This document shows positions 1-64,000 of a DNA stretch of 64,000 nt, piece after piece (position 1 is the first letter of the stretch; each line of letters begins with the position of its first letter). The position numbers and the translations under genes were made by a program. Origin of the DNA: Pseudomonas sp. DG56-2 (GTDB taxonomy: Bacteria; Pseudomonadota; Gammaproteobacteria; Pseudomonadales; Pseudomonadaceae); the NCBI RefSeq assembly GCF_004803755.1, contig NZ_CP032311.1, forward strand, positions 884,501 through 948,500, read 5' to 3'. The notes beneath the pieces were generated by a model, which saw only the letters and a program-made list of their open reading frames with translations, did no database searches and was not told the origin of the DNA.

Positions 1-1
1 C

Positions 2-28
2 ACCTTCATCACGGGGCGCGGGGCATGA
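2..28 (+). CDS. C-terminal end of an upstream phage gene (partial)
   Basis: The window opens inside a reading frame that ends TFITGRGA and stops at 26-28, overlapping the next start codon as ATGA. This is the same tight coupling used by the following virion genes. By position it could be the preceding tail gene, but eight residues do not allow identification. Confidence 0.45.
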   Translation, partial: TFITGRGA

Positions 29-2349
29 CTGAAGTTATCCAGCCGTCCTTCAGCGCTGGCGAAGTGTCGCCAGCCACCTACGCCCGGGTTGACCTGGGCC
101 GCTACTACACCGCGCTCAAGACCTGCCGCAACTACCAGGTGCTGCCAGAGGGCGGGGCGCAGAACCGATCCGGCATGCGCTACATCGTCGAGACCAAGAA
201 CAGCGCGGCAAAGTCCCGGCTGATCCCGTTCCAGTTCTCGACCGAGCAGACCTACATCCTCGAGTTCGGCAACCTGTACATCCGCTTCATCAGCATGGGT
301 GGCCAGGTTGTGAGCGGGGGGCTGCCGTATGAGATCGTTTCGCCGTATACAGCAGCGCAGCTGGCGGACCTCAAGTTCACCCAGTCGGCCGACGTGCTTA
401 CCATCGTCCACCCTGATCACCCGCCCCGCGAGCTATCGCGCCTTGGCCCAACCAACTGGACCTTGACGGCCATCGTGTTTGAGCCAGGCATCGCCGCTCC
501 TACGGGTCTGACGGCATCTGCACGCTCTGGCGGCTCTGGCGACACCACCGAGTATCAGTACAAGGTGACCGCTGTCAGCAGCATTTCCGAGGGCTCCGTC
601 GAGTCGAACGCCAGCAACACGGCCACCGTGAACAGCTTCGACAACAAGCCCGGGGCAAGCCTGAGCTGGACGGCATCAGCCGGCGCCGACCACTACAACA
701 TCTACAAGAACAAATCTTCCGGGGTGTTCGGCTTCATCGGCCAGGCCACCGGCACTACCTTCACCGACATCAACATAACCCCCGAAACCGACAACACCGT
801 ACCCATCGCGTACAACCCGTTCGCCGATAGCAACAATCCTTCAGTGGTGGGCTACTACCAGCAGCGCATGGTGTTCGCGGCCAGCAAGGCCAACCCGCAG
901 ACTGTCTGGATGTCGCGCACAGGCGACTTCCACAACTTCGGCTATTCCGACCCGAACAAGGACGATGACGGTATCGAGTTCGTCATCGCCAGTCGCCAGG
1001 TCAACCAGATCCGCCACCTGGTATCACTGCGCGAGTTGCTGGCCATGACCTCCGGCGCAGAGATCGCCATCACCGGCTCGACCGATTCCGGGGTCACTGC
1101 CGCCAACGTGTCTGCCATCGAGCAGAGCTACTTCGGTACCAGCGACGTGCCGCCGGCCATCTATGCCAACACGGCGCTTTACATCCAGGCCCGCGGCGGA
1201 AAGTTGTCAACGCTGGCCTACAACTACGTCTCGGACGGCTTCCAGCCGCAGGACGTGAGCGTGCTGTCGTCGCACCTGCTGCGCGGCTTCACCATTCAAG
1301 ACATGGCATTCACCCTGCAGCCCAACGGCATTCTGTGGATGGTTCGCAACGACGGCATGCTGCTGGGCTTCACCTTCCTGCCTGATCAGCAGGTCTATGC
1401 CTGGCACTGGCACGACACCGATGGGCAGGTCGAGTCGGTGGCCTCGGTACCGGAGAACGACGAGGACGCCCTGTACCTGATCGTCAAGCGAACCATCAAC
1501 GATTCCACCAAGCGCTACATCGAGCGCATGTCCACCCGGCAACTGACCAAGTTCGGCAGCGGCGATTACTGGTTCGACCGGGCTTTCTTCGTGGATTGCG
1601 GGCTGACCTATGACGGCCGACGCACCGGTACCGCTGTGCTGAGCGGCGGAACCACATGGCAATACCCGAACCCGCTGACGCTGACCGTTTCCGCTTCAAC
1701 CTTTGATGCCGGCATGGTTGGCCGCAGCGTGATCCTGTACGGCGGGGGCAGTGAATACGCCATTGGCGACGTACTGACCGTGAAGATCACCGCGTTTGTC
1801 TCGGCAACCGTCGTTACGGTAGAGCCACAGTCCGTGGTGCCTGATTCGCTGCGCGGCGTATCTGCGACCCGCTGGGGGCTGGCGGCATCTGTGGTCAGCG
1901 GCCTTGCTCACCTGGAAGGCAAGACCGTGAGCATCCTGGGCGATGGCAACGTTATTCCGCAGCAGGTAGTCACAGGTGGAGCCATTACGCTGGACAGCCC
2001 GACCCTGGTGGCGCACATCGGTCTGCCGATCACCGCCGACTTCGAAACCCTGGACATTACCCTGCAGAACAACCAGGCCTTCTTGGGCAGCAAGAAGCGC
2101 ATCAACCAGGTGGTGGTGATCTGCCAGGAAAGTCGCGGCATCTTCGCAGGCCCGGACGCCGACCACCTGGACGAGTTCAAGCAGCGCGCCGACGAGGACT
2201 ATGGTGAGCCGATCGAGCTGCTGACCGGCCGGGCCGAGATGGAGATCCAGTGCCAGTGGGATAACTACGGGCGCTTGTTCATACGCCAATCGGACCCATT
2301 GCCGCTCACCATTCTGGGGGTCATGCCCAATGTCCAGTCGGGTGGCTGA
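25..2349 (+). CDS. Phage tail protein of podovirus type
   Basis: This 774-residue structural protein opens with the pattern QPSFSAGEVSPATYARVDLG and NYQVLPEGGAQNRSGMRYI, typical of a large tail-tube or tail-nozzle protein family in podovirus-like phages and prophages. Residues about 155-255 look like a fibronectin-III or Ig-like beta domain, rich in T, S, V and G, with the segment YQYKVTAVSS. The rest is beta-rich with no transmembrane segment. The start overlaps the upstream stop and the end overlaps the gp13-like gene, so it belongs to a late morphogenesis operon. It probably forms part of the short tail through which DNA and ejection proteins leave. The exact position in the virion is inferred. 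Confidence 0.75.
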   Translation: MTEVIQPSFSAGEVSPATYARVDLGRYYTALKTCRNYQVLPEGGAQNRSGMRYIVETKNSAAKSRLIPFQFSTEQTYILEFGNLYIRFISMGGQVVSGGLPYEIVSPYTAAQLADLKFTQSADVLTIVHPDHPPRELSRLGPTNWTLTAIVFEPGIAAPTGLTASARSGGSGDTTEYQYKVTAVSSISEGSVESNASNTATVNSFDNKPGASLSWTASAGADHYNIYKNKSSGVFGFIGQATGTTFTDINITPETDNTVPIAYNPFADSNNPSVVGYYQQRMVFAASKANPQTVWMSRTGDFHNFGYSDPNKDDDGIEFVIASRQVNQIRHLVSLRELLAMTSGAEIAITGSTDSGVTAANVSAIEQSYFGTSDVPPAIYANTALYIQARGGKLSTLAYNYVSDGFQPQDVSVLSSHLLRGFTIQDMAFTLQPNGILWMVRNDGMLLGFTFLPDQQVYAWHWHDTDGQVESVASVPENDEDALYLIVKRTINDSTKRYIERMSTRQLTKFGSGDYWFDRAFFVDCGLTYDGRRTGTAVLSGGTTWQYPNPLTLTVSASTFDAGMVGRSVILYGGGSEYAIGDVLTVKITAFVSATVVTVEPQSVVPDSLRGVSATRWGLAASVVSGLAHLEGKTVSILGDGNVIPQQVVTGGAITLDSPTLVAHIGLPITADFETLDITLQNNQAFLGSKKRINQVVVICQESRGIFAGPDADHLDEFKQRADEDYGEPIELLTGRAEMEIQCQWDNYGRLFIRQSDPLPLTILGVMPNVQSGG

Positions 2350-2794
2350 AATGCTGCCGGCTGATGACCGGCTGATCGAGATGACGGTGGCCAATGCGCG
2401 CATGGCCGATCGGCTGGAGTTCGAAGCCATCCGTGGGCTGACCGTCGAGCAGGAGTTGCGCTACTCGGTTGAGCGAAGCGTGAGGCCCCTGGCCTATGTG
2501 GTTGATGGGCGCGTGGTCGCCATGTTTGGTGACATCAGGATCGATGACCAGACCGGCGTGCCATGGCTCATCAGCACCACGGCAATCGACCGGCACCACC
2601 GTTCCTTCCTGATCGAGTGCGACCGTGAGGTCGCTGCCATGCGCCAGCGTTACCAGGTGCTGATCAATTACACCGATGCCCGCTACACCAAGGCCTTGCG
2701 CTGGCTGCGCTGGCTCGGTTTCCACATGCATGACGCCGTTCCCTACGGGATCAACGGTGAACTGTTCCACCCAATGACATTGAGGGGGCTGTAA
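2330..2794 (+). CDS. T7 gp13-like internal virion protein (GNAT-like fold)
   Basis: This 154-residue protein resembles the phage gp13 family (DUF2833), known in T7 as internal virion protein A and related in fold to acyltransferases. Visible features are the central segment YVVDGRVVAMFGDI and the C-terminal run YTKALRWLRWLGF. Two in-frame ATGs are possible: 2330, which overlaps the upstream gene by 20 bases, or 2351, just after that gene's stop. The stop overlaps the next ATG as TAATG. It lies between the tail gene and larger ejection proteins, as expected. Whether it has enzymatic activity cannot be told. Confidence 0.7.
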   Translation: MSSRVAEMLPADDRLIEMTVANARMADRLEFEAIRGLTVEQELRYSVERSVRPLAYVVDGRVVAMFGDIRIDDQTGVPWLISTTAIDRHHRSFLIECDREVAAMRQRYQVLINYTDARYTKALRWLRWLGFHMHDAVPYGINGELFHPMTLRGL

Positions 2795-3264
2795 TGGGCG
2801 CAGCAGCACCAGTAATCGGCCCGGCAGCTGCCGCCGGCGGGGGGATACTCAGCGCGTATTCCCAGATCCAGCAGGGTAAAGACGCGGTGAAGGCCGCCAA
2901 TCGCCAGCAGCGTTACCTGAACGACCAGGCGCGCGGCGTAATCAACCAGGGCGACTTCGCTGCCGATATGGCAAACGAGCAGGGCCGCCAGACGGCCGCC
3001 AGCCAGCGCACCGGTTTCGCGGCCAATGGCGTGGCGGTGGGGCAGGGCTCAGCCGGCCGGATCGAGCAGGGCACCATAGACCTTGCCCGCCAGGATGCCG
3101 GTCAGTTGCGTGTGAATGCTTACAAGCAGGCGATGGGGCTTGTCACCCAGGGCAATGAGGAAGTTCGTCAGGCGAAGGCGAATTTCCGCACTAGCCGTCT
3201 CAATGCGTTTGGTTCGCTGCTGACTGGCGGCGGGCAGGCTTACAACATGTACCAGAGAGGCTAG
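2794..3264 (+). CDS. Internal virion (ejection) protein, gp14-like position
   Basis: This small 156-residue protein has a glycine/alanine-rich hydrophobic N-terminus (residues 3-25) followed by a glutamine-rich, probably helical body (SQIQQGKDAVKAANRQQRYL and onward). That layout is common for the gp14-like internal virion protein of T7-like phages, which is ejected into the cell envelope during DNA delivery. It follows the gp13-like gene with a one-base overlap and precedes a 701-residue coiled-coil protein, matching the gp13-gp14-gp15 order. The assignment rests on order, size and composition rather than on a motif. Confidence 0.6.
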   Translation: MGAAAPVIGPAAAAGGGILSAYSQIQQGKDAVKAANRQQRYLNDQARGVINQGDFAADMANEQGRQTAASQRTGFAANGVAVGQGSAGRIEQGTIDLARQDAGQLRVNAYKQAMGLVTQGNEEVRQAKANFRTSRLNAFGSLLTGGGQAYNMYQRG

Positions 3265-3266
3265 CC

Positions 3267-5372
3267 ATGGCAGTCAGAATCCCCACCCTTCAACGTCGTG
3301 TCGCACCGGAAGTAGCTGCAGCCCCAAGGGTTGCCCAGGCATCGGTAGACGCATCCGGGCTTGCACGTGGCCTGTCGAACCTGGCCAATGATTTTGAACA
3401 GATCCATCAGCGTGAGGTGGAAGAAGCGAACCAGACGTTCGCCATAAGCACTGACTCAGGCGCAACTGAGTGGAAGAACAACCGGCTGTACAACCCTGAA
3501 AGCGGCGCCATGAGCCAGAAGGGCGAGAACGCTATTGGCCTCACCGAGCGCGTGATGGCTGACTGGGGCGACTATTCCAAAAGCGTCATCGAGAACGCCA
3601 AAACCCCTGCGCAGAAGATGATTGCCAGCAGGATCATGTCGAACCAGGGCTCGCAGATCCAAGGCCAGTTGTCGCCTTATGAGCTTCAGGAAATCAAGGT
3701 CTACAAGGATGGGGTTTCTGCTGGAGGTGTAATTACAGCGCAGAACGACGCTGCGCTTAACTACGGAGTCCCCGGCGCTATTGACCAGGCGCAGATGAAG
3801 ATCGAAGGCATCTTGGACCTGCAGGGGCAACGCAATGGTTGGTCGCCGGAACTGCTTGGTGCGAACAAGCAGAAAGCCCTAAGCGGCATGATGACGGATG
3901 TAGTGCAGAACGCACTGACCAAGTCCACCCAGGCTGGCCAGGCCTTGTTTGATCGATACAAGCCAATCATGGACGCGGATTCACAGGCCAGGGTTGGCGG
4001 ATGGATTGACACATCCAGGCGCCGCGATGAAGCCGAGGCCAGGGCCAGGCTGATTGAGCAGCGACAGCTTCAAGCCATTGCGCGTGGCGAGTTGCAATCG
4101 CGCGTGCAGGATGCGAATGCCGCCGCCCTCAACGGCTTTGTACCTGGAGATGTGCCGACGTTCTCAGACTTCCGGCGGTCTTTTGATAACGAGGATCAGG
4201 CCCGCAGTGCGTACAGTTCATTCCAGAAAGTTCAGGCTATCGCCCCAGTTGCCCAGGAGCTGCACAGCGCCCCAGTGGATCAATGGCCGCAGATCTTGCA
4301 GCAGTTCGATAAGACGCATGACGGCGTGGCCGGCCCTGGCTTCAAGGAAGACCTGGAGATCCAGCAGCATGTCAGCCGCCTGGCTGACACCATCGCGAAG
4401 CAACGCCAGAGTGACCCCGCGGCCTACGCCGTTCAATACAGCCAGCCCGTCAGGGATGCGTTCGTGAAGGCCCAGCAGACCGGAGATCCCAAGGACTACC
4501 AGGCATATGCCGAAGCTGCCGTTGCTGAGCAACGGCGCCTTGGCGTGCAGTCGCCACAGCTTCTGCCGGCCGCAACTGCCTCCCAGATTGCCGCGAAGTT
4601 CAACGACCAGGTCGCGGGCGGCGATAGCGCTGCAACCATGATTGAGCAGCAGGAAGAGCAGTGGGGAAAAAGCTTCCCTCTTATTGTCAAGCAGCTCGGG
4701 AACATGCTACCGCCCGAAGCGCAAGTCATTGCTACCAAGCTGCCAAAGGACACAGCTGAACGTATGGCCTCGGTGGCCCAGCTCAGCGAAGAAGATCTGA
4801 AAAAAGGATTGGATAAGGGCGTCGCCGACAGCGTCGCCACTGCCGTTCACTCGAAAATGGAGAACCTAGCCAATTCTCTGCAAGGGCAATCAGAAGGAGT
4901 GAGGACGTACAACACGATGTATCAGGCAGCCTACAAAACAGCTCTTTCGTATGCCCGACAGGGTGAAACTGCTGACAAGGCCGCCGAGCGCGTTGTTAAA
5001 GGAATGGTCGATGACAAGTACGAGTTCTTCGAAGCATACCGCGTGCCGAGAGCTCTCAACACGGCAGCGATCAAGCGCGGTGCCGAGTCCGCGATCGACA
5101 GAATGACTGGTGATGATTTGTCTGTTCTGGTCGGCATTCCGGGTGTATCGGAGGAGGAAAACCTTCGGCAATGGCTCGATAAAGTAAAAAGTTCTGGTCA
5201 ATGGGTGACGAACGGAGATGAAACCGGGCTGATGCTTATGCAGGGTGGTTACCAGGTGCGGGGTAAAGATGGCCTACCGATTGTCCGTACATGGAATGAG
5301 CTAACCGATGCAGGGTTGCAGCAGCGCCACCGTGCACGCCAACGAACTAAAGGTTTGGGGGTTAGCGAATGA
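3267..5372 (+). CDS. Internal virion (ejection) protein, gp15-like position
   Basis: This 701-residue protein is mostly alpha-helical and rich in Q, A, D and K, with no signal peptide or membrane segment. It opens MAVRIPTLQRRVAPEVAAAP, a proline/alanine-rich leader seen in several phage virion proteins. Size, helical content and place right after the gp14-like gene suggest the internal-core protein equivalent to T7 gp15, which helps form the conduit for DNA entry. The stop overlaps the next ATG by four bases (ATGA at 5369-5372), implying translational coupling. Family assignment is by context. Confidence 0.6.
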   Translation: MAVRIPTLQRRVAPEVAAAPRVAQASVDASGLARGLSNLANDFEQIHQREVEEANQTFAISTDSGATEWKNNRLYNPESGAMSQKGENAIGLTERVMADWGDYSKSVIENAKTPAQKMIASRIMSNQGSQIQGQLSPYELQEIKVYKDGVSAGGVITAQNDAALNYGVPGAIDQAQMKIEGILDLQGQRNGWSPELLGANKQKALSGMMTDVVQNALTKSTQAGQALFDRYKPIMDADSQARVGGWIDTSRRRDEAEARARLIEQRQLQAIARGELQSRVQDANAAALNGFVPGDVPTFSDFRRSFDNEDQARSAYSSFQKVQAIAPVAQELHSAPVDQWPQILQQFDKTHDGVAGPGFKEDLEIQQHVSRLADTIAKQRQSDPAAYAVQYSQPVRDAFVKAQQTGDPKDYQAYAEAAVAEQRRLGVQSPQLLPAATASQIAAKFNDQVAGGDSAATMIEQQEEQWGKSFPLIVKQLGNMLPPEAQVIATKLPKDTAERMASVAQLSEEDLKKGLDKGVADSVATAVHSKMENLANSLQGQSEGVRTYNTMYQAAYKTALSYARQGETADKAAERVVKGMVDDKYEFFEAYRVPRALNTAAIKRGAESAIDRMTGDDLSVLVGIPGVSEEENLRQWLDKVKSSGQWVTNGDETGLMLMQGGYQVRGKDGLPIVRTWNELTDAGLQQRHRARQRTKGLGVSE

Positions 5373-7129
5373 CTATCTATGCAGGCGATGTCCCTGCGCT
5401 TGACCGGCGCACATTACTGGATGTTCCAGCTGACACTGGCGATGTCTTCGGGGCTGCGTTTAGAGGTGGAGCAAATGACAGTGCTTCGGTTGCTGCATAT
5501 CGTCTTGAAGAGCTGAACCAGCAACAGCTTGGCCGCGCCGTTGTTGCAGGTCCGGAATCGTACCTGGCGCCAAACGCCGGCCGCCTCGAGCCAGACTCCC
5601 CGCTGCTTACTGCTGACCAAGCTCTAGATCAAGTGGCAAGTGCAGGACTGGATATTCTTGTGCCCAAGCAAGGGATCAGGCAGGGCGCCTTGGATATCCT
5701 GATTGATCGGCACCGCGAGCAGTTGGCTCGACAGCAGATCATGCTTCGGGCGGGCGGCGGATCGCTCCCTGTAAAGCTTGCTGCTGGAGTTGCTGCCTCT
5801 CTTCTTGATCCGCTCAACATTGCGTCGGCCTTCGTTCCAGTAGTTGGTGAAGCTCGCTATGCCCGACTGCTGGCCGGCGCTGCTTCGCCGCTTGGGCGTG
5901 CATCTGTGCGTGGTGGCGTCGGTGCGCTGGAAGGTTCTGTTGGTGCAGCCATTCTTGAACCTCTTCCATTGTTGGCAGCTCAGCAGGACCAGACTGAATA
6001 TGGCCTCTCCGATACATTGGCAAATATCGCTTTCGGCGGGCTTCTTGGTGGTGGCCTGCATTCGGTTGGTGGCGCAGTGTCTGACGCTATCCGGCGGCGC
6101 CTGGCTACCGAATTACCTGAGGTTGAAACCGCAGTCCGTGAGCCCGGCGCAGTTCGAGCACCTGGCGCGGAGTCGCAGCGCGCTGTCGATCTTGGGCGCT
6201 TGTTCGAAGATGACCCAGATCTTGCGTTGCGCACTGGCCTTTCCAGGCAACTTGAATCTGACCAGACCACCCTATATCGAGCAGCTGAACAGCAGGCATT
6301 GGACGAGATCCGCCCTTCGCTGACTCGCGAGCGCATTGGCAATGTGGCTGACCTCAAGGCTGAGCGAGTTGGGCTGGTGGCCCAGGACATGGCACTTGAT
6401 GCGACCCACCGTGACCGCGCCAAGGATTTCCAAGGCCAGCGCCTAAGCCGAAAGCAGGCTGAGCGTGCTGCCCGTGATGCCATAGCCACAGAGCGCGAGC
6501 AGATTCGCGCCCGCACCAGCGAGATCGACACCATGCTGGAGCGCAACCGGGCTGGCGAGCTGGACCGCCGGGACTCGGGTTTGATCGAGCGCGGACAGGT
6601 TCCGGAGCGCCTGCAGCCACAGATTCAGGCCAGAGCCAGGCAGATCAAGCAGGGCTATCAGCAGCGCCCTCTGGGTGCAGCCATGCGCGCCGCTCGGGAA
6701 ACTGCAGAGGACGCTGACTGGACCGTCCGGGAGAGCGCATTGCGCACTGCTGTGGCACAAGCCATGACCGGGCGCGACATTGATGTCGCCAAGCTGTTCG
6801 AGCTCGACGATCCAGCCAAAGCACAAAGCGCGATTGAGTACATAAAACGTCCGCAAGGCCGTCGCGTTGACCTGGCAGGGCAAGCCGAAAGCGCTCGCGT
6901 TGATGGCCAGCTTAAAGAAACCGATGATCTTGAAGAGGCACGCGCAGCACTGGCAGAGGATGAAGCGCTTTCCCGGGAAGTGCTGGACCAACTTCCAGAT
7001 GAGCAGCGCAGCCAGGCGGAAGCGATTTTGAAAGAAGAGATGGCTACTGCTGATGTCGAGATCGCTAAGGCTGAACAATACGCCAAGGCCTATCGAGCCG
7101 CGGCCATCTGTGAACTGGGGAGAGGTTGA
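5369..7129 (+). CDS. Internal virion protein, large helical
   Basis: This is a 586-residue protein. A hydrophobic, glycine-rich stretch at about residues 130-240 (KLAAGVAASLLDPLNIAS, then alternating G/A/L) could insert into a membrane. It is followed by a long charged coiled coil from about 300 to 580, rich in R, E and Q. This resembles ejection proteins that have a membrane-active segment and an extended helical body. It overlaps the upstream gene by four bases and the next gene by one base. I see no lysozyme or transglycosylase motif. Precise homology to T7 gp16 is uncertain, because the next gene is the larger one. Confidence 0.55.
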   Translation: MTIYAGDVPALDRRTLLDVPADTGDVFGAAFRGGANDSASVAAYRLEELNQQQLGRAVVAGPESYLAPNAGRLEPDSPLLTADQALDQVASAGLDILVPKQGIRQGALDILIDRHREQLARQQIMLRAGGGSLPVKLAAGVAASLLDPLNIASAFVPVVGEARYARLLAGAASPLGRASVRGGVGALEGSVGAAILEPLPLLAAQQDQTEYGLSDTLANIAFGGLLGGGLHSVGGAVSDAIRRRLATELPEVETAVREPGAVRAPGAESQRAVDLGRLFEDDPDLALRTGLSRQLESDQTTLYRAAEQQALDEIRPSLTRERIGNVADLKAERVGLVAQDMALDATHRDRAKDFQGQRLSRKQAERAARDAIATEREQIRARTSEIDTMLERNRAGELDRRDSGLIERGQVPERLQPQIQARARQIKQGYQQRPLGAAMRAARETAEDADWTVRESALRTAVAQAMTGRDIDVAKLFELDDPAKAQSAIEYIKRPQGRRVDLAGQAESARVDGQLKETDDLEEARAALAEDEALSREVLDQLPDEQRSQAEAILKEEMATADVEIAKAEQYAKAYRAAAICELGRG

Positions 7130-9699
7130 TGGCAACGCTACCGAAGGACATTAGCCCATGCGCTGACGCGGTCCGTGCGGCCGCCGGTGATATGGAGTCA
7201 CAAGAGATTCAAGAAATCTTCCAGCTGTTGCGCGGTCGGGCGAAGGAAATCATGGCTCGCGAAGGGGCGTTGAGCCTTGAGCAGGCCACGTTGCGAGCCT
7301 CTGATGAACTGGCCAGACAAGCTCATCATGCAGCCATTATTGAGCGCAGAAACGCCTTTCTGAACTTCCGCGCAAGGTCGCGTGCAGTGGCATTTGTCAG
7401 GGATAACTTTGCTGACAGACCAGATCTCGGTGTCGAATCGTTACTGGTAGGGACAAACCTTGCGCGCCAGGGCTCACGCCTTTCGGTCGCTGCAGAGCAG
7501 AAGGCCTTGAGCAATGCCTACGTCGGAGGCCTTCTTGCAGACCTTGAACGATCTGACCTGACAGCTCTGTTTGCGAAAGGGGATGCTGACGGGGATGTCG
7601 CGGATGCGTTGTGGCGGATTGGAAAGGGCCAGGACACCAAGGATCTGAACCCGCAAGTGGTGGAGATCGCTCAAATCATCCAGAAGTATCAAGAGGGAGC
7701 CAGGATCGATGCCAACCGGGCCGGAGCTAGCATCGGCAAGATTCCAGGGTACGTCACGCGACAAAGCCATGATGGCGAGCGGATTGGTCGAGCGGGCTTC
7801 GAGCAATGGAAAGGCAGAATCATGGACGAGCTTGACCCCGTGACATTCGATGGAGTCAGAGACATTGACGAATTCATGGAGGGCATATTCAACGGTTTGG
7901 AGTCTGGCGACCACCTGAAGGCCCGGGATTTCAAGGCGGACAAAGGTTTTCGTGGGCCTGCGAATCTTGCCAAGAAAATCAGCCAAGAACGTGTCCTTCA
8001 CTTCAAGGATGGCAGGGCCTGGTTTCGCTACAACAAGGAGTTCGGGATGGGCAATCTGCGCGAATCCGTCTTGAATGGGCTTGATATGTCAGGGCAGAAC
8101 ACCGCCTTGATGCGACGCCTGGGTACCAATCCAGAGGCCAACCTGAACAAGGTTGTTGATATTTTGCGCTCCGATGTCCGCAAGAAAGGTGATAACCAGG
8201 CCCTCAAAAACTTCAATACTGCCGCTCGCGGTATGGTTGCAAATCGATTCAAAGAGATCAGCGGGCAGACCCGCATTCCCGGCAACGCCACTCAGGCACG
8301 AATCGCCGCCAACGTCCGTGCTTGGCAGTCGCTGTCCAAGCTCGGGGGCGCGCTCCTTTCCAGCTTCACAGATCTGCCGGTGGCTGCCAGCGAAATGCGA
8401 TACCAAGGCCAGAACTTCCTGGGCAGCCTGGCAGAGATGAGCGCCGGGCTGCTAAAGGGCAGGGGAAGCGCCGAGCAGCGCCAGATCCTGTCTGCCTATG
8501 GCGTTTACGCTGACTCGATGCGCGGGGAGATCATGCGCCGCTTCTCCGCCGACGACTCCATGGGCGGCACAATGTCTCGCGGCATGAACCTGTTTTTCAA
8601 ACTCAACGGCCTGTCCTGGTGGACCGATGCCAACAAAGCCAGCGCCGGCCTGATGATGGCCCACAACCTGGCCCAAAACAAAGGCAAGGCTTGGGGCTCG
8701 CTGAACGCCGATTTCAAACGCGCGCTGAGCCTATATGACCTGGATGCGGGCAAGTGGGATCTGCTGCGCGAAATGGACATGCGCATGGCCGACGGTCGTG
8801 ATTACATGACGCCGGACGGCATTGCAGCGATCAGCGACGAGCGCATCGGCCAGTACCTGGCCGAACGCAATCGCCCGGTATCCGCCGGCGCGATCCGCGA
8901 AACCCGCCAGGACCTGGAGCGTAGCTTGCGCGCCTACGTTAATGATCGGGTGACCTATGCCGTGCTGGAACCGGATGCGCGCACCCGCTCGATCATGAAC
9001 CAGGGCACCCAGCCAGGCACTGTTGTTGGGGATCTGGCTCGCTTCGTTGGACAGTTCAAGAGCTTCCCCTTTGCATACATGCAGAAGACCTTGGGGCGCG
9101 AGCTCTACGGACGTGGATATACGCCAACTTCCCTGGGTAAAAACCACCGTGGTGGTCGCGACCTATGGGCAGCATTGCGAAATGGCAACGGTGAGCGTTT
9201 GGCGATGGCCCAACTGGTTCTGTGGACAACAGCGTTTGGCTATCTGTCCATGGCATCCAAAGATGTTGCGAAAGGGCGTGAGCCGCGTGACCCCAACGAT
9301 TACAGGACTTGGGCGGCAGCGATGGTCCAGGGCGGTGGCTTTGGCATTTTTGGTGATTTCCTGTTCGGTGAAACCAACAGGTTCGGCAATACATTCCTTG
9401 ATACAGCCGCCGGGCCAACGCTGGGGTTGGTATCTGACGCGGTGGAGTTGTGGAACAGAGTGAGATCGGGAGACGACGCTGCAGCCTCTACCCTGCGCAC
9501 GGCGCTCAGCAATACACCTTTCTTGAATCTGTTCTACACCCGCATCGCGCTGGACCATCTATTGCTGTTTTCCGCGCAAGAAGCCCTTAACCCCGGGTCG
9601 CTACGGAGGACTGAGGAGAGAATCAGGACGGAGAACGACCAAGAGTTTCTGATCAAACCATCGCAGAGCTACATGGACCCGCTGGGGTGGAGTCGTTAA
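7129..9699 (+). CDS. Large internal virion protein, gp16-like position
   Basis: This 856-residue protein is the last of the contiguous virion genes. The ATG at 7129 has a strong ribosome site (GGGGAGAGG, 7117-7125) and uses the final A of the upstream TGA; a TTG at 7126 is a weaker alternative. It is soluble and helix-rich with charged segments throughout, ends SYMDPLGWSR, and shows no recognisable enzymatic motif. Size and position fit the largest ejection protein of podoviruses, but the N-terminal transglycosylase motif of T7 gp16 is not apparent. A different gene must open the cell wall, or the domain lies elsewhere. Confidence 0.55.
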   Translation: MATLPKDISPCADAVRAAAGDMESQEIQEIFQLLRGRAKEIMAREGALSLEQATLRASDELARQAHHAAIIERRNAFLNFRARSRAVAFVRDNFADRPDLGVESLLVGTNLARQGSRLSVAAEQKALSNAYVGGLLADLERSDLTALFAKGDADGDVADALWRIGKGQDTKDLNPQVVEIAQIIQKYQEGARIDANRAGASIGKIPGYVTRQSHDGERIGRAGFEQWKGRIMDELDPVTFDGVRDIDEFMEGIFNGLESGDHLKARDFKADKGFRGPANLAKKISQERVLHFKDGRAWFRYNKEFGMGNLRESVLNGLDMSGQNTALMRRLGTNPEANLNKVVDILRSDVRKKGDNQALKNFNTAARGMVANRFKEISGQTRIPGNATQARIAANVRAWQSLSKLGGALLSSFTDLPVAASEMRYQGQNFLGSLAEMSAGLLKGRGSAEQRQILSAYGVYADSMRGEIMRRFSADDSMGGTMSRGMNLFFKLNGLSWWTDANKASAGLMMAHNLAQNKGKAWGSLNADFKRALSLYDLDAGKWDLLREMDMRMADGRDYMTPDGIAAISDERIGQYLAERNRPVSAGAIRETRQDLERSLRAYVNDRVTYAVLEPDARTRSIMNQGTQPGTVVGDLARFVGQFKSFPFAYMQKTLGRELYGRGYTPTSLGKNHRGGRDLWAALRNGNGERLAMAQLVLWTTAFGYLSMASKDVAKGREPRDPNDYRTWAAAMVQGGGFGIFGDFLFGETNRFGNTFLDTAAGPTLGLVSDAVELWNRVRSGDDAAASTLRTALSNTPFLNLFYTRIALDHLLLFSAQEALNPGSLRRTEERIRTENDQEFLIKPSQSYMDPLGWSR

Positions 9700-9726
9700 T
9701 CTTCGGCAAAAAGACAAGGAGTTTTT

Positions 9727-10005
9727 ATGGTTCCCATCGTCGTATTTTTTGCGGTGTTCCTGGCTTCGATGCTTGATCCGATTGCGATACTCCTGTGCGG
9801 CGGGGGCGGGTTCTTCTCCAGATCCACGCTTTTGGCTGCAGCATTTGGAGCTGTCGCTTACCTGTTGTTGATACTGATTTTCTCTATTCCCTCTATGGGA
9901 ATTTCTGCATTCGTGGGCCGTATCGCCGCTGGCGCAGCGCTGGCGATGTTGGGGTATGGCCTTAGAAAGGCAATCCGCGCAATGCGTGCAGCAGGTAGCC
10001 AGTAG
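9727..10005 (+). CDS. Small membrane protein, three predicted helices
   Basis: This 92-residue protein is nearly all hydrophobic: helices at about 2-25, 35-55 and 60-80, then a short basic tail (RKAIRAMRAAGSQ). An AAGGAG ribosome site lies a few bases before the ATG. It sits just after the ejection genes and before the Arc-type repressors. Size and topology would suit a holin-like protein, a superinfection-exclusion protein or a moron product, and the sequence does not decide between them. I do not recognise a named family. Confidence 0.5.
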   Translation: MVPIVVFFAVFLASMLDPIAILLCGGGGFFSRSTLLAAAFGAVAYLLLILIFSIPSMGISAFVGRIAAGAALAMLGYGLRKAIRAMRAAGSQ

Positions 10006-10054
10006 CAGTCCTGGAGGCGGGCGGCCCTCTTAAAGAGGGTCGCCGCTAGCCGCC

Positions 10055-10324
10055 TCAGTCATCGTCGCCTTCGCCGTCCTTCTCTACTTCCCCAATGGTC
10101 ACCTGAATGGGGAGCCCAGTTTCCTGGCTGCAAGCCATCAGGAAATTGATGGCATCCCCCACGGTTAGCTCCTTGCCGCTAGACGGGCGGAAGCTTTCTT
10201 CCAGGCGCGCGATGATCTCGGCATGCAGCGATCTTGATCCGTCCCTGGCGCTTTGCTCAAGGCTGGCGCGAAGCTCTGCGGGCATGCGGATGGGGTAAGG
10301 GGAGATGGTGTGCCGATCGTTCAT
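10055..10324 (-). CDS. Arc/Mnt-type ribbon-helix-helix repressor
   Basis: This 89-residue DNA-binding protein begins ISPYPIRMPAELRASLEQSA, the phage Arc-like pattern of beta strand (PYPIRMP), first helix and second helix (SLHAEIIARLEESF). It would act as a dimer or tetramer on the operator between itself and the divergent gene at 10447. The acidic tail (EVEKDGEGDDD) is unusual for Arc and may mediate tetramerisation. A candidate promoter for it reads leftwards: TTGAGT, 17 bases, TACCCT (10380 to 10352). Context with an antirepressor mirrors the P22 mnt/arc/ant cluster, so it is likely to control antirepressor synthesis or lysogeny. Confidence 0.8.
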   Translation of the reverse strand: MNDRHTISPYPIRMPAELRASLEQSARDGSRSLHAEIIARLEESFRPSSGKELTVGDAINFLMACSQETGLPIQVTIGEVEKDGEGDDD

Positions 10325-10371
10325 GGTGACCCCGTGAGTGGTATTGAGCGCAGGGTACGCAACGAGTGAGA

Positions 10372-10417
10372 TTGACTCAATGAGTTAACTTGACTCACTA
10401 TTGGCTTGAGTTAATAT
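10372..10417. promoter_or_regulatory. Shared operator/promoter between divergent Arc-type genes
   Basis: The short region between the two repressor genes contains repeated TGAGT/ACTCA half-sites: TTGACTCA at 10372-10379, TGAGTTAA at 10381-10388, TTGACTCA at 10390-10397 and TTGAGTTAA at 10406-10414. The first two form an imperfect palindrome. A sigma70-like promoter for the rightward gene overlaps them: TTGACT at 10390-10395, 16 bases, TAATAT at 10412-10417. Repressor bound to the half-sites would block polymerase. Which of the two proteins binds is unknown. Confidence 0.7.
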
Positions 10418-10446
10418 GAGTCCACAAAGCCAAGGAGGTAGTCACC

Positions 10447-10617
10447 ATGAGCAGCCGACACAAAATCACCCCGTTCCCACTGCGCATGCCTGCAGAGGTA
10501 AAGGAATACCTAGACGGGAAGGCGGAAAAGGAAGAGCGCAGCCTGAACTGGCTGATCTGCAAAGTCTTGAAGGAGGCGATGGAGAGCGAGCAGGGAAAGA
10601 TCCAGGCAAGTTCCTGA
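10447..10617 (+). CDS. Short Arc-like ribbon-helix-helix repressor
   Basis: This 56-residue protein has a clear Arc pattern: KITPFPLRMPAEVKEYLDGK, then ERSLNWLICKVLKEAM. The strand residues F-P-L-R-M-P match the ribbon of the oppositely oriented repressor. The start is fixed by a near-perfect ribosome site (AAGGAGGT at 10432-10439), eight bases before the ATG. It has no C-terminal extension, so it is close to the minimal Arc size. It is expressed from the promoter overlapping the TGAGT/ACTCA operators and lies directly upstream of the antirepressor gene, as arc does upstream of ant in P22. It therefore probably limits antirepressor expression. Confidence 0.8.
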   Translation: MSSRHKITPFPLRMPAEVKEYLDGKAEKEERSLNWLICKVLKEAMESEQGKIQASS

Positions 10618-10623
10618 AACGAA

Positions 10624-10655
10624 GAAGCCCCGGTCGCGGCAACGACCAGGGCTTC
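10624..10655 (+). terminator. Hairpin between arc-like gene and antirepressor
   Basis: GAAGCCC and GGTCG pair with CGACC and GGGCTTC around a CGGCAA loop (one C/A mismatch), seven bases after the arc-like stop. There is no T-run, so it may be an attenuator or an RNA-processing structure rather than a full terminator. It lies 28 bases before the antirepressor start codon. Confidence 0.5.
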
Positions 10656-10683
10656 GAGTGTGAACACTTTGGAGGAAATTCAC

Positions 10684-11589
10684 GTGACGAATAATAGCAC
10701 GGCAACAGCCCAGGTCATCCCGTTCCATTCGGCAAAGCTTCTGCTCATTGAGCATGAAGGGCAGCCATTCGTGCCCATGAAGCCGGTGGTGGAGGGCATG
10801 GGCCTCGCTTGGCAGACCCAGCACCGCAAGCTGATGGAGGGCCGCTTTGCATCAGTTATCACCATTATGGTGACAACTGGTTCCGACGGTAAGCAGTACG
10901 AAATGGCCTGCCTTCCTCTGCGCAAGCTCGCCGGCTGGCTGATGTCGATCCATGCCAGCAAGGTTCGGCCCGAAATTCGCGACGGCGTGATCGCCTACCA
11001 GAACGAATGTGACGATGCCCTGTGGGCTTACTGGAACGATGGCCACGCGGTAAATCATCGTGGTCCGGGCCAGGCCATGACCATCATCAGCCAGACCATC
11101 GGCACCGATGGCTTTCACATGCTGGGCGCGCTGGTCAAGGGTAAGGTTTCCTCGCTACCAGCAGCAGTACAGCGCCGGGCCATAGCAAAAATCTGGTCAC
11201 AAGTGCACGCGGCATTCGGTGTGCGGTCTGCAGAAGACATTCCAGCCGACCAGCTGGACTCGGCCCGGAACTTCATTGCCGCTTACACCCTGGAGGGTGA
11301 GTGGCTGGCCAAACCAGAGAAAGTCGTCGGCACGGTGCTGACCGACCACCAGCTCTACGCCGCGTTCTTTGTGATCCATCACTTTGAACAGCTGCGCGGA
11401 ATCTTCAAGCGCTACGACATGTATACCTGCTTGAGAGGCCTTGGCAGCCGTATTGGTGTCGAAATGCACGACCACTTCCGAGATGGTGCTTTGGGTGTTC
11501 GTGAACTTTCTGCCTTGAAGCCCGAGTACGAGGCCGCCGAGCGCAGACTTGGCCTTAACCGGCATCAGCCTGGCGCCCCCAACTACTGA
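10684..11589 (+). CDS. Phage antirepressor (P22 Ant N-terminal domain type)
   Basis: This 301-residue protein has an N-terminal domain typical of the P22_AR_N family: VIPFHSAKLLLIEHEGQPFV, then a conserved helical region with LPLRKLAGWLMSIHASKV and VIAYQNECDDALWAYW. Such proteins bind and inactivate the prophage repressor, triggering induction. The GTG at 10684 is preferred over an in-frame GTG at 10660 because GGAGGAAA lies at 10671-10678. The C-terminal 180 residues are helical and less recognisable. Placement after two Arc-type repressors and before a tail fibre copies the P22 immI layout. The target repressor is not in this window. Confidence 0.8.
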   Translation: MTNNSTATAQVIPFHSAKLLLIEHEGQPFVPMKPVVEGMGLAWQTQHRKLMEGRFASVITIMVTTGSDGKQYEMACLPLRKLAGWLMSIHASKVRPEIRDGVIAYQNECDDALWAYWNDGHAVNHRGPGQAMTIISQTIGTDGFHMLGALVKGKVSSLPAAVQRRAIAKIWSQVHAAFGVRSAEDIPADQLDSARNFIAAYTLEGEWLAKPEKVVGTVLTDHQLYAAFFVIHHFEQLRGIFKRYDMYTCLRGLGSRIGVEMHDHFRDGALGVRELSALKPEYEAAERRLGLNRHQPGAPNY

Positions 11590-11614
11590 ACCTGATAGCC
11601 GCCAATCCCACCGA

Positions 11615-11638
11615 AGCCCGCCCCCGAGCGGGCTTTTT
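11615..11638 (+). terminator. Rho-independent terminator after the antirepressor
   Basis: AGCCCGC at 11615-11621 pairs with GCGGGCT at 11628-11634 around a six-base loop, followed by TTTTT. It separates the antirepressor transcript from the KilA-N gene, whose ATG is 19 bases downstream. Confidence 0.8.
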
Positions 11639-11656
11639 CATTCTTGAGGAAACGTC

Positions 11657-12172
11657 ATGACCAAGACCAACAACGTGATTCCGTTTCGGTACCAAGGCGA
11701 AGCGGTGCGGTTCAACAGCGAAGGCTGGATCAATGCCACGGATGTGGCGAAGAAGTTCGGAAAGCGACCAAACGACTGGCTGTCACTCCCATCGACAGTG
11801 GAATACGTCAAAGCGCTGAATCGTCATCTTTTTGGTGATACCGGAAAATCTGGTAACGACAAGATGGTTATCTCGCGGCGCGGTGGTCGCGATCAGGGTA
11901 CTTGGCTGCATCCCAAGTTGGCTGTTGCATTCGCTCGCTGGCTCGATGTGGACTTCTCCGTCTGGTGCGACCTGCACATCGACGCCTTGCTGCGCGGTGA
12001 GCTGACCGAGAAGCAGCAGTTCGAGCAGGCCTGCAAGATGCTCGACGAGGGCCTGCAACTGGCCAGCCTGCACGGCAAGGGGCTGGCCGACTGGAAAGCC
12101 AGGAAGCCGGCCCTGCAACACAACGTGGATGAATCCATTGGCCGGCTGCAATTGGTCCTCGGCTTGGCCTGA
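11657..12172 (+). CDS. KilA-N domain protein
   Basis: This 171-residue protein consists of a KilA-N DNA-binding domain (WINATDVAKKFGKRPNDWL near residues 25-43; GTWLHPKLAVAFARWLD near 80-98) and a C-terminal helical tail. KilA-N proteins occur in phages, often as antirepressors or toxins; P1 KilA is the namesake. A ribosome site (GAGGAAA) precedes the ATG. It lies between two strong terminators, so it is a separate transcription unit inside the regulatory block, next to the P22-type antirepressor. It is probably a second regulatory or host-takeover protein; the function is not shown by sequence. Confidence 0.8.
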   Translation: MTKTNNVIPFRYQGEAVRFNSEGWINATDVAKKFGKRPNDWLSLPSTVEYVKALNRHLFGDTGKSGNDKMVISRRGGRDQGTWLHPKLAVAFARWLDVDFSVWCDLHIDALLRGELTEKQQFEQACKMLDEGLQLASLHGKGLADWKARKPALQHNVDESIGRLQLVLGLA

Positions 12173-12190
12173 TCCCAGCCAAAAATCAAA

Positions 12191-12225
12191 ACCCCCGGAC
12201 GCTCGCAACGTGCCGGGGGTTTTTG
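12191..12225 (+). terminator. Rho-independent terminator after the KilA-N gene
   Basis: ACCCCCGG (12191-12198) pairs with CCGGGGGT (12213-12220) over a 14-base loop, followed by TTTTTG. Confidence 0.8.
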
Positions 12226-12259
12226 TTTCTACCCCATGAGTGGCATAGGGAGAACGTAG

Positions 12260-12400
12260 TTGAAGACTACCAAAGAGAGGCTTGCCGTGACAGGAAAGAT
12301 GACGCCCGGTGGGGCGAACATCGCCGGCATTGTTCTGGCAGTCGGCGCCGCGGTGTTCCTGATCCTTACAGGCGCGGCGAATTTGCTGTCAGCGCTTTAG
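12260..12400 (+). CDS. Small single-pass membrane protein
   Basis: This 46-residue reading frame starts at TTG 12260 behind GGGAGA (12248-12253). A GTG at 12287 would give a 37-residue form. The product has a basic N-terminus (KTTKERLAVTGK) and one hydrophobic helix (IAGIVLAVGAAVFLILTGAA). It lies between terminators in the phage regulatory block. Such small proteins in this position are often exclusion or lysis-related, but nothing identifies this one. Confidence 0.4.
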   Translation: MKTTKERLAVTGKMTPGGANIAGIVLAVGAAVFLILTGAANLLSAL

Positions 12401-12422
12401 CCGAGCGGCCACCGCATTCATG

Positions 12423-12448
12423 AAGTCCGCCTTGAGCGGACTTTTTTA
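12423..12448 (+). terminator. Rho-independent terminator before the tail fibre
   Basis: AAGTCCGC (12423-12430) pairs with GCGGACTT (12436-12443) over CTTGA, with a run of six T. A second stem, AGCCCCGC/GCGGGGCT (12481-12488 and 12494-12501) with a poor T-tract, follows just before the tail-fibre start. Confidence 0.8.
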
Positions 12449-12524
12449 ATGCCATCGCAGAACCCATCAGCAAACCAGAGAGCCCCGCCAAGTGCGGGGC
12501 TTTCGCATTTCTGGAGCATATAAA

Positions 12525-14756
12525 TTGACCGTCTCGACCACTGATAGCGTTATCGAATACGTATCCGGCGGCCCAACATTCCCAATCCCGTACCGGTTCC
12601 TGCAGAACTCTGACATTGACGCTGTCCTGGTCAAGCAGGACGGCACCTCGGAAACCTTGACCGGAGCCCAATACACCCTGTCCGGTGCGGGGTCGCAAAA
12701 CGGTGGAACGCTAACCTCTTCCTACGCCGCTGGATTCTTGGGCGTATCTGGTGCGTCGCTCACTATTTCTCGGATCATGGACCCGGTTCAGCCAACCGAT
12801 TTGCGCAACCAGGGCAAGTTCCTTGCTGAAACGCACGAAACGGTTTTTGACCGTCTCACAATGCTGATACAGCAGGGCTTTGCGATCTTGCGTCGGGCTC
12901 TGCTGAGGCCAATTGGTAAGGATTATTACGATGCTGAGAACCGCCGCATTGCGAATGTTGCTGACCCTGTGCAAGGCCAGGACGCTGCGACCAAGAAGTG
13001 GACCAGCGTTTTCGTTGGTGGTCTGATCGGTGCAATCACCGGACCGATAAACAATGCTCTCAATATTTTCTATAAATATCCCGATGGCTCCTCGCATGTT
13101 GTTCAAGACCTGTCTGGCGCGAATGGATCGGATGGTATCGGCCATGATTCGACTACGGTCGGCGCGGCTATTGATGAGCTGCTTTTGCCAGCAAGCCCTA
13201 CCCAGCTAGGACGCCTCAAGACACTTGATCCGTCCAGCACCCAGGGAGGCATTGACACCGATGCCGCTGTAACTGGCGCCGGTCTGCGCGCATACGACCG
13301 CTCAATGCAGGAATTGCGGAATACTTACAACAGTTGGCTTTCGGCTAGCTCTGCCACTGGCGCACGTACTGTAAACTTCGTTGGCGACTCTATTGGCTTT
13401 GGCGCTGGGGCTGGCAATACCGTTGGCGATATCCGCCGTAATGCGCTCGTTCGCATTCTTCAGCGAATGCTCAACATCGAGCATGGTGGCAACAACTACG
13501 GCTTTGTTTCCTCCTACGACACCAACGGAACAGGCCGAGAAATTCATACGGTAACGCAGGTGCCATTCGTTCCAGGTCAGTTTTGGGGCGCCCTGCAAAA
13601 CGCAGCAGCAGGCCACCTTCCTAACGGCTGGGCACTTCTGTCGTCTCAGGCTGGCGATATTGTCCGATTCGGACTTCAGAGTGAATTCCGCCAGGTGCGT
13701 GTGTGGTTCGATGGCACTCAAACAGGCAGCTTTACCGTAAAGCTCGGCGACGGCACGCTACTTACCACCGTGACAACTACCGGCGCCGGAACTGGGTTTG
13801 ACCGTACAATCGCGCTGACTATCTCCGACTGGACCAATGGCAGCTCCAGGATTGATATCACCGTGGTCTCTGGCACCGTCGCCATCTGTGGCCTGGAGTA
13901 CACCCATGACACCACCCAATTCGCACTCAACAACTTTTCCCGCGACGGACGAAAAGCCCAATACGTTGCCGAATCTGTAATCGATAAAATGTGCAACGGC
14001 GCTGGTGCATTGATCTTCGCACTTGGAGCTAACGACCAGCTCTCTGTTGGGGCTGATCAGACCGCTGTCATTCAGCGCATGGACTGGCTGATCCAATACG
14101 CCAACCAATACAAGTGCAGGCTGATTATCCTTGACCTGCTGATGTGGCAACCAAACTCCCACTGGTTGCGGGCTCAGTTCCGGCGCGTTGCAGCAGCAGT
14201 TCCAGGTTCGCTACTGGTGCCAATGGGGAATCTAATCTCCCCAAACGGCGTACCACTGACGGCGGCTGAACTTAACACCCGCAACATTACCTCAGACGGT
14301 ACCCACCCAACCGTTCAGGGACATCGCATGATTGCGGAAACCTTGGCAACGCTTATGGGGTGCTCGATCAGGAGCAAAGGGTTAGTGAACCGGATGAATA
14401 ACGAATGGACCGGCCTGAGCCTTGTGGGCGGCGTGACAAACAGCGTCTCGGATGTTCGGGCTATCACGGCATGGAGAATCGTGAATAGCACTCTGCAGAT
14501 TCGCTTCAACTGCACCTGCCCAGTCTCTGGAACGTTGATTGGTACCGTACCACTTGGGTTTTCTTCGATATCTGAAACAGGTAACTACATACTGAACCCG
14601 CAATCAGACGGTAAGGCCGCACTTATTGCAATTAACGCAACTGGGGAATTACGAGTGTTCAACGACCCTGGAAGGTTGCAAGGCCTTCCTACGGCGCTAC
14701 TCGGTGTTATTACCATCCCGCTGAATCAAAACAACGAGTTCCCTCTTTACTATTGA
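12525..14756 (+). CDS. Tail fibre/spike with T7-fibre-like head and SGNH esterase domain
   Basis: This is a 743-residue receptor-binding protein. The start is TTG 12525, with TGGAG at 12512-12516; a GTG at 12492 lies inside a terminator-like stem and is less likely. Residues about 1-115 resemble the T7 tail-fibre N-terminal adaptor (FPIPYRFLQNSDIDAVLV, LRNQGKFLAETHETVFDRLT). A GDSL/SGNH hydrolase domain follows: block I GDS with Ser289, block III GAND with Asn503, and block V DGTHP with Asp591 and His594, so the catalytic triad looks complete. It probably deacetylates host surface polysaccharide. The last 120 residues form a beta-rich tip. It is separated from the other virion genes by the regulatory block. 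Confidence 0.85.
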   Translation: MTVSTTDSVIEYVSGGPTFPIPYRFLQNSDIDAVLVKQDGTSETLTGAQYTLSGAGSQNGGTLTSSYAAGFLGVSGASLTISRIMDPVQPTDLRNQGKFLAETHETVFDRLTMLIQQGFAILRRALLRPIGKDYYDAENRRIANVADPVQGQDAATKKWTSVFVGGLIGAITGPINNALNIFYKYPDGSSHVVQDLSGANGSDGIGHDSTTVGAAIDELLLPASPTQLGRLKTLDPSSTQGGIDTDAAVTGAGLRAYDRSMQELRNTYNSWLSASSATGARTVNFVGDSIGFGAGAGNTVGDIRRNALVRILQRMLNIEHGGNNYGFVSSYDTNGTGREIHTVTQVPFVPGQFWGALQNAAAGHLPNGWALLSSQAGDIVRFGLQSEFRQVRVWFDGTQTGSFTVKLGDGTLLTTVTTTGAGTGFDRTIALTISDWTNGSSRIDITVVSGTVAICGLEYTHDTTQFALNNFSRDGRKAQYVAESVIDKMCNGAGALIFALGANDQLSVGADQTAVIQRMDWLIQYANQYKCRLIILDLLMWQPNSHWLRAQFRRVAAAVPGSLLVPMGNLISPNGVPLTAAELNTRNITSDGTHPTVQGHRMIAETLATLMGCSIRSKGLVNRMNNEWTGLSLVGGVTNSVSDVRAITAWRIVNSTLQIRFNCTCPVSGTLIGTVPLGFSSISETGNYILNPQSDGKAALIAINATGELRVFNDPGRLQGLPTALLGVITIPLNQNNEFPLYY

Positions 14757-14796
14757 TCTGTTAAAGGTTTGCCTGGCCAAGGATGTTGACGCAGCC

Positions 14797-14934
14797 ATGA
14801 TGGGTAGTGAGGCAGGGACAATCTTGGGACACTGGATGTCCCAAATGGTCATCGGTACGATGTCGACACTGGGAGTCGAATTGAAGGGGCTCAGCGAAGC
14901 GCAATCAGTACAGCAATCAGTACATTGTCTGTGA
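14797..14934 (+). CDS. Possible 45-residue protein or C-terminal remnant
   Basis: After the tail-fibre stop a frame stays open through MMGSEAGTILGHWMSQMVIG, ending at 14932-14934. The frame is also open upstream towards the fibre gene without another good start. Composition is protein-like and amphipathic, but the ribosome site is poor. It may be a small phage gene or the tail of a deleted one. Unrecognised. Confidence 0.25.
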   Translation: MMGSEAGTILGHWMSQMVIGTMSTLGVELKGLSEAQSVQQSVHCL

Positions 14935-15042
14935 GTGCCTTGCTAGAGCCCAGTGAATACGGAGATATGTAGTCCAGATATGGTGCCTGTCTCCGGCACC
15001 AGAGACCAGTTTCCAGAAGTCTATGACTGTCTACGAAACACC

Positions 15043-15073
15043 CAACAAAGCCCGCCTAGTGCGGGCTTTGTTG
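15043..15073. terminator. Strong bidirectional terminator at the prophage/island junction
   Basis: A perfect 13-base stem (CAACAAAGCCCGC at 15043-15055, complement at 15061-15073) with a five-base loop is flanked by A- and T-rich ends. It isolates the phage end from the integrase remnant. A second small hairpin, GGTGCC/GGCACC, lies at 14982-15000. Confidence 0.75.
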
Positions 15074-15113
15074 TTTCTGCTTGTCTCGTTTTGTCTCTGT
15101 GCATCTACGCGAG

Positions 15114-15136
15114 TTAGGGATATGTTTAGGGATATC
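15114..15136 (+). repeat. Tandem motif upstream of integrase remnant, copy 1
   Basis: TTAGGGATATGTTTAGGGAT with a few more bases is itself a tandem of TTTAGGGATA. A close copy occurs at 22874-22895, also just upstream of an integrase remnant. It could be an arm-type integrase binding site or part of an attachment region; this is inference from position. Confidence 0.5.
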
Positions 15137-15162
15137 TCGGTTCGACAAGGAAACGTATCCCT

Positions 15163-16451
15163 ATGGCGCGCACGGTTTTGCCCCTGGCGGACCCCAAATG
15201 CGACGCGGCCAAGCCACGCGATAAGGACTACAAGCTATTCGATGGCAAGGGCCTCTATCTCCTGGTCAAGCCATCAGGGGTCAAGACTTGGCGGTTGAAG
15301 TACACAAACCTGATGGTCGTGATAGTTTAGCCACATTTGGCAATTATCCGGCGCTCGGCTTGAAAGCGGCCAGGGAGCGAAGTGCTCAGGCGCTTGAGCT
15401 TCTCGCTGTTGGGAAAGACCCCATCGAACAGGCGCGTTCTGACAAACAGGAGGCGGCAAACGCCCGGGCAAATACCTTCCGTTTGCTTGCACAGGAATGG
15501 CACGCAGCTTGCGCTCGTAAGTGGACACCTGGTCATGCCTCCACCGTTTGGCGACGGATTGAATCTCACCTGCTGCCCACCCTTGGCGATCGTCCTGTCG
15601 CGGAGCTGAAAACCCGTGATTTGCTTGTACCGCTCAAAGCGGCGGAAAAGCGGGACACTTTGGATACGGCTGCACGCCTACGCCAGTACATGACCGGCAT
15701 CCTCCGCATGGCGGTTCAGCATGGCCATTTGGATTTCAACCCCGCAATCGATCTGCAAGGTGCAACGGCTACTCGGAAAACAGCACATTGACCGGCCCTG
15801 CCATTTGATCGCTTACCTGAACTCCTCCAGCGCATTGACACCGACAGCGGACGCGGATTGACCAAGCTCGCGGTGCAGCTGACTTTGTTGGTATTTATCC
15901 GCTCCAGTGAGCTCCGCTTCGCGCGCTGGGGAGAGATCGATATGAGCAGATTAATGTGGGAGATTCCTGGCGAACGAGCGGCTATTGAGGGTGTGAAGAA
16001 CTCCCACCGAGGTTCCAAGATGAGCACCCCACACCTGGTGCCGCTCAGTCGGCAGTCCGTTGAGGTGTTGGAGAGCGTTCGTAACCTTACTGGTCGCTTC
16101 GATCTGGTATTTGCGGGCGACCATAATCACTGGAAACCCATGAGCGAGAACACCGAGAGTAAAGCTCTGCGGCGTATGGGATATGACACCAAAGCAGAGG
16201 TATGCGGTCATGGTTTTCGGACTATGGCCTGCTCCGCACTGGTTGAGTCTGGACTATGGAGCAAGGACGCTGTTGAGCGGCAAATGAGCCATCAGGAGAG
16301 AAATACGGTGCGTGCCGCCTACATCCACAAAGCTGAACACATACAAGAGCGGAGGCTTATGGTGCAGTGGTGGGCTGATTACTTGGATGCCAATCGCAAG
16401 GATGCAATCACCCCCTACGTTTTTGCCCATGGGCGGTTACCTCAGTCATGA
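15163..16451 (+). pseudogene. P4-type tyrosine integrase, frameshifted and nonsense-mutated
   Basis: The N-terminal arm-binding domain begins at ATG 15163 (MARTVLPLADPKCDA, then KGLYLLVKPSGVKTWRLKY) and runs into a stop at 15328-15330. Homology continues in another frame from about 15297 (KPDGRDSLATFGNYPALGLK), consistent with a one-base indel. That frame meets TGA at 15789-15791 and resumes in the same frame (PALPFDRLPELLQRI) to 16451. Catalytic-domain landmarks remain: RSSELRFARW, HGFRTMACS and the ERQMSHQERNTVRAAYIH region with the nucleophile Tyr. Two independent lesions mean no functional product. It marks an integrated element that can no longer excise by itself. Confidence 0.85.
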
Positions 16452-16468
16452 AACAGACTGGCATGGTA

Positions 16469-16558
16469 GCGGACGATCATGATGCAGTGGTGCGCCGACT
16501 TTCTGGACAAACTGGAAAAGGGGAATGTCGTTCAAGGACATTTCGGCAACGCTGTATG
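16469..16558 (+). pseudogene. C-terminal scrap of a second P4-type integrase
   Basis: Right after the first integrase, one frame reads RTIMMQWCADFLDKLEKG and so on, ending at TGA 16556-16558. It parallels the end of the first integrase (RRLMVQWWADYLDANRKD). It has no start codon of its own. It looks like the tail of a related integrase left by recombination or deletion, cut on its right by the IS3 element. Confidence 0.5.
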
Positions 16559-16571
16559 AGGATTGTAGTGG

Positions 16572-17733
<1,162 letters not shown>

Positions 17734-17948
17734 CTGACACCTCGATCTGGCGAGCATTCTCGCCTAAATGGGTGTCCGGTTTCATTAGACCACTACAATG
17801 CTGGAGCGACAAGGCGCATTCATCGCTTGGATACTGCTGACCTGTCGAGCGGATTGAAGTAATCTCTGGGCTTTGAGTTGGGGCCAAGGTGGGCTCCGGC
17901 GTTCCTCTCACCTGCAGGCTTGACGCCCGCACGAAGCGAGCTTTCAGC

Positions 17949-18563
17949 ATGACCCAATTTACCGAACCCACTGAAGATGTGATTGCAACCTTTTTGCCTC
18001 AAATCTTGGATAACGAAGCTAAAGGTATTCTCTCTGATTTGGCGGCTCAGCCGAATCTAGCTCTTGAGTTCATGGACTTTACGCAGAATGACACCCAACG
18101 CGCAATAAAGCACGTCGTTGGGATTTTCGAGGAGTGTTTCCACGCTGGTCACCTGAAGGTAATTGTGAGCCACATCAATGGAACTTTGTACGGCTACGCA
18201 CTGGTCTTCATTCTTCCGACAAAGGTAATGGCTGCTTACTGCCATAAAATTTTCGTGTACGAACCATATCGGGGAAGGGGTATCGGCCGGCAAATCCTGT
18301 CCGCTGTACTTGAGGGGTTCCCTGAAGTTTGTCTGATCTGCTCGCCGGAGCTTTGCTCGTTCTACACGAAAGCTGGGCTCAAATATAAAGGCGATTTCTC
18401 CGTACCTCAGAGCCAGCCGGTTTTCACCCTATCTTCCGGACTGTACGAGGGGCTTGCAATTATGTCGACTGTCGATACCACCGGCCGCGAGCCGATGTTC
18501 CTGCTCAATGACGAAGATGTAGGCGCATTGCTTGCGATCCGGTATCAGAGTACTGGTGAATGA
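17949..18563 (+). CDS. GNAT-family N-acetyltransferase
   Basis: This is a 204-residue protein. The acetyl-CoA binding motif A is clear: KIFVYEPYRGRGIGRQILSA, with the R/Q-x-x-G-x-G/A loop as RGRGIG. Upstream strands carry NGTLYGYALVFILPTKVMAA. The ATG at 17949 starts with the conserved body; an in-frame GTG at 17889 has no better ribosome site. The extra C-terminal 60 residues are not typical of the domain. It lies just outside the IS3 element inside the hotspot and has no partner gene. The substrate could be an antibiotic, a tRNA-linked amino acid or a protein N-terminus; nothing shows which. Confidence 0.75.
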   Translation: MTQFTEPTEDVIATFLPQILDNEAKGILSDLAAQPNLALEFMDFTQNDTQRAIKHVVGIFEECFHAGHLKVIVSHINGTLYGYALVFILPTKVMAAYCHKIFVYEPYRGRGIGRQILSAVLEGFPEVCLICSPELCSFYTKAGLKYKGDFSVPQSQPVFTLSSGLYEGLAIMSTVDTTGREPMFLLNDEDVGALLAIRYQSTGE

Positions 18564-18799
18564 GCCCGACGCATCACCTCGGCGAGCCTCGTGCTGACCA
18601 GCTTCTAAGAGGCCGCACAAAGCGGAGGTAATGCTTTGTCGGGGGGGCGGGGCTGCTGGGGCTTTAAAGAGCGGACCCGCTCACTACTGTCCTACGGGAT
18701 TAGGCCGCACATTTGGCGGGCTGACTACAATGTGGGAGCTAGGCCTCGGTTCCCTCCCAAAAGCCGGCTACTAGCGAGGATATCTCACTGGCGAATCTG

Positions 18800-19285
18800 T
18801 TATCCCGGTCGATGATGGTAGGTTGCTAGGTCGCTATCTAGAGACCAGATGAATAGCTCGCTCATAGGAAAGCGCGCTACGCACTTTTCGTATTCTTTGA
18901 TTATGCTGAGATCACCAAAACTAGTACCCTCACCGGTTCGGGTGGCAGACTTATTTTGACCTGCTTTATTGGGGAACTCCGCCAGCCAGTCCAAAACCTC
19001 TCTAGTACTGGGAAACTCACTAAGCCTATAGGGAGGCTCATCGGAAAAAGCGGCGCGCACTGCGTCACAGAAGCGTTGCGCTGTTTGTCTACGGAGTCTT
19101 CCATCGCCATTTTGAGCGATATGGTTTCCGGTCTCTAGGATCGTGGCCATTGGTAAAATAAATGTGCAGTTGTTGTCGGCATACTCTAAGAAATCTGCTA
19201 CCACCCGCTCGGCATCCTGATTTAGACCAGGCACGTTCAGCATATTTACAAATACACTAGTGTCGATTAAACAGATTGAGCTCAT
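18800..19285 (-). CDS. PIN-domain protein paired with an ABC-type ATPase
   Basis: This 161-residue protein has PIN nuclease features: strand plus CLIDTSVFVNML with Asp8, an acidic residue at Glu51 (MATILETGNHI), Asp125 (GDLSIIKEYEK) and a terminal strand with Asp150/Asp152 (IWSLDSDLATY). PIN domains are metal-dependent RNases, as in VapC. Its ATG shares one base with the ATPase stop (TAATG), so the two are coupled: ATPase first, PIN second. That is unlike VapBC, where a small antitoxin precedes the PIN gene. This suggests an ATPase sensor controlling an RNase effector, as in several two-gene anti-phage systems. I do not recognise a named system. Confidence 0.7.
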   Translation of the reverse strand: MSSICLIDTSVFVNMLNVPGLNQDAERVVADFLEYADNNCTFILPMATILETGNHIAQNGDGRLRRQTAQRFCDAVRAAFSDEPPYRLSEFPSTREVLDWLAEFPNKAGQNKSATRTGEGTSFGDLSIIKEYEKCVARFPMSELFIWSLDSDLATYHHRPG

Positions 19286-20577
19286 TAGGACTCACCCTGC
19301 ATTTTCCGGAGCCAATCTAATGCATTTTGTCGCTTCTGTTTAACCGTGATAGGTGATTTCACGAAGCGATCCACAATGCCGTTGGTTACTAACTCCCCCA
19401 ATGGCCCTTGGGAAACTAAACCGGCATAGTCTTGCAGATCTGCGAGGCGTACCAAGCGGCTGTCGCCATCCTGGGGGTCACGGTAGCAAAATACTACATC
19501 GCCCAATGCAGTGTCTGGGAGTGCATCCATCAAAGCGGGATTGTGAGTGCTGAGCAGCAGACGCACACCACGTAGCTCAGCTTGCTCACGCATGGTTTTC
19601 ATAAGTTGGCGTGCTCGCGATGGATGGACGCCGTTGTCGACTTCCTCAATAACTAGTGTTGATTCCGCAGGAATAGACAGTAAGGCAGCGGCGATAGCCA
19701 GCACCCGAAGAGTACCATCAGAGAGCAACTCAACTGACCAATTACGCTCGACCGAACCGAAGTTTTCAACCAGCTCCAAGGAGACCCGTCCGCGGCGATC
19801 CTCGAAAAAATTGACATCTTTTACGTCTTGCTCAGGAAGACTCTTGATGAATTCGATTATGGCTGGGCGGGCCCCTTCGTCCTGCCAAAGCGTAAAGAGC
19901 ACACCGGACAAATTAGAGCAGTCACCTCGGAGCTTCTTGTCCGGATAACTATCGCCGCGCATCAAGGCTGGCACAGGATCAAGAAACAAAGTGTTAGCTA
20001 GTAGGCTCTGGAAGTGTTCAGTCGTTTGCGGGATCACCTTCTGTGCTTTCTTATGGCCCGAATCGAACAATGCTGAACTGGCGAGTTGATTTAGAATGGC
20101 TATCTGGTCAGTGCATGTGATTTGTGGCTTCTTGCCGCCTGTGGAGAAATTATTATACGCAACCCGCACGTCAGTACTCAGACCAATAGAGGACTGCTCG
20201 ATACGGTAAAGCGGGAATCTTTGGGTGGGCGAGCTAATACTCTCTTGAACAATATGCAACTCATCTTCACGCAGGGATATTTCGATATTGAAGCTATTCC
20301 ACTCCGAATCATCGGTTTCACAACCCAGTGTGAATGACTGGCCCTGGAGGTACGGAAGGTCCTTAATCTGGCCACGGAGTATTTGCTCTGAATCGTCTAC
20401 TCGGTGGCGTAACACCGATAACTTCTGTCCTTGGCCAAGCCAGCATAGAAAACGGAAGGCCTCTAAAGCATTACTTTTCCCAGAAGCATTAGCACCTATC
20501 ATTAGAGTCAAGGACGATAGAGGTAAACGCTGGTCTCGATAACTTTTAAATCCCTTGATGATAATATTTTTCAGCAT
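19285..20577 (-). CDS. RecF/OLD-like ABC ATPase (AAA_21 type)
   Basis: This 430-residue ATPase opens MLKNIIIKGFKSYRDQRLPL, the usual start of SMC/RecF/OLD-type proteins. Walker A is GANASGKS (28-35), the signature is LLSDGT (about 284-289), and Walker B is TLVIEEVDNGVHP with Glu311/Glu312. The switch histidine is in LLLSTHNPALMDAL (about residue 345). There is no TOPRIM nuclease domain behind the ATPase, so it is not a complete OLD nuclease. The nuclease role is probably supplied by the coupled downstream PIN protein. Related ATPases sense phage products in PARIS and Septu. The pair lies in a hotspot with other probable defence genes. Confidence 0.8.
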   Translation of the reverse strand: MLKNIIIKGFKSYRDQRLPLSSLTLMIGANASGKSNALEAFRFLCWLGQGQKLSVLRHRVDDSEQILRGQIKDLPYLQGQSFTLGCETDDSEWNSFNIEISLREDELHIVQESISSPTQRFPLYRIEQSSIGLSTDVRVAYNNFSTGGKKPQITCTDQIAILNQLASSALFDSGHKKAQKVIPQTTEHFQSLLANTLFLDPVPALMRGDSYPDKKLRGDCSNLSGVLFTLWQDEGARPAIIEFIKSLPEQDVKDVNFFEDRRGRVSLELVENFGSVERNWSVELLSDGTLRVLAIAAALLSIPAESTLVIEEVDNGVHPSRARQLMKTMREQAELRGVRLLLSTHNPALMDALPDTALGDVVFCYRDPQDGDSRLVRLADLQDYAGLVSQGPLGELVTNGIVDRFVKSPITVKQKRQNALDWLRKMQGES

Positions 20578-20641
20578 GCTTGCTCCTTCAAAGGCTTATT
20601 CTTGACGGCAGTCTTGCTCGGCATCAATTCGTGAACATCCA

Positions 20642-21289
20642 TCAAACAATTCTCCGCACAATGTCGCCAAGCCGCGCTGGATCACCCGCGCACAGCCGTT
20701 TTACTGCTTCTAGGCTCTCGATTCCCAGTATCTCGCTTATATGTCGAAAATCGATGCCTTGGCGCTTCAGCTTCACCGCCAATGTTCGCCACCCTGATTG
20801 GGCGCTTGCACCCTCACCACCGGCTTGGGCGAACAGGCGGATATAGAGACGACTCAGCTGGTTAGCGCTGTAGTAAGTCTTGCCGTCACGTTGTGTGGCA
20901 CTGATCTTCAGCCCGTCACCGGTGCGGCCCGACACGAACAACGACGCCCGGTAGGCTATACGCCTTGCTGAAACTCCATGGCCGCGGTCCAGGCGTTCGA
21001 CCATGGGTGCGTCAATAGCATTGGTCAGTTTCTTGTTCGTCCAGCACAGAGATCGTGCGCGATGTTTGTAAGCAGGCTCTACTCGCACCTGGGAGTCGAT
21101 CAGTACCTCACCGGATTCGCTTACGTAGTCGCTTACACGCAGTCGGCAAATCTCGGTCACCGTCATGCCGGTGCCGAAGCATGTGGGCAGCAGGGCCGCG
21201 TCACGATTGCCATTCTCGGGGCTGCTTACCCTAGCAATCTTCACCGCATGTTCGAGCTGGTGACCCTCGATGACTACCGCCTTGGGCAT
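20642..21289 (-). CDS. Tyrosine-recombinase-like protein lacking catalytic residues
   Basis: This 215-residue protein matches a Pseudomonas integrase-like family starting MPKAVVIEGHQLEHAVKIAR. The recombinase fold is recognisable at CFGTGMTVTEICRLRVSDYV, where an active enzyme normally has Arg in place of the Thr after GM. It is also seen at SGWRTLAVKLKRQGIDFRHI, where the box-II His is absent. No nucleophilic Tyr is visible near the end (LCAGDPARLGDIVRRIV). It is thus probably a non-catalytic DNA-binding relative or a decayed recombinase. The frame is intact, which favours a retained role. It lies 64 bases upstream of the ATPase/PIN pair on the same strand and may be co-transcribed or regulatory. 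Confidence 0.6.
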   Translation of the reverse strand: MPKAVVIEGHQLEHAVKIARVSSPENGNRDAALLPTCFGTGMTVTEICRLRVSDYVSESGEVLIDSQVRVEPAYKHRARSLCWTNKKLTNAIDAPMVERLDRGHGVSARRIAYRASLFVSGRTGDGLKISATQRDGKTYYSANQLSRLYIRLFAQAGGEGASAQSGWRTLAVKLKRQGIDFRHISEILGIESLEAVKRLCAGDPARLGDIVRRIV

Positions 21290-22083
21290 TTTTCACTCTA
21301 CATCGCTATATGCCATCAATCCCAACATAGTACGGCAACAAAAAAGCGGAGGATAGGCCGCCCCTGTTGCATCCGTACTGTTCCCGGAATGTGGGACTCC
21401 ACAAGTCATCCTGTGGGGCTTGAATGGTCATTACACATAGAAATCCGATTCGCCATGGTTACACCGATCCAGTTGTTACACTGCTAGAACACAGCGGGTA
21501 GGCTGACGTGTAACCACAATTTAGTCCTTTAAAATCAATTTGTTATTGATGGGCGCTACACGTATTACACCTGTTACACCTCATTAGAGTCTTAGTTGGC
21601 TAGCGCCCCCATGCCCCTATTCGTTCGTGCCTTCAGCGGCAGATGCAGTCCCCGCACTCCCGTTTTTTGAACCAGCCGGGGGACCCTGAGAGACGGAGCA
21701 AGATACGGGGCTGGAAACCCGCGGGACTTTGTTAGCTGCAGGGTGCCCAGCTTAGTGAACAGGTGAATCGGGTGAACACACCCGTCTGGGTGGTGAACCC
21801 AATCAATCATTCTCCTGGCTCCTGACCCTTCTCCTCGTGGGCCGTCAACCTCGTCAACTGTCAACCATCGTCAACCGGTTAGCCGCTAGCAAGACGGCGC
21901 GGGTTTCCGACCCCGTACCGTCTGATAAACACCAGGGGCCCCGGGGTAGAAACTGACGAAAAGCCAAAATGGCCAAACGAGTTCTGGTGCGTGGTAATCA
22001 AAAGACTGCTTAGCGATGCCAGCGAGTGTTCTCGACCTCACACCAAACAAAATCCTGACGCCGTCTGGCATTACGGTGTTCTC
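21290..22083. other. 794-base region without a convincing gene; possible iterons
   Basis: Only weak minus-strand reading frames occur here (90 residues at 21592-21864, 61 residues at 21886-22071), with poor ribosome sites and no recognised family. The DNA contains clustered GGTGAAC-like words at 21755-21760, 21762-21767, 21771-21777 and 21792-21798, and TTACAC words at 21474-21580. Such repeats can be replication-initiator sites in P4-like elements. Confidence 0.35.
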
Positions 22084-22725
22084 TTAAAAGCATGAAAAAC
22101 TGAAAGATGCCCGTGGGTATGCGGTACTAGCGAGAGTCAGGCGGCAGTCTTTACCAAGAGCGCGAAGCTCTTTGGTTTCTCCCACTCCCATAGTTACAGG
22201 CTGATTGCCCAGTCGGCCGTAAATACCACCACCCGGGTAGACCGTATCCACCCCGATGACGAGGTTATTTTTTATCAATTGTGCAGACTGACCTTGCTGA
22301 AGATCGATTACCTGATCTGAAACAATCGTCTTGTCAAGGTTTTTCTTAAGGGTTTGATTTTGCTCGGACAAGATTTGTAGCGACAGGCCTTTCTTCTTGT
22401 CCTCCTCAGTTAAAGAGGCCAATTGCGCACGCAGTCCTTCGTTCTCCTTGCGAAGCGTCTTGAGCTCGTCCATCGAGGCAAATTGTTGGTGCAGTGATTT
22501 ACTGATATCTGACAGTCGATTGATCGTATCTGGAACATTCCATGTTTTTGCCATTGTCAGCGACTCGATCTCCTTGTCACGCGATTCGACCTGCTTATCT
22601 CGGTCGTCTATTCGTCCTTGTTGAAGCTGAAATGCAAGTGTATAGGCACCAGGAACGGAAATAACTAGTAGAGCGCTGACGGCTCCCAGTGCTCTTTCAG
22701 CCGTCAACCATGAGGGAAAAGCCAC
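22084..22725 (-). CDS. Membrane-anchored coiled-coil protein of unknown function
   Basis: This 213-residue protein has one N-terminal membrane helix (residues about 12-32, ALGAVSALLVISVPGAYTLA). A heptad-rich coiled coil follows to about residue 135 (DRDKQVESRDKEIESLTM; LKTLRKENEGLRAQLASLTE). A small beta-rich C-terminal domain of about 75 residues contains NNLVIGVDTVYPGGGIYGRL and ends with a Cys pair (KDCRLTL, SFSCF). The C-terminal part would lie in the periplasm if the N-terminus is cytoplasmic. There is no partner gene on either side; it lies between recombinase remnants. I do not recognise the family. Confidence 0.6.
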   Translation of the reverse strand: MAFPSWLTAERALGAVSALLVISVPGAYTLAFQLQQGRIDDRDKQVESRDKEIESLTMAKTWNVPDTINRLSDISKSLHQQFASMDELKTLRKENEGLRAQLASLTEEDKKKGLSLQILSEQNQTLKKNLDKTIVSDQVIDLQQGQSAQLIKNNLVIGVDTVYPGGGIYGRLGNQPVTMGVGETKELRALGKDCRLTLASTAYPRASFSFSCF

Positions 22726-22873
22726 CTAACCATCTCCTTTAGCTCATCGCCCATCATTCGGAGCGATCGAAAGGTGAGGACGGTACCCATCAGGCGGTAA
22801 ACTGTCCACTGCCCCTACCGTGTAGTCGGCCGCGCGTGTGTATCCCACGGGGCAGGATCAGGTGGATCAGTTT

Positions 22874-22895
22874 TTAGGGATACGTTTAGGGGTAC
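22874..22895 (+). repeat. Tandem motif upstream of integrase remnant, copy 2
   Basis: TTAGGGATACGTTTAGGGGT and adjoining bases match the motif at 15114-15136 at about 20 of 23 positions. As in copy 1, it lies shortly before the surviving part of a P4-type integrase. Confidence 0.5.
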
Positions 22896-22946
22896 GTTTG
22901 GTTTGTTTTGGTTGGGCTTTACCGTAAACATTGGTCTGTATGTGTT

Positions 22947-23507
22947 ATGTTTGGTTCCTGTCTCCACGCGCCCAGTGGCTCGAAGACTTGGCGGCTGCGG
23001 TATTTCAAACCCAACGGCAAGGAAGGCACGCTGATTATCGGCAAGTACCCAATCGTTTCGTTGGCCGTTGCGAGGACCAAGCGCGATGAGGCCAAAGCAC
23101 TGTTGCTCGACAACCTTGATCCGATGGAAGAAAAGCAGAAGGCTAAGATCGCAGCCCAGCGGGCGAGCTTTCTCTTTGAAACCGTCGCCCTGGAGTGGCA
23201 TGTCGAAATGTCCCGGCGCTGGACTGAGGGCCACGCGAAGACTGTCCTGAGTAGGTTGCGCACCCACGTATTTCCACTGATCGGCCAGCGGCCTATTGCT
23301 GAACTCGACACCCACGATCTGCTTGAGGTCACTCAGCGAATCAAGGATCGCGGCACCATGGATGTTGCGCTGCGTGTGCAGAACTGCCTGTCCACGATCA
23401 TGCGAGGTGCGAAGCGGGCGGGGCAGATAACTCAAAACCCGGCGCTCGATCTGGCCGGCTCGATTCAAGCGCCGCGTCCCCTGCACCGTCCTGCACTTCC
23501 TGCGTAA
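22947..23507 (+). pseudogene. P4-type tyrosine integrase, N-terminal half only
   Basis: The frame reads SGSKTWRLRYFKPNGKEGTL, followed by the SAM-like core-binding domain (FLFETVALEWHVEMSRRWTE; HVFPLIGQRPIAELDTHDLL) up to NPALDLAGSIQ. The first ~35 residues of the arm-binding domain are missing or replaced, and the whole catalytic domain is absent after 23490. It is related to, but distinct from, the integrase remnant at 15163. It is a relic of a second integrated element. Confidence 0.8.
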
Positions 23508-24040
23508 TATCAGCGGCCCGATCATTGTCGCCAAGGCGTCTGCGGATCCAGCTGTGTAACCACTGTGCATGATCCCGGTAGAGGTCATGGACCGCTTCGC
23601 GATTGAAGGTGGTGGGAGGGGGGCGCGTAGGACACCGAGTGCTTCCTGCTCTAGATATGAATGGGAATTAATCGCGATTATAAGAAAAGCCCGGATCTTT
23701 GCAATCCGTACTGATCGCTTCAGGAGAATTTCTAGACACAGATGAAACGAAAACGGTGAATGACAGCAATGAGTCGAAAGCGGTCGCTCACTACTGACCG
23801 CTATCGGCCAGAAGCAGACGTAGGCATCAGATTCGCATTTGAGGGCTGGCAGCCGCCTTCCCTCATTTCCACTTTTTTAGATTTTCGTACCATAGGTACT
23901 GTGCAGCAATTGCTCGCTTTTTCAATCTCCGACTAGCGGCCCAAGCAGCTAAATCCCACCAACCTCGACCACAGGCCTTTACAAGGTAAGCTGCAATGTT
24001 GATATCGTTGCATATCGATTCTGCGCGAAGGACTGCTCAC
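23508..24040. other. 530-base region with no gene recognised
   Basis: No supported reading frame was found. The only notable items are a perfect 12-base palindrome TAATCGCGATTA at 23669-23680 and the ribosome site of the next gene (GAAGGA, 24027-24032). Confidence 0.4.
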
Positions 24041-24799
24041 ATGTCTTCCATTACTGCTCTTGATGCTCAGGGCCAGCGGCTGTTGGCGCTCCTAGTAGCC
24101 AAACTACCCTCCGTAAGGCCTGCAAACCCGCAAACCTTCATCGGCTACAAGGAAGTGCACGACCGTCTTGGCCTACCTCAGCTGCGAGAAAAATTTGGCG
24201 AAAGCCTCAAGGTCCAAGGACTCGTTTCTCTTGCTGAATGGACGTATGAAACTCGCAAACCAGCGATCACCGGCCTGGTGATTGATCGCAGCTCATTGAT
24301 GCCGGGCAAAGGCTATTTTGAGTTGTTTGGTCGACAGCCTGAGGACTTTGCCTGGTGGAGGGAAGAAATTGAAAAATCGAAAAGCTTCGATTGGTTGCCA
24401 TTTCTCCCCCAGGAGACTGTTCCAGAGCCGCCTGCGGCCGTTGATATTGAAGGTTCAACTGATCGCGCAGAAGTAACAACTTATCGGATCATTCGCGACA
24501 CATTGCTGGCACGGCGAGTCAAGCAACTACACGACTACCAATGCCAACTCTGCGATCACACGATCATACTGCCTGATGGGAGCCGGTACGCTGAAGCCCA
24601 TCATGTTCAGCCACTGGGAGCCCCCCATAACGGACCTGATATATTGGAGAACATCGTCTGCGTATGCCCGAATCACCACGCCGAGCTTGATTACGGCGCG
24701 CGCACTCTCAACCAAACCGACCTCCGACCAGCAGAGGGGCACTCTCTTGGAGACCGCTATCTGGCATACCACAATACGAACGTCCACAAAGCGCCTTAG
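24041..24799 (+). CDS. HNH endonuclease
   Basis: This 252-residue protein is read from ATG 24041 because GAAGGA lies eight bases upstream. Residues about 1-115 form a domain often found fused to HNH nucleases (GYKEVHDRLGLPQLREKFGE; FELFGRQPEDFAWWREEI). The C-terminal half is an HNH nuclease with structural zinc ligands: QCQLCD (Cys168/Cys171), YAEAHHVQPLG (His187/His188), Asn203 and VCVCPNHHAELDYG (Cys207/Cys209, His212). All HNH positions are present, so it is likely to be active on DNA. It precedes a HEPN-like gene by 29 bases on the same strand. Probably a restriction-type defence nuclease; target unknown. Confidence 0.8.
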   Translation: MSSITALDAQGQRLLALLVAKLPSVRPANPQTFIGYKEVHDRLGLPQLREKFGESLKVQGLVSLAEWTYETRKPAITGLVIDRSSLMPGKGYFELFGRQPEDFAWWREEIEKSKSFDWLPFLPQETVPEPPAAVDIEGSTDRAEVTTYRIIRDTLLARRVKQLHDYQCQLCDHTIILPDGSRYAEAHHVQPLGAPHNGPDILENIVCVCPNHHAELDYGARTLNQTDLRPAEGHSLGDRYLAYHNTNVHKAP

Positions 24800-24828
24800 G
24801 CACCCGCGAACAGCGAGGACCCCGTAAC

Positions 24829-25299
24829 ATGACCACACTTACCGAATTGGATCTCCTTGCCTTTTCGTTTTTTCGTGAATTCGCACGCTGCGAGTATTGC
24901 CTCAAGGCCGTTGGGCTTCTGGAGGGCTCCCCAAATAAACCACAGGCCGACTGGGGCACCTTCGCAGCACAAGTGATAGCAGTTTTTGACGTGCCACCGA
25001 ATGCGGAAACTGAAGGCGCGATCCAGTACTACCTTACTCATCCCCCTAAAAAACAAGTGGTTTTAGACGGAGTCCTCAGTTGGTCGACGACGCTTCCCAC
25101 CCATCAGAGCCAAGCAGAACTCGTTCTGCGCCTCGTGTGCAGAGTGAGGAACAACTTGTTCCATGGAGGGAAATTCAACGGCCACTGGTTTGAGCCACAA
25201 AGGAGCGAGGACTTGCTTCATCGAGGGCTGGTAATCCTACGAGCGGTAGTCTCAGGCCACTCCAAGGTTCGCGAAGCCTATGCGAATAAGGCTGACTGA
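24829..25299 (+). CDS. HEPN-like protein downstream of the HNH nuclease
   Basis: This 156-residue helical protein contains RNNLFH at residues 107-112, the R-x4-H motif of HEPN ribonucleases. It lies in a helix context (LVLRLVCRVRNNLFHGGKF) near the C-terminus, as in that superfamily. No transmembrane or other domain was seen. It follows the HNH gene closely in the same direction, suggesting one operon. HEPN proteins act as RNases or as regulators in abortive-infection and toxin-antitoxin systems. The full catalytic motif supports activity, but the family identity is from motif and fold pattern only. Confidence 0.6.
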   Translation: MTTLTELDLLAFSFFREFARCEYCLKAVGLLEGSPNKPQADWGTFAAQVIAVFDVPPNAETEGAIQYYLTHPPKKQVVLDGVLSWSTTLPTHQSQAELVLRLVCRVRNNLFHGGKFNGHWFEPQRSEDLLHRGLVILRAVVSGHSKVREAYANKAD

Positions 25300-25367
25300 T
25301 CGGCTCTGATGACCGTCCACTCTTGGCCGGTCAGCGACGGTCTGGCTTAGACCGCCGCTATGCATGA

Positions 25368-25600
25368 TCAAACCTCGGTCTGTTCTGCCATCTCCAGAGC
25401 GTCATCGACCTCAATCCCCAAATATCGAACGGTGCTTTCCAACTTCGCATGGCCGAGCAGCAGTTGAACCGCCCGCAGGTTCTTCGTCCTGCGATAGACA
25501 AGCGATGCCTTCGTACGTCTCATCGTATGAGTGCCATACATGGCTGGATCAAGGCCAACGGCCTTCACCCAGCCTTTGACTGCATCTAACTCGCAGCCAA
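25368..25600 (-). pseudogene. C-terminal fragment of a tyrosine recombinase
   Basis: Minus-strand reading gives GWVKAVGLDPAMYGTHTMRR, then LRAVQLLLGHAKLESTVRYLG. These are box II (H-x-x-R), the conserved G-H, and the nucleophilic Tyr of tyrosine recombinases. Homology begins abruptly near 25600, next to the following gene's stop, and no N-terminal part is present. The catalytic tail alone cannot act. It is the remains of another integrase. Confidence 0.75.
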
Positions 25601-25603
25601 AAG

Positions 25604-26368
25604 CTAGGACAAATCAGCGACAGGGCTGACGCTACTGTCTCGTTCTGCGATGCTCAACACCGCCGGTAGCTGCTGCTCGACAGGTAACTCGGCGGTCTTA
25701 TCAAGAAGTTCAGCCAAGTCGAAAACGGCCATTTCGACATAGCGTTTTATGCACATCCGCTCATAGGAAACGCTGCGAATACCGTCCAGTACCAGCCAGT
25801 TCAAGAACAGTGCGCCCATACCCAGCACCACGATCACCGAGCCCTTGCCCCATGTGAACAAAGGCGTGGCTTTAATAATTTCCGTGCACAACGCGATCAT
25901 CAGCGCGATCAGAGAGGCGAAACTCAGGTTCTGGGATAAAGCAGGCCTGGCGGGTTTTCCGGTCAGGCCAGCATAAGCTGACAACTCGCGTAGTTTCTCA
26001 ACCGTGTAGCCCTCCTTGCGCAATCCCTCCAGAAAGAAGGCATAACAAAGGGTGTTTTCCCTTTCTAGGCTCGGCTGGTGGTCAATCGCGTGATCTGCAA
26101 ACTGCTGCGGGTAAACCATGCGCAATGCTTTAAGGCGCGTGACATAGAGCAGAAGAGCCCAAGGAGCCAGTGCCATGTAGGTGTAAGGAATCAGCGTAGG
26201 GTTCTTGATGCCGAACATTGCGAACACAAAAAGCAATGCGGTTGACCCTATCGCTGACCACATTGGCCATAACTTGCGAGCATTGTGGAGTTTAAATATG
26301 TGTTTATTGGGTTGTTTACGACTGATTTTATAAAGGGCCTCGAGTTGAGCCCAATCCTTGAGTTTCAT
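25604..26368 (-). CDS. Four-helix membrane protein of unknown function
   Basis: This 254-residue protein has two membrane-helix pairs, at about residues 33-52 plus 58-78 and about 148-168 plus 175-200, with a soluble loop of 70 residues between them (HQPSLERENTLCYAFFLEGL). The N-terminal and C-terminal tails are charged and likely cytoplasmic. No catalytic motif was seen. It is a single-gene unit, and its 3' end touches an integrase fragment. Location in the hotspot allows an accessory or exclusion role, but no function can be assigned. Confidence 0.55.
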   Translation of the reverse strand: MKLKDWAQLEALYKISRKQPNKHIFKLHNARKLWPMWSAIGSTALLFVFAMFGIKNPTLIPYTYMALAPWALLLYVTRLKALRMVYPQQFADHAIDHQPSLERENTLCYAFFLEGLRKEGYTVEKLRELSAYAGLTGKPARPALSQNLSFASLIALMIALCTEIIKATPLFTWGKGSVIVVLGMGALFLNWLVLDGIRSVSYERMCIKRYVEMAVFDLAELLDKTAELPVEQQLPAVLSIAERDSSVSPVADLS

Positions 26369-26571
26369 TATCCATCCTTATTTTCAAAGTCGTGATAACC
26401 GAGCGATACAACGTTGCCCGCAATTGCCACTGCTGACAACCCACAGCCAAAAAAGACGATCGAAAGGCGACAGATTTATTTTTCTATCACTATCCGATTT
26501 TGGCCGATATCCGCCCTTCGCGAACGTCCGCAATGGGTCGAGAGCTGCCGGTCGCGAGTGACTGCTATCGA

Positions 26572-28254
26572 CCCAGGCTGTTTGAAAACGCGCTGAATGT
26601 ATTGAAGGGCGTGGAGATCTAGGGCCGTCTGTAAAACTGGCGGGGGATTACGTGGGTTAGCTCAACTGGCCTCGCAGGGGGCATCTGGCCGGTACGAGTC
26701 GTTCTTGGGGACTTTGTGGGATTCTAACCGGAGCCTCAGTAGGCAATTTTTCACCTTTTGATCGCTTCGAGCAGCCCCTTGGTACCCAAGATGCTCATCA
26801 TTCGCTTGAGGTTGTAAGCGAGCACATGCAGGCTCATTTCGGTACTGACCCTTGGCAGGGTTTTGGTCAAGAAGTGGGTCGCCCCCATCCAGTACTTGAG
26901 CGTTCCAAATGGGTGCTCAACGGTTTGGCGGCGCACCTTCATTTTCCCTGGATCGTGCTCCAGTTGAACCTGCATCGCGTCAACGACCGCCTCGTGTTCC
27001 CAGCGCTTCAATCGCCGCTCTTTACCCGTCGTACATTGCTTGTGCATTGCGCAGGATTGGCAGCCCGAGAACCAATAAACATGCATCAGCATCCCGTCTT
27101 CCCACGTTGAATAGCGCTTGGTCAGCAATTCTCCCGCAGGGCATCGATACTCATTCGATTCCGAGACGTACAGGAAATCCTGCTTACCAAATCGACCTTC
27201 GGCTTTGCTGCTAGAGGTCAGTGGTTTCGGTACGAAGGTCGAAATTCCAGCTTGCTCACATGCAACGATTTCCGTGCCTGTGTAGTAGCCCTGGTCGGCA
27301 ACGACCGTCAGCGACTCAGCACCGATTTGATCGCGTGCTTGCTTCGCCATGTTGCTCAGTTGCCCGCGATCATGACCAACATTCGCACCTCATGCGCGAT
27401 GATCAGATGGTGTTGGGCGTCAACGGCAGTTTGTACGTTATAGCCAACGGTCCCACTACCCCGACCGCCAACTGACATTGATCGGGCATCGGGATCTGTG
27501 AGAGAGATTTGTTTGTCTGGGCTTTGAAGTAGCTGCGTTTCGATGTGTTTGAGCTTCTGCATCTGTTGTTTCAGCGTTTCAATCTTCTCTTTCAGCCGTT
27601 CGGCCTTGGCCGCAGCCACCTCCGGCATTGCCCGGTCTGCTGAATCCATCGCTGACAGATAGCGCTCAATGCTCTGCTCGATTTGCTGCATGCGAGCCTT
27701 CACCTTGGCCTGAGTGAAGTTACGGTCGCGATTGTTCACTGCTTTGAATTTGCTGCCGTCGATGGCGATGATCGACTCAGAGAAAAGATTGAGGTTACGG
27801 CAGAGGATCACGAACTGACGGCAGACGCCGCGAATGGCTTTACCGTTGTCCTTGCGGAAATCGGCGATGGTTTTGAAATCTGGAGCCAGACGCCCCGTGA
27901 GCCACATCAACTCGACATTGCGTTCAGCTTCACGCTCAAGCCGGCGGCTGGACTGAATGCGGTTTAGGTAGCCATAGATGTAGATCTTCAGCAGGGTCGC
28001 TGGATGGTAGGCCGGGCGACCTGTAGCTGCTGGATCGACGCCTGCGAAACCGAGCGCGCTCAAGTCGAGTTCATCGACGAAGACATCGACCACTCGCACT
28101 GGGTTTTCATCGGTGATGTAGTCGTCCAGGCACTCCGGCAGCAATGTGGCCTGCGTCCGAGCCTCACCTTCGATGAATCGCTTCATGATTGTCCTCGCCA
28201 CCATCACGACGACCAGAAGGTTAGACAACCACGGGCGTTTTCACACAGCCTGGG
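26572..28254 (-). mobile_element. IS1182-family insertion sequence with disrupted transposase
   Basis: The ends are inverted: CCCAGGCTGTTTGAAAACGC at 26572-26591 and, on the other strand, CCCAGGCTGTGTGAAAACGC at 28254-28235 (19 of 20). Length is about 1.68 kb. The single transposase gene between them is frameshifted, so this copy is probably immobile unless helped in trans. No target duplication was identified. Confidence 0.8.
26751..28186 (-). pseudogene. IS1182-family transposase, frameshifted
   Basis: The N-terminal part reads MKRFIEGEARTQATLLPECL from 28186, through SESIIAIDGSKFKAVNNRDR (first catalytic Asp), into HLIIAHE and then a wrong-frame end at 27356. In the adjacent frame the protein resumes as NVGHDRGQLSNMAKQARDQI, with TVVADQGYYTG (second Asp) and VEHPFGTLKYWMGATHF (Glu). 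A one-base deletion near 27388-27392 explains the break. All three catalytic blocks survive, so the lesion is recent. Confidence 0.85.
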
Positions 28255-28388
28255 ACGTAAGGAGCCGCCAGTCCCGCGTAGTGGACATTCCCCACAGGTC
28301 GCAGGGGCCTTGATCCCTGATAACACTCAACATTCTTGGCGGGATGACGTGGGACGAGGATCGGAGATCGGACGATGAGGTGACTGAC

Positions 28389-29078
28389 ATGGCATTGGTG
28401 GGTAGACGCGATGGTCGTAATTTCGGCTACGGCAGGCAATTGAGTTACGCAGGACCTCAGGCACTGAAAGACATGTTCGGCGGCGGCCACTACGGCACAG
28501 TGAAGGCACACTGTGATCGGTGGCAGGCATTCGTGAAGTGGTGCCGCTCAGAACAGGGGCCCGGTATCAATGATGCGCGGCAGATTGATCGAAAGGTATT
28601 GGCCGACTACGCGGCGTATCTGCGCGACATTGTTAAGCGCGGTGATCTCTCCGTCAGCACCGCGCAAAACCGGCTATCCAGCGTTAACAGGACCATGGCA
28701 GCGCTTCGCGGTGATCAGCATGTGAAACTGCCAAGTCCGAGCAAGGCGTTGGGTATGCAGCGCAGCGGAGTTCGACACTCGGTGCCGCAGGGCCAAGACC
28801 GCAAACAGGTTAAGCAGATTGTCGATGTGCTTTGCCGCGATCACCAGCTACGGGCCGCTGCAATCGTTCTGTTGGCGCGAGCCACCGGCATGCGCTTGCG
28901 TGAGGCCATCCTAGCCGACTTGCCACGGCTGCGCCGTGAGGCTAGCGACCTAGGCAGGATCAACATCCAGGATGGCACCAAAGGTGGCCGAGCTGGCGCC
29001 TCAGCGACACGATGGAATGCGGTGGACCACCATGTTATCTTCTTTGGTGTCGCGACTCTGTATCAACTGAATGCTTGA
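28389..29078 (+). pseudogene. Truncated integrase-domain protein
   Basis: ATG 28389 starts MALVGRRDGRNFGYGRQLSY, the beginning of an integrase-domain protein found in Pseudomonas integrative elements. It continues through the SAM-like domain to RATGMRLREAILADLPRLRR, which includes the first catalytic Arg. After GGRAGASATRW (about 29010) similarity stops and unrelated residues run to 29078. Boxes with H-R-H and Tyr are missing. Probably a deletion remnant; the truncated protein may still be made. Confidence 0.7.
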
Positions 29079-29087
29079 GAGAAAGAG

Positions 29088-30056
29088 CTAGAGCTCATAG
29101 GGATGAAGCCCCATTGCTGACCCGATAGCGTAGCCTACGTTCTGCCAGAGAACGCGATTGAGGTCTCCCGGGATGAAGGACGTTTCGTCGTTGCAGAGGC
29201 GAAGAAGCTTTCCGTTCGCTAGGTATTCGTGGGTATAGTCGCCGACCGCTCGCTGGCTCATCTGGCGAGGCAATACCGCGATAAGTGGATCTACGTACAC
29301 AGGGTCGTCAGCAATCAAAATGAACTCATCAAATAGGTGAGCATAGCTCTGCATGTGCTCTCCGAGATCAATGGAGTAAAGCTCACTCGCCAACGTAGTA
29401 AATTTTACCTCCCCTTTCTCGTATTCAAGCACCTGCGCGTCCAGTGCCTTTATTTCGTCCTCTAAGTGGGGTGGGGCGAATACATAGACAGTGATGAATG
29501 ATTTTTCGTGCAACCACTGGATTGCATGCGGGATAAGCTCTGCCAGTGAAGGTGCACAAAGCCTCTTCTCAGGATACAGGCCCTTATAAAATCGCACTGC
29601 GGCGTGAGTTTGCTTTAGTAAGAATGAGTAGTCGACGTACATGACCCTGTATTTTGCAGGGGCTCGCTGGAGGATTTCTCGATAGGTCTGCTTGACGATG
29701 GCAACGCATTGATCCGCGCTCTGGTGGATCTCACTCCCGGTGAACCTGAGTACGGTATAGCCAGCTCGCGTCAGATAGCGTTGCCTTTGAGTGTCTTTTG
29801 CTATCTGTTCCTTAGAAGAGTGGTATTCGTGCCCGTCAAGCTCAATGATCAATCGAGCGTCCTCTAGCAGGAAGTCAACCCGAAAACGATGATGCTTCTG
29901 ACTATCCCCAAACCAGTGCTCTCGCTGGATTTTCTCTGCTAGGTCTGCCGCTGCTTCACTGAACGCACTCTCGATGGGGGAGGGAGTTCTGTCGCGATAC
30001 CAACTTGGGGGCGTAGTAGGGTGCCCAGGGTATTTCATCATTGTGTCCGTTCCCAA
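29088..30056 (-). CDS. DUF559 (Vsr-like) nuclease-domain protein
   Basis: This is a 322-residue protein. Residues about 25-130 form a DUF559 domain of the PD-(D/E)xK/Vsr fold: SPIESAFSEAA (Glu29), FRVDFLL (Asp61), LIIELDGHEYH (Glu72, Asp74), then QRQRYLTRAGYTVLRFTGSE. These positions are the metal-binding set. The remaining 190 residues are a separate alpha/beta region (YRVMYVDYSFLLKQTHAAVR; VYVFAPPHLEDEIKALDAQV) that I cannot assign. It lies alone between an integrase remnant and a PIN gene. Likely a DNA endonuclease used in defence or mobile-element biology; specificity unknown. Confidence 0.7.
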   Translation of the reverse strand: MGTDTMMKYPGHPTTPPSWYRDRTPSPIESAFSEAAADLAEKIQREHWFGDSQKHHRFRVDFLLEDARLIIELDGHEYHSSKEQIAKDTQRQRYLTRAGYTVLRFTGSEIHQSADQCVAIVKQTYREILQRAPAKYRVMYVDYSFLLKQTHAAVRFYKGLYPEKRLCAPSLAELIPHAIQWLHEKSFITVYVFAPPHLEDEIKALDAQVLEYEKGEVKFTTLASELYSIDLGEHMQSYAHLFDEFILIADDPVYVDPLIAVLPRQMSQRAVGDYTHEYLANGKLLRLCNDETSFIPGDLNRVLWQNVGYAIGSAMGLHPYEL

Positions 30057-30447
30057 TTTATAGAGGGCTGTGCGCCTTGTGCGCTCCTGTTTGCCCTTGT
30101 TTTGTACTGCTCATAAGCAATTGAAGCCTCTGCGTTATCTCGGCGGGTGAGCTACGCGTCACGCCGCCTCGATTATGCTGGAAAATTGCCCCTCAGAGCG
30201 ACTGTACCCCCAAATCCTCTTGCTTAAAGCTATGCCGCCATGGTTTTACTGGCTTGTTCCATGCGGTGTTTGCGATATCTTTTTTTTATACAGAACCTAG
30301 TTCACTCGACTCATTCCGGGGAGGCTCACAAGCATGAGCTCCCCCCCAGAAATAATACGTTTCTTGAGTAGAAAGTGAGGAGGCGCCGCACTTTTTGAAG
30401 CGGGGGTTCAGCAGATGTGCCGAGCTCCAATCAAGAAATTATTTTCC
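30057..30447. other. 390-base region without a gene
   Basis: No supported reading frame. It becomes more AT-rich to the right (for example near 30275-30295), matching the composition of the next two genes. Promoter elements for the minus-strand DUF559 gene would lie here, but none is clear. Confidence 0.3.
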
Positions 30448-31890
30448 CTATGTAGGTGAAGTAATTTGTGCGATTAGGTTTTTTGCAATCGCAAAAATAT
30501 GTACTTCTTCAATTTCTATTTGAATGGATTTCGTAGACTTCACTGGCGCTCGTAGGTTCGCGGCGCTGACTGTAACTTGAAGGGCCCCGCGAAGATTTTT
30601 TTCAGATCCCTTGGTGACAATTCTCAAACTGAAGCTTTCATTGCCATCCTGATGCCGCCACTGCTTGCATTCGAACTCCACATTGTCAGTCGGTGATTTC
30701 GGTTTCCCAAACTTCCAATAAAATCCGTTTGCGTCGCGGTTGTGTTTCGAAAAAATATCTGTATTCAATAGGCGATCACTCGCTAAAAGCGAAGAATCAA
30801 AGCCTAGTGATGCGAGGTCTGTGAAGTGAGATAGAGGAGAAACGTGCTTGCCTTTCGGGGGGGAGGGCGGTGGAGGGATTTCGGTGAAAGCTGGCTCCTC
30901 CTCATCATCCAGGTCAGTTGGACTCAAAATTCCAAACTCCGCTCCCTTTACTTTGAATCTAACCACAACATCTTCGGCTGGGCGATTTCCAGCATTGTTC
31001 AATAGAGTGGTTACGATGATTTCTCCATCACGCCTATCTAGCTCTAAATGTAATTTTGTGAATAATTTCTCGCAGTCAGTAATCCATTTTTCATATTTGT
31101 CGTTGTATCTGTTGATTTCTGTTTGACTCGGGAGCATAAAGCGAGACAGTGGCATGAGTGACGCAGTGGCGCCTAACCCTCGTCTCTCCGGCTCCTTGGC
31201 GCTGAAGTCAGTCCTGATGGGATTGTTTTCAATCAGCATGTTCATGAGCATTGAGATTTCACCATCCGAAAGCGCTAGGTGCTTTCGATAACTGAATGTC
31301 CAAGAATCCTCTTCAAAAGAAATATTGCACCTAGGCTCAGCGGAGGTCAGCTCGCGCAATTGCGCCTCAAGGTTTTGAATTTTTCGCTCGTCTTCATCGT
31401 TTTCGGCTGTCAAAAGCCAATTTTCCGGAACTCTCTGAAATTGAACGCCAACCCGTTTTGCCCTCAAAAGAGGCCCAGTGTCATATGATAGGAACAAGAC
31501 CTTAGCGTCCGTGTTTTTCTGATAAGCATGAGCGATGCCTACCAATAGGTCATCGACATGACTATAGTTCATCTCACCATTGAGCTCGGGAGAGGGTTCT
31601 AAGTCTTGCCCAAGCGATACCAATACGGTGGGGCCATTCCCTTGGGTGTCAATATTTACTTGGTCTTCTTGCAAGAATTTAGCAAACAACCCATTTGCAA
31701 GTCTTGCTCGCCTGGCGAGTTTTCCACTTCCGGATTTTTGACGGTCAACTTCAGCGATTACTGGCCGAGTGACCATTAAAACAATTTTTTCATAATTTCC
31801 CAAGTCGTTCCAGTTCAATGCTCCGAGCTGTTTGCATTGAACGAACACGTTCGTATCCGGGAACACAAAAAGGGTTTTGCTGCTGTCCAT
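30448..31890 (-). CDS. 480-residue protein with N-terminal PIN domain
   Basis: Residues about 5-165 form a PIN nuclease domain: FVFPDTNVFVQCK (Asp12), VTRPVIAEVDRQKSG (acidic residue in the second motif), HVDDLLVGIAHAYQ and VLFLSYDTGPLLRAKRVGVQ. The remaining 300 residues include a charged linker, a central helical part and a C-terminal beta-rich region with a proline segment (TEIPPPPSPPKGK). This is much longer than VapC toxins and has no antitoxin gene beside it. Codon usage is visibly AT-richer than core genes, a sign of transfer. Probably an RNA-cleaving defence effector with a sensing C-terminal part, but this is inference. Confidence 0.65.
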   Translation of the reverse strand: MDSSKTLFVFPDTNVFVQCKQLGALNWNDLGNYEKIVLMVTRPVIAEVDRQKSGSGKLARRARLANGLFAKFLQEDQVNIDTQGNGPTVLVSLGQDLEPSPELNGEMNYSHVDDLLVGIAHAYQKNTDAKVLFLSYDTGPLLRAKRVGVQFQRVPENWLLTAENDEDERKIQNLEAQLRELTSAEPRCNISFEEDSWTFSYRKHLALSDGEISMLMNMLIENNPIRTDFSAKEPERRGLGATASLMPLSRFMLPSQTEINRYNDKYEKWITDCEKLFTKLHLELDRRDGEIIVTTLLNNAGNRPAEDVVVRFKVKGAEFGILSPTDLDDEEEPAFTEIPPPPSPPKGKHVSPLSHFTDLASLGFDSSLLASDRLLNTDIFSKHNRDANGFYWKFGKPKSPTDNVEFECKQWRHQDGNESFSLRIVTKGSEKNLRGALQVTVSAANLRAPVKSTKSIQIEIEEVHIFAIAKNLIAQITSPT

Positions 31891-32190
31891 ATTCGTATTT
31901 TCCTGCCAGCCATCCCAAAACTAAATCATTCACCGACAAGCACTAGCTCTGCTCCCTGGCGCGAGCGGCAGAACCCTTCTGTGTCGGGTCGCAGCACCTC
32001 ATAGCATCATATCTCAAAAGCGCTTATGCACAAGGCACAACTATGGCATTCTAGCGGAGAGGGTGGGTGGAGGCGCGTCTTGGCCGTTTCATCACAGCAC
32101 TGAGGTTGGCTGGTGATGGCTACTCACTGATGAACCCTGACATTAGCTCTCGCAATATTTTTGGATGAGTCTCAGTTGATAAGGTTAACC
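31891..32190. other. 300-base region between divergent accessory genes
   Basis: It holds the divergent 5' regions of the PIN protein (minus strand) and the AbiC-like protein (plus strand). No palindromic operator or clear promoter was found. AAGG at 32179-32182 serves the start at 32191. Confidence 0.3.
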
Positions 32191-33165
32191 ATGGAATCAC
32201 TGTCAAGATTTTTCTATATGCATGATCATTCTAATCCAGAGGCTCCCCCAAGCCTGCATATCCGCAATGTTCTACTGTTTTGCGTGGGAGGCGTTGTACT
32301 TACGGTCATAGTATATGCCGCATTTTTAGTATTCAAGACCTGGCCTATCGATCAATACTCTATTGCAAGTGCGGGTACTTTTGGCGATAGTTTCGGGATG
32401 CTGAACAGTTTGTTTACAGGCTTAGGGTTCGCGGGGCTTCTAGTCACAATATTCTTGCAGCGAGAGGATCTTAAGCTTACCAGAATAGAATTGTCCGAAA
32501 CCCGAGAGGAAATTAAAAATCAAAGCCTGACGTTCAGGCAGCAGCAGTTTGAAGAGTCGTTCTATCGTATCCTTGCTTTGTACAAAGATAATCTGTACCA
32601 GATATCAGTTAGGGTTGAACGCAATTCAGATGTCCGCATGGAGGGCGTAAATGCACTGATTTCCAAGCAGCGGAGGTTTGAGGATAAGTGCAAGATAGAA
32701 CTTCCCGGTGATTTTCCTATGGACGGCACCTTGGAAGAGAAAGATGACTATGCGTATACTCTTTACCAACTATGTGATGCCTCCTTGTCTAGGCAGTCTA
32801 GATATATGGAGACCTTGAATACGATCCTTGATGTCGTGACGCATCACTGCTTCGATGAGGAAAGAAAAGAGTATTATTTCAGCATTTTGTCTTCGCAGTT
32901 GACTGCTCATGAAGCAAAATATATTTTTTATCAGGCATTCTTGGATCCGAATTACAACTCACTCAGATCCACGCTAGCCAATTCCCATGCTTTCAGTAAG
33001 CGCTTCCAAATTGACAGCATCGATTCTGGGCACTATGCCGCTTTTGAGTATCTTTGGAATGTCAGATTAGCGAGTACTTCTTCAGAGCACGATAGGCTTT
33101 TCGCAAGCGGACGATTCAGAGAGGCACGTCTTCGTGCCCGTGGTCGTGCAAAGACCTCTACGTAG
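32191..33165 (+). CDS. Putative phage abortive-infection protein (AbiC-like)
   Basis: This 324-residue membrane protein is read from ATG 32191 (AAGG eight bases upstream; a TTG at 32161 is less likely). It has two N-terminal membrane helices, about 27-48 and 63-90, the second within the family hallmark TFGDSFGMLNSLFTGLGFAG, followed by QREDLKLTRIELSETREEIK and a cytoplasmic helical domain starting QQQFEESFYRILALYKDN. This matches the putative abortive-infection (putAbiC) family. Members are thought to stop growth of infected cells; the mechanism is unknown. AT-rich, single gene, ending just before an IS5 stub. It is the clearest defence gene in the hotspot. Confidence 0.75.
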   Translation: MESLSRFFYMHDHSNPEAPPSLHIRNVLLFCVGGVVLTVIVYAAFLVFKTWPIDQYSIASAGTFGDSFGMLNSLFTGLGFAGLLVTIFLQREDLKLTRIELSETREEIKNQSLTFRQQQFEESFYRILALYKDNLYQISVRVERNSDVRMEGVNALISKQRRFEDKCKIELPGDFPMDGTLEEKDDYAYTLYQLCDASLSRQSRYMETLNTILDVVTHHCFDEERKEYYFSILSSQLTAHEAKYIFYQAFLDPNYNSLRSTLANSHAFSKRFQIDSIDSGHYAAFEYLWNVRLASTSSEHDRLFASGRFREARLRARGRAKTST

Positions 33166-33178
33166 CGGTTGGGCGGAC

Positions 33179-33508
33179 TTACTCGAACACCCAAGCATGG
33201 CTACCAGCCGGGAGATAGCGTTGCAGGTCGATCAAGCCTTGCTCACTCAATTTCAGGTTTAAGCGTTTGAACATCTGATCGAACGTCCCCTGATTTCGCC
33301 AGCCGCGAAACCGTTGATACACCGTTGACCATGCGCCGAAGCGCTCCGGCATATCTCGCCACGAAGCGCCCGAGCAGAGCACCCAGAGTACGCCATCGAG
33401 CATCAGGCGGTTGTTCAAACGTGGCCGCCCTCGGCTATGAGTTTCGATGAAGAGATCGGAGACAACATCCCAGGCCTCGTCCGAGAGTTCGTAACGTTTT
33501 GCCATCAC
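33179..33508 (-). pseudogene. IS5-family transposase fragment (N-terminal part)
   Basis: MMAKRYELSDEAWDVVSDLF and GVLWVLCSGASWRDMPERFG are the N-terminal (DUF4096) part of an IS5-family, IS427-group transposase. Similarity runs to LSEQGLIDL (about 33225), then an unrelated tail RYLPAGSHAWVFE stops. The catalytic half is missing, so this is a truncated element. It ends the AT-rich accessory segment. Confidence 0.8.
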
Positions 33509-34224
33509 AGAATTCCTTTCCGTAGATGGCCGGGAAACCTACAGAATTTCAGCTTCTGAGGGGCGTCGATTCAGTTTCTCGGGATTTCGTACAGAGCCTA
33601 GGACGCTGCGCGATGAAAGTCGGGTTACGTCGACTAGCTCCACGCTGGTATCCACTTTGGATCTACCAACCTGGAGTGAGCGGCTACTTCTGGCCGTTTG
33701 CCGCCCGTCCCGAACGACGGGTAGGGGTCGATAGCTGCCATCCCCAGAAGAGCCTGAGCCTGAGCCTGGCTTTGGCGAATGGTTAGCAGAACGCTTCAGC
33801 GCCTTCCATCATCCTGGCATGGCTTTTTCGGAGTGGTCGGCAGCCTAGAAATAGGCTGAGGATAATTTTAGAGATAATGAGTTGTACCCTGACGAATAAT
33901 ACCCATTAAATTCAGAACCTTTCGTGTTGATACGATTCCTGTCTCCGCACCAGTTCAGGTTCCAGTGAAGGCTACCAAAATCTCTGGCCCCCCTTAAAAC
34001 CCGCCGTCTGGCGGGTTTTTTCGTTATGGCGTCCTAAGTAAGAGCTATTTGCCAGAACCCCCCCTCTAAAAGCCACTTCGAACACGATCCGCCCATTGCT
34101 CCACTCAAATGACACCAAGCGCCGTCATTCCTGAAAAATTGTCACTAGTGCAATGAAAAACTGCCAAAAATAGGAAAATTAATTACCAATAGACTGACAG
34201 GCATACCAACCTGAGCACCTGCAT
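33509..34224. other. 716-base junction region from IS stub to core genes
   Basis: No convincing gene. It contains a short tandem of GAGCCT at about 33752-33768. At 33936-33952 there is a CCTGTCTCCGCACCAG-like word with weak matches at 14985-15002 and 22954-22972 (candidate attachment core). A strong terminator follows at 33996-34019. The ribosome site for the MFS gene is weak. Confidence 0.4.
33996..34019. terminator. Rho-independent terminator
   Basis: AAAACCCGCC at 33996-34005 pairs with GGCGGGTTTT at 34010-34019 around GTCT, with a T-run. It is bidirectional in form. It probably belonged to a gene that ended at the island boundary. Confidence 0.8.
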
Positions 34225-35409
34225 ATGTCTGCCTATGAATCCCTTACCCAAGCCGCTTCTTCCACGAAGGGGGTTGGGCTGAGCATTGCCATCTTGGCCT
34301 CTGCGGCCTTTCTCATCGTAACGACCGAGTTTCTGATCGTGGGTTTGCTGCCTGCCCTTGCCAGAGATCTTGGTATTTCAATCTCTGTGGCAGGGCAGTT
34401 GGTTACCCTATTTGCCTTCACAGTAATGATCTTTGGCCCACCCCTGACGGCTGCGCTTTCTCACCTCGATCGGAAAAAACTATTTATCTCGATCCTGCTG
34501 ATCTTCGCCGCAGCAAACGCCTTAGCGGCCGTGTCCGACAGCTTTTGGCTCCTCGCTGTCGCCCGTGTGGTGCCTGCTTTAGCGCTACCGGTTTTCTGGG
34601 GAACGGCCAGTGAAACGGCTGGACAGCTGGCGGGCCCACAGCGATCTGGCCAAGCTATCTCGAAAGTGTACTTGGGCATCTCGGCGGCAATGCTGTTCGG
34701 TATTCCAGTGGGCACAGTTGTGTCGAATGCGATTGGCTGGAGAGGTGCGTTTTGGTTGCTGGCAGGTTTGTCGCTGATCATGGCGATTGCGATGTCGGTG
34801 TACATGCCCACTGTCGCTCGTACTGCGAAAGTGGATTTTTTCAAGCAAGCACGCATCTTCAAAGAGCCCTATTTCCTTGCCAATGTGTTCCTTTCGGTGG
34901 TGGTTTTTACAGCCATGTTCACCGCTTACACCTACTTGGCCGATGTCCTTGAGCGAGTGACAGGTGTGGCTCCGGAGCATGTCGGATGGTGGCTGATGGC
35001 ATTTGGCGCAATTGGCCTGGTCGGTAATTGGATCGGTGGCAAGGCCGTCGACAAGTCCCCAATCAAGGCCACTGCGCTCTTTCTGATAGTGCTCAGCATT
35101 GGTATGGCCGCAATTGCGCCACTCGCACATGCAGGACTGATCTTCTGCGTTGCTCTTGGCCTTTGGGGAATCGCCAATACCGCTCTTTATCCTGTAAGCC
35201 AGGTGCGAGTCATGAGTTCGGTTTCCCACTCTCAGGCACTGGCGGGCACCACCAACGTATCGGCAGCTAACGCAGGCATTGGTATCGGTGCCATTGTTGG
35301 GGGTATGACAATTCCAAGCCTTGGGGTTGAATATCTAGGCTACGTGGCATCCGCAGTAGCGGTGATCGCTTTGGCGCTGGTTCCGATCGTTCGCAAGCTT
35401 GCCCCTTAG
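34225..35409 (+). CDS. MFS transporter, DHA1 (AraJ/sugar-efflux) type
   Basis: This 394-residue protein has twelve predicted membrane helices. The N-terminal half contains FLIVTTEFLIVGLLPALARD, the loop HLDRKKLF between helices 2 and 3 and ALPVFWGTASETAGQLAGPQ, all typical of DHA1-family exporters related to AraJ and chloramphenicol/arabinose efflux proteins. It probably exports a drug or metabolite using the proton gradient at the inner membrane. It is convergent with the LysR gene, 82 bases apart. Substrate unknown. Start chosen at ATG 34225, since the hydrophobic first helix follows after 20 residues. Confidence 0.8.
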   Translation: MSAYESLTQAASSTKGVGLSIAILASAAFLIVTTEFLIVGLLPALARDLGISISVAGQLVTLFAFTVMIFGPPLTAALSHLDRKKLFISILLIFAAANALAAVSDSFWLLAVARVVPALALPVFWGTASETAGQLAGPQRSGQAISKVYLGISAAMLFGIPVGTVVSNAIGWRGAFWLLAGLSLIMAIAMSVYMPTVARTAKVDFFKQARIFKEPYFLANVFLSVVVFTAMFTAYTYLADVLERVTGVAPEHVGWWLMAFGAIGLVGNWIGGKAVDKSPIKATALFLIVLSIGMAAIAPLAHAGLIFCVALGLWGIANTALYPVSQVRVMSSVSHSQALAGTTNVSAANAGIGIGAIVGGMTIPSLGVEYLGYVASAVAVIALALVPIVRKLAP

Positions 35410-35491
35410 CAATTGGAGCATGTTGGTTCGCTGCGCCGCCTGTGAGTCAGGCTGGCGCATTGTCGTGCGCGATTACTGCTCCGTTATGCAT

Positions 35492-36433
35492 TCAGCCTAA
35501 AGGCAGTACTGTAGGTTGTGCGCCGTGCGGCGTTAACCTGGGAAGGAGATAGTCCAGTAACGCTCGAACCTTGGGTTGCCCCTCTCGACTTTTCAACCAG
35601 ACCAGATTCATCGGCAAACCATCTGTGGATAAATCTGGTAGCACCTCTACGAGCGTTTCCTGCTCAATGTGGCGCTGAGTGAGCCACGTCGGTAACTGGC
35701 CAATACCGTGGCCGGCAAGTACCGCCGCTACTTCTCCCTCGCCATCGCCCACTGCAATGCGCGTGTGGACGGTCCGGCGTTCCATTTCTCCCGGCTGACG
35801 CCCTCTAAAGAACCATGGGCTGACCAAGCCGTCGCTTTGCCCATATCCAACGCAATGGTGGTTATCGAGATCACGCTCACATTGCGGGGTGCCATATTGT
35901 TCGAGGTACTCAGGGGATGCGCAGAACATCAAGCGCTGAGCGCCGAAATACTGATGGCCAAGATTTGCCGGCCAAACATCAGCGCCACCAATGCGCACGA
36001 CGATATCAATGCCTTCGTATACAGGATCGATGAAGCGATCAGTGAAAGAGATGTGCGGTTGAAGCATGGGGTGAAGGCGCACAAAGTCCATGATCAAGGG
36101 AAGAACGTGTAGCCGCCCAAAGGAGGCCGGAAGATCGATCCGTACCCTGCCATGAGGCTCATTGTTCTCGGCGATAATTGCATGTTCGACTTCTTCGAGA
36201 TCCGTCAAAACGGATGCGCACGTTCTGTAGAAAACGACACCGGCCTCGGTAAGAGCCAGACTTCTCGTCGTGCGGTTGAAAAGACGAGTCCCTAGTCGAC
36301 TCTCCAAACGTGCCACGCTTTTGCTTACTGCCGAGCTTGTGAGGTTCAGTCGTTCGGCGGCAGCGGTGAAGCTGCCAAAATCAGCGACTGCGACAAAGAC
36401 ATCGATACCTTTCAGTCGCTCGGACGAGAACAT
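35492..36433 (-). CDS. LysR-family transcriptional regulator
   Basis: This 313-residue regulator has an N-terminal winged helix (GIDVFVAVADFGSFTAAAER, SSAVSKSVARLESRLGTRLF, TRSLALTEAG), a linker helix and a periplasmic-binding-like effector domain of the CrgA-type subgroup (RVRIDLPASFGRLHVLPLIM). ATG 36433 is preferred over 36445 because GGAGAG lies five bases before it. It is convergent with the MFS gene, so the usual divergent target arrangement is absent. It may act on genes elsewhere, or on the MFS gene in trans. Ligand unknown. Confidence 0.85.
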   Translation of the reverse strand: MFSSERLKGIDVFVAVADFGSFTAAAERLNLTSSAVSKSVARLESRLGTRLFNRTTRSLALTEAGVVFYRTCASVLTDLEEVEHAIIAENNEPHGRVRIDLPASFGRLHVLPLIMDFVRLHPMLQPHISFTDRFIDPVYEGIDIVVRIGGADVWPANLGHQYFGAQRLMFCASPEYLEQYGTPQCERDLDNHHCVGYGQSDGLVSPWFFRGRQPGEMERRTVHTRIAVGDGEGEVAAVLAGHGIGQLPTWLTQRHIEQETLVEVLPDLSTDGLPMNLVWLKSREGQPKVRALLDYLLPRLTPHGAQPTVLPLG

Positions 36434-36515
36434 TGCACTCTCCATTGAATTAAATTCCAGGTGCTTCGCAAGCTAGCACCAAGGTAAGTGGAGAATTCTC
36501 CAATAGGAGCAATCC

Positions 36516-36800
36516 TTACACCATCCCATGCGCCAAATCTTCAACCAGCGCCTTCGCCATCCCACTCAAATAATGCGCAGCACACAGCATCGCTTCGTCC
36601 TGCTCAAACATCACATGCTGAGTCAGCTTCCCCACACAGCCCATCAACAGCGCAGCCTGTTCCAGAACAAACCCAGCATCATGCCCAGGCTCAACCCGAA
36701 ACAGTCGATCATCCGCGGTGCCGCTTACCCCCTCACCAAACACCCCGACACCTATCGTTCTAAACCCTGAACCACTGCTGCCAACCGACGCCTCGCTCAT
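36516..36800 (-). CDS. DUF3077-family small protein
   Basis: This 94-residue protein has a C-terminal helical pair typical of the Pseudomonas DUF3077 family: LFRVEPGHDAGFVLEQAALL, then AMLCAAHYLSGMAKALVEDL. A strong ribosome site (GAGGAGAGGG) precedes the ATG. Function unknown. It lies upstream of, and is oriented with, a DUF3077-like partner gene (36882-37109). A shortened trace of this gene's 5' part seems to remain near 40186-40221 in front of the second repeat copy. Confidence 0.65.
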   Translation of the reverse strand: MSEASVGSSGSGFRTIGVGVFGEGVSGTADDRLFRVEPGHDAGFVLEQAALLMGCVGKLTQHVMFEQDEAMLCAAHYLSGMAKALVEDLAHGMV

Positions 36801-36837
36801 TTATCCCTCTCCTCAGAAAACCACCCACCCCGAAAAC

Positions 36838-37500
36838 AACCAGCCTTGCCGAAACAAAGCCGGTGCTCGCCTGTGCATAACTCAGTGCTTCAACTGCACC
36901 TTGCTCAAGGCCACTTCGATCAGGTTTTGGGCGTTTTCGATTTCGTGCATGGTGGCCAGGGTAAGAACCTGCCCTGGGGCGCTGGAATGCAGCAGGACTG
37001 TTTGTTGCGCGATGGTCAGGGCGCAGACCATGTATTCGGACATTTGGATGAGGATGTCTTCGAGAGACTGTTTAGTAGCGCCGGGTGGATCTGGAACGAT
37101 TTTCAACATGCGAACCTCTAGAGCCTAGTGGGGCTGCTACAGACCTGCTGTCAAACAAGTGGGTGGCAGCTATACGCGGGTTGACAGACCGAGGACTCTA
37201 GAACTCGGCGCACACAAGGTGCCCCACGTACAGCCGCCATAACGCGTGCACGTGCTCTAGAGGTCAATTACGGCCTGTCAAAACCGGTCGTTGAACACCA
37301 ACGACCCGCCGAGACTAGAGCCCTCATACGGCCATCGCAATGCCACACGTGCGGCAAAAGTATGATTCGGAAATGGACTACATGGAATCGGGAAATTCTG
37401 AAGATTAAGCACCAAGCCATGAAAGAAACCACGCCAATAACCGACAAGTCTCGACCATTTCCTACAGCAACCACTCCACCTTCCGGGAAGTCATCCATGC
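36838..37500. repeat. Long direct repeat, copy 1
   Basis: About 660 bases are almost identical to 40249-40910. The unit includes a 75-residue gene, its upstream region with the words CGGGTTGACAGACCGA and GTTGAACACCAACGACCCGC, and about 380 bases with no recognised gene. The two copies bracket the aldolase/TauD/TetR cluster. Confidence 0.85.
36882..37109 (-). CDS. Pseudomonas small protein, repeat copy 1 (DUF6124-like)
   Basis: This 75-residue protein starts MLKIVPDPPGATKQSLEDIL and continues ALTIAQQTVLLHSSAPGQVL, LATMHEIENAQNLIEVALSK. It resembles small Pseudomonas proteins grouped as DUF6124 and often found beside DUF3077 genes. The ribosome site AGAGG lies five bases before the ATG. It is almost identical to the product of 40293-40520; differences cluster at residues 10-14, with two conservative changes after them. 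Function unknown; helical, soluble. Confidence 0.6.
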   Translation of the reverse strand: MLKIVPDPPGATKQSLEDILIQMSEYMVCALTIAQQTVLLHSSAPGQVLTLATMHEIENAQNLIEVALSKVQLKH

Positions 37501-37610
37501 ACTAGGGGGGAGGGCACCTAACACAGCGGCATGAAACCGATCCAAGGAAAGTACTGAGTGCCGGCGACATCTACATCGGTAGATGCCGCCGTTTCCAGGT
37601 CTAGAAACAC
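37110..37610. other. 500-base region, mostly repeat DNA, no gene
   Basis: Bases 37110-37500 belong to direct-repeat copy 1. A minus-strand frame of 76 codons (37268-37498) is conserved only because the DNA is repeated and has no ribosome site. The rest to 37610 holds the end of the aldolase gene's transcription unit, with no clear terminator. Confidence 0.35.
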
Positions 37611-38381
37611 TTATTCAAGAACACCCCGATCACGCCGAATTTCCTCCCGCGCCATGGCCTCCCACAAAAACGGAAACCCATTCGTATCGGTTCGCCTGCC
37701 GGTTGCATCCACCACATGGCCAGGTAACGGCGCGCCCCCACCCAGCGCCTCAACATGCCAAGCCAAACGACTACGCCACTCCAATGTGATCGCTCGTAAA
37801 TGTGCCTGGCGAATGCCGTTGGCCACAACCAGTACGCCGTGGTTGGCGAGCAGCGCCCATTTGTTTGTACCGAGTGCGCCGACCACGGCGCGGCCCAATT
37901 CGGTGTTTTCCACCGTGCCGCGATACTCGTCATAGAGCACCGGGTCGGTGTCAACCAAGGCGGATGTCTGGTCGTAGACAGGGGGGATGCGCCCGGCCGC
38001 CGACCACACCGAACCCCACTGCGGATGGTTGTGGATAACCACGTGCACATCCGGTCGTGCGGCGTGCAAGTCCATATGCAAGTTGATGGCCGGCGTGATG
38101 TTCCATTCACCTTCGATTACCGTGCCCTGGTGATCGAGGCGCACGATGTCCGAGGCGCTCACCTCTCCCCAGGTAAGCTCCCATGGGTTGGCCAAGTAGG
38201 TGCCGTCGTCCTGACGAACAGTGATGTGACCGGCGATGTGGTCGTTATAGCCCTCGCGAAACAACACCCGGCACAGCAGCGCCAGTGTTTGTTGTGGGGT
38301 GAGTTCAGGCAGCAGCGCATACCGCCCCGGCTTGGGTGTGTATCGAGCCAACAGGTCTTGGTTCAGCTTGTCTTGCAACAT
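37611..38381 (-). CDS. Class II aldolase/adducin-family protein
   Basis: This 256-residue protein reads from MLQDKLNQDLLARYTP. The class II aldolase/adducin fold is shown by FREGYNDHIAGHITVR, the metal-binding pair VVIHNHPQWGS and LLANHGVLVVANGIRQAHLR with the third His. Members cleave or epimerise phosphorylated sugars such as fuculose- or ribulose-phosphate, or act in non-sugar pathways. It is the second gene after the TauD-like gene (52 bases apart, same strand). Reaction unknown; metal ligands intact. A longer start at 38405 has no added conserved residues. Confidence 0.8.
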   Translation of the reverse strand: MLQDKLNQDLLARYTPKPGRYALLPELTPQQTLALLCRVLFREGYNDHIAGHITVRQDDGTYLANPWELTWGEVSASDIVRLDHQGTVIEGEWNITPAINLHMDLHAARPDVHVVIHNHPQWGSVWSAAGRIPPVYDQTSALVDTDPVLYDEYRGTVENTELGRAVVGALGTNKWALLANHGVLVVANGIRQAHLRAITLEWRSRLAWHVEALGGGAPLPGHVVDATGRRTDTNGFPFLWEAMAREEIRRDRGVLE

Positions 38382-38432
38382 AGGTATTCCCCTTGAGCCA
38401 CCCACACATCAGGGTGATCAACCATTGATGAG

Positions 38433-39272
38433 TCACGCGTTGGCGGTGTTGCGAGCGAATACCGAGGCGCGCTGCATGCGGCGCTGGTGCGGTTGGTAAT
38501 CCAGGATGGCATTGTGGAGCACGCTGCGGTTATCCCAGATCACCATGTCGCCGACAGTCCAGCGGTGACGAAAGCCAAATTGAACCTGTTGGCAATGGGC
38601 GTGCAGGTAGGCCAGAACCGCATCGCTTTCAAGGATGGTCAGGCCATCGATATGGGTGGTGTACGTCGGGCTCAAGTACAGCGCCTTGCGACCTGACATC
38701 GGATGCTTGATCACCAGTGGATGCAAGTGCCGACGGTTCATGTTGATCACTTCAAGGTAACGGTCGTGAGTGACGACGTTCTGGCGCAGCGCTGTGGTCA
38801 TCGGTCCGTTCATGTCATGCCACGCACTAAGGCCGTCGAGGTACTGCTTCATGCGCTCAGACAAAGCGTCGTAGGCAGTGGTCATGCTGATCCAGCAGGT
38901 GTCGCCGCCCACCGGCGGCAAGATTTGCGCATGGGTCATGGTGACGATTGGCGGGCTGGGAAGAAAACTCTCGTCGTGATGCCACATATCCGCACGATCA
39001 CCCAGCTTGGAGTCGATCACAGTGATCTGTTCAAATCCATCGCCCAGGTTGGGATAGAAGGTATGAACTTCAGGTTCACCAAAATGCTTGGCAATCGCTA
39101 AGTGTTGCTCTGGTCGCAACTGTGGGACGTGCAGTACAAGGGCTTCATGTTTAACCAGTGCTGCCTCAAGTGCCGCCAGCGTTTGCGGCAAAAATACTGA
39201 AGCGGGATCTAGATCAAGCACTTCGGCGCCTATGTTCGAACCCAAGGGCCGAACGGTGAAAGATGACGGCAT
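38433..39272 (-). CDS. TauD/TfdA-family Fe(II)/2-oxoglutarate dioxygenase
   Basis: This 279-residue enzyme reads from MPSSFTVRPLGSNIGAEVLD, with GGGAGA upstream. The facial triad is visible: WHHDESF (His-x-Asp) and WDNRSVLHNAILDY (distal His). The 2-oxoglutarate-binding Arg is in YQPHQRRMQRASVF. Family members hydroxylate substrates such as taurine, alkyl sulfates or phenoxyacetates, releasing succinate and CO2. It is followed by the aldolase gene and lies divergent from a TetR regulator, so it is probably TetR-controlled. The substrate cannot be told. No sulfonate transporter lies nearby, which weakens a taurine role. Confidence 0.85.
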   Translation of the reverse strand: MPSSFTVRPLGSNIGAEVLDLDPASVFLPQTLAALEAALVKHEALVLHVPQLRPEQHLAIAKHFGEPEVHTFYPNLGDGFEQITVIDSKLGDRADMWHHDESFLPSPPIVTMTHAQILPPVGGDTCWISMTTAYDALSERMKQYLDGLSAWHDMNGPMTTALRQNVVTHDRYLEVINMNRRHLHPLVIKHPMSGRKALYLSPTYTTHIDGLTILESDAVLAYLHAHCQQVQFGFRHRWTVGDMVIWDNRSVLHNAILDYQPHQRRMQRASVFARNTANA

Positions 39273-39403
39273 GGCAATCTCCCGGTGGGTTACAGCTTGC
39301 GATCTTGTAGAGCGCATCACTGCGCATTTGGACGTTGTCTGATCGACGAAAACGATCATACTCACGTGCTCAAGGTCGAGATATTCGCATTCCGGAAGTG
39401 CTC

Positions 39404-39421
39404 AGTTAACTAAGTAACTAA
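39404..39421. promoter_or_regulatory. Candidate operator between TauD-like gene and TetR regulator
   Basis: In the 237-base divergent region AGTTAACTAAGTAACTAA contains the palindrome AGTTAACT and a near-direct repeat, followed by AT-rich DNA. It is a reasonable TetR site by position only. Confidence 0.3.
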
Positions 39422-39509
39422 TTGATTTGTTTAATATTTATTAATTATTTGGTGCGACTCAAAATGCAGCGCTCGGATTTCTAATAACAACAAGGGCGGT
39501 GAAACCACG

Positions 39510-40163
39510 ATGGACCGAACACCTTCGGCAGGGCAGCTTCCCGCATTACGCAAGCGCCCGAGCCAGTCACGCTCGCGCGCGCTGGTGGATGCCGTGGAGC
39601 AGGCGTGCCTGCGGATTCTGGATGAATCCGGCGAGGAGTCACTGACCGTCGCCCGCATCGCGGAAATATCTGGGGTCGCAGTCGGCTCGATCTACCAATA
39701 CTTCCCCAACAAAGACGCAATCGTAGCCTTGTTGTACGAGCGCATTCTCGACCAGGAGTCCGAGGAGCTGTTGAAGGTGCGCGAAAGGTTGGTGGGCGTG
39801 CCATTAAAATCGGCGCTGCGCGACATTCTGGCCAATATCATTCGGGTTGAAACGCGACTGTTCAAATTGAACAAGGCCTTTCATTTGCGTTACCACTCAG
39901 CCCTTCACCTCGGTATGTGGCGCGGTCCTTACCAAACTACGGGTGAATTCATCGAAGCGACCTGGTTGCCGCTTTTGCAGATGTACGAGCACGAGGTCAC
40001 CACCGAGCATCCGGCCCTGGCGGCTTATCTGCTCGGACAAGGCTTGCGCAGTGTGATCCGCTCGGTGCTGGAAGATATGCCAACCCAACTGGAGTCCTCA
40101 GCATTGCTCGACAGTATTGTCGCCATGGCTATCGGTTGCCTGCGTCCCTCTGCGTTTGATTAA
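39510..40163 (+). CDS. TetR-family transcriptional regulator
   Basis: This 217-residue regulator has the TetR helix-turn-helix at about residues 44-66 (LTVARIAEISGVAVGSIYQY, then FPNKDAIVALLYERI) and a helical ligand-binding C-terminal domain (NKAFHLRYHSALHLGMWRGP; LAAYLLGQGLRSVIRSVLED). It is transcribed divergently from the TauD-like/aldolase pair, so it probably represses it. The gene ends just before the second direct-repeat copy. Confidence 0.85.
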   Translation: MDRTPSAGQLPALRKRPSQSRSRALVDAVEQACLRILDESGEESLTVARIAEISGVAVGSIYQYFPNKDAIVALLYERILDQESEELLKVRERLVGVPLKSALRDILANIIRVETRLFKLNKAFHLRYHSALHLGMWRGPYQTTGEFIEATWLPLLQMYEHEVTTEHPALAAYLLGQGLRSVIRSVLEDMPTQLESSALLDSIVAMAIGCLRPSAFD

Positions 40164-40248
40164 CAGGTGGTCCGCATTTCGTAGGCATCCCGCGGTCCCG
40201 TTTACCCCCTCACCAAACACCCAGCCCCAAAGCAACCAGCCCCAAAGC

Positions 40249-40910
40249 AACCAGCCTTGCCGAAACAAAGCCGGTGCTCGCCTGTTCGTGGCTCAATGCT
40301 TCAACTGCACTTTGCTCAAGGCCACTTCGATCAGGTTTTGGGCGTTTTCGATTTCGTGCATGGTGGCCAGGGTAAGCACCTGGCCAGGGGCGCTGGAATG
40401 CAGCAGGACTGTCTGTTGCGCGATGGTCAGAGCGCAGACCATGTATTCGGAGATTTGGATGAGGACGTCTTCAAGAGACTGGTTGTTGACATTGGGTGGA
40501 TCAGGAACGATTTTCAACATGGTGCCTCCCGGTGAGTGGAGTCGCCACGAATCTGCTGTCAAACAAATGGGTGGCAACTGTACGCGGGTTGACAGACCGA
40601 ACACCGGAGAACTCGGCGCACACGAAGGTGCCCCACGTACAATCGCCATAAAGCTTGCACATGTCTTCGGTGAGTGCGGTCTGTCAAAACCGGTCGTTGA
40701 ACACCAACGACCCGCCGAGACTAGAGCCCTCATAAGGCCATCGCAATGCCACAAGTGCGGCAAAAGTATGATTCGGAAATGGACTACATGGAATCGGGAA
40801 ATTCTGAAGATTCAGCTCCGAACCATGAACGAAACTACGTCATTAACCGACAAGGCTCGACCGTTTCCTACAGCTAACTCTCCGCCTTGGTGGAAATCAT
40901 CCTTGCATAC
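40249..40910. repeat. Long direct repeat, copy 2
   Basis: Near-identical to 36838-37500. Just to its left is a tandem of AGCCCCAAAGCAACC (40222-40252) and a short stretch matching the start of the DUF3077-gene region of copy 1. The unit ends about 60 bases before the sigma-factor gene. The segment 40521-40967 carries no gene apart from this repeat and the Fur-like site. Confidence 0.85.
40293..40520 (-). CDS. Pseudomonas small protein, repeat copy 2 (DUF6124-like)
   Basis: This 75-residue protein starts MLKIVPDPPNVNNQSLEDVL and from about residue 23 on is identical to the copy at 36882-37109. The ribosome site GGGAGG lies four bases before the ATG. A longer in-frame opening to 40763 is not needed. 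Both copies keep an open frame and good ribosome sites, so both may be expressed. Confidence 0.6.
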   Translation of the reverse strand: MLKIVPDPPNVNNQSLEDVLIQISEYMVCALTIAQQTVLLHSSAPGQVLTLATMHEIENAQNLIEVALSKVQLKH

Positions 40911-40925
40911 CAAGGCAGCGGCCAA

Positions 40926-40944
40926 GATAATGCGAGCGATTACC
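40926..40944. promoter_or_regulatory. Candidate Fur box upstream of the sigma-factor gene
   Basis: GATAATGCGAGCGATTACC matches the 19-base Fur consensus (GATAATGATAATCATTATC) at 13 positions, including GATAATG and ATTA. It lies 24 bases before the FecI-type start. This is the expected control for an iron-uptake sigma factor. Confidence 0.5.
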
Positions 40945-40967
40945 ATTAACACCTTGCGGTCATTCTC

Positions 40968-41471
40968 ATGTCGGCACTTGATCACACCGCGCTCCAGCGG
41001 CTGTACAGCGAGCACAACAGTTGGCTAAAAGGCTGGTTGCGGGTTCGCCTGGGCAATGCCGCCGATGCGGCCGACCTGGCACAAGACACCTTCATACGTG
41101 TAATGACCGCACGCAACGCTGAGCCCATCCGTGAGCCGCGTGGCTACCTGAGCGCGATCGCGCGTTCGCTGCTGATCGACAAATCCCGCCGGCGCACCAT
41201 CGAGCAAGCCTATCTGCAAGCCTTGGCGCTGCAGCCCGAGCCTGTGGACGTTTCTCCGGAAATCCGCCTGAGCATCATCGAAATGCTCGTGTCCATCGAC
41301 ACCATGCTCGATGAGTTGGGCAGTCGAACCCGCGACATATTCCTCGCGGTGCAGTTGGAAGGGCTCACCTATATCGCCGCCGCTGAACGATTCGATGTGT
41401 CGGTCACTACGGTGAAAAACCATCTTATCCGTGCTATGACCCGCTGCCTGTTGCTGGCCGAAAACCCATGA
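40968..41471 (+). CDS. FecI-type ECF sigma factor
   Basis: This 167-residue sigma factor has region 2 (LYSEHNSWLKGWLRVRLGNA, DLAQDTFIRVM, REPRGYLSAIARSLLIDKSR) and region 4 (LEGLTYIAAAERFDVSVTTV, then KNHLIRAMTRC). These iron-starvation sigma factors direct transcription of the cognate outer-membrane receptor. The stop overlaps the FecR start by four bases (ATGA at 41468-41471). A Fur-like site lies upstream. Partner receptor gene is third in the row. Confidence 0.9.
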   Translation: MSALDHTALQRLYSEHNSWLKGWLRVRLGNAADAADLAQDTFIRVMTARNAEPIREPRGYLSAIARSLLIDKSRRRTIEQAYLQALALQPEPVDVSPEIRLSIIEMLVSIDTMLDELGSRTRDIFLAVQLEGLTYIAAAERFDVSVTTVKNHLIRAMTRCLLLAENP

Positions 41472-42412
41472 GCACGCCGCTGGACGTGCAAACCCTCGAG
41501 GCTGCTGCCACCTGGTATGTGCAGCTCAATGACGGCAACCCCTGCGAGGCGCGCACCCAGGCCTGGCGTGAGTGGCTGCAAGCCAGCCCCCAGCACGCTG
41601 CAGCGTGGGCGAGGGTGGAAGCACTGCAACAACAATGGCAGCAGGTGTCGCCACGCGCGGCGCTGTCCGGGCTGACGGCGGCGCAGGCGCAGCGCCGGGA
41701 TGTGCTGAAAATTCTCGGTGTGCTCTTGGCTGTTGGCGGCACTTGGTTGGTCAGTGAGCAGGTGCCTTATCGCGCACTGTTTGCCCAGCAATTGACCAAG
41801 GCCGGGGAGCGTCGCAGCTTGCGTCTGGACGACGGTTCGCAGCTCACCCTGAACGTCGATTCAGCGGTGGATATCAGCTTCGATGCTCAGCAGCGACTGA
41901 TCACACTCTACCGTGGCGAAATTCTCATCCAGACTGCCAAAGACCCCGCCCAACGGCCGTTTATTGTGCATACCGGCGATGGCAGTGTGCGCGCCTTGGG
42001 AACGGAATTCAGTGTGCGTCAACTCGCCGGGCAAACCCGTGTCTGCGTGCAGGCGTCGGCGGTTGAGGTGCGCTCGTTGCATCACCCCGAGCACGCGGTG
42101 CGGTTGGTGGCCGGGCAGCAGCTCACCTTTGATACCGAACACGTACAAGCGGCTACAGCGTTGCCGGCCAATTCCAGCGCCTGGCGCAACGGCCTACTGA
42201 GTGTCAACGACTGGCGCCTGGGGGATTTTGTCGAAGAACTGGGGCGTTATCGCCCCGGTGTGTTGCGCTGCGCCGTGGCGGTCGAGGGCTTGAGTATTTC
42301 CGGGGTGTTCCGTATCGATGACACCGATACCGTGCTGGAAAACCTGAGCAAAACCCTGCCGGTGAAAGTGCGCTATTTGACGCGTTATTGGGCCAGCATC
42401 GAGCCCGCCTAA
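41468..42412 (+). CDS. FecR-family sigma regulator
   Basis: This 314-residue protein has an N-terminal cytoplasmic anti-sigma region (residues about 1-80, DUF4880-like: AATWYVQLNDGNPCEARTQA), one membrane helix (about 83-98, LKILGVLLAVGGTWLV), and a periplasmic FecR domain (LDDGSQLTLNVDSAVDISFD; RGEILIQTAKDPAQRPFIVH; LGTEFSVRQ). It transmits the receptor signal to the FecI-type sigma factor. It is coupled to that gene by overlap and followed by the receptor gene after 110 bases, enough room for a sigma-dependent promoter. Confidence 0.9.
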   Translation: MSTPLDVQTLEAAATWYVQLNDGNPCEARTQAWREWLQASPQHAAAWARVEALQQQWQQVSPRAALSGLTAAQAQRRDVLKILGVLLAVGGTWLVSEQVPYRALFAQQLTKAGERRSLRLDDGSQLTLNVDSAVDISFDAQQRLITLYRGEILIQTAKDPAQRPFIVHTGDGSVRALGTEFSVRQLAGQTRVCVQASAVEVRSLHHPEHAVRLVAGQQLTFDTEHVQAATALPANSSAWRNGLLSVNDWRLGDFVEELGRYRPGVLRCAVAVEGLSISGVFRIDDTDTVLENLSKTLPVKVRYLTRYWASIEPA

Positions 42413-42522
42413 GCCACGGCTGAAATTAATTTGCCGTGTTCTGGCTGATTTTGATTCTCATCCGTCAATGACATAAGCCGCGATTACAGCGCGTTTCTGT
42501 CATGACTCAGAAGGATCACCGC

Positions 42523-44958
42523 ATGTCCCTTCCACCCCCAAACGCCACCACCCGATTAACGCGCGCCGTGCGCATGGCGGTGCTCGGTGCATCTCTCACC
42601 GGCGTACCGGTTCTGGCATTGATGCCGGTCCAGGCGATGGCGCAAAGCCAAACCGCCTATCACGTTGCGGCCGGCCTGCTGGGCAACGCCCTGACCCAAT
42701 TTGGCGTGCAGGCGGGGGTAACGCTGTCGTTCGATACCGAGCAGGCGCGACACCTCACCACCCGCGGATTGGACGGTACGTACAGCGTCGAGGAAGGGCT
42801 TGAACGCTTGCTGGTCAACAGCGGCTTGCAGGCGCAAAGGCAGAGCAATGGCGGTTATGTGATTATCACCAAGGCCAACGGCGATGCGTTGGAGCTGGGT
42901 GCCACCGAGGTTATCTCCAACCAGTTGGGCACTATTACCGAAGGCACCGGCTCGTACACGCCGGGCACCATTGCCACCGCCACGCGCCTGGTGCTGACGC
43001 CGCGGGAAACGCCGCAGTCCATTACGGTGATCACCCGCCAGCACATGGACGACTTCGCGCTCAACTCCATCGACGACGTTATGCGCCACACCCCGGGCAT
43101 TACCGTATCGACCTACGACAGTGAGCGCACCAACTACTACGCGCGCGGTTTTTCGGTCGAGAATTTCCAGTACGACGGTATCCCGACCCTGCGCAACTCG
43201 GCCTATTCGTCTGGGCAAACGCTCAGTGACATGGCCATCTACGACCGTGTTGAAATTCTCAAGGGCGCAACAGGGTTAGTGACTGGCGCCGGAGCGCCCG
43301 GGGCAACCATCAATTTGGTGCGCAAAAAACCAACGCGCGATTTCAAGGCGAGTATCGATTTGGGCGCGGGCAGTTGGGACAACTATCGCTCCCAGATCGA
43401 CGTCAGCGGCCCGCTGACCGACAGCGGTAATGTGCGCGGTCGTGCGGTGATGGCGTATCAAGACAAGCACGCCTTCATGGATCGCTACCAGCGCAAAACC
43501 AGCGTCTACTTTGGCACCCTGGAAGCGGACCTGAGCGAAGAAACGCTGCTGACCGTGGGCTTCGATTATCAGAACAACGACCCGACCAGTTCGGGCTGGT
43601 CCGGCAGTCGCCCGCTGTATGACCGCAACGGCGACCGCATCGACGCTTCGCGCTCCTACAACAACGGCGCCAAGTGGAGCAGTTGGGAGCAGACCACTCA
43701 GAGCGTGTTCTCGACCCTGGAGCACAGCTTCGCCAATGGTTGGGTGGCCAAGGGGCAGTTCACTCATCAGCAAAACAGTTACCACGCACCGCTGGGGGCT
43801 ATCCAGTTGGGGCCGTTTCCCAGCACCGGCTTGTCCACGCTATACGCCAACAAATTCACTGGCACCACCCGAGCCGACTCTGCCGATTTCTACCTTAGCG
43901 GCCCATTCAGCCTGATGGGCCGTGAGCATGAATTGGTCGTCGGCGCATCGGCCTCCAACTCGCACTGGAAAGGCAAGGACTACGGCGCACCGATCTACGT
44001 GAACGGTAATCGGGTCGTCGACTTCTGGAACTTCAACGGCAACTTCCCCGAGCCGGACTGGGGTGAGCCAACCCAAGTAAACGACCAGACAACCCGGCAA
44101 ACCGCGGGTTATATAACTGCCCGCTTCAACATCACCGACGACTTGAACATTCTGCTTGGCAGCCGTGTCGCCAACTACAAATTGACCGGTGATTACGACT
44201 CTACCGAAACCGGCAAACTGGTGCCTTATGCCGGTGTCACTTACGACCTGAATGATCACTTCACGGCGTACGCGAGTTACACCGACATCTTCATGCCGCA
44301 AACCTATAACCGCGACCGCAACAACAAGTTGCTGGAACCGGACGAAGGCAAAAACTACGAAGTGGGTATCAAGGGTGAATTCTTCGACGGCCGGCTCAAT
44401 ACCAGCCTGGCCTATTTCGAAGTGCATGAAAGCAACCGTGCTGAGGCAGACGCCGAGTACAACTCCAGTCCCACCAACCCCTCTGTCGGTTACGCCTACA
44501 CCGGTATCGAGGCGAAAACCAAAGGCTTTGAAGCCGAGTTGTCTGGGGAACTGGCACCCGGCTGGCAGGCGCAGGCCGGCTACACCCACAAGATCATTCG
44601 CGATGAACATGGCGACAAGGTTTCCACCTGGGAGCCGCAAGACCAGCTCAGCTTTTACACCTCGTACACATTCAAAGGCCCACTTGAACGCCTGACCATC
44701 GGCGGCGGTGCGCGCTGGCAGGGCAAAGCCTGGCAAGACATCTACAACCGGCCCAAAAACCAGTACGAGGAATTTTCCCAAGAGGCCTATTGGTTGGTGG
44801 ACGTAATGGCCAAGTATCAGGTTACCAATCACCTGTCTGCGTCGGTCAACGTCAACAACCTGTTCGACAAGTACTACTACACCAACATCGGCTTCTATAA
44901 CACGGCTTACTACGGTGACCCGCGTAATGTGATGTTTACCACACGTTGGGATTTCTAA
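42523..44958 (+). CDS. TonB-dependent siderophore receptor with signalling domain
   Basis: This is an 811-residue outer-membrane protein. The start is ATG 42523 (AAGGAT at 42511-42516), not 42502. A signal peptide ends near ALMPVQAMAQ. It is followed by an STN signalling domain (YHVAAGLLGNALTQFGVQAG to QSNGGYVII), a plug (TPRETPQSITVITRQHMDDF; GATGLVTGAGAPGATINLVR) and a 22-strand barrel ending in NVMFTTRWDF with the terminal Phe. The STN domain fits regulation through FecR/FecI. It resembles ferric pyoverdine or hydroxamate receptors; the ligand is not determined. Confidence 0.9.
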   Translation: MSLPPPNATTRLTRAVRMAVLGASLTGVPVLALMPVQAMAQSQTAYHVAAGLLGNALTQFGVQAGVTLSFDTEQARHLTTRGLDGTYSVEEGLERLLVNSGLQAQRQSNGGYVIITKANGDALELGATEVISNQLGTITEGTGSYTPGTIATATRLVLTPRETPQSITVITRQHMDDFALNSIDDVMRHTPGITVSTYDSERTNYYARGFSVENFQYDGIPTLRNSAYSSGQTLSDMAIYDRVEILKGATGLVTGAGAPGATINLVRKKPTRDFKASIDLGAGSWDNYRSQIDVSGPLTDSGNVRGRAVMAYQDKHAFMDRYQRKTSVYFGTLEADLSEETLLTVGFDYQNNDPTSSGWSGSRPLYDRNGDRIDASRSYNNGAKWSSWEQTTQSVFSTLEHSFANGWVAKGQFTHQQNSYHAPLGAIQLGPFPSTGLSTLYANKFTGTTRADSADFYLSGPFSLMGREHELVVGASASNSHWKGKDYGAPIYVNGNRVVDFWNFNGNFPEPDWGEPTQVNDQTTRQTAGYITARFNITDDLNILLGSRVANYKLTGDYDSTETGKLVPYAGVTYDLNDHFTAYASYTDIFMPQTYNRDRNNKLLEPDEGKNYEVGIKGEFFDGRLNTSLAYFEVHESNRAEADAEYNSSPTNPSVGYAYTGIEAKTKGFEAELSGELAPGWQAQAGYTHKIIRDEHGDKVSTWEPQDQLSFYTSYTFKGPLERLTIGGGARWQGKAWQDIYNRPKNQYEEFSQEAYWLVDVMAKYQVTNHLSASVNVNNLFDKYYYTNIGFYNTAYYGDPRNVMFTTRWDF

Positions 44959-44970
44959 ACGCTTGGGCAA

Positions 44971-44999
44971 CCTGTGCTGATGATGGTTATCAGCGCAGG
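44971..44999. terminator. Hairpin after the receptor gene
   Basis: CCTGTGCTGAT (44971-44981) pairs with ATCAGCGCAGG (44989-44999), with one G-T wobble and a seven-base loop, 12 bases after the receptor stop. There is no T-run, so it may act as a weak terminator or an RNA stabiliser. Confidence 0.5.
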
Positions 45000-45169
45000 T
45001 GTGCGTCAGTACTGGTTCTTGCTCGAGTTGGCGTTACAAAACAATGTCGTCGATCAGGTGACCCTCCCCAGGCATGGGTCATCATAGGAGGTCAGCGGAG
45101 CGTGCTCAGTTCATGTTCTGCGCTATATACGAAGGGCAACCAAGCCCTCATTTCTTGCTGGGGCGGTTG

Positions 45170-45772
45170 ATGAAACAAGGGCGGTTTTGGGCATTCATGC
45201 TGATGTTGGTGATTCTGGCGGGCTGCGCTACCGCACCGCCAAGGGATCAGGGCAACCTCTGCAGTATCTATCGCCAATACCCTGACTGGTACGAAGACTC
45301 GCTAGAGATGCAGAAGCAGTGGGGTACGCCGCAACATGTGGCGATGGCGATCATGAAGCAGGAAAGCAGTTACATCCACGATGCGCTGCCACCGCGGGAC
45401 TACCTGCTGTGGGTGATTCCGTGGGGGCGTGTCAGCTCGGCCTATGGTTATGCACAGGCTCAGGACCCAGTCTGGGGTGAGTACAAGGCTGGTACGGGCA
45501 ATGGCGGCTCGCGGGACAACTTCGATGATGCGGTCATGTTCATTGGCTGGTACACCGCAGGTACCCAGCGTCAGTTGGGGATTTCCAAATGGGACACCTA
45601 TAACCAGTACCTGGCCTACCACGAGGGCCGTGGTGGTTTCAGTCGCGGCAGCTACCGCGCCAAGCCCTGGCTGATGCAGGTCGCGCGCAAGGTGGAGCAG
45701 CAGGCCAAGGTTTATGGTGCACAGCTCAAGCAGTGCCGGGCGGAGCTTGAGGATGATCGCGGCTGGTTTTGA
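45170..45772 (+). CDS. Transglycosylase-like lipoprotein
   Basis: This 200-residue protein has a lipoprotein signal peptide (FWAFMLMLVILAGC, lipid Cys19). The mature part carries the lysozyme-fold pattern of soluble lytic transglycosylases: MAIMKQESSYIHDA (catalytic Glu65 followed by Ser-Ser) and SAYGYAQAQDP. It probably cleaves or binds peptidoglycan from a membrane anchor. It is a single gene, with its 3' end 53 bases from the PucR gene, convergent. The start at 45170 is fixed by the signal peptide; longer frames to 45074 would bury it. Confidence 0.75.
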   Translation: MKQGRFWAFMLMLVILAGCATAPPRDQGNLCSIYRQYPDWYEDSLEMQKQWGTPQHVAMAIMKQESSYIHDALPPRDYLLWVIPWGRVSSAYGYAQAQDPVWGEYKAGTGNGGSRDNFDDAVMFIGWYTAGTQRQLGISKWDTYNQYLAYHEGRGGFSRGSYRAKPWLMQVARKVEQQAKVYGAQLKQCRAELEDDRGWF

Positions 45773-45825
45773 TGCTGTCGATGGCTGGGTCCGTACTGGC
45801 TGTTAGTTACGGGGTGTTCGGCAGA

Positions 45826-47307
45826 TCAATCGGCCACTACCCAGCGGCTTTGCAGGGCAAACCACAATGTCGCCACGTCGGCGGTACTGTCCATGGATCG
45901 GCCGCTGATCGTTTCAATCCGGCGGATGCGATAAACCAGCGTCTGCTTGTGCACATGCAGGCGTTTGGCGGCGTGCAGCCACGAGCGGTTTTCTTCGAGA
46001 AACACCTGCAGTGTCTGAAGCAGGGCAGTGCCTTGTGCTTGGTCATAGGCATGCAGCGCGCCCAGCACCGAGCGGAAAGCACGCATGGCTTCGTCCGGGG
46101 TGCGCGGCAGCCAGGGGGTGTCGGTTTCCAGTTCTGCAAAGCAGCACACCCGGCGCTGGGCGTGGGTATGGGCGCAGGCCAGCAGGGCTTCACGCAGCGC
46201 TTCTGCACTGCGCTGCAAACTTTGCAGGGGGGCGCTTGAGCCCAGGTTCAGGTCAAGTTGCTCGCTCAGCAACGGCTGCAAACCATCGGCGTGCAACAGG
46301 ATGAGTTCTTCCCCCTGAATACGTACCAGCAAGCGCTCGTTCAGAAGCTTGAGCAGCGTTTCAGTTTTGCCGTGCAGGCCCGGTGCTCGGGCCACGCTGA
46401 AAACGGCTTGATTCAAGCTCAGCCCGGGTAACTGCTCGTGCAGCCGCTGGTTGGCCTGCTCGTGGCCGAGGCGCTGGTGCAGCAGGTCATCTATCAACTC
46501 CGAGCCCAGTCGTAAACGGCGTTCACGCTCGGCTTGGCGGCGTTGTACTTCCAGGCCAAGCACCGCGGTTAGGTGATGCAACAGGCCATAGTCGGGCAAG
46601 CGATCGCCGGTCACCACCAGTAGGCAACTCTGATCGGTCGACAGCTCAATGCTCAACGCTTCGCCTTGCGGCAAGGTGTGGCGGCGCAGCATCGGTTGTT
46701 GTTCGCCATGCCGGGGGCGGCTGGCAAGCAGCGCGGTGCGCTGAGTGTCGGGCAGGGGAGCGAGTTGTTCGTCCCAGGGCAGGAGTGTTTCGAGCACAAG
46801 CACATAGAGGCGACATTGAATGTCGGTTTCCAAACGCTCAACCAATGCCGCCAGGCTCAGGCCGGTGATGCTCAGTCTGGCGCTTTCATACACCCGTGCC
46901 AGCGCGCTGCGGCGCTGGTATTCCTCTTTCTGGTTGGCATCGATGATTGCTCGGGTCACGGCCGCGAACGGTACGCCGTACTCGGTCAGCATTACCGGAA
47001 AACCCAATTGCTGGGCGCAGTCGGCAAGGGCATCGAGGTTGTCGGGCGCCTGCATGTGCTCGCCAATCATCATGCCGGCGATGCCCGCGTCGGCAAGCCG
47101 TTGCACATACTCGCGTTGCGCCTGGGGCTCAGCGGGAACGCCAAGGCCGGTGGTCATCAGCACATCGCCTTCTCCCAGCCATTCGCTGGGGTCGGGCAAC
47201 TCGCAAACGTGAGCCCAGCGCACTTCGCGCTCAAGGCCATCGGCTCCGCTCAAAAGGTGAGAGCGGAGCTCGGGGAGGGCAATCAAGTCACGGATGTGAA
47301 GTGACAT
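45826..47307 (-). CDS. PucR-family transcriptional regulator
   Basis: This 493-residue regulator reads from MSLHIRDLIALPELRSHLLS. Residues about 5-125 are the PucR N-terminal domain (EVRWAHVCELPDPSEWLGEG, LMTTGLGVP). The C-terminal 60 residues are the PucR helix-turn-helix (FLEENRSWLHAAKRLHVHKQ, TLVYRIRRIETISGR). Such regulators control purine, amine or amino-acid catabolism. It is the last gene of a minus-strand set, 62 bases after the permease gene. It probably activates the oxidoreductase-cupin-permease genes upstream. Confidence 0.8.
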   Translation of the reverse strand: MSLHIRDLIALPELRSHLLSGADGLEREVRWAHVCELPDPSEWLGEGDVLMTTGLGVPAEPQAQREYVQRLADAGIAGMMIGEHMQAPDNLDALADCAQQLGFPVMLTEYGVPFAAVTRAIIDANQKEEYQRRSALARVYESARLSITGLSLAALVERLETDIQCRLYVLVLETLLPWDEQLAPLPDTQRTALLASRPRHGEQQPMLRRHTLPQGEALSIELSTDQSCLLVVTGDRLPDYGLLHHLTAVLGLEVQRRQAERERRLRLGSELIDDLLHQRLGHEQANQRLHEQLPGLSLNQAVFSVARAPGLHGKTETLLKLLNERLLVRIQGEELILLHADGLQPLLSEQLDLNLGSSAPLQSLQRSAEALREALLACAHTHAQRRVCCFAELETDTPWLPRTPDEAMRAFRSVLGALHAYDQAQGTALLQTLQVFLEENRSWLHAAKRLHVHKQTLVYRIRRIETISGRSMDSTADVATLWFALQSRWVVAD

Positions 47308-47369
47308 GCTCAGGCTGCTCCAGTGGGTAACGCAGGGGGCCGGGATCATCCGGCCCGTGAGTCGCGTCA

Positions 47370-48602
47370 TCACCAGCTGGAAGGTAGCATTCCGATGGCG
47401 GACAGCACCGCATACACGCCGCTAAAGGCGAAGATTACGATGATGCCGGCCTGAATGATTGGATGAGCATACCAGCCACATTTGAACGCAGGTTCTTTAT
47501 CGCCATGCTTGCGTGCGGCATTGAGCAGCAGTACCGGAATGATGCCCATCAACACGCCGCCGAAGGTACCGGCGAAGTACAACGCATTGACGAAGCCGCT
47601 GACACCCGAATAGGCAAGGATGAAGGGTGGAATCGCCACCACCGCCAGCACCATCAGGCGTTTGCCGCGATGGCTTTCATCGCCTAGACGGAAGTGATCG
47701 AAGATGTTGGTGAACAGGCATCCGCCCAGGCCCCAGTACGAGGTGAGCATGGCCAGCAGGGCGAAGGTGTTGGCAACGTAGTAGGCCCACTGGCCCAACG
47801 AACGGCCCCAACTGAGGGTGGCAACCTCGCTGAGGTTTTCGGTGCCCACCAGGGCAATGACCGATGCCGGGATAGCGGCCACCAGCACGAAGGTCAGCAG
47901 CATGCCGCCGATGATCAGACGTGGCAGGCGCTTGGGAGTGTCCAGGTTGCCGCGCACCAGCTCAGGTACCAGGAACTGCGCACCGAATACAAAGACCGCC
48001 AGGTTGAACACCGGTACCACGTACTGCCACTGGCTCTGCCACAGGTGCATGAGTTGCGTGTCTTCATGCATTACCGTCGCGCCAATCAGCAGGCAGACAA
48101 TCATCACCATGCCGGCGCTGATCAGCTTTTCCGCCACGCCCAAGGCTTTGAGGCCCAGGTACAGCACCAAAGCTGAGGGGACAAAGAAGATCAGGCTGCC
48201 CATTTGCCGACTCAAGCCGAACTGGCCGAAGAAGTCGGTAAGGATGTTGCCGCTGCCGGTCATGTAGGCGATCAGCGCGCCGTAGCTATTGGCGGCCACG
48301 GCGATGAAAATCAGCCAGCCGCCGAACGGCCCGAGGTATTTTCGTGACAGGCCGCTCAGTTGTTTGTTTTCACGGGTGCGCAGGCAGGTCTCGGCCACGT
48401 AGAGCATGGTGATAATGCAAAACAGGCAGGTGATGGCCAGGCACGCCAGCAAGGGTATGTAGCCGACCTTGCGCGCGGCGAAGGCCATGCTCAGCACACC
48501 GGCGCCGATGTTCGTGCCGATGATGATGCCGATGGTTTCCATTCGCCCAAGGGCGTGGGCCTTCAGTCCCGAAGGCGCTTCGATAGGTTGTTGTACACCC
48601 AC
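47370..48602 (-). CDS. Aromatic/hydroxy amino-acid permease-like transporter (AAAP/HAAAP)
   Basis: This 410-residue membrane protein has about eleven helices. The N-terminal unwound-helix motif IGIIIGTNIGAGVLSMAFAA resembles tryptophan/tyrosine and serine permeases of the HAAAP family. The GTG start at 48602 follows GAGG by about ten bases. It lies between a cupin gene and a PucR-type regulator, with an FAD amine/amino-acid oxidoreductase upstream. It probably imports the substrate of that oxidase. Substrate identity is inferred only from family. Confidence 0.8.
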   Translation of the reverse strand: MGVQQPIEAPSGLKAHALGRMETIGIIIGTNIGAGVLSMAFAARKVGYIPLLACLAITCLFCIITMLYVAETCLRTRENKQLSGLSRKYLGPFGGWLIFIAVAANSYGALIAYMTGSGNILTDFFGQFGLSRQMGSLIFFVPSALVLYLGLKALGVAEKLISAGMVMIVCLLIGATVMHEDTQLMHLWQSQWQYVVPVFNLAVFVFGAQFLVPELVRGNLDTPKRLPRLIIGGMLLTFVLVAAIPASVIALVGTENLSEVATLSWGRSLGQWAYYVANTFALLAMLTSYWGLGGCLFTNIFDHFRLGDESHRGKRLMVLAVVAIPPFILAYSGVSGFVNALYFAGTFGGVLMGIIPVLLLNAARKHGDKEPAFKCGWYAHPIIQAGIIVIFAFSGVYAVLSAIGMLPSSW

Positions 48603-48649
48603 TTATTGTTACCTCGTTTTGTATGTGGGAAGCGTGGCCGGTCAACAGC

Positions 48650-48997
48650 TCACTCAAGAATCACGTAGGTTTTGCGAACAGTTTGCTCAATGGTCCAGGT
48701 GCCTTGGGTATTGGCAGGGAAGTACAAGGCGTCTCCGGCGCTAAAGGCCACCGGCTCGCCTTGATCGGGTGCGAAGCGGCCACTGCCGCTAACGATGTAG
48801 CTGTATTCGGCCTGTGCTACCTGGCGCCGGAAGCTGCCTGGGCTGCATTCCCAAACCCCCGTGGTGCCGCGCCCGTCGGGCAGTTGCTGGTGTGCTGCGG
48901 TACGCGCCCGGGCAACGGGTGAGTGCAGCGGGTCGCCGAGGGCGGTTGCCTCGCCAAAGGTCAGCGGAGCATGGGTGGCAATACGAACGATCGACAT
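48650..48997 (-). CDS. Small cupin protein
   Basis: This 115-residue single cupin of the Cupin_3 type has EYSYIVSGSGRFAPDQGEPV and FSAGDALYFPANTQGTWTIE. The first motif lacks the usual His pair, with Tyr/Ser at the metal positions, so metal binding may be lost. Such cupins often stand next to amine or amino-acid oxidases as (S)-ureidoglycine-hydrolase or EutQ-like proteins. It follows the oxidoreductase stop by 11 bases, and the two are co-transcribed. Role unknown. Confidence 0.7.
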   Translation of the reverse strand: MSIVRIATHAPLTFGEATALGDPLHSPVARARTAAHQQLPDGRGTTGVWECSPGSFRRQVAQAEYSYIVSGSGRFAPDQGEPVAFSAGDALYFPANTQGTWTIEQTVRKTYVILE

Positions 48998-49008
48998 GAT
49001 TGAAGTCC

Positions 49009-50415
49009 TCAGGCTTTGTCTTCGAGTCCGGCCGGCGCAAGGCTGGCCAGAAAGCGGTCCAGGGCGGCAGGCGCAGCGCCGGCCAGTTCCGAACGTTCTT
49101 TGCGGATGACGGCGTTGCGCACCAACGAGCCGCCCCAGTAGCGGATAGGCTCGGGCGGAAAGGTGCGGCAGTTGCGCTCAACCAGCGGGCAATTGCTCCA
49201 CGCGTCTGCACGGCCGAGGGCCAGGCTTGCCAGAATGCGCCCACCCAGGCGACTGGGGCCGACACCGTTACCGCTCCAGCCAATGCCGTAATGAATGTTG
49301 TCGTGGGCGTTCAAGCGCCCGAACACCGGCAAGCTGTCGTATGTTCTGTCGATAGGGCCGGACCATTGCGCGGCAATCGATGCTTTACCGAGCATGGGGT
49401 AGGTGCGGCGCAGGTCGGCCTCGGTCAGCGCCAGGCTAGCGGCATCTTCGCTGAACACTTCGCCAATTTTTGAACCGAAACTCAGAGCGCCAGTGCCTTT
49501 GCCGAAGGCGATACGGCCGTCGCGGGTGGTGCGGTAGTAATCCACCATCAGTTGTGAGTCGGTGATGGCCTCGCCACCGGTCCAGCCGATGTCGGCCAAA
49601 CGCTGTGGCATCGCTTCGGTGGTCACGATGGAGCTGTTGACCGGCACAATCAGCTTCGCCAGTGCCGGGATCGTTGCCGCCCAGGCGTTGACGGCCAGCA
49701 CCACAGAGCGGGCCCGCAGGTTAGCCTGGGCGGTCTTCACCAAGGCGGGTTGGCCGGGTTCAATGTCGCTCACGCCCGTGCCTTCGTGAATCTCGACCCC
49801 CATGGTCAACGCCACGCGACGCATGCCTTCGACCAGCAACGCGGGCTGTACCGTGGCATTGCTGCGCTCGAATACACCGGCCAGGTGTACCGCTGACCCG
49901 GTGCGCTGCGCTACTTCCTTGGCATCAAGCCGCTCGAAAGGCTGCACGCCCAAGCGTTCGCAGGCTGCAAGGGTGCCGTTCCAGGTGTCGATATGCTGCG
50001 AAGTAGTTGCCGTCCATAACCAACCGCTTTGCTGAAAATGGGCGTTGATGCCGTGGCGTTTGCAGAACTCACCCAGCTCTGTGATCGCTTGCTCAGCATT
50101 GTTGCCGAGGAACAAGGCTTGCTCTTTGTTGCAGAAGCCGCGCAAGGTGCCGATCTTCGGCCACCATGACATGACGAAACCACCATTGCGCCCGGAAGCG
50201 CCGCCGCCGCACACATGCTGTTCGAGCACCATGACGCGGGCGTCCGGTTCAAGCTCTTTGATGGTCATGGCCGTCCACAGCCCGACAAAACCACCGCCGA
50301 TAATCACGACATCCGCGTCATGGTTGCCTGTGAGTGGGGCTGTACTGTTGGCGAGCAGATCGGTGGCTGACATCCAGTGGCTGGGTTTCAGCGGAGGGGT
50401 AAGCGTTAGTTTCAT
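49009..50415 (-). CDS. FAD-dependent oxidoreductase (DAO/glycine-oxidase type)
   Basis: This 468-residue flavoprotein has the dinucleotide-binding motif DADVVIIGGGFVGLWTAM at about residues 33-50 and QHVCGGGASGRNGGFVMSWW. The latter is typical of gamma-glutamylputrescine oxidase and related DAO enzymes. A C-terminal segment (DSLPVFGRL; NIHYGIGWSGNGVGPSRLGG) completes the FAD domain. It is first in an operon with a cupin, a permease and a PucR regulator. It probably oxidises an imported amine or amino acid. I see no glutamine-synthetase-like partner, so a putrescine pathway is not supported here. Confidence 0.8.
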   Translation of the reverse strand: MKLTLTPPLKPSHWMSATDLLANSTAPLTGNHDADVVIIGGGFVGLWTAMTIKELEPDARVMVLEQHVCGGGASGRNGGFVMSWWPKIGTLRGFCNKEQALFLGNNAEQAITELGEFCKRHGINAHFQQSGWLWTATTSQHIDTWNGTLAACERLGVQPFERLDAKEVAQRTGSAVHLAGVFERSNATVQPALLVEGMRRVALTMGVEIHEGTGVSDIEPGQPALVKTAQANLRARSVVLAVNAWAATIPALAKLIVPVNSSIVTTEAMPQRLADIGWTGGEAITDSQLMVDYYRTTRDGRIAFGKGTGALSFGSKIGEVFSEDAASLALTEADLRRTYPMLGKASIAAQWSGPIDRTYDSLPVFGRLNAHDNIHYGIGWSGNGVGPSRLGGRILASLALGRADAWSNCPLVERNCRTFPPEPIRYWGGSLVRNAVIRKERSELAGAAPAALDRFLASLAPAGLEDKA

Positions 50416-50646
50416 TGTGAGCCCCTGGCTAGTGGAATGCGGGCCAGTGTCAACGGGGGCATGCGGTGCGACAATTAGACGCTTTTAGGAATTAGTACCG
50501 GGTGCTCATACGATCGTACGAAGTCGTGGTGCACCGCCAGTGATGGGCGTGCCTCACGGCAAGGTTCCTGGCTCACCGTAAAGCCAGGCGTTGCTGCCGC
50601 TTCACACCAGATAGCAGAGCACGTTAATCCTAGTAATCAGCACTAA

Positions 50647-50678
50647 ATTACCTATTATGTATTGAAAATAGAGGTAAT
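50647..50678. promoter_or_regulatory. Promoter/operator region of the hip locus
   Basis: ATTACCTATT and AATAGAGGTAAT form an imperfect inverted repeat over a ten-base centre. A promoter overlaps it: TTGAAA at 50662-50667, 17 bases, TTTATT at 50685-50690. A second pair, AGTACT/AGTAC, lies near 50720-50733. Autoregulation by the HipB-like protein on this repeat is likely but not shown. Confidence 0.55.
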
Positions 50679-50751
50679 AAGAACTTTATTGCCGACTAAC
50701 GGCCGGTGCACTATATTAAGCAGTACTAAAGTACCGACTTTCGAGGGCGTC

Positions 50752-52068
50752 ATGGCAGAGCAACTTACTCTACAAACCTACGTAGAGGGACGATGGCATG
50801 ACGCTTTGATTCTTACCGCTCAAAATGGTACGCGTGTGGCTGAAGGGCGCTTCTCCGCTGCCTATGACCAAGGCTATTTGCTGGCGTTCATCGAAAGCAT
50901 TGAGTCCATTTTCGAGCCCGCGGTAAGTGTGAATCTACCGTTGAGCTGGACGAACACGGACACCGTCGGCTATCCGGCATTTGTCTATGACATCGTCCCC
51001 GCCGGTGCGGCGCGCAGATCCCTCGAAGCGCGTTTCGGGCACGAGAAGCCTGAGGGAATGGACATGGAGTTGTTCCTGTTCAAACGGTGCACGCCGGCGC
51101 CCATTGGCCATTTACGGATCAAAGAGTCGGCCGAACTGATCGACTCTGCCAGAGACATAGCCTTTGCTCGGCAAAACGTCGTAGAGCGATCCAACGATTT
51201 TCTCGAATACGCGTATGAACTAGGTGCGGCAATGGGCGGTGCAACGGGTGCTCAGGGAGAGGCGCCGAAGTTGCTCATGACCGAGGATGTGGATGGCGGT
51301 TTGCACGCTGATGCAGTGCTCGCAGACAACCAGGCTTATCGTCACTGGCTGGTGAAGTTCGCTCGCAACAAAGTCACCGAGCGCGACAGAGACATCCTGC
51401 GTGCCGAGTTCCATTATTATCGGGCGATTGCGGCACTGGGCCTTGATACCGTCTCAACCAATGGGTTGGCGCTGGAGGAAGCCGAGAAACCGAGTCTTTG
51501 GATGCCGCGCTTCGATAGATGTGTAGAGGACGGCAAGGTAGAGCGCATCGCAATGGAGTCGATCTATTCAGTGTGCGCAAATACCGTGCCTGGCTCTGCT
51601 ATGAGGCATGAAAACGTGATAAAGCGCCTGTGCCAGTTGTGGAAAGCCAATCAGCAAGCTGATGAGATCGAAGACCTTGTTTTCGAATACGTACGTCGCG
51701 ATCTGCTCAACCGAATTTTGGGCAACTCTGACAACCATGGCCGCAATACATCGATCTTTCATCACAAGGGTCGGCTGCAACTGGCACCTATCTATGACCT
51801 GGCACCGATGGTGCTTGATCCTGAAGGCGTTACTCGAGTAACAAAGTGGCAGAGTGAGCGCGCTGGCGCCCCTGATTGGCACTCTGTGTGCGCCTCATTT
51901 GATGGCCTGCTCGACTCGAATTACCTGATGAGCCGATTAAGGCGTGCAGCTGAGGATTTCCGTGCGCTTCCTGGTCTGCTCAGCGAGATGCCGGAGAGTG
52001 TACGTACCGCGCAGTCAATTCCTTTGAACAATTTGGATGTCCGTTTAGGTGAATGGGGGCTGCGATGA
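50752..52068 (+). CDS. hipA: HipA-family serine/threonine kinase toxin
   Basis: This 438-residue protein is read from ATG 50752 (GAGGG upstream). The C-terminal half shows HipA hallmarks: the kinase catalytic segment LGNSDNHGRNTSIFHHKGRL (Asp and the following Asn), and the metal-binding APIYDLAPMVLDP. An N-terminal coupling region precedes. Known HipA proteins phosphorylate glutamyl-tRNA synthetase and cause growth arrest. The antitoxin gene follows and overlaps by four bases, the reverse of the E. coli hipBA order. Confidence 0.85.
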   Translation: MAEQLTLQTYVEGRWHDALILTAQNGTRVAEGRFSAAYDQGYLLAFIESIESIFEPAVSVNLPLSWTNTDTVGYPAFVYDIVPAGAARRSLEARFGHEKPEGMDMELFLFKRCTPAPIGHLRIKESAELIDSARDIAFARQNVVERSNDFLEYAYELGAAMGGATGAQGEAPKLLMTEDVDGGLHADAVLADNQAYRHWLVKFARNKVTERDRDILRAEFHYYRAIAALGLDTVSTNGLALEEAEKPSLWMPRFDRCVEDGKVERIAMESIYSVCANTVPGSAMRHENVIKRLCQLWKANQQADEIEDLVFEYVRRDLLNRILGNSDNHGRNTSIFHHKGRLQLAPIYDLAPMVLDPEGVTRVTKWQSERAGAPDWHSVCASFDGLLDSNYLMSRLRRAAEDFRALPGLLSEMPESVRTAQSIPLNNLDVRLGEWGLR

Positions 52069-52415
52069 AAACCATCTCGATCGAAGAACGCCAGAGGCTG
52101 ATTGAGGACATCACGCAGCAGAATATAACCGGCCGGGAAACCCTGGGGATTTCGATTCGTCGCTTGCGCGTCGAGGTGACCGGGCTCGATCAGGCGACTT
52201 TTGCCACTATGTGCAAAATGTCGACGAAAGCGCTTTATCAGTTGGAAACTGACAGGGGTAATCCCACGATCAATACGCTCAATGGCATTTTGCGCATCTT
52301 CGGCATGAGGATGACCTTAGGCGCAATCATCAGTGCCCCGATCCAAGGCGCGCAAGAGCAGGTGATTATCAAGAAGCGCGGTGCCCGGCCAGCGTCACGA
52401 AAAGCCAGCGCCTAA
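52065..52415 (+). CDS. hipB: HipB-like XRE-family antitoxin
   Basis: This is a 116-residue protein with an XRE helix-turn-helix (LGISIRRLRVEVTGLDQATF, MCKMSTKALYQLETDRGNPT) and a basic tail (VIIKKRGARPASRKASA). It starts in ATGA overlap with the hipA stop, so expression is coupled. It would neutralise HipA and bind the promoter upstream of hipA. The 14 bases after it separate it from the convergent tatD gene. Confidence 0.8.
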   Translation: MKTISIEERQRLIEDITQQNITGRETLGISIRRLRVEVTGLDQATFATMCKMSTKALYQLETDRGNPTINTLNGILRIFGMRMTLGAIISAPIQGAQEQVIIKKRGARPASRKASA

Positions 52416-52429
52416 GTGAGAGCCTTGCG

Positions 52430-53218
52430 TCAGACGACTTGCGTCCAACCAAACAACTCACACGCATTGCGCGTGCTCACCTCGGCCAAGCGCTCCGGCG
52501 TAATGCCGATTATTTGCGCCAGTGCCTCGGCGATGTGTGGCAAATGCTCCGGGCTGTTGCGTAGGCCGGCGAACATTGCCGGGGCCATGTCCGGGGCGTC
52601 GGTCTCCAGTACCAGGCTTTCCAGCGCCAGTTGCGGCAGTACTTTGTGCAGGCGCAAGGCTTGCGGCCAGGTTGCGGCGCCGCCCAGGCCCAGTTTGAAG
52701 CCAAGCTTGTGGTATTCGCGGGCCTCTTCTACGCTGCCGGCAAACGCATGGATGATGCCGCCGCGCTGGAGTTTGTAGCGTTTGAGGGTGGCAATCACCG
52801 CAGCATGACTGCGCCGCACGTGAAGCAGGGCGGGCAGGTTGAAGTCGACGGCCAGTTGCAGTTGCGCTTCAAACCAATGCTGCTGGCGCTCGCGATCAAG
52901 CTCGGGCAGGTAGTAGTCCAGGCCAAATTCGCCCACGGCGCACAGTTGGCGCTCGCCACGCAGCCGGCTCAACCAGTCGCCCAGCTCCTGCAGGTGTTGC
53001 GGGCGATGCTGGTCGAGGTACACCGGGTGCAGGCCGAAAGCGGCGAACAGGTTGGGGTCGCTGCTGACCAGTTCCCAAACCCGCTGCCAGTTGTCCTGGT
53101 ACACGCCCAGCACCACCATGCGTTCGACACCCACGGCCCTGGCCTTGGCCAACAGCGCCGTACGGTCAGGGTCGAAGTCTGGAAAATCCAGATGAGTGTG
53201 GGTGTCGATCAGGCGCAT
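52430..53218 (-). CDS. TatD-family metal-dependent hydrolase
   Basis: This 262-residue TIM-barrel hydrolase has LIDTHTHLDF (metal His pair), GEFGLDYYLPE, LLHVRRSHAAV, IIHAFAGS and VLETDAPDM with the closing Asp. This is the complete metal-binding set of TatD deoxyribonucleases. It lies two bases after fruR on the same strand. TatD proteins are 3'-5' exonucleases or hydrolases of unsettled role. The link with fructose control is positional. Confidence 0.85.
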   Translation of the reverse strand: MRLIDTHTHLDFPDFDPDRTALLAKARAVGVERMVVLGVYQDNWQRVWELVSSDPNLFAAFGLHPVYLDQHRPQHLQELGDWLSRLRGERQLCAVGEFGLDYYLPELDRERQQHWFEAQLQLAVDFNLPALLHVRRSHAAVIATLKRYKLQRGGIIHAFAGSVEEAREYHKLGFKLGLGGAATWPQALRLHKVLPQLALESLVLETDAPDMAPAMFAGLRNSPEHLPHIAEALAQIIGITPERLAEVSTRNACELFGWTQVV

Positions 53219-53220
53219 GG

Positions 53221-54216
53221 TCAGGCCTTGATGATTCGTTGTTTGAAGGTTCGACTTACGGCATGCACGCCGGGTTCGTATTGTTTTTCTTCCACGGCGG
53301 CCAGGGCCAGTTTCAGTGCGGTTTCAGCCATTACCCCATGCTGTTGGGCCATGGCGTTGACCGGCAGCGGCAGGAAGTCGAGCAACTGGTTGTCACCAAA
53401 GGTGCCCAGTTGCAGGCTGCGCGAGTCGGCCGGACGCGTTTGCAGTACGTCGAACACGCCCTGCAGCAGCACATAGGAGGTGGTGATCAGGGCATCGGGC
53501 AAGCCGCCCAGTTCGCTGAGCAATTGGTTCATCAGGCGTTGGCCGCATTCGCGGCTGAAGGCTTCGCCCTGATAATGGCTGACGTTGCCGCTGAAGCCTT
53601 GCAGGGCTTCATCGAAACCGCCTGCGCGTGCCTGACTGACGCTCAGCTCCGGGCGGGCGCCGATCAGGGCAATGTGCGCCGGCTTGCTGGCGAGCAGGCT
53701 GCGGGTCAGTTGCAGGCTGGCGTTGCGGTCATCGCTGACCACCGAGCAGAAGTGCTCCGGGTCCAGGCCACGGTCGATGGCGATAATCGGCAGGCCCTTG
53801 GCCTGCAACTGGCGATAGCTGTCGTCGCCAGCCGGCAGGCAGCTGGCAACGAACAGTGCATCGCAGCGACGGGCGCGAAACAGCTGCTGCAACTGGCGCT
53901 CGCTGTCTGGCTGGTCGTCGCTGCTGGCAATCAGCAGTTGATAACCCTTGGCCCGCGCACCTTGTTCCAGTTGCTTGGCAATGCGTGCGTAGCTGGGGTT
54001 TTCCAGGTCCGGGAGGATGAACCCCAGGGTCTTGGTGTGACGGCTACGCAAGCCTGCCGCCTGCGGGTTAGGCGTGAAGCCATGGGCCTCAACCACCGCG
54101 CGCACGCGCTCTACCGTACTGTTGCTGATACGTTGCTGTTCGGCCTTGCCATTGATGACATAGCTGGCAGTGGTTACGGACACACCGGCCAGACGGGCTA
54201 TATCGCTGAGTTTCAC
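53221..54216 (-). CDS. fruR: Fructose repressor Cra/FruR (LacI family)
   Basis: This 331-residue regulator has an N-terminal LacI helix-turn-helix (MKLSDIARLAGVSVTTASYV, then INGKAEQQRISNSTVERVRA) and a periplasmic-binding-like sugar domain (LGFILPDLENPSYARIAKQL; DALITTSYVLLQGVF). The insertion AEQQRIS after the helix-turn-helix is characteristic of Cra. In P. putida, Cra represses fruBKA and is released by fructose-1-phosphate. The gene is divergent from fruB, with a matching operator 157 bases upstream of it. Confidence 0.9.
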   Translation of the reverse strand: MKLSDIARLAGVSVTTASYVINGKAEQQRISNSTVERVRAVVEAHGFTPNPQAAGLRSRHTKTLGFILPDLENPSYARIAKQLEQGARAKGYQLLIASSDDQPDSERQLQQLFRARRCDALFVASCLPAGDDSYRQLQAKGLPIIAIDRGLDPEHFCSVVSDDRNASLQLTRSLLASKPAHIALIGARPELSVSQARAGGFDEALQGFSGNVSHYQGEAFSRECGQRLMNQLLSELGGLPDALITTSYVLLQGVFDVLQTRPADSRSLQLGTFGDNQLLDFLPLPVNAMAQQHGVMAETALKLALAAVEEKQYEPGVHAVSRTFKQRIIKA

Positions 54217-54372
54217 CGCAAATTCCTTGTTATACCGGGGCTGCTTGCACAGCCTGACCGGGAATTGTCGCCGATCCTGTGTTCACGGCGCAGACGACCA
54301 TTGTCGCAATTGTCCGACAAGATGGGGCTTCATTGATCGAAGATTATCGAGTAACGTGCTCACAATTGCAGA

Positions 54373-54384
54373 TTAAACGTTTCA
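54373..54384. promoter_or_regulatory. Cra operator in the fruR-fruB region
   Basis: TTAAACGTTTCA is a near-palindrome and is the operator form I recall for Cra at the P. putida fruB promoter. It lies 116 bases before the fruB start. Only this one clear copy is present. Confidence 0.75.
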
Positions 54385-54466
54385 GCAGGCGATTTTTCTG
54401 CCGAACCACCGCCTGCCGTGGGCCGCGAGCAACTGGCCCTATGCTGAAAAATTCACAACAATACCT

Positions 54467-54485
54467 CAGCACCCATTTGGTGCTG
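54467..54485 (+). promoter_or_regulatory. 5' UTR hairpin beside the fruB ribosome site
   Basis: CAGCACC (54467-54473) pairs with GGTGCTG (54479-54485) over CATTT, ending two bases before AAGGAG (54488-54493). It may influence fruB translation. Upstream, CACAACAATA (54454-54463) resembles A-rich Crc/Hfq target motifs. Confidence 0.4.
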
Positions 54486-54499
54486 TAAAGGAGAAGGTC

Positions 54500-57358
54500 A
54501 TGCTCGAGCTCACTGTGGAGCAGATATCCATGGGCCAGACGGCTGTGGATAAGTCGGCGGCGCTGCAGCTTCTGGCCGAGCACCTGGTCCGTGACGGCCT
54601 GGTTGCCGAGGGCTACTTGGCGGGCCTGCAAGCCCGCGAGGCGCAGGGCTCGACCTTTCTTGGCCAAGGTATTGCGATTCCCCACGGCACCCCGCAAACC
54701 CGCGACCAGGTTTTTACCACGGGTGTGCGCCTGTTGCAGTTTCCCGACGGCGTGGACTGGGGTGATGGCCATCGGGTGTACCTGGCGATCGGTATCGCCG
54801 CCCGCTCCGATGAACACCTGCGTTTGCTGCAACTGCTCACCCGTGCCCTGGGTGAAACCGATCTGGCCGAGGCGTTGCGCCGGGCGAGTTCCGCCGAGGC
54901 CCTGCTGAAGTTGCTGCAAGGCGCCCCGCAGGAACTGGCCCTGGATGCACAAATGATTGGCCTGGGCGTGCCCGCTGAAGACTTTGACGAACTGGTCTGG
55001 CGGGCTGCGCGTTTGTTGCACCGCGCTGAATGTGTGAACGGCAGCTTTGCCGGGGTGTTGCACAAGGTCGAGCCGCTGCCGCTGGGCGAGGGCTTGTGGT
55101 GGCTGCATAGCGAGCAGGCTGTGCGTCAGCCAGGGCTGGCGTTTGTTACGCCACAACAACCACTGCGTTATCGCGACCAGCCGCTGCTGGGGCTGTTTTG
55201 CCTGGCCAGCCTGGGCGCTGCGCATCAGGCGTTGCTTGAGCGTTTATGCTCGCTGTTGATAGAAGGCCGCGGTCAGGAACTGGGCCGTGCCACCAGCAGC
55301 CGTGCAGTGCTGGAAGTGTTGGGGGGCGAGTTGCCAGGCGACTGGCCGAGCGTACGCATTGGCCTTGCCAACGCCCATGGCTTGCACGCGCGTCCGGCCA
55401 AGGTGCTGGCGCAATTGGCCAAGGCCTTTGAGGGCGAGATTCGCCTGCGTGTGCTCGACAGCGGCCAGCCGGCCGTGTCGGCCAAGAGCCTTAGCAAGTT
55501 GCTCAGCCTCGGCGCCCGACGTGGTCAGGTGCTGGAGATTATTGCCGAGCCCAGTGTCGCCGCCGATGCTCTGCCAGCTTTGCAGGCGGCTATCGAGGAA
55601 GGCTTGGGTGAGGAGGTCGAGGCGCTGGCGACGGTGGTTGAAGCCGCGCCGGCGCCACTGGCCGAACCTGAACTGCTCGCCCCTGTGGCGGGTGCGGTGA
55701 TTCAGGGCGTGGCTGCTGCGCCCGGCATCGCCTGTGGCCCGGCGCATATTCAGGTCGTGCGTGAATTCGACTATCCCCTGCGCGGTGAGTCGCTGCCAAT
55801 TGAACGCCAGCGTTTGCAGCAGGCGCTGGCGACGGTCAATGCAGAGATCGAAGCGCTGATTCAGCGCAGCCAGGCCAAGGCCATTGGCGAAATTTTCATC
55901 ACCCACCAGGAAATGCTTGCCGACCCCGAACTCAGCGACGAAGTCGATCAGCGTCTGCGCCAGGGCGAGAGTGCGCCAGCGGCCTGGATGGCCGTGATCG
56001 ACGCTGCAGCGCGTCAACAGGAAGCCTTGCAGGATGCTTTGTTAGCCGAGCGTGCTGCCGACCTGCGCGACATTGGTCGGCGGGTGTTGGCCCAGCTCTG
56101 TGGTGAAGCGGATGCGCCAGTGCCAGAGCAAGCTTATGTGTTGGTGATGGAGGAGGTGGGACCGTCGGATGTTGCCCGTCTCGACCCAACCCGCGTCGCC
56201 GCGATTCTTACCGCGCGTGGTGGGGCCACCGCCCATAGCGCGATTGTCGCCCGTGCGCTCGGCATTCCGGCGGTGGTCGGGGCTGGCGATGCGGTGTTGC
56301 TGATTGCTCCGGGCACCACGTTGTTGCTCGATGGTCAGCGCGGGCGCCTGCAGGTGGCGCCGCCCGCCGATGAGTTGCAGCGCGCCCTGGCTGAACGCGA
56401 ACGCCGCGAGCAGCGCTTGCAACTGGCTCGAGAGCATCGCCTGGAGCCGGCAGTCACCCGCGATGGGCATGCCATCGAAGTGTTCGCCAACATAGGCGAT
56501 AGCAAAGGTATTGATGCCGTGGTTGATCACGGCGCCGAAGGCGTCGGCCTGCTGCGCACCGAACTGATTTTCATGGCCCACCAGCAAGCCCCGGATGAAG
56601 CGGTGCAAGAGGCCGAGTACCGCCGGGTGCTCGATGGGCTGAAGGGACGGCCACTGGTGGTGCGCACCCTGGATGTGGGCGGCGACAAACCGTTGCCGTA
56701 TTGGCCGATTGCCAAGGAAGAGAACCCGTTTCTCGGTGTGCGCGGTATTCGCCTTACCCTGCAACGTCCGCAGGTAATGGAAAGTCAGTTGCGGGCGTTG
56801 TTGCGCGCCGCTGATGATCGTCCGCTGCGCATCATGTTTCCGATGGTCGGCCAGCTTGAAGAGTGGCAACAGGCCAAGGCGATGGTCGATCGCTTGCGCG
56901 AAGAAATCAGCGTCACTGATTTGCAGGTCGGCATCATGATCGAGGTGCCATCGGCGGCGCTGCTGGCGCCAGTGCTGGCCCGCGAGGTGGACTTCTTCAG
57001 CATTGGTACCAACGACCTGACCCAATACACCTTGGCCATCGACCGTGGTCACCCCAGCCTTTCGGCCCAGGCCGATGGCTTGCACCCGGCGGTGTTGCAA
57101 CTGATCGACATCACCGTGCGTGCCGCCCATGCCCATGGCAAGTGGGTGGGCGTGTGCGGTGAGCTGGCGGCGGACCCGCAGGCGGTTGCAGTGTTGTTGG
57201 GGTTGGGTGTCGATGAACTGAGCATTGCTGCGCGCAGCATTGCCGAGGTCAAGGCCCAGGTCCGTGAACTGAATTATGAACACGCCCGGCAGCTTGCCCA
57301 GCAAGCGCTGCTACAGGGCAGTGCCAGCGCCGTACGCGCGTTGGTGGAGAAAAACTGA
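54500..57358 (+). CDS. fruB: PTS fructose multiphosphoryl transfer protein (EIIA-HPr-EI)
   Basis: This 952-residue fusion has an EIIA-Fru domain at about residues 1-145 (active His62 in GIAIPHGTP), a degenerate linker region, HPr at about 285-370 (active His296 in ANAHGLHARPA) and enzyme I from about 405 to the end. The EI active His579 is in RGGATAHSAIVARALGIPAV, with PEP-binding blocks GVGLLRTELIFMAHQQAP and FFSIGTNDLTQYTLAIDRGH. It carries phosphate from PEP to FruA. First gene of fruBKA, with its own AAGGAG site; fruK starts directly after its stop. Confidence 0.95.
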   Translation: MLELTVEQISMGQTAVDKSAALQLLAEHLVRDGLVAEGYLAGLQAREAQGSTFLGQGIAIPHGTPQTRDQVFTTGVRLLQFPDGVDWGDGHRVYLAIGIAARSDEHLRLLQLLTRALGETDLAEALRRASSAEALLKLLQGAPQELALDAQMIGLGVPAEDFDELVWRAARLLHRAECVNGSFAGVLHKVEPLPLGEGLWWLHSEQAVRQPGLAFVTPQQPLRYRDQPLLGLFCLASLGAAHQALLERLCSLLIEGRGQELGRATSSRAVLEVLGGELPGDWPSVRIGLANAHGLHARPAKVLAQLAKAFEGEIRLRVLDSGQPAVSAKSLSKLLSLGARRGQVLEIIAEPSVAADALPALQAAIEEGLGEEVEALATVVEAAPAPLAEPELLAPVAGAVIQGVAAAPGIACGPAHIQVVREFDYPLRGESLPIERQRLQQALATVNAEIEALIQRSQAKAIGEIFITHQEMLADPELSDEVDQRLRQGESAPAAWMAVIDAAARQQEALQDALLAERAADLRDIGRRVLAQLCGEADAPVPEQAYVLVMEEVGPSDVARLDPTRVAAILTARGGATAHSAIVARALGIPAVVGAGDAVLLIAPGTTLLLDGQRGRLQVAPPADELQRALAERERREQRLQLAREHRLEPAVTRDGHAIEVFANIGDSKGIDAVVDHGAEGVGLLRTELIFMAHQQAPDEAVQEAEYRRVLDGLKGRPLVVRTLDVGGDKPLPYWPIAKEENPFLGVRGIRLTLQRPQVMESQLRALLRAADDRPLRIMFPMVGQLEEWQQAKAMVDRLREEISVTDLQVGIMIEVPSAALLAPVLAREVDFFSIGTNDLTQYTLAIDRGHPSLSAQADGLHPAVLQLIDITVRAAHAHGKWVGVCGELAADPQAVAVLLGLGVDELSIAARSIAEVKAQVRELNYEHARQLAQQALLQGSASAVRALVEKN

Positions 57359-58309
57359 ATGGCCAAGATACTCACCCTTACCCTCAACCCGGCGCTGGAT
57401 CTCACGGTTAGCCTGGAGACTCTGCACAGTGGTGTGGTCAACCGCAGCCAGGCCCAGCACAGCCATGCGGCGGGCAAGGGCCTGAATGTTGCGCAGGTGC
57501 TGGCGGACCTTGGCCACAGCGTTACCGTCGGCGGCTTTCTGGGGGCCGATAATCTTCAGCCTTTTGAAAGCCTGATCGCCCGGCGTGGCTTTGCCGACTG
57601 CTTTGTCCGCGTACCGGGGGAAACCCGGTGCAACATCAAGCTGGTCGAAGCCGACGGTCGTGTCACCGATATCAACGGTCCGGGACCGCAGGTGGATGCC
57701 CACGCCTGTGAGCAATTGCTGAGCAAGCTCAGCCACATTGCGCCCGGTCACGACGCCGTGGTGGTCGCAGGCAGTCTGCCGCGTGGGCTCAGCCCGCAGT
57801 GGCTGCAGCAACTGCTCGCGCAGCTCAAGGCCATGGGCCTGAAGGTGGCGTTGGACAGCAGCGGTGAAGCCCTGCGAGAAGGGCTGAAAAGTGCGCCCTG
57901 GCTGGTCAAGCCCAATACCGATGAGTTGGGTGAAGTGCTGGGCAGCAGCGTGCACTCTTTTGCCGAGCAACACGCAGCGGCCGGCCAACTGCTTGCCCAG
58001 GGTGTGGAGCATGTTGTGGTTTCCCAGGGGGAGCATGGGGTCAACTGGTTCCAGGCAGGCGGGGCGCTTACCGCGGTGCCGCCAACGGTCAAGGTGGCCA
58101 GCACGGTCGGTGCCGGTGATTCACTGTTGGCGGGCATGGTTCATGGCTTGCTCAGCGCAACCACTGGCGAACACACCTTGCGCCTGGCCACTGCGATTGC
58201 CGCCCAGGCGGTAACCCAAATCGGTTTTGGCATCAACGACCGCGCGCAGCTGGCGCAGTTGGAGTGCGACGTGCGTGTGGGCCAGCCACAACAAGAGGGT
58301 TGCAGATGA
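57359..58309 (+). CDS. fruK: 1-phosphofructokinase
   Basis: This 316-residue PfkB-family kinase has N-terminal TLNPALDLTVSLETLHSGVV, central KGLNVAQVLADLGHSVTVGG and the C-terminal signature VASTVGAGDSLLAGMVHGLL with the catalytic Asp. It converts fructose-1-phosphate made by FruA to fructose-1,6-bisphosphate in the cytoplasm, which also removes the Cra inducer. The start codon follows the fruB stop with no gap, and the stop overlaps fruA (ATGA at 58306-58309). Confidence 0.95.
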   Translation: MAKILTLTLNPALDLTVSLETLHSGVVNRSQAQHSHAAGKGLNVAQVLADLGHSVTVGGFLGADNLQPFESLIARRGFADCFVRVPGETRCNIKLVEADGRVTDINGPGPQVDAHACEQLLSKLSHIAPGHDAVVVAGSLPRGLSPQWLQQLLAQLKAMGLKVALDSSGEALREGLKSAPWLVKPNTDELGEVLGSSVHSFAEQHAAAGQLLAQGVEHVVVSQGEHGVNWFQAGGALTAVPPTVKVASTVGAGDSLLAGMVHGLLSATTGEHTLRLATAIAAQAVTQIGFGINDRAQLAQLECDVRVGQPQQEGCR

Positions 58310-60042
58310 ACATTGCCATCGTCACCGCTTGCCCAAACGGCCAGGTTTCCAGTGTGCTCAGTGCGCGTTTGCTGGCAGCCGCTGCCCAGCGTTTGGGCTG
58401 GAGCACCAGTGTTGAAGTGCATGACCCACAGAATCCGCAGCAGCAATTGTCTGCAGCGGTGATTGCTGCTGCAGACTGGGTGCTGGTGGTCAACAGTGGC
58501 CCGTTGGATTTGCAACGCTTTGCCGGAAAGCGCTTGTTCCAAAGCACCCCGGCCCAGGCGCTCAGCGATGTTCAGCACTTTTTGCGCCAGGCGGCGGAGC
58601 AGGCAGATGTTTACCAGCCGCTTGCCGATGCCCCGCCCGAGGCTGGCGAACGCAGCGCAAAAATTGTCGCCATCACCGCCTGCCCAACCGGCGTGGCCCA
58701 CACCTTCATGGCGGCTGAAGCCTTGCAACAGGCGGCGCAGCAACTGGGTTACCAACTGACGGTGGAAACTCAGGGCTCGGTCGGTGCGCGCAACCCATTG
58801 CCGCTTGCTGCCATTGCCGAAGCAGATGTGGTGTTGTTGGCCGCAGACATCGAGGTGCCTACCGAACGTTTTGCCGGTAAGCGTATTTATCGCTGTGGCA
58901 CCGGCGTGGCCTTGAAGCAGGCCCAGGCCACGCTGAACAAAGCCCTGGCCGAAGGCCGCGAGGAGTCGGCGGCGCAAGGCGCCAATAGTGCCGCTGCACG
59001 CAGCGAAAAAACCGGGGTGTACAAGCATCTGCTCACCGGGGTTTCGTTCATGTTGCCGATGGTGGTGGCGGGCGGTTTGTTGATCGCCTTGTCCTTCGTG
59101 TTCGGCATCGAGGCCTTTAAAGAGCCCGGCACCTTGCCCGCTGCGTTGATGCAGATCGGCGGTGAGGCGGCGTTCAAACTCATGGTGCCGTTGCTGGCAG
59201 GCTATATCGCCTACTCGATTGCCGACCGTCCGGGACTGGCGCCGGGAATGATCGGTGGGTTGCTGGCAAGCACCCTGGGTGCCGGCTTTATCGGCGGCAT
59301 CGTCGCAGGCTTTCTGGCTGGTTACAGCGCCAAGGCCATCAGCCGCTGGGTGCGTTTACCCACCAGCCTGGATGCGCTCAAACCGATTTTGATCATTCCC
59401 TTGCTGGCCAGTCTGTTCACCGGTCTTGTGATGATCTATGTGGTTGGCAAACCGGTGGCGGGCATGCTCGAAGGCCTTACGCACTTTCTCGACAGCATGG
59501 GCACCACTAATGCCATCCTGCTCGGCGTGCTGTTGGGCGGGATGATGTGCGTCGATCTGGGTGGCCCGATCAATAAGGCAGCATATGCATTTTCGGTCGG
59601 CCTGCTGGCCTCGCAGAGCTATGCACCGATGGCGGCAACCATGGCCGCTGGCATGGTGCCGCCAATCGGCCTGGGCATTGCCAGTTTCATTGCCCGACGC
59701 AAGTTCGCCCAGAGCGAGCGCGAAGCGGGCAAGGCGGCTTTTGTATTGGGCTTGTGCTTCATCTCGGAAGGGGCGATTCCCTTTGCCGCTAAAGATCCGC
59801 TGCGGGTGATTCCAGCCAGTATTGCCGGGGGAGCATTGACCGGCGCGTTGTCGATGTACTTCGGCTGCAAACTGATGGCGCCGCATGGCGGGTTGTTCGT
59901 CATGCTCATCCCTAATGCCATCAACCATGCCTTGCTGTACTTGCTGGCAATTGTGGCGGGCAGTCTGCTCACGGCGGTGGTCTATGCCGTGCTCAAACGA
60001 AGCGAAGGGGTGGAATTGGCCGTGCAACCGGTCAAGGTCTAG
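58306..60042 (+). CDS. fruA: PTS fructose transporter EIIBC
   Basis: This 578-residue protein is read from ATG 58306 (a longer frame to 58264 lies inside fruK). Residues 1-100 are a degenerate EIIB' (VTACPNGQVSS, Cys9) and 115-215 the active EIIB (VAITACPTGVAHTFMAAEAL, Cys126). EIIC from about 250 to 565 has eight or more helices (TGVSFMLPMVVAGGLLIALS; GGPINKAAYAFSVGLLAS; FISEGAIPFAAKDPLR). It imports fructose as fructose-1-phosphate. The stop TAG overlaps the stop of the convergent DUF3820 gene in CTAG. Confidence 0.95.
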   Translation: MNIAIVTACPNGQVSSVLSARLLAAAAQRLGWSTSVEVHDPQNPQQQLSAAVIAAADWVLVVNSGPLDLQRFAGKRLFQSTPAQALSDVQHFLRQAAEQADVYQPLADAPPEAGERSAKIVAITACPTGVAHTFMAAEALQQAAQQLGYQLTVETQGSVGARNPLPLAAIAEADVVLLAADIEVPTERFAGKRIYRCGTGVALKQAQATLNKALAEGREESAAQGANSAAARSEKTGVYKHLLTGVSFMLPMVVAGGLLIALSFVFGIEAFKEPGTLPAALMQIGGEAAFKLMVPLLAGYIAYSIADRPGLAPGMIGGLLASTLGAGFIGGIVAGFLAGYSAKAISRWVRLPTSLDALKPILIIPLLASLFTGLVMIYVVGKPVAGMLEGLTHFLDSMGTTNAILLGVLLGGMMCVDLGGPINKAAYAFSVGLLASQSYAPMAATMAAGMVPPIGLGIASFIARRKFAQSEREAGKAAFVLGLCFISEGAIPFAAKDPLRVIPASIAGGALTGALSMYFGCKLMAPHGGLFVMLIPNAINHALLYLLAIVAGSLLTAVVYAVLKRSEGVELAVQPVKV

Positions 60043-60260
60043 GTTCGCTGGGCGCGGCGCAGGGGCACCAGCAGATCGCCCAGACCGTTGTGGTCGATCT
60101 CGTGCATCAGCGCCAGAAGCCCGCCAAGCTCGCCATTGGGAAAACCCTGGCGCGCGAACCAGGCCAGGTAATGGCCGGGGAGGTCGGCGATCAGCCGGCC
60201 TTTATATTTGCCGAACGGCATTTCGCGGGTAACCAGCAGTTTGAGCGTTTCAGGATTCAT
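60039..60260 (-). CDS. DUF3820-family protein
   Basis: This 73-residue protein is read from MNPETLKLLVTREMPFGKYK. The conserved body is MPFGKYKGRLIADLPGHYLA, then WFARQGFPNGELGGLLALMH, the pattern of DUF3820, also annotated as a quorum-sensing-regulated virulence factor in Pseudomonas. No catalytic site is known. Convergent with fruA, sharing the four-base CTAG for both stops. An in-frame start at 60302 adds residues without similarity. Confidence 0.8.
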   Translation of the reverse strand: MNPETLKLLVTREMPFGKYKGRLIADLPGHYLAWFARQGFPNGELGGLLALMHEIDHNGLGDLLVPLRRAQRT

Positions 60261-60462
60261 GCCATGGAGTTCTGCAAAGGGATGGCCCGAACATACATGC
60301 AATCTGCATGAAGGCCAAAGCCCAGTTCATGCAGAACGCTTGGGTTCTGATAGTTCAATTAATCATAAGCCTTTGATAAACATAGATTTATTTTTGTTAT
60401 CAAGACTGGCACGAACACTGCTCTATCTCTATGCATCTTCCCTCATGCAAAGGAGCAGTGTC

Positions 60463-60939
60463 ATGACCGATACCAATAAAGATGTTATCTCGGTGCTCAA
60501 CGAACTGATCGAGTACAGCAAAGATGGTGAGAAAGGCTTCAAAACCTCCGCTGAGGATGTGAAGAATCCTGAGCTCAAAACTTACTTCCTGCAGCGCGCT
60601 GGGGAATGCGCTAGTGCCGCTTCCGAGTTGCAGCATCAGGTGCGCGCCTTGGATGGCGATCCGGAAACCTCTACCAGCGTGAGTGGTGACCTGCACCGTA
60701 CTTGGGTAAACATCAAGTCGGCGCTAACCGGTAAGGACGAAGAAGCAGTGCTCAACGAAGTCGAGCGCGGCGAGGACCATGCCCTTAAAGCCTACAAGGA
60801 TGCGCTGGAAAAACTCGGCAAGTTGCATATGGTGCCTGGCAATGAAGTCTATGCGATGGTCGAGCGCCAGTATCACGGTGTGCAGCGTAACCATGATCAG
60901 GTGAAGGCGCTGCGCGACCGAGCTCGGGCGCAGTCTTAA
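60463..60939 (+). CDS. PA2169-family four-helix protein (DUF2383)
   Basis: This 158-residue protein has an excellent ribosome site (AAGGAG at 60450-60455). The sequence LNELIEYSKDGEKGFKTSAE, DVKNPELKTYFLQRAGECAS and ERGEDHALKAYKDALEKLGK fits the DUF2383/PA2169 four-helix bundle, ferritin-like in shape. It is often stress-induced in pseudomonads; function not established. Single gene, convergent with the diguanylate cyclase, overlapping its 3' end by four bases. Confidence 0.85.
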   Translation: MTDTNKDVISVLNELIEYSKDGEKGFKTSAEDVKNPELKTYFLQRAGECASAASELQHQVRALDGDPETSTSVSGDLHRTWVNIKSALTGKDEEAVLNEVERGEDHALKAYKDALEKLGKLHMVPGNEVYAMVERQYHGVQRNHDQVKALRDRARAQS

Positions 60940-62435
60940 TCTGCGGTTTCAACGCGATTGCGACCGTTGCGTTTAGCACAATAAAGCGCATCGTCCGCAC
61001 TGCCCAGTAAGGTCGCCAGATCTTGCTGGGCGCCTGGCGTGTAGCAGCCAATACCGATGCTCACCGTCACCGGTTGGGTGTCTTCGGCAAACATCGGCAA
61101 TGCCTCGACGCTGCGGCGTATGCGCTCTGCGAGTACCTGCGCGCCTTGGCGCTCGGTTTCCGGTAACACCACCAGAAACTCCTCACCACCGTAGCGGGCT
61201 GCCAGATCTGCCGGACGGCGAATGCTGCGGGCAATCGCATCGGCAACCTTGCGCAGGGCTTCATCCCCGCCTTGGTGACCATGACGTTCGTTGAATGCCT
61301 TGAAGTGGTCTACATCGACCATCAACACCGCCAATGGCCGGTGGTTGCGCTGGGCGCGCGCCCATTCGCGGCGCAATACCTGATCGAGCTGACGCCGGTT
61401 GGCAAGGCCGGTGAGACTGTCGGTGGCTGCCAACTCCGCCAGGTCCTGCTCGGCACTTTGACGTCGACGCAATTCGCGGCCCAGCAGCAAGGTCAGCCAA
61501 AGAATGCCGATGCACAGCACCCCGGTGGCAACACCGACCAGTATCACCGTGCGTCGCCACGACTCGAAAACCTCATTGCTGGAACGCGCCACCACCACGA
61601 TCAGTGGCAGGTCGGCCACCCGTGCAAAGGTGTAGAGCCTGGATTGGCCGGTGCGTGCGGAGAAGCTGGTAAAGCTGCCGCTGCCGTCGGCGCGCAGGCG
61701 CTGAAAATTCGGGCGGTCGGAGAAGTTGATGCCAACAAGCGTGTCTTCGGCGACTTTTGATTGGCGGGCCAGCAGCACGCCGTCGGTGTTCATCAAGCTG
61801 ATGCTGCTTTCATTGCCGATGTCCAGGCGCCGGAACAGCTCGGTGAAGTACGACAGGCGCAAGGCTCCGGCGGCAATGCCGGCAAACTCCCCGTTGGCGC
61901 CGTCAATGCGACGGCTGAAGCTGATGCACCAGTCCGGATTGCCCAGGCGTGCCTTGAACGGTGGGCTGATAATCAGTCCCAGGTCTGCATTCTGACGATG
62001 GGCCTGGAACACTTTGCTGTCAGCGAAATTGGCTTGGCGTGGTATCACGCTGGCGGAATCGGCCGTCACATCACCCTGGGCGTCGAGCCAGAGAATGTCG
62101 CCCCGTGCCGAGTTGGTAAAGGCCTGGTTGAAGTACACCTGTTGGCGCATGTCGGCCGACAAGGCGCGTAGCTGCGGCTGCTTCACTGCCCAGATCAAGC
62201 TGCGCAGCGACAGGTCGTAGAGTTCGACATTGCGCACGATGTCGCTTTCGATCAGTTGGACGATGTTGCTTGCCGAGCGCGCGGCGCTTTGCTCGATGTT
62301 GCTGCGTTCGCGCATCACCAGGTAGCTGACAATGCTCACTATGGCGAGCACCGCCAAACAACTGCCCAGATTCAGGATCAGCTCCGGATGAGACTTGTAC
62401 AGAACAGATCGCTTGGATCGAGAGGGCAAAGTCAT
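60936..62435 (-). CDS. Membrane diguanylate cyclase with Cache sensor
   Basis: This 499-residue protein has a membrane helix at about 20-43, a periplasmic dCache-type sensor (LYDLSLRSLIWAVKQPQLRA; GDILWLDAQGDVTADSASVI; DWCISFSRRIDGANGEFAGI), a second helix at about 290-315, and a C-terminal GGDEF domain (DSLTGLANRRQLDQVLRREW; RYGGEEFLVVLPETE). The active site is GGEEF and an RxxD inhibitory site (RPAD) lies five residues before it. It makes cyclic di-GMP in response to an external ligand. The intact motif supports activity. Single gene, downstream of an oprD-like gene. Confidence 0.9.
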   Translation of the reverse strand: MTLPSRSKRSVLYKSHPELILNLGSCLAVLAIVSIVSYLVMRERSNIEQSAARSASNIVQLIESDIVRNVELYDLSLRSLIWAVKQPQLRALSADMRQQVYFNQAFTNSARGDILWLDAQGDVTADSASVIPRQANFADSKVFQAHRQNADLGLIISPPFKARLGNPDWCISFSRRIDGANGEFAGIAAGALRLSYFTELFRRLDIGNESSISLMNTDGVLLARQSKVAEDTLVGINFSDRPNFQRLRADGSGSFTSFSARTGQSRLYTFARVADLPLIVVVARSSNEVFESWRRTVILVGVATGVLCIGILWLTLLLGRELRRRQSAEQDLAELAATDSLTGLANRRQLDQVLRREWARAQRNHRPLAVLMVDVDHFKAFNERHGHQGGDEALRKVADAIARSIRRPADLAARYGGEEFLVVLPETERQGAQVLAERIRRSVEALPMFAEDTQPVTVSIGIGCYTPGAQQDLATLLGSADDALYCAKRNGRNRVETAD

Positions 62436-62535
62436 TGATGCAGCAGCCGAAGACCTTCAAAAGTGTCGCGGCGTGATTACGCGGCGGCAATATTCTAGGG
62501 TGCCGCGGATTGTCGGACAAGCGCTTTGCTCGGCA

Positions 62536-62575
62536 GCCCGCGCTAGAGCTGGCTAGAGCCAGCTCTAGCGCGGGC
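62536..62575. terminator. Perfect 18-base hairpin between porin and diguanylate cyclase genes
   Basis: GCCCGCGCTAGAGCTGGC at 62536-62553 pairs exactly with 62558-62575 around TAGA. It begins six bases after the porin stop on the minus strand and is followed by no T-run. It can serve as a terminator or 3' stabiliser for the porin mRNA. Confidence 0.7.
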
Positions 62576-62581
62576 AACGTA

Positions 62582-63916
62582 TCAGAATACGTTCAGCGGG
62601 TAGTCGATGATTACCCGGTATTCGTCGACGTCATTGTCAATCTGCGAATAGCCCTGGCTGCCACGATGGCTGGCCCAGCGCAGCAGCACCGAAAGGTCCT
62701 TGAGGTTGCCTTGCTGGAAAACGTACTGCAAGTCGAAGTCCCGCTCCCAGTGCTGGGCGTTTTGACCTTCGGCGTTGTACCAGTGTTCGCCATAGCCGAC
62801 GCTGTTCGGGTCAACCTTGGTCAGGTCCAACTCACCGCGTGAATAGGAGACGACCGAAGTCAGCCCGGGAATGCCCTGGCCGGCGAAGTCATAGGCATAC
62901 TTGAGCTTCCACGAGCGCTCGTTGGGGCCGTTGAAGTCCGAGTACATTTGCGAGTTGTCGAGGAACACGCTGTCGCCCTGGTTGATGTAGTCGAACGGGG
63001 TGTTGCCGTTGACCCGTTGGTACACCGCAGTAAGGCTGTTGTAGCCGATGTTCACGGTGAAGTGCAGGCTGTAGGTGTTGTTGTCGATGTTGCCAAGCAG
63101 CGCCTGGCCGGTGTCCTGGGTGTGATAGAAGTGCAGGCCAGGGTTGAGGCTCAGCAGGTCATTCACTTCATAGGTGTAGTCGAGGTCGAAGTAGTACTGG
63201 TTCCAGATATCCTTGAGCTCGGAGGCGTACAGGCTCGATGTCAGGTTCGGTACACCGCTCCAGGCCATCCCGGCCCAGTTCAGGTGACGGCTTTCGCGAT
63301 CATCCGGCAAGGCCCCGTAGAAGGTGTCGATGCGCCGGTGGCCACTCTGGTTGTACGGCTTGGTGAAACTGGCCTGGCCGGCTTCGAGCATCAGCCCTTT
63401 GAAGCTGTTGTTGGTCAGGCTTACACCACGGAAGGTCTGCGGCAGCATGCGCGACTCGCCACCGGCAATTACCGGGTTGGTCAAGAATAAGTCGCCGGCT
63501 TTGAGCTCGGTATCGAACGCCTTGAGTTTTAGCGCTGCCCCAGCGGTCGAAAACGCATCAGGGGCTTTTCCCGGCTCGTTATCGCCCTGGGTATTGATCG
63601 GCAGAATGCTGCTGCCGGAGGTGCCGGCGCCGCCGTCGAGTTTCAGGCCGAGCATGGCGTGGGCATCAAGGCCGAATCCGACCGTGCCCTGGGTGTAGCC
63701 CGACTCGAACTTGCCGATAAAACCTTGTCCCCATTCCCGGTTGTCACGCACGCCGCGGTTCAGTTGGTTGCGGTTCAGGTAGTAATTGCGTGAATGCACG
63801 TTAAGGCTGGACCCTTCGACAAAACCTTCGGCTTTTTCCTCATCGGCCTGGGCGTTGAAAGGGATCGTTGCAGCCAGTGCAACGAAGAGGGGTGTGAAGC
63901 GTAAAGCAGTGTTCAC
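62582..63916 (-). CDS. OprD-family outer-membrane porin
   Basis: This 444-residue protein is read from GTG 63916, with AAGGAG eight bases before. A signal peptide ends near NAQADE. The mature chain has the OprD pattern: [62 protein letters not shown] and a barrel ending [14 protein letters not shown] with the terminal Phe. OprD-family porins take up amino acids, peptides or aromatic acids; the substrate is not shown. It is transcribed towards the diguanylate cyclase gene with a strong hairpin between them. Confidence 0.9.
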
Positions 63917-64000
63917 CGGGTGGACTCCTTGAGGTGACGGTAAGGCAATTTTTTATTGTGCGAATCGTGATCTTGTTATGAACAAACGCACCCGCGGACT

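Follow-up and report, generated by a model that had tools for sequence, protein, structure and literature searches.

Do two coupled genes for an ABC ATPase and a PIN-domain protein, found in a Pseudomonas genome, form an anti-phage system, and if so, of which kind? The pair occupies positions 18800..20577 of the window, by which we mean the whole 64,000-nucleotide stretch of DNA that was analysed. It was originally predicted, from the sequence alone, to be a candidate defence unit in which a PIN nuclease is run by an ATPase.

The first gene of the pair (19285..20577, minus strand) encodes a 430-aa RecF/SMC/OLD-type ABC ATPase, which matched the PADLOC profile PDC-M07A (PDLC04392) over residues 1-429 with an E value of 6.4e-211. 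Its motifs were compared across 42 aligned sequences. First, in the Walker A motif GANASGKSN (residues 28-36; 20470..20496, minus strand), G28, G33 and K34 were invariant and S35 was replaced by T in one sequence. In addition, S286-D287-G288 of the ABC signature LSDGTLRV (residues 285-292; 19702..19725, minus strand) were unchanged. Finally, E312 and D314 were unchanged in the Walker B/D-loop region TLVIEEVDNG (residues 307-316; 19630..19659, minus strand), where Glu312 is the presumed catalytic residue. The closest named relative of the ATPase is from P. weihenstephanensis (94%).

The second gene (18800..19285, minus strand) encodes a 161-aa protein, the presumed effector nuclease. It had no Pfam match, and a sequence search of solved structures gave no useful match, but a confident model gave it the fold of a VapC-like PIN domain. 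The only PADLOC profiles that it matched were those of PDC-M07B (PDLC04395, E 7.6e-76, residues 1-159). Four acidic residues, Asp8 (codon at 19262..19264), Glu51 (19133-19135), Asp125 (18911-18913) and Asp150 (18836-18838), all on the minus strand, were present together in 44 of 45 aligned PIN sequences. A search at E<=0.001 returned 1719 relatives, and the best named matches were from Pseudomonas. One relative (L062) retains the operon with intact ATPase motifs, and its PIN protein (L062:7900-8379, plus strand) lacks two of the four acidic residues; from its sequence, it may be a naturally inactive effector or one with a changed role. The stop codon of the ATPase gene and the start codon of the PIN gene have one base in common, in the minus-strand overlap TAATG (19283..19287) that couples the two genes. 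The original prediction had read the ATPase type and its motifs, the one-base coupling and the four acidic residues of the PIN protein from the letters, and all three were borne out.

The novelty that it implied was not. The pair is already listed in PADLOC-DB v2.0.0 (2023) as the candidate system PDC-M07, with the same two adjacent genes and full-length matches to both, and we found no feature that distinguishes the window pair from it. As judged by these matches, the window pair adds one more locus to a candidate family already in the catalogue. According to PMC10855318, the PDC systems in PADLOC were found by 'guilt-by-embedding', without experimental validation. Being listed there does not prove function, because two other PDC candidates are reported to have been inactive in E. 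coli (PMC12409345). The name 'PDC-M07' was not found in a literature search that excluded supplements and bioRxiv, where a description may exist, and this search found no phage assay of the ATPase-PIN pair. Extracts of three papers (PMC10440598, PMC10853773 and PMC13092281) contained no such pair. In the first of these extracts, the nuclease domains that tend to pair with this ATPase class are TOPRIM, HNH and HEPN, and PIN-like domains are linked to ImmA-type partners, not to this ATPase class. The extract of PMC13092281 reports that catalytic PIN residues are required for defence in systems DS-3 and DS-5.

We compared the pair with known systems of similar architecture. NCBIfam named neither the ATPase nor the PIN protein above its cut-offs. 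PARIS is likewise a two-gene system of an ABC ATPase and a separate nuclease; it, too, occurs embedded in BREX (PMC11341690, in part), and the window ATPase matched the PADLOC AriA profile with an E value of 5.9e-30. This match is far weaker than that to PDC-M07A, which places the ATPase in a distinct profile family, and the PARIS effector AriB is a TOPRIM nuclease, whereas the effector in the window is a VapC-like PIN protein. AriA structures were absent from the best 50 fold matches listed for the ATPase, which has no bearing on PARIS membership. The fold search placed the ATPase close to PtuA, a protein with a nuclease partner. In Septu and retron Eco7, that partner, PtuB, is an HNH nuclease (PMC12409363 and PMC10440598, both in part), whereas the window partner is a PIN protein with no HNH match in Pfam or PADLOC; the NCBIfam PtuA model, whose cut-off is 500 bits, scored the window ATPase at 16.9. 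The partner's fold and these profile scores led us to reject filing the pair as PARIS or as Septu. The predicted replacement of the TOPRIM or HNH partner by a PIN protein agrees with both the fold model and the exclusive match to PDC-M07B profiles. A resemblance to VapBC type II toxin-antitoxins is suggested by the modelled PIN fold and the acidic residues. This filing was rejected as well, because the partner is a 430-aa ABC ATPase, with no gene for a small DNA-binding antitoxin. The MAD3 ATPase of MADS is related to the window ATPase, which scored 68.1 bits with the NCBIfam MAD3 model, far under its curated cut-off of 420. MADS is a different, multi-gene system.

The original prediction proposed counting the genomes in which the two genes co-occur, and we made this count in several collections. 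In the genus, the ATPase was found in 8 of 348 genomes (E<=1e-60, window included), and the PIN gene lay directly downstream in all 8. The PIN gene was found in 10 of the 348 (E<=1e-5, window included), and an ATPase gene or a broken copy of it adjoined the PIN gene in all 10. In one of the PIN-only genomes (L024), the ATPase gene is present, but the contig begins within it and its frame breaks near a single ambiguous base; in the other (L027), both genes are remnants. In the phylum, there were 22 ATPase matches at E<=1e-60 in 15 of 398 genomes, 13 of them with the PIN gene directly downstream (window included). The remaining nine (L036-L042, L047 and L048) are mostly divergent. One of these, L042, is closer than the other PIN-less ATPases (1.4e-124); it has an in-frame stop and no PIN gene directly downstream. 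At E<=1e-90, the ATPase was found in 4 of 369 genomes of the class, window included, and the other three all carried the PIN gene. The genome contig search returned eight ATPase loci, all with the PIN gene and one of them (L009) truncated. On plasmids, the PIN gene adjoined the ATPase gene in 8 of 9 ATPase records, the ninth being L069, and the ATPase gene adjoined the PIN gene in 9 of 9 PIN records. Searching IMG/VR with the ATPase alignment gave three loci (L072-L074), each with the PIN gene, and searching it with the PIN sequence alone gave no confirmed match. These genus, phylum, class, genome contig, plasmid and IMG/VR counts are the unselected tallies. A search of 50,697 phage records with the PIN protein (E 1e-5) and the ATPase (1e-20) gave no match, and neither did DNA searches of E. 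coli genomes with the window pair and with a Photobacterium pair. Taxa in which the pair recurs include Pseudomonas, Vibrionaceae and Cyanobacteria; the outcome that would speak against the prediction, no co-occurrence elsewhere, was not what the count returned.

Some related ATPases have other partners. Two sister ATPases are followed by a partner of 188-202 aa (L048:2772-3380 and L041:2799-3365, plus strand) with no Pfam or PADLOC match, which by eye resembles TOPRIM/DUF4276 proteins; if it is of that kind, effectors would have been swapped within one ATPase family. The partner of the distant ATPase on the Brasilonema plasmid (L069:6248-6829, plus strand) had no Pfam or PADLOC match either.

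The loci that carry both genes were compared as a set. Their number, 36 of 36, describes a selected set, because the PIN-less loci (L036-L042, L047 and L048) and the distant PIN pairs (L043-L046) were set aside, and the wider regions that we inspected are those of these 36. The set includes close relatives (L051 with L052; L053 with L070 and L071), and L028, which lies entirely within L005, was counted once. In all 34 intact loci, a set partly picked for the presence of the PIN gene, the two genes share a strand and overlap or are separated by at most 12 bases (longest ORF). Pairwise identities of the ATPase and PIN proteins were correlated (Spearman 0.75; none of 999 permutations was as high) over 35 pairs, with the broken loci L009 and L068 left out. 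The intact relatives L002, L003 and L054 have 87-94% identity in the ATPase and 77-90% in the PIN protein.

The surroundings of the pair in these relatives bear on its function. In 6 of the 36 loci, the pair lies between hsdS and hsdR of a type I R-M operon. In Photobacterium damselae (L051, plasmid pAQU1) and Vibrio campbellii (L052, plasmid pIFL1_3), overlapping genes run in the order hsdM, hsdS, ATPase, PIN, hsdR. The same placement was found in a Tepidiphilus MAG (L006), in a genome of the window's class (L078), in Nodosilinea (L004), with one extra gene ahead of the ATPase, and in Candidatus Ozemobacter (L007), with two. L006, L007 and L078 each have matches to all three Hsd proteins (HsdM, HsdS and HsdR) from Photobacterium; no match to the Photobacterium HsdR was seen in L004. 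The separate L004 references for HsdM and HsdR were derived from that locus, and their two hits there prove nothing; as an independent test, PADLOC profiles identified MTase_I (4.7e-190), specificity (3e-72) and REase_I (8.4e-176) genes in L004. In a genome of the window's order (L064), the pair lies within a BREX operon, brxA-brxB-brxC-[pair]-pglX-Orf5-pglZ-brxL, in which brxL extends past the end of the fetched stretch. The embedded loci total 7 of the 36 inspected (six type I R-M and one BREX), a proportion that has no control set; the loci were drawn by sequence and not by context. They fall on four separate branches of a FastTree tree of the ATPase, three of them R-M, as judged by topology alone. 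Since PDC families are defined by embedding, we regard this placement as corroboration and not as an independent discovery. Of the neighbouring ORFs, 118 of 120 were scanned, the two that run off an end being omitted, although L064:18532-19991, one of these two, was included in a later scan; the neighbour family tallies cover the first 25 families listed, and further matches are possible. In L003 (Azotobacter), LmuB and LmuC genes lie about 2 kb upstream. Two of the R-M operons that hold the pair also hold a Ppl-like protein (L007:6211-8844, plus strand, 1.6e-34) and a PDC-S32-like protein (L004:8876-9913, plus strand, 1.6e-8), respectively.

The surroundings in the window itself are less telling. 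The original prediction placed the unit among defence-like genes, which held in part: loosely defence-like genes are present, but a PADLOC scan of 18 further window ORFs found no core gene of type I R-M or of BREX, which makes a weak island. The genes in question encode an HNH protein (23996-24799, plus strand) with a weak PADLOC type IV restriction match (2.7e-8) and an NCBIfam phosphorothioate-dependent restriction match below the curated cut-off, a nuclease-type protein of the DUF559/MTES kind (29088-30056), a 480-aa protein with a PIN_4 domain (30448-31890, minus strand, 1.1e-8) but no PADLOC match, and, at 32161-33165, a protein that matched putAbiC weakly. IS transposase genes and integrase pieces occur in the 15-34 kb stretch. 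The pair has a lower G+C content (0.49) than the window as a whole (0.57), which is compatible with imported DNA. Directly upstream of the ATPase gene lies a gene for a 215-aa tyrosine recombinase (20642..21289, minus strand; Pfam Phage_integrase 7.4e-9). A small tyrosine recombinase has the same position at L002:2790-3452 and L054:10752-11414; it accompanies the pair in these three loci, all from Pseudomonas, and is outside the core unit. By eye and from protein sequences only, L002 resembles a prophage lysis region and L054 a Tn7-type element.

Three RNA elements were also observed in the window. Two C4 antisense RNAs (37159-37318 and 40567-40724, minus strand) lie about 3.4 kb apart, each beside its own a1/b1 target element (Rfam RF01695, RF03163), and the former is located between a LysR regulator gene and an Aldolase_II gene. 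A sar antisense RNA match (10620-10683, minus strand) overlaps an antirepressor-like gene with P22_AR_N (10660-11589) at its start, an arrangement that we take to be reminiscent of the immI region of phage P22.

Given the co-occurrence of the two genes and their embedding in R-M and BREX operons, a defence role is supported, and the central claim of a two-gene ATPase and PIN candidate anti-phage system is therefore favoured. We put the probability that the pair is a PDC-M07 member working as a triggered abortive-infection unit at roughly 60%. In PARIS, a hexamer of the AriA ATPase holds AriB and lets it go in response to phage triggers such as Ocr; the freed AriB cuts tRNA (PMC12409363, in part). 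By analogy, we infer that the ABC ATPase would be the sensor and would restrain the PIN RNase in an inactive state, much as AriA restrains AriB. A phage signal would alter the ATPase complex and free the PIN protein, which would then cut an essential RNA (tRNA or rRNA, like VapC toxins), so that translation stops before the phage multiplies. Inside R-M and BREX operons, the pair probably covers the case in which a phage disables restriction.

The embedding suggests, in particular, a PARIS-like back-up to restriction. It is possible, though we hold this more specific reading tentatively, that what the ATPase detects is either an anti-restriction protein of the phage or a restriction complex that has been inhibited, and that it then releases the PIN RNase, guarding restriction as PARIS does; this would be the reason for the pair's place in type I R-M and BREX operons. 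A PARIS system in a Salmonella BREX island was inactive against the phages tested, likewise with Ocr (PMC11341690).

The VapC-like toxin fold raises another explanation, that the pair is an addiction module in which the ATPase neutralises a PIN toxin chiefly to retain mobile elements, with phage defence incidental. The pair is carried by small plasmids (L050, 9.1 kb; L049, 11.4 kb), a recombinase adjoins it in the three Pseudomonas loci, and in the genus the PIN gene was always found with an ATPase gene or a broken copy of it. We consider this explanation unlikely: the partner is a large ATPase and not a small DNA-binding antitoxin, and within R-M and BREX operons the sensor gene precedes the nuclease gene, with reading frames that overlap in L051 and L052, an arrangement that points to defence. 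Somewhat less likely still is that the PIN protein is a DNase, with the ATPase loading on phage DNA and the PIN protein cutting that DNA directly in a restriction-like manner. The folds closest to the ATPase include the DNA-binding heads of SMC and Rad50, the pair is embedded in restriction operons, and the T5 flap endonuclease appears in the PIN fold list, although it is low in that list (rank 41, E 0.16). It is very improbable that the source strain carries the pair as a passenger, decaying or regulatory, with no current defence function, for although integrase pieces and IS transposase genes surround it and two relatives (L027 and L009) are visibly broken, both frames in the window are intact with all catalytic residues present, and intact copies persist in L002, L003 and L054.

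PDC-M07, the candidate family to which the pair belongs, is widespread, as judged by its 1719 PIN relatives. If the pair is active, a PIN RNase would join the nucleases known to act in phage defence under the control of an SMC-like ATPase sensor. The placement of the pair in R-M and BREX operons of some relatives allows the idea that a second unit guards restriction to be tested directly. If the guard reading is true, TOPRIM in PARIS, HNH in Septu and PIN here would be interchangeable effectors on one sensor chassis.
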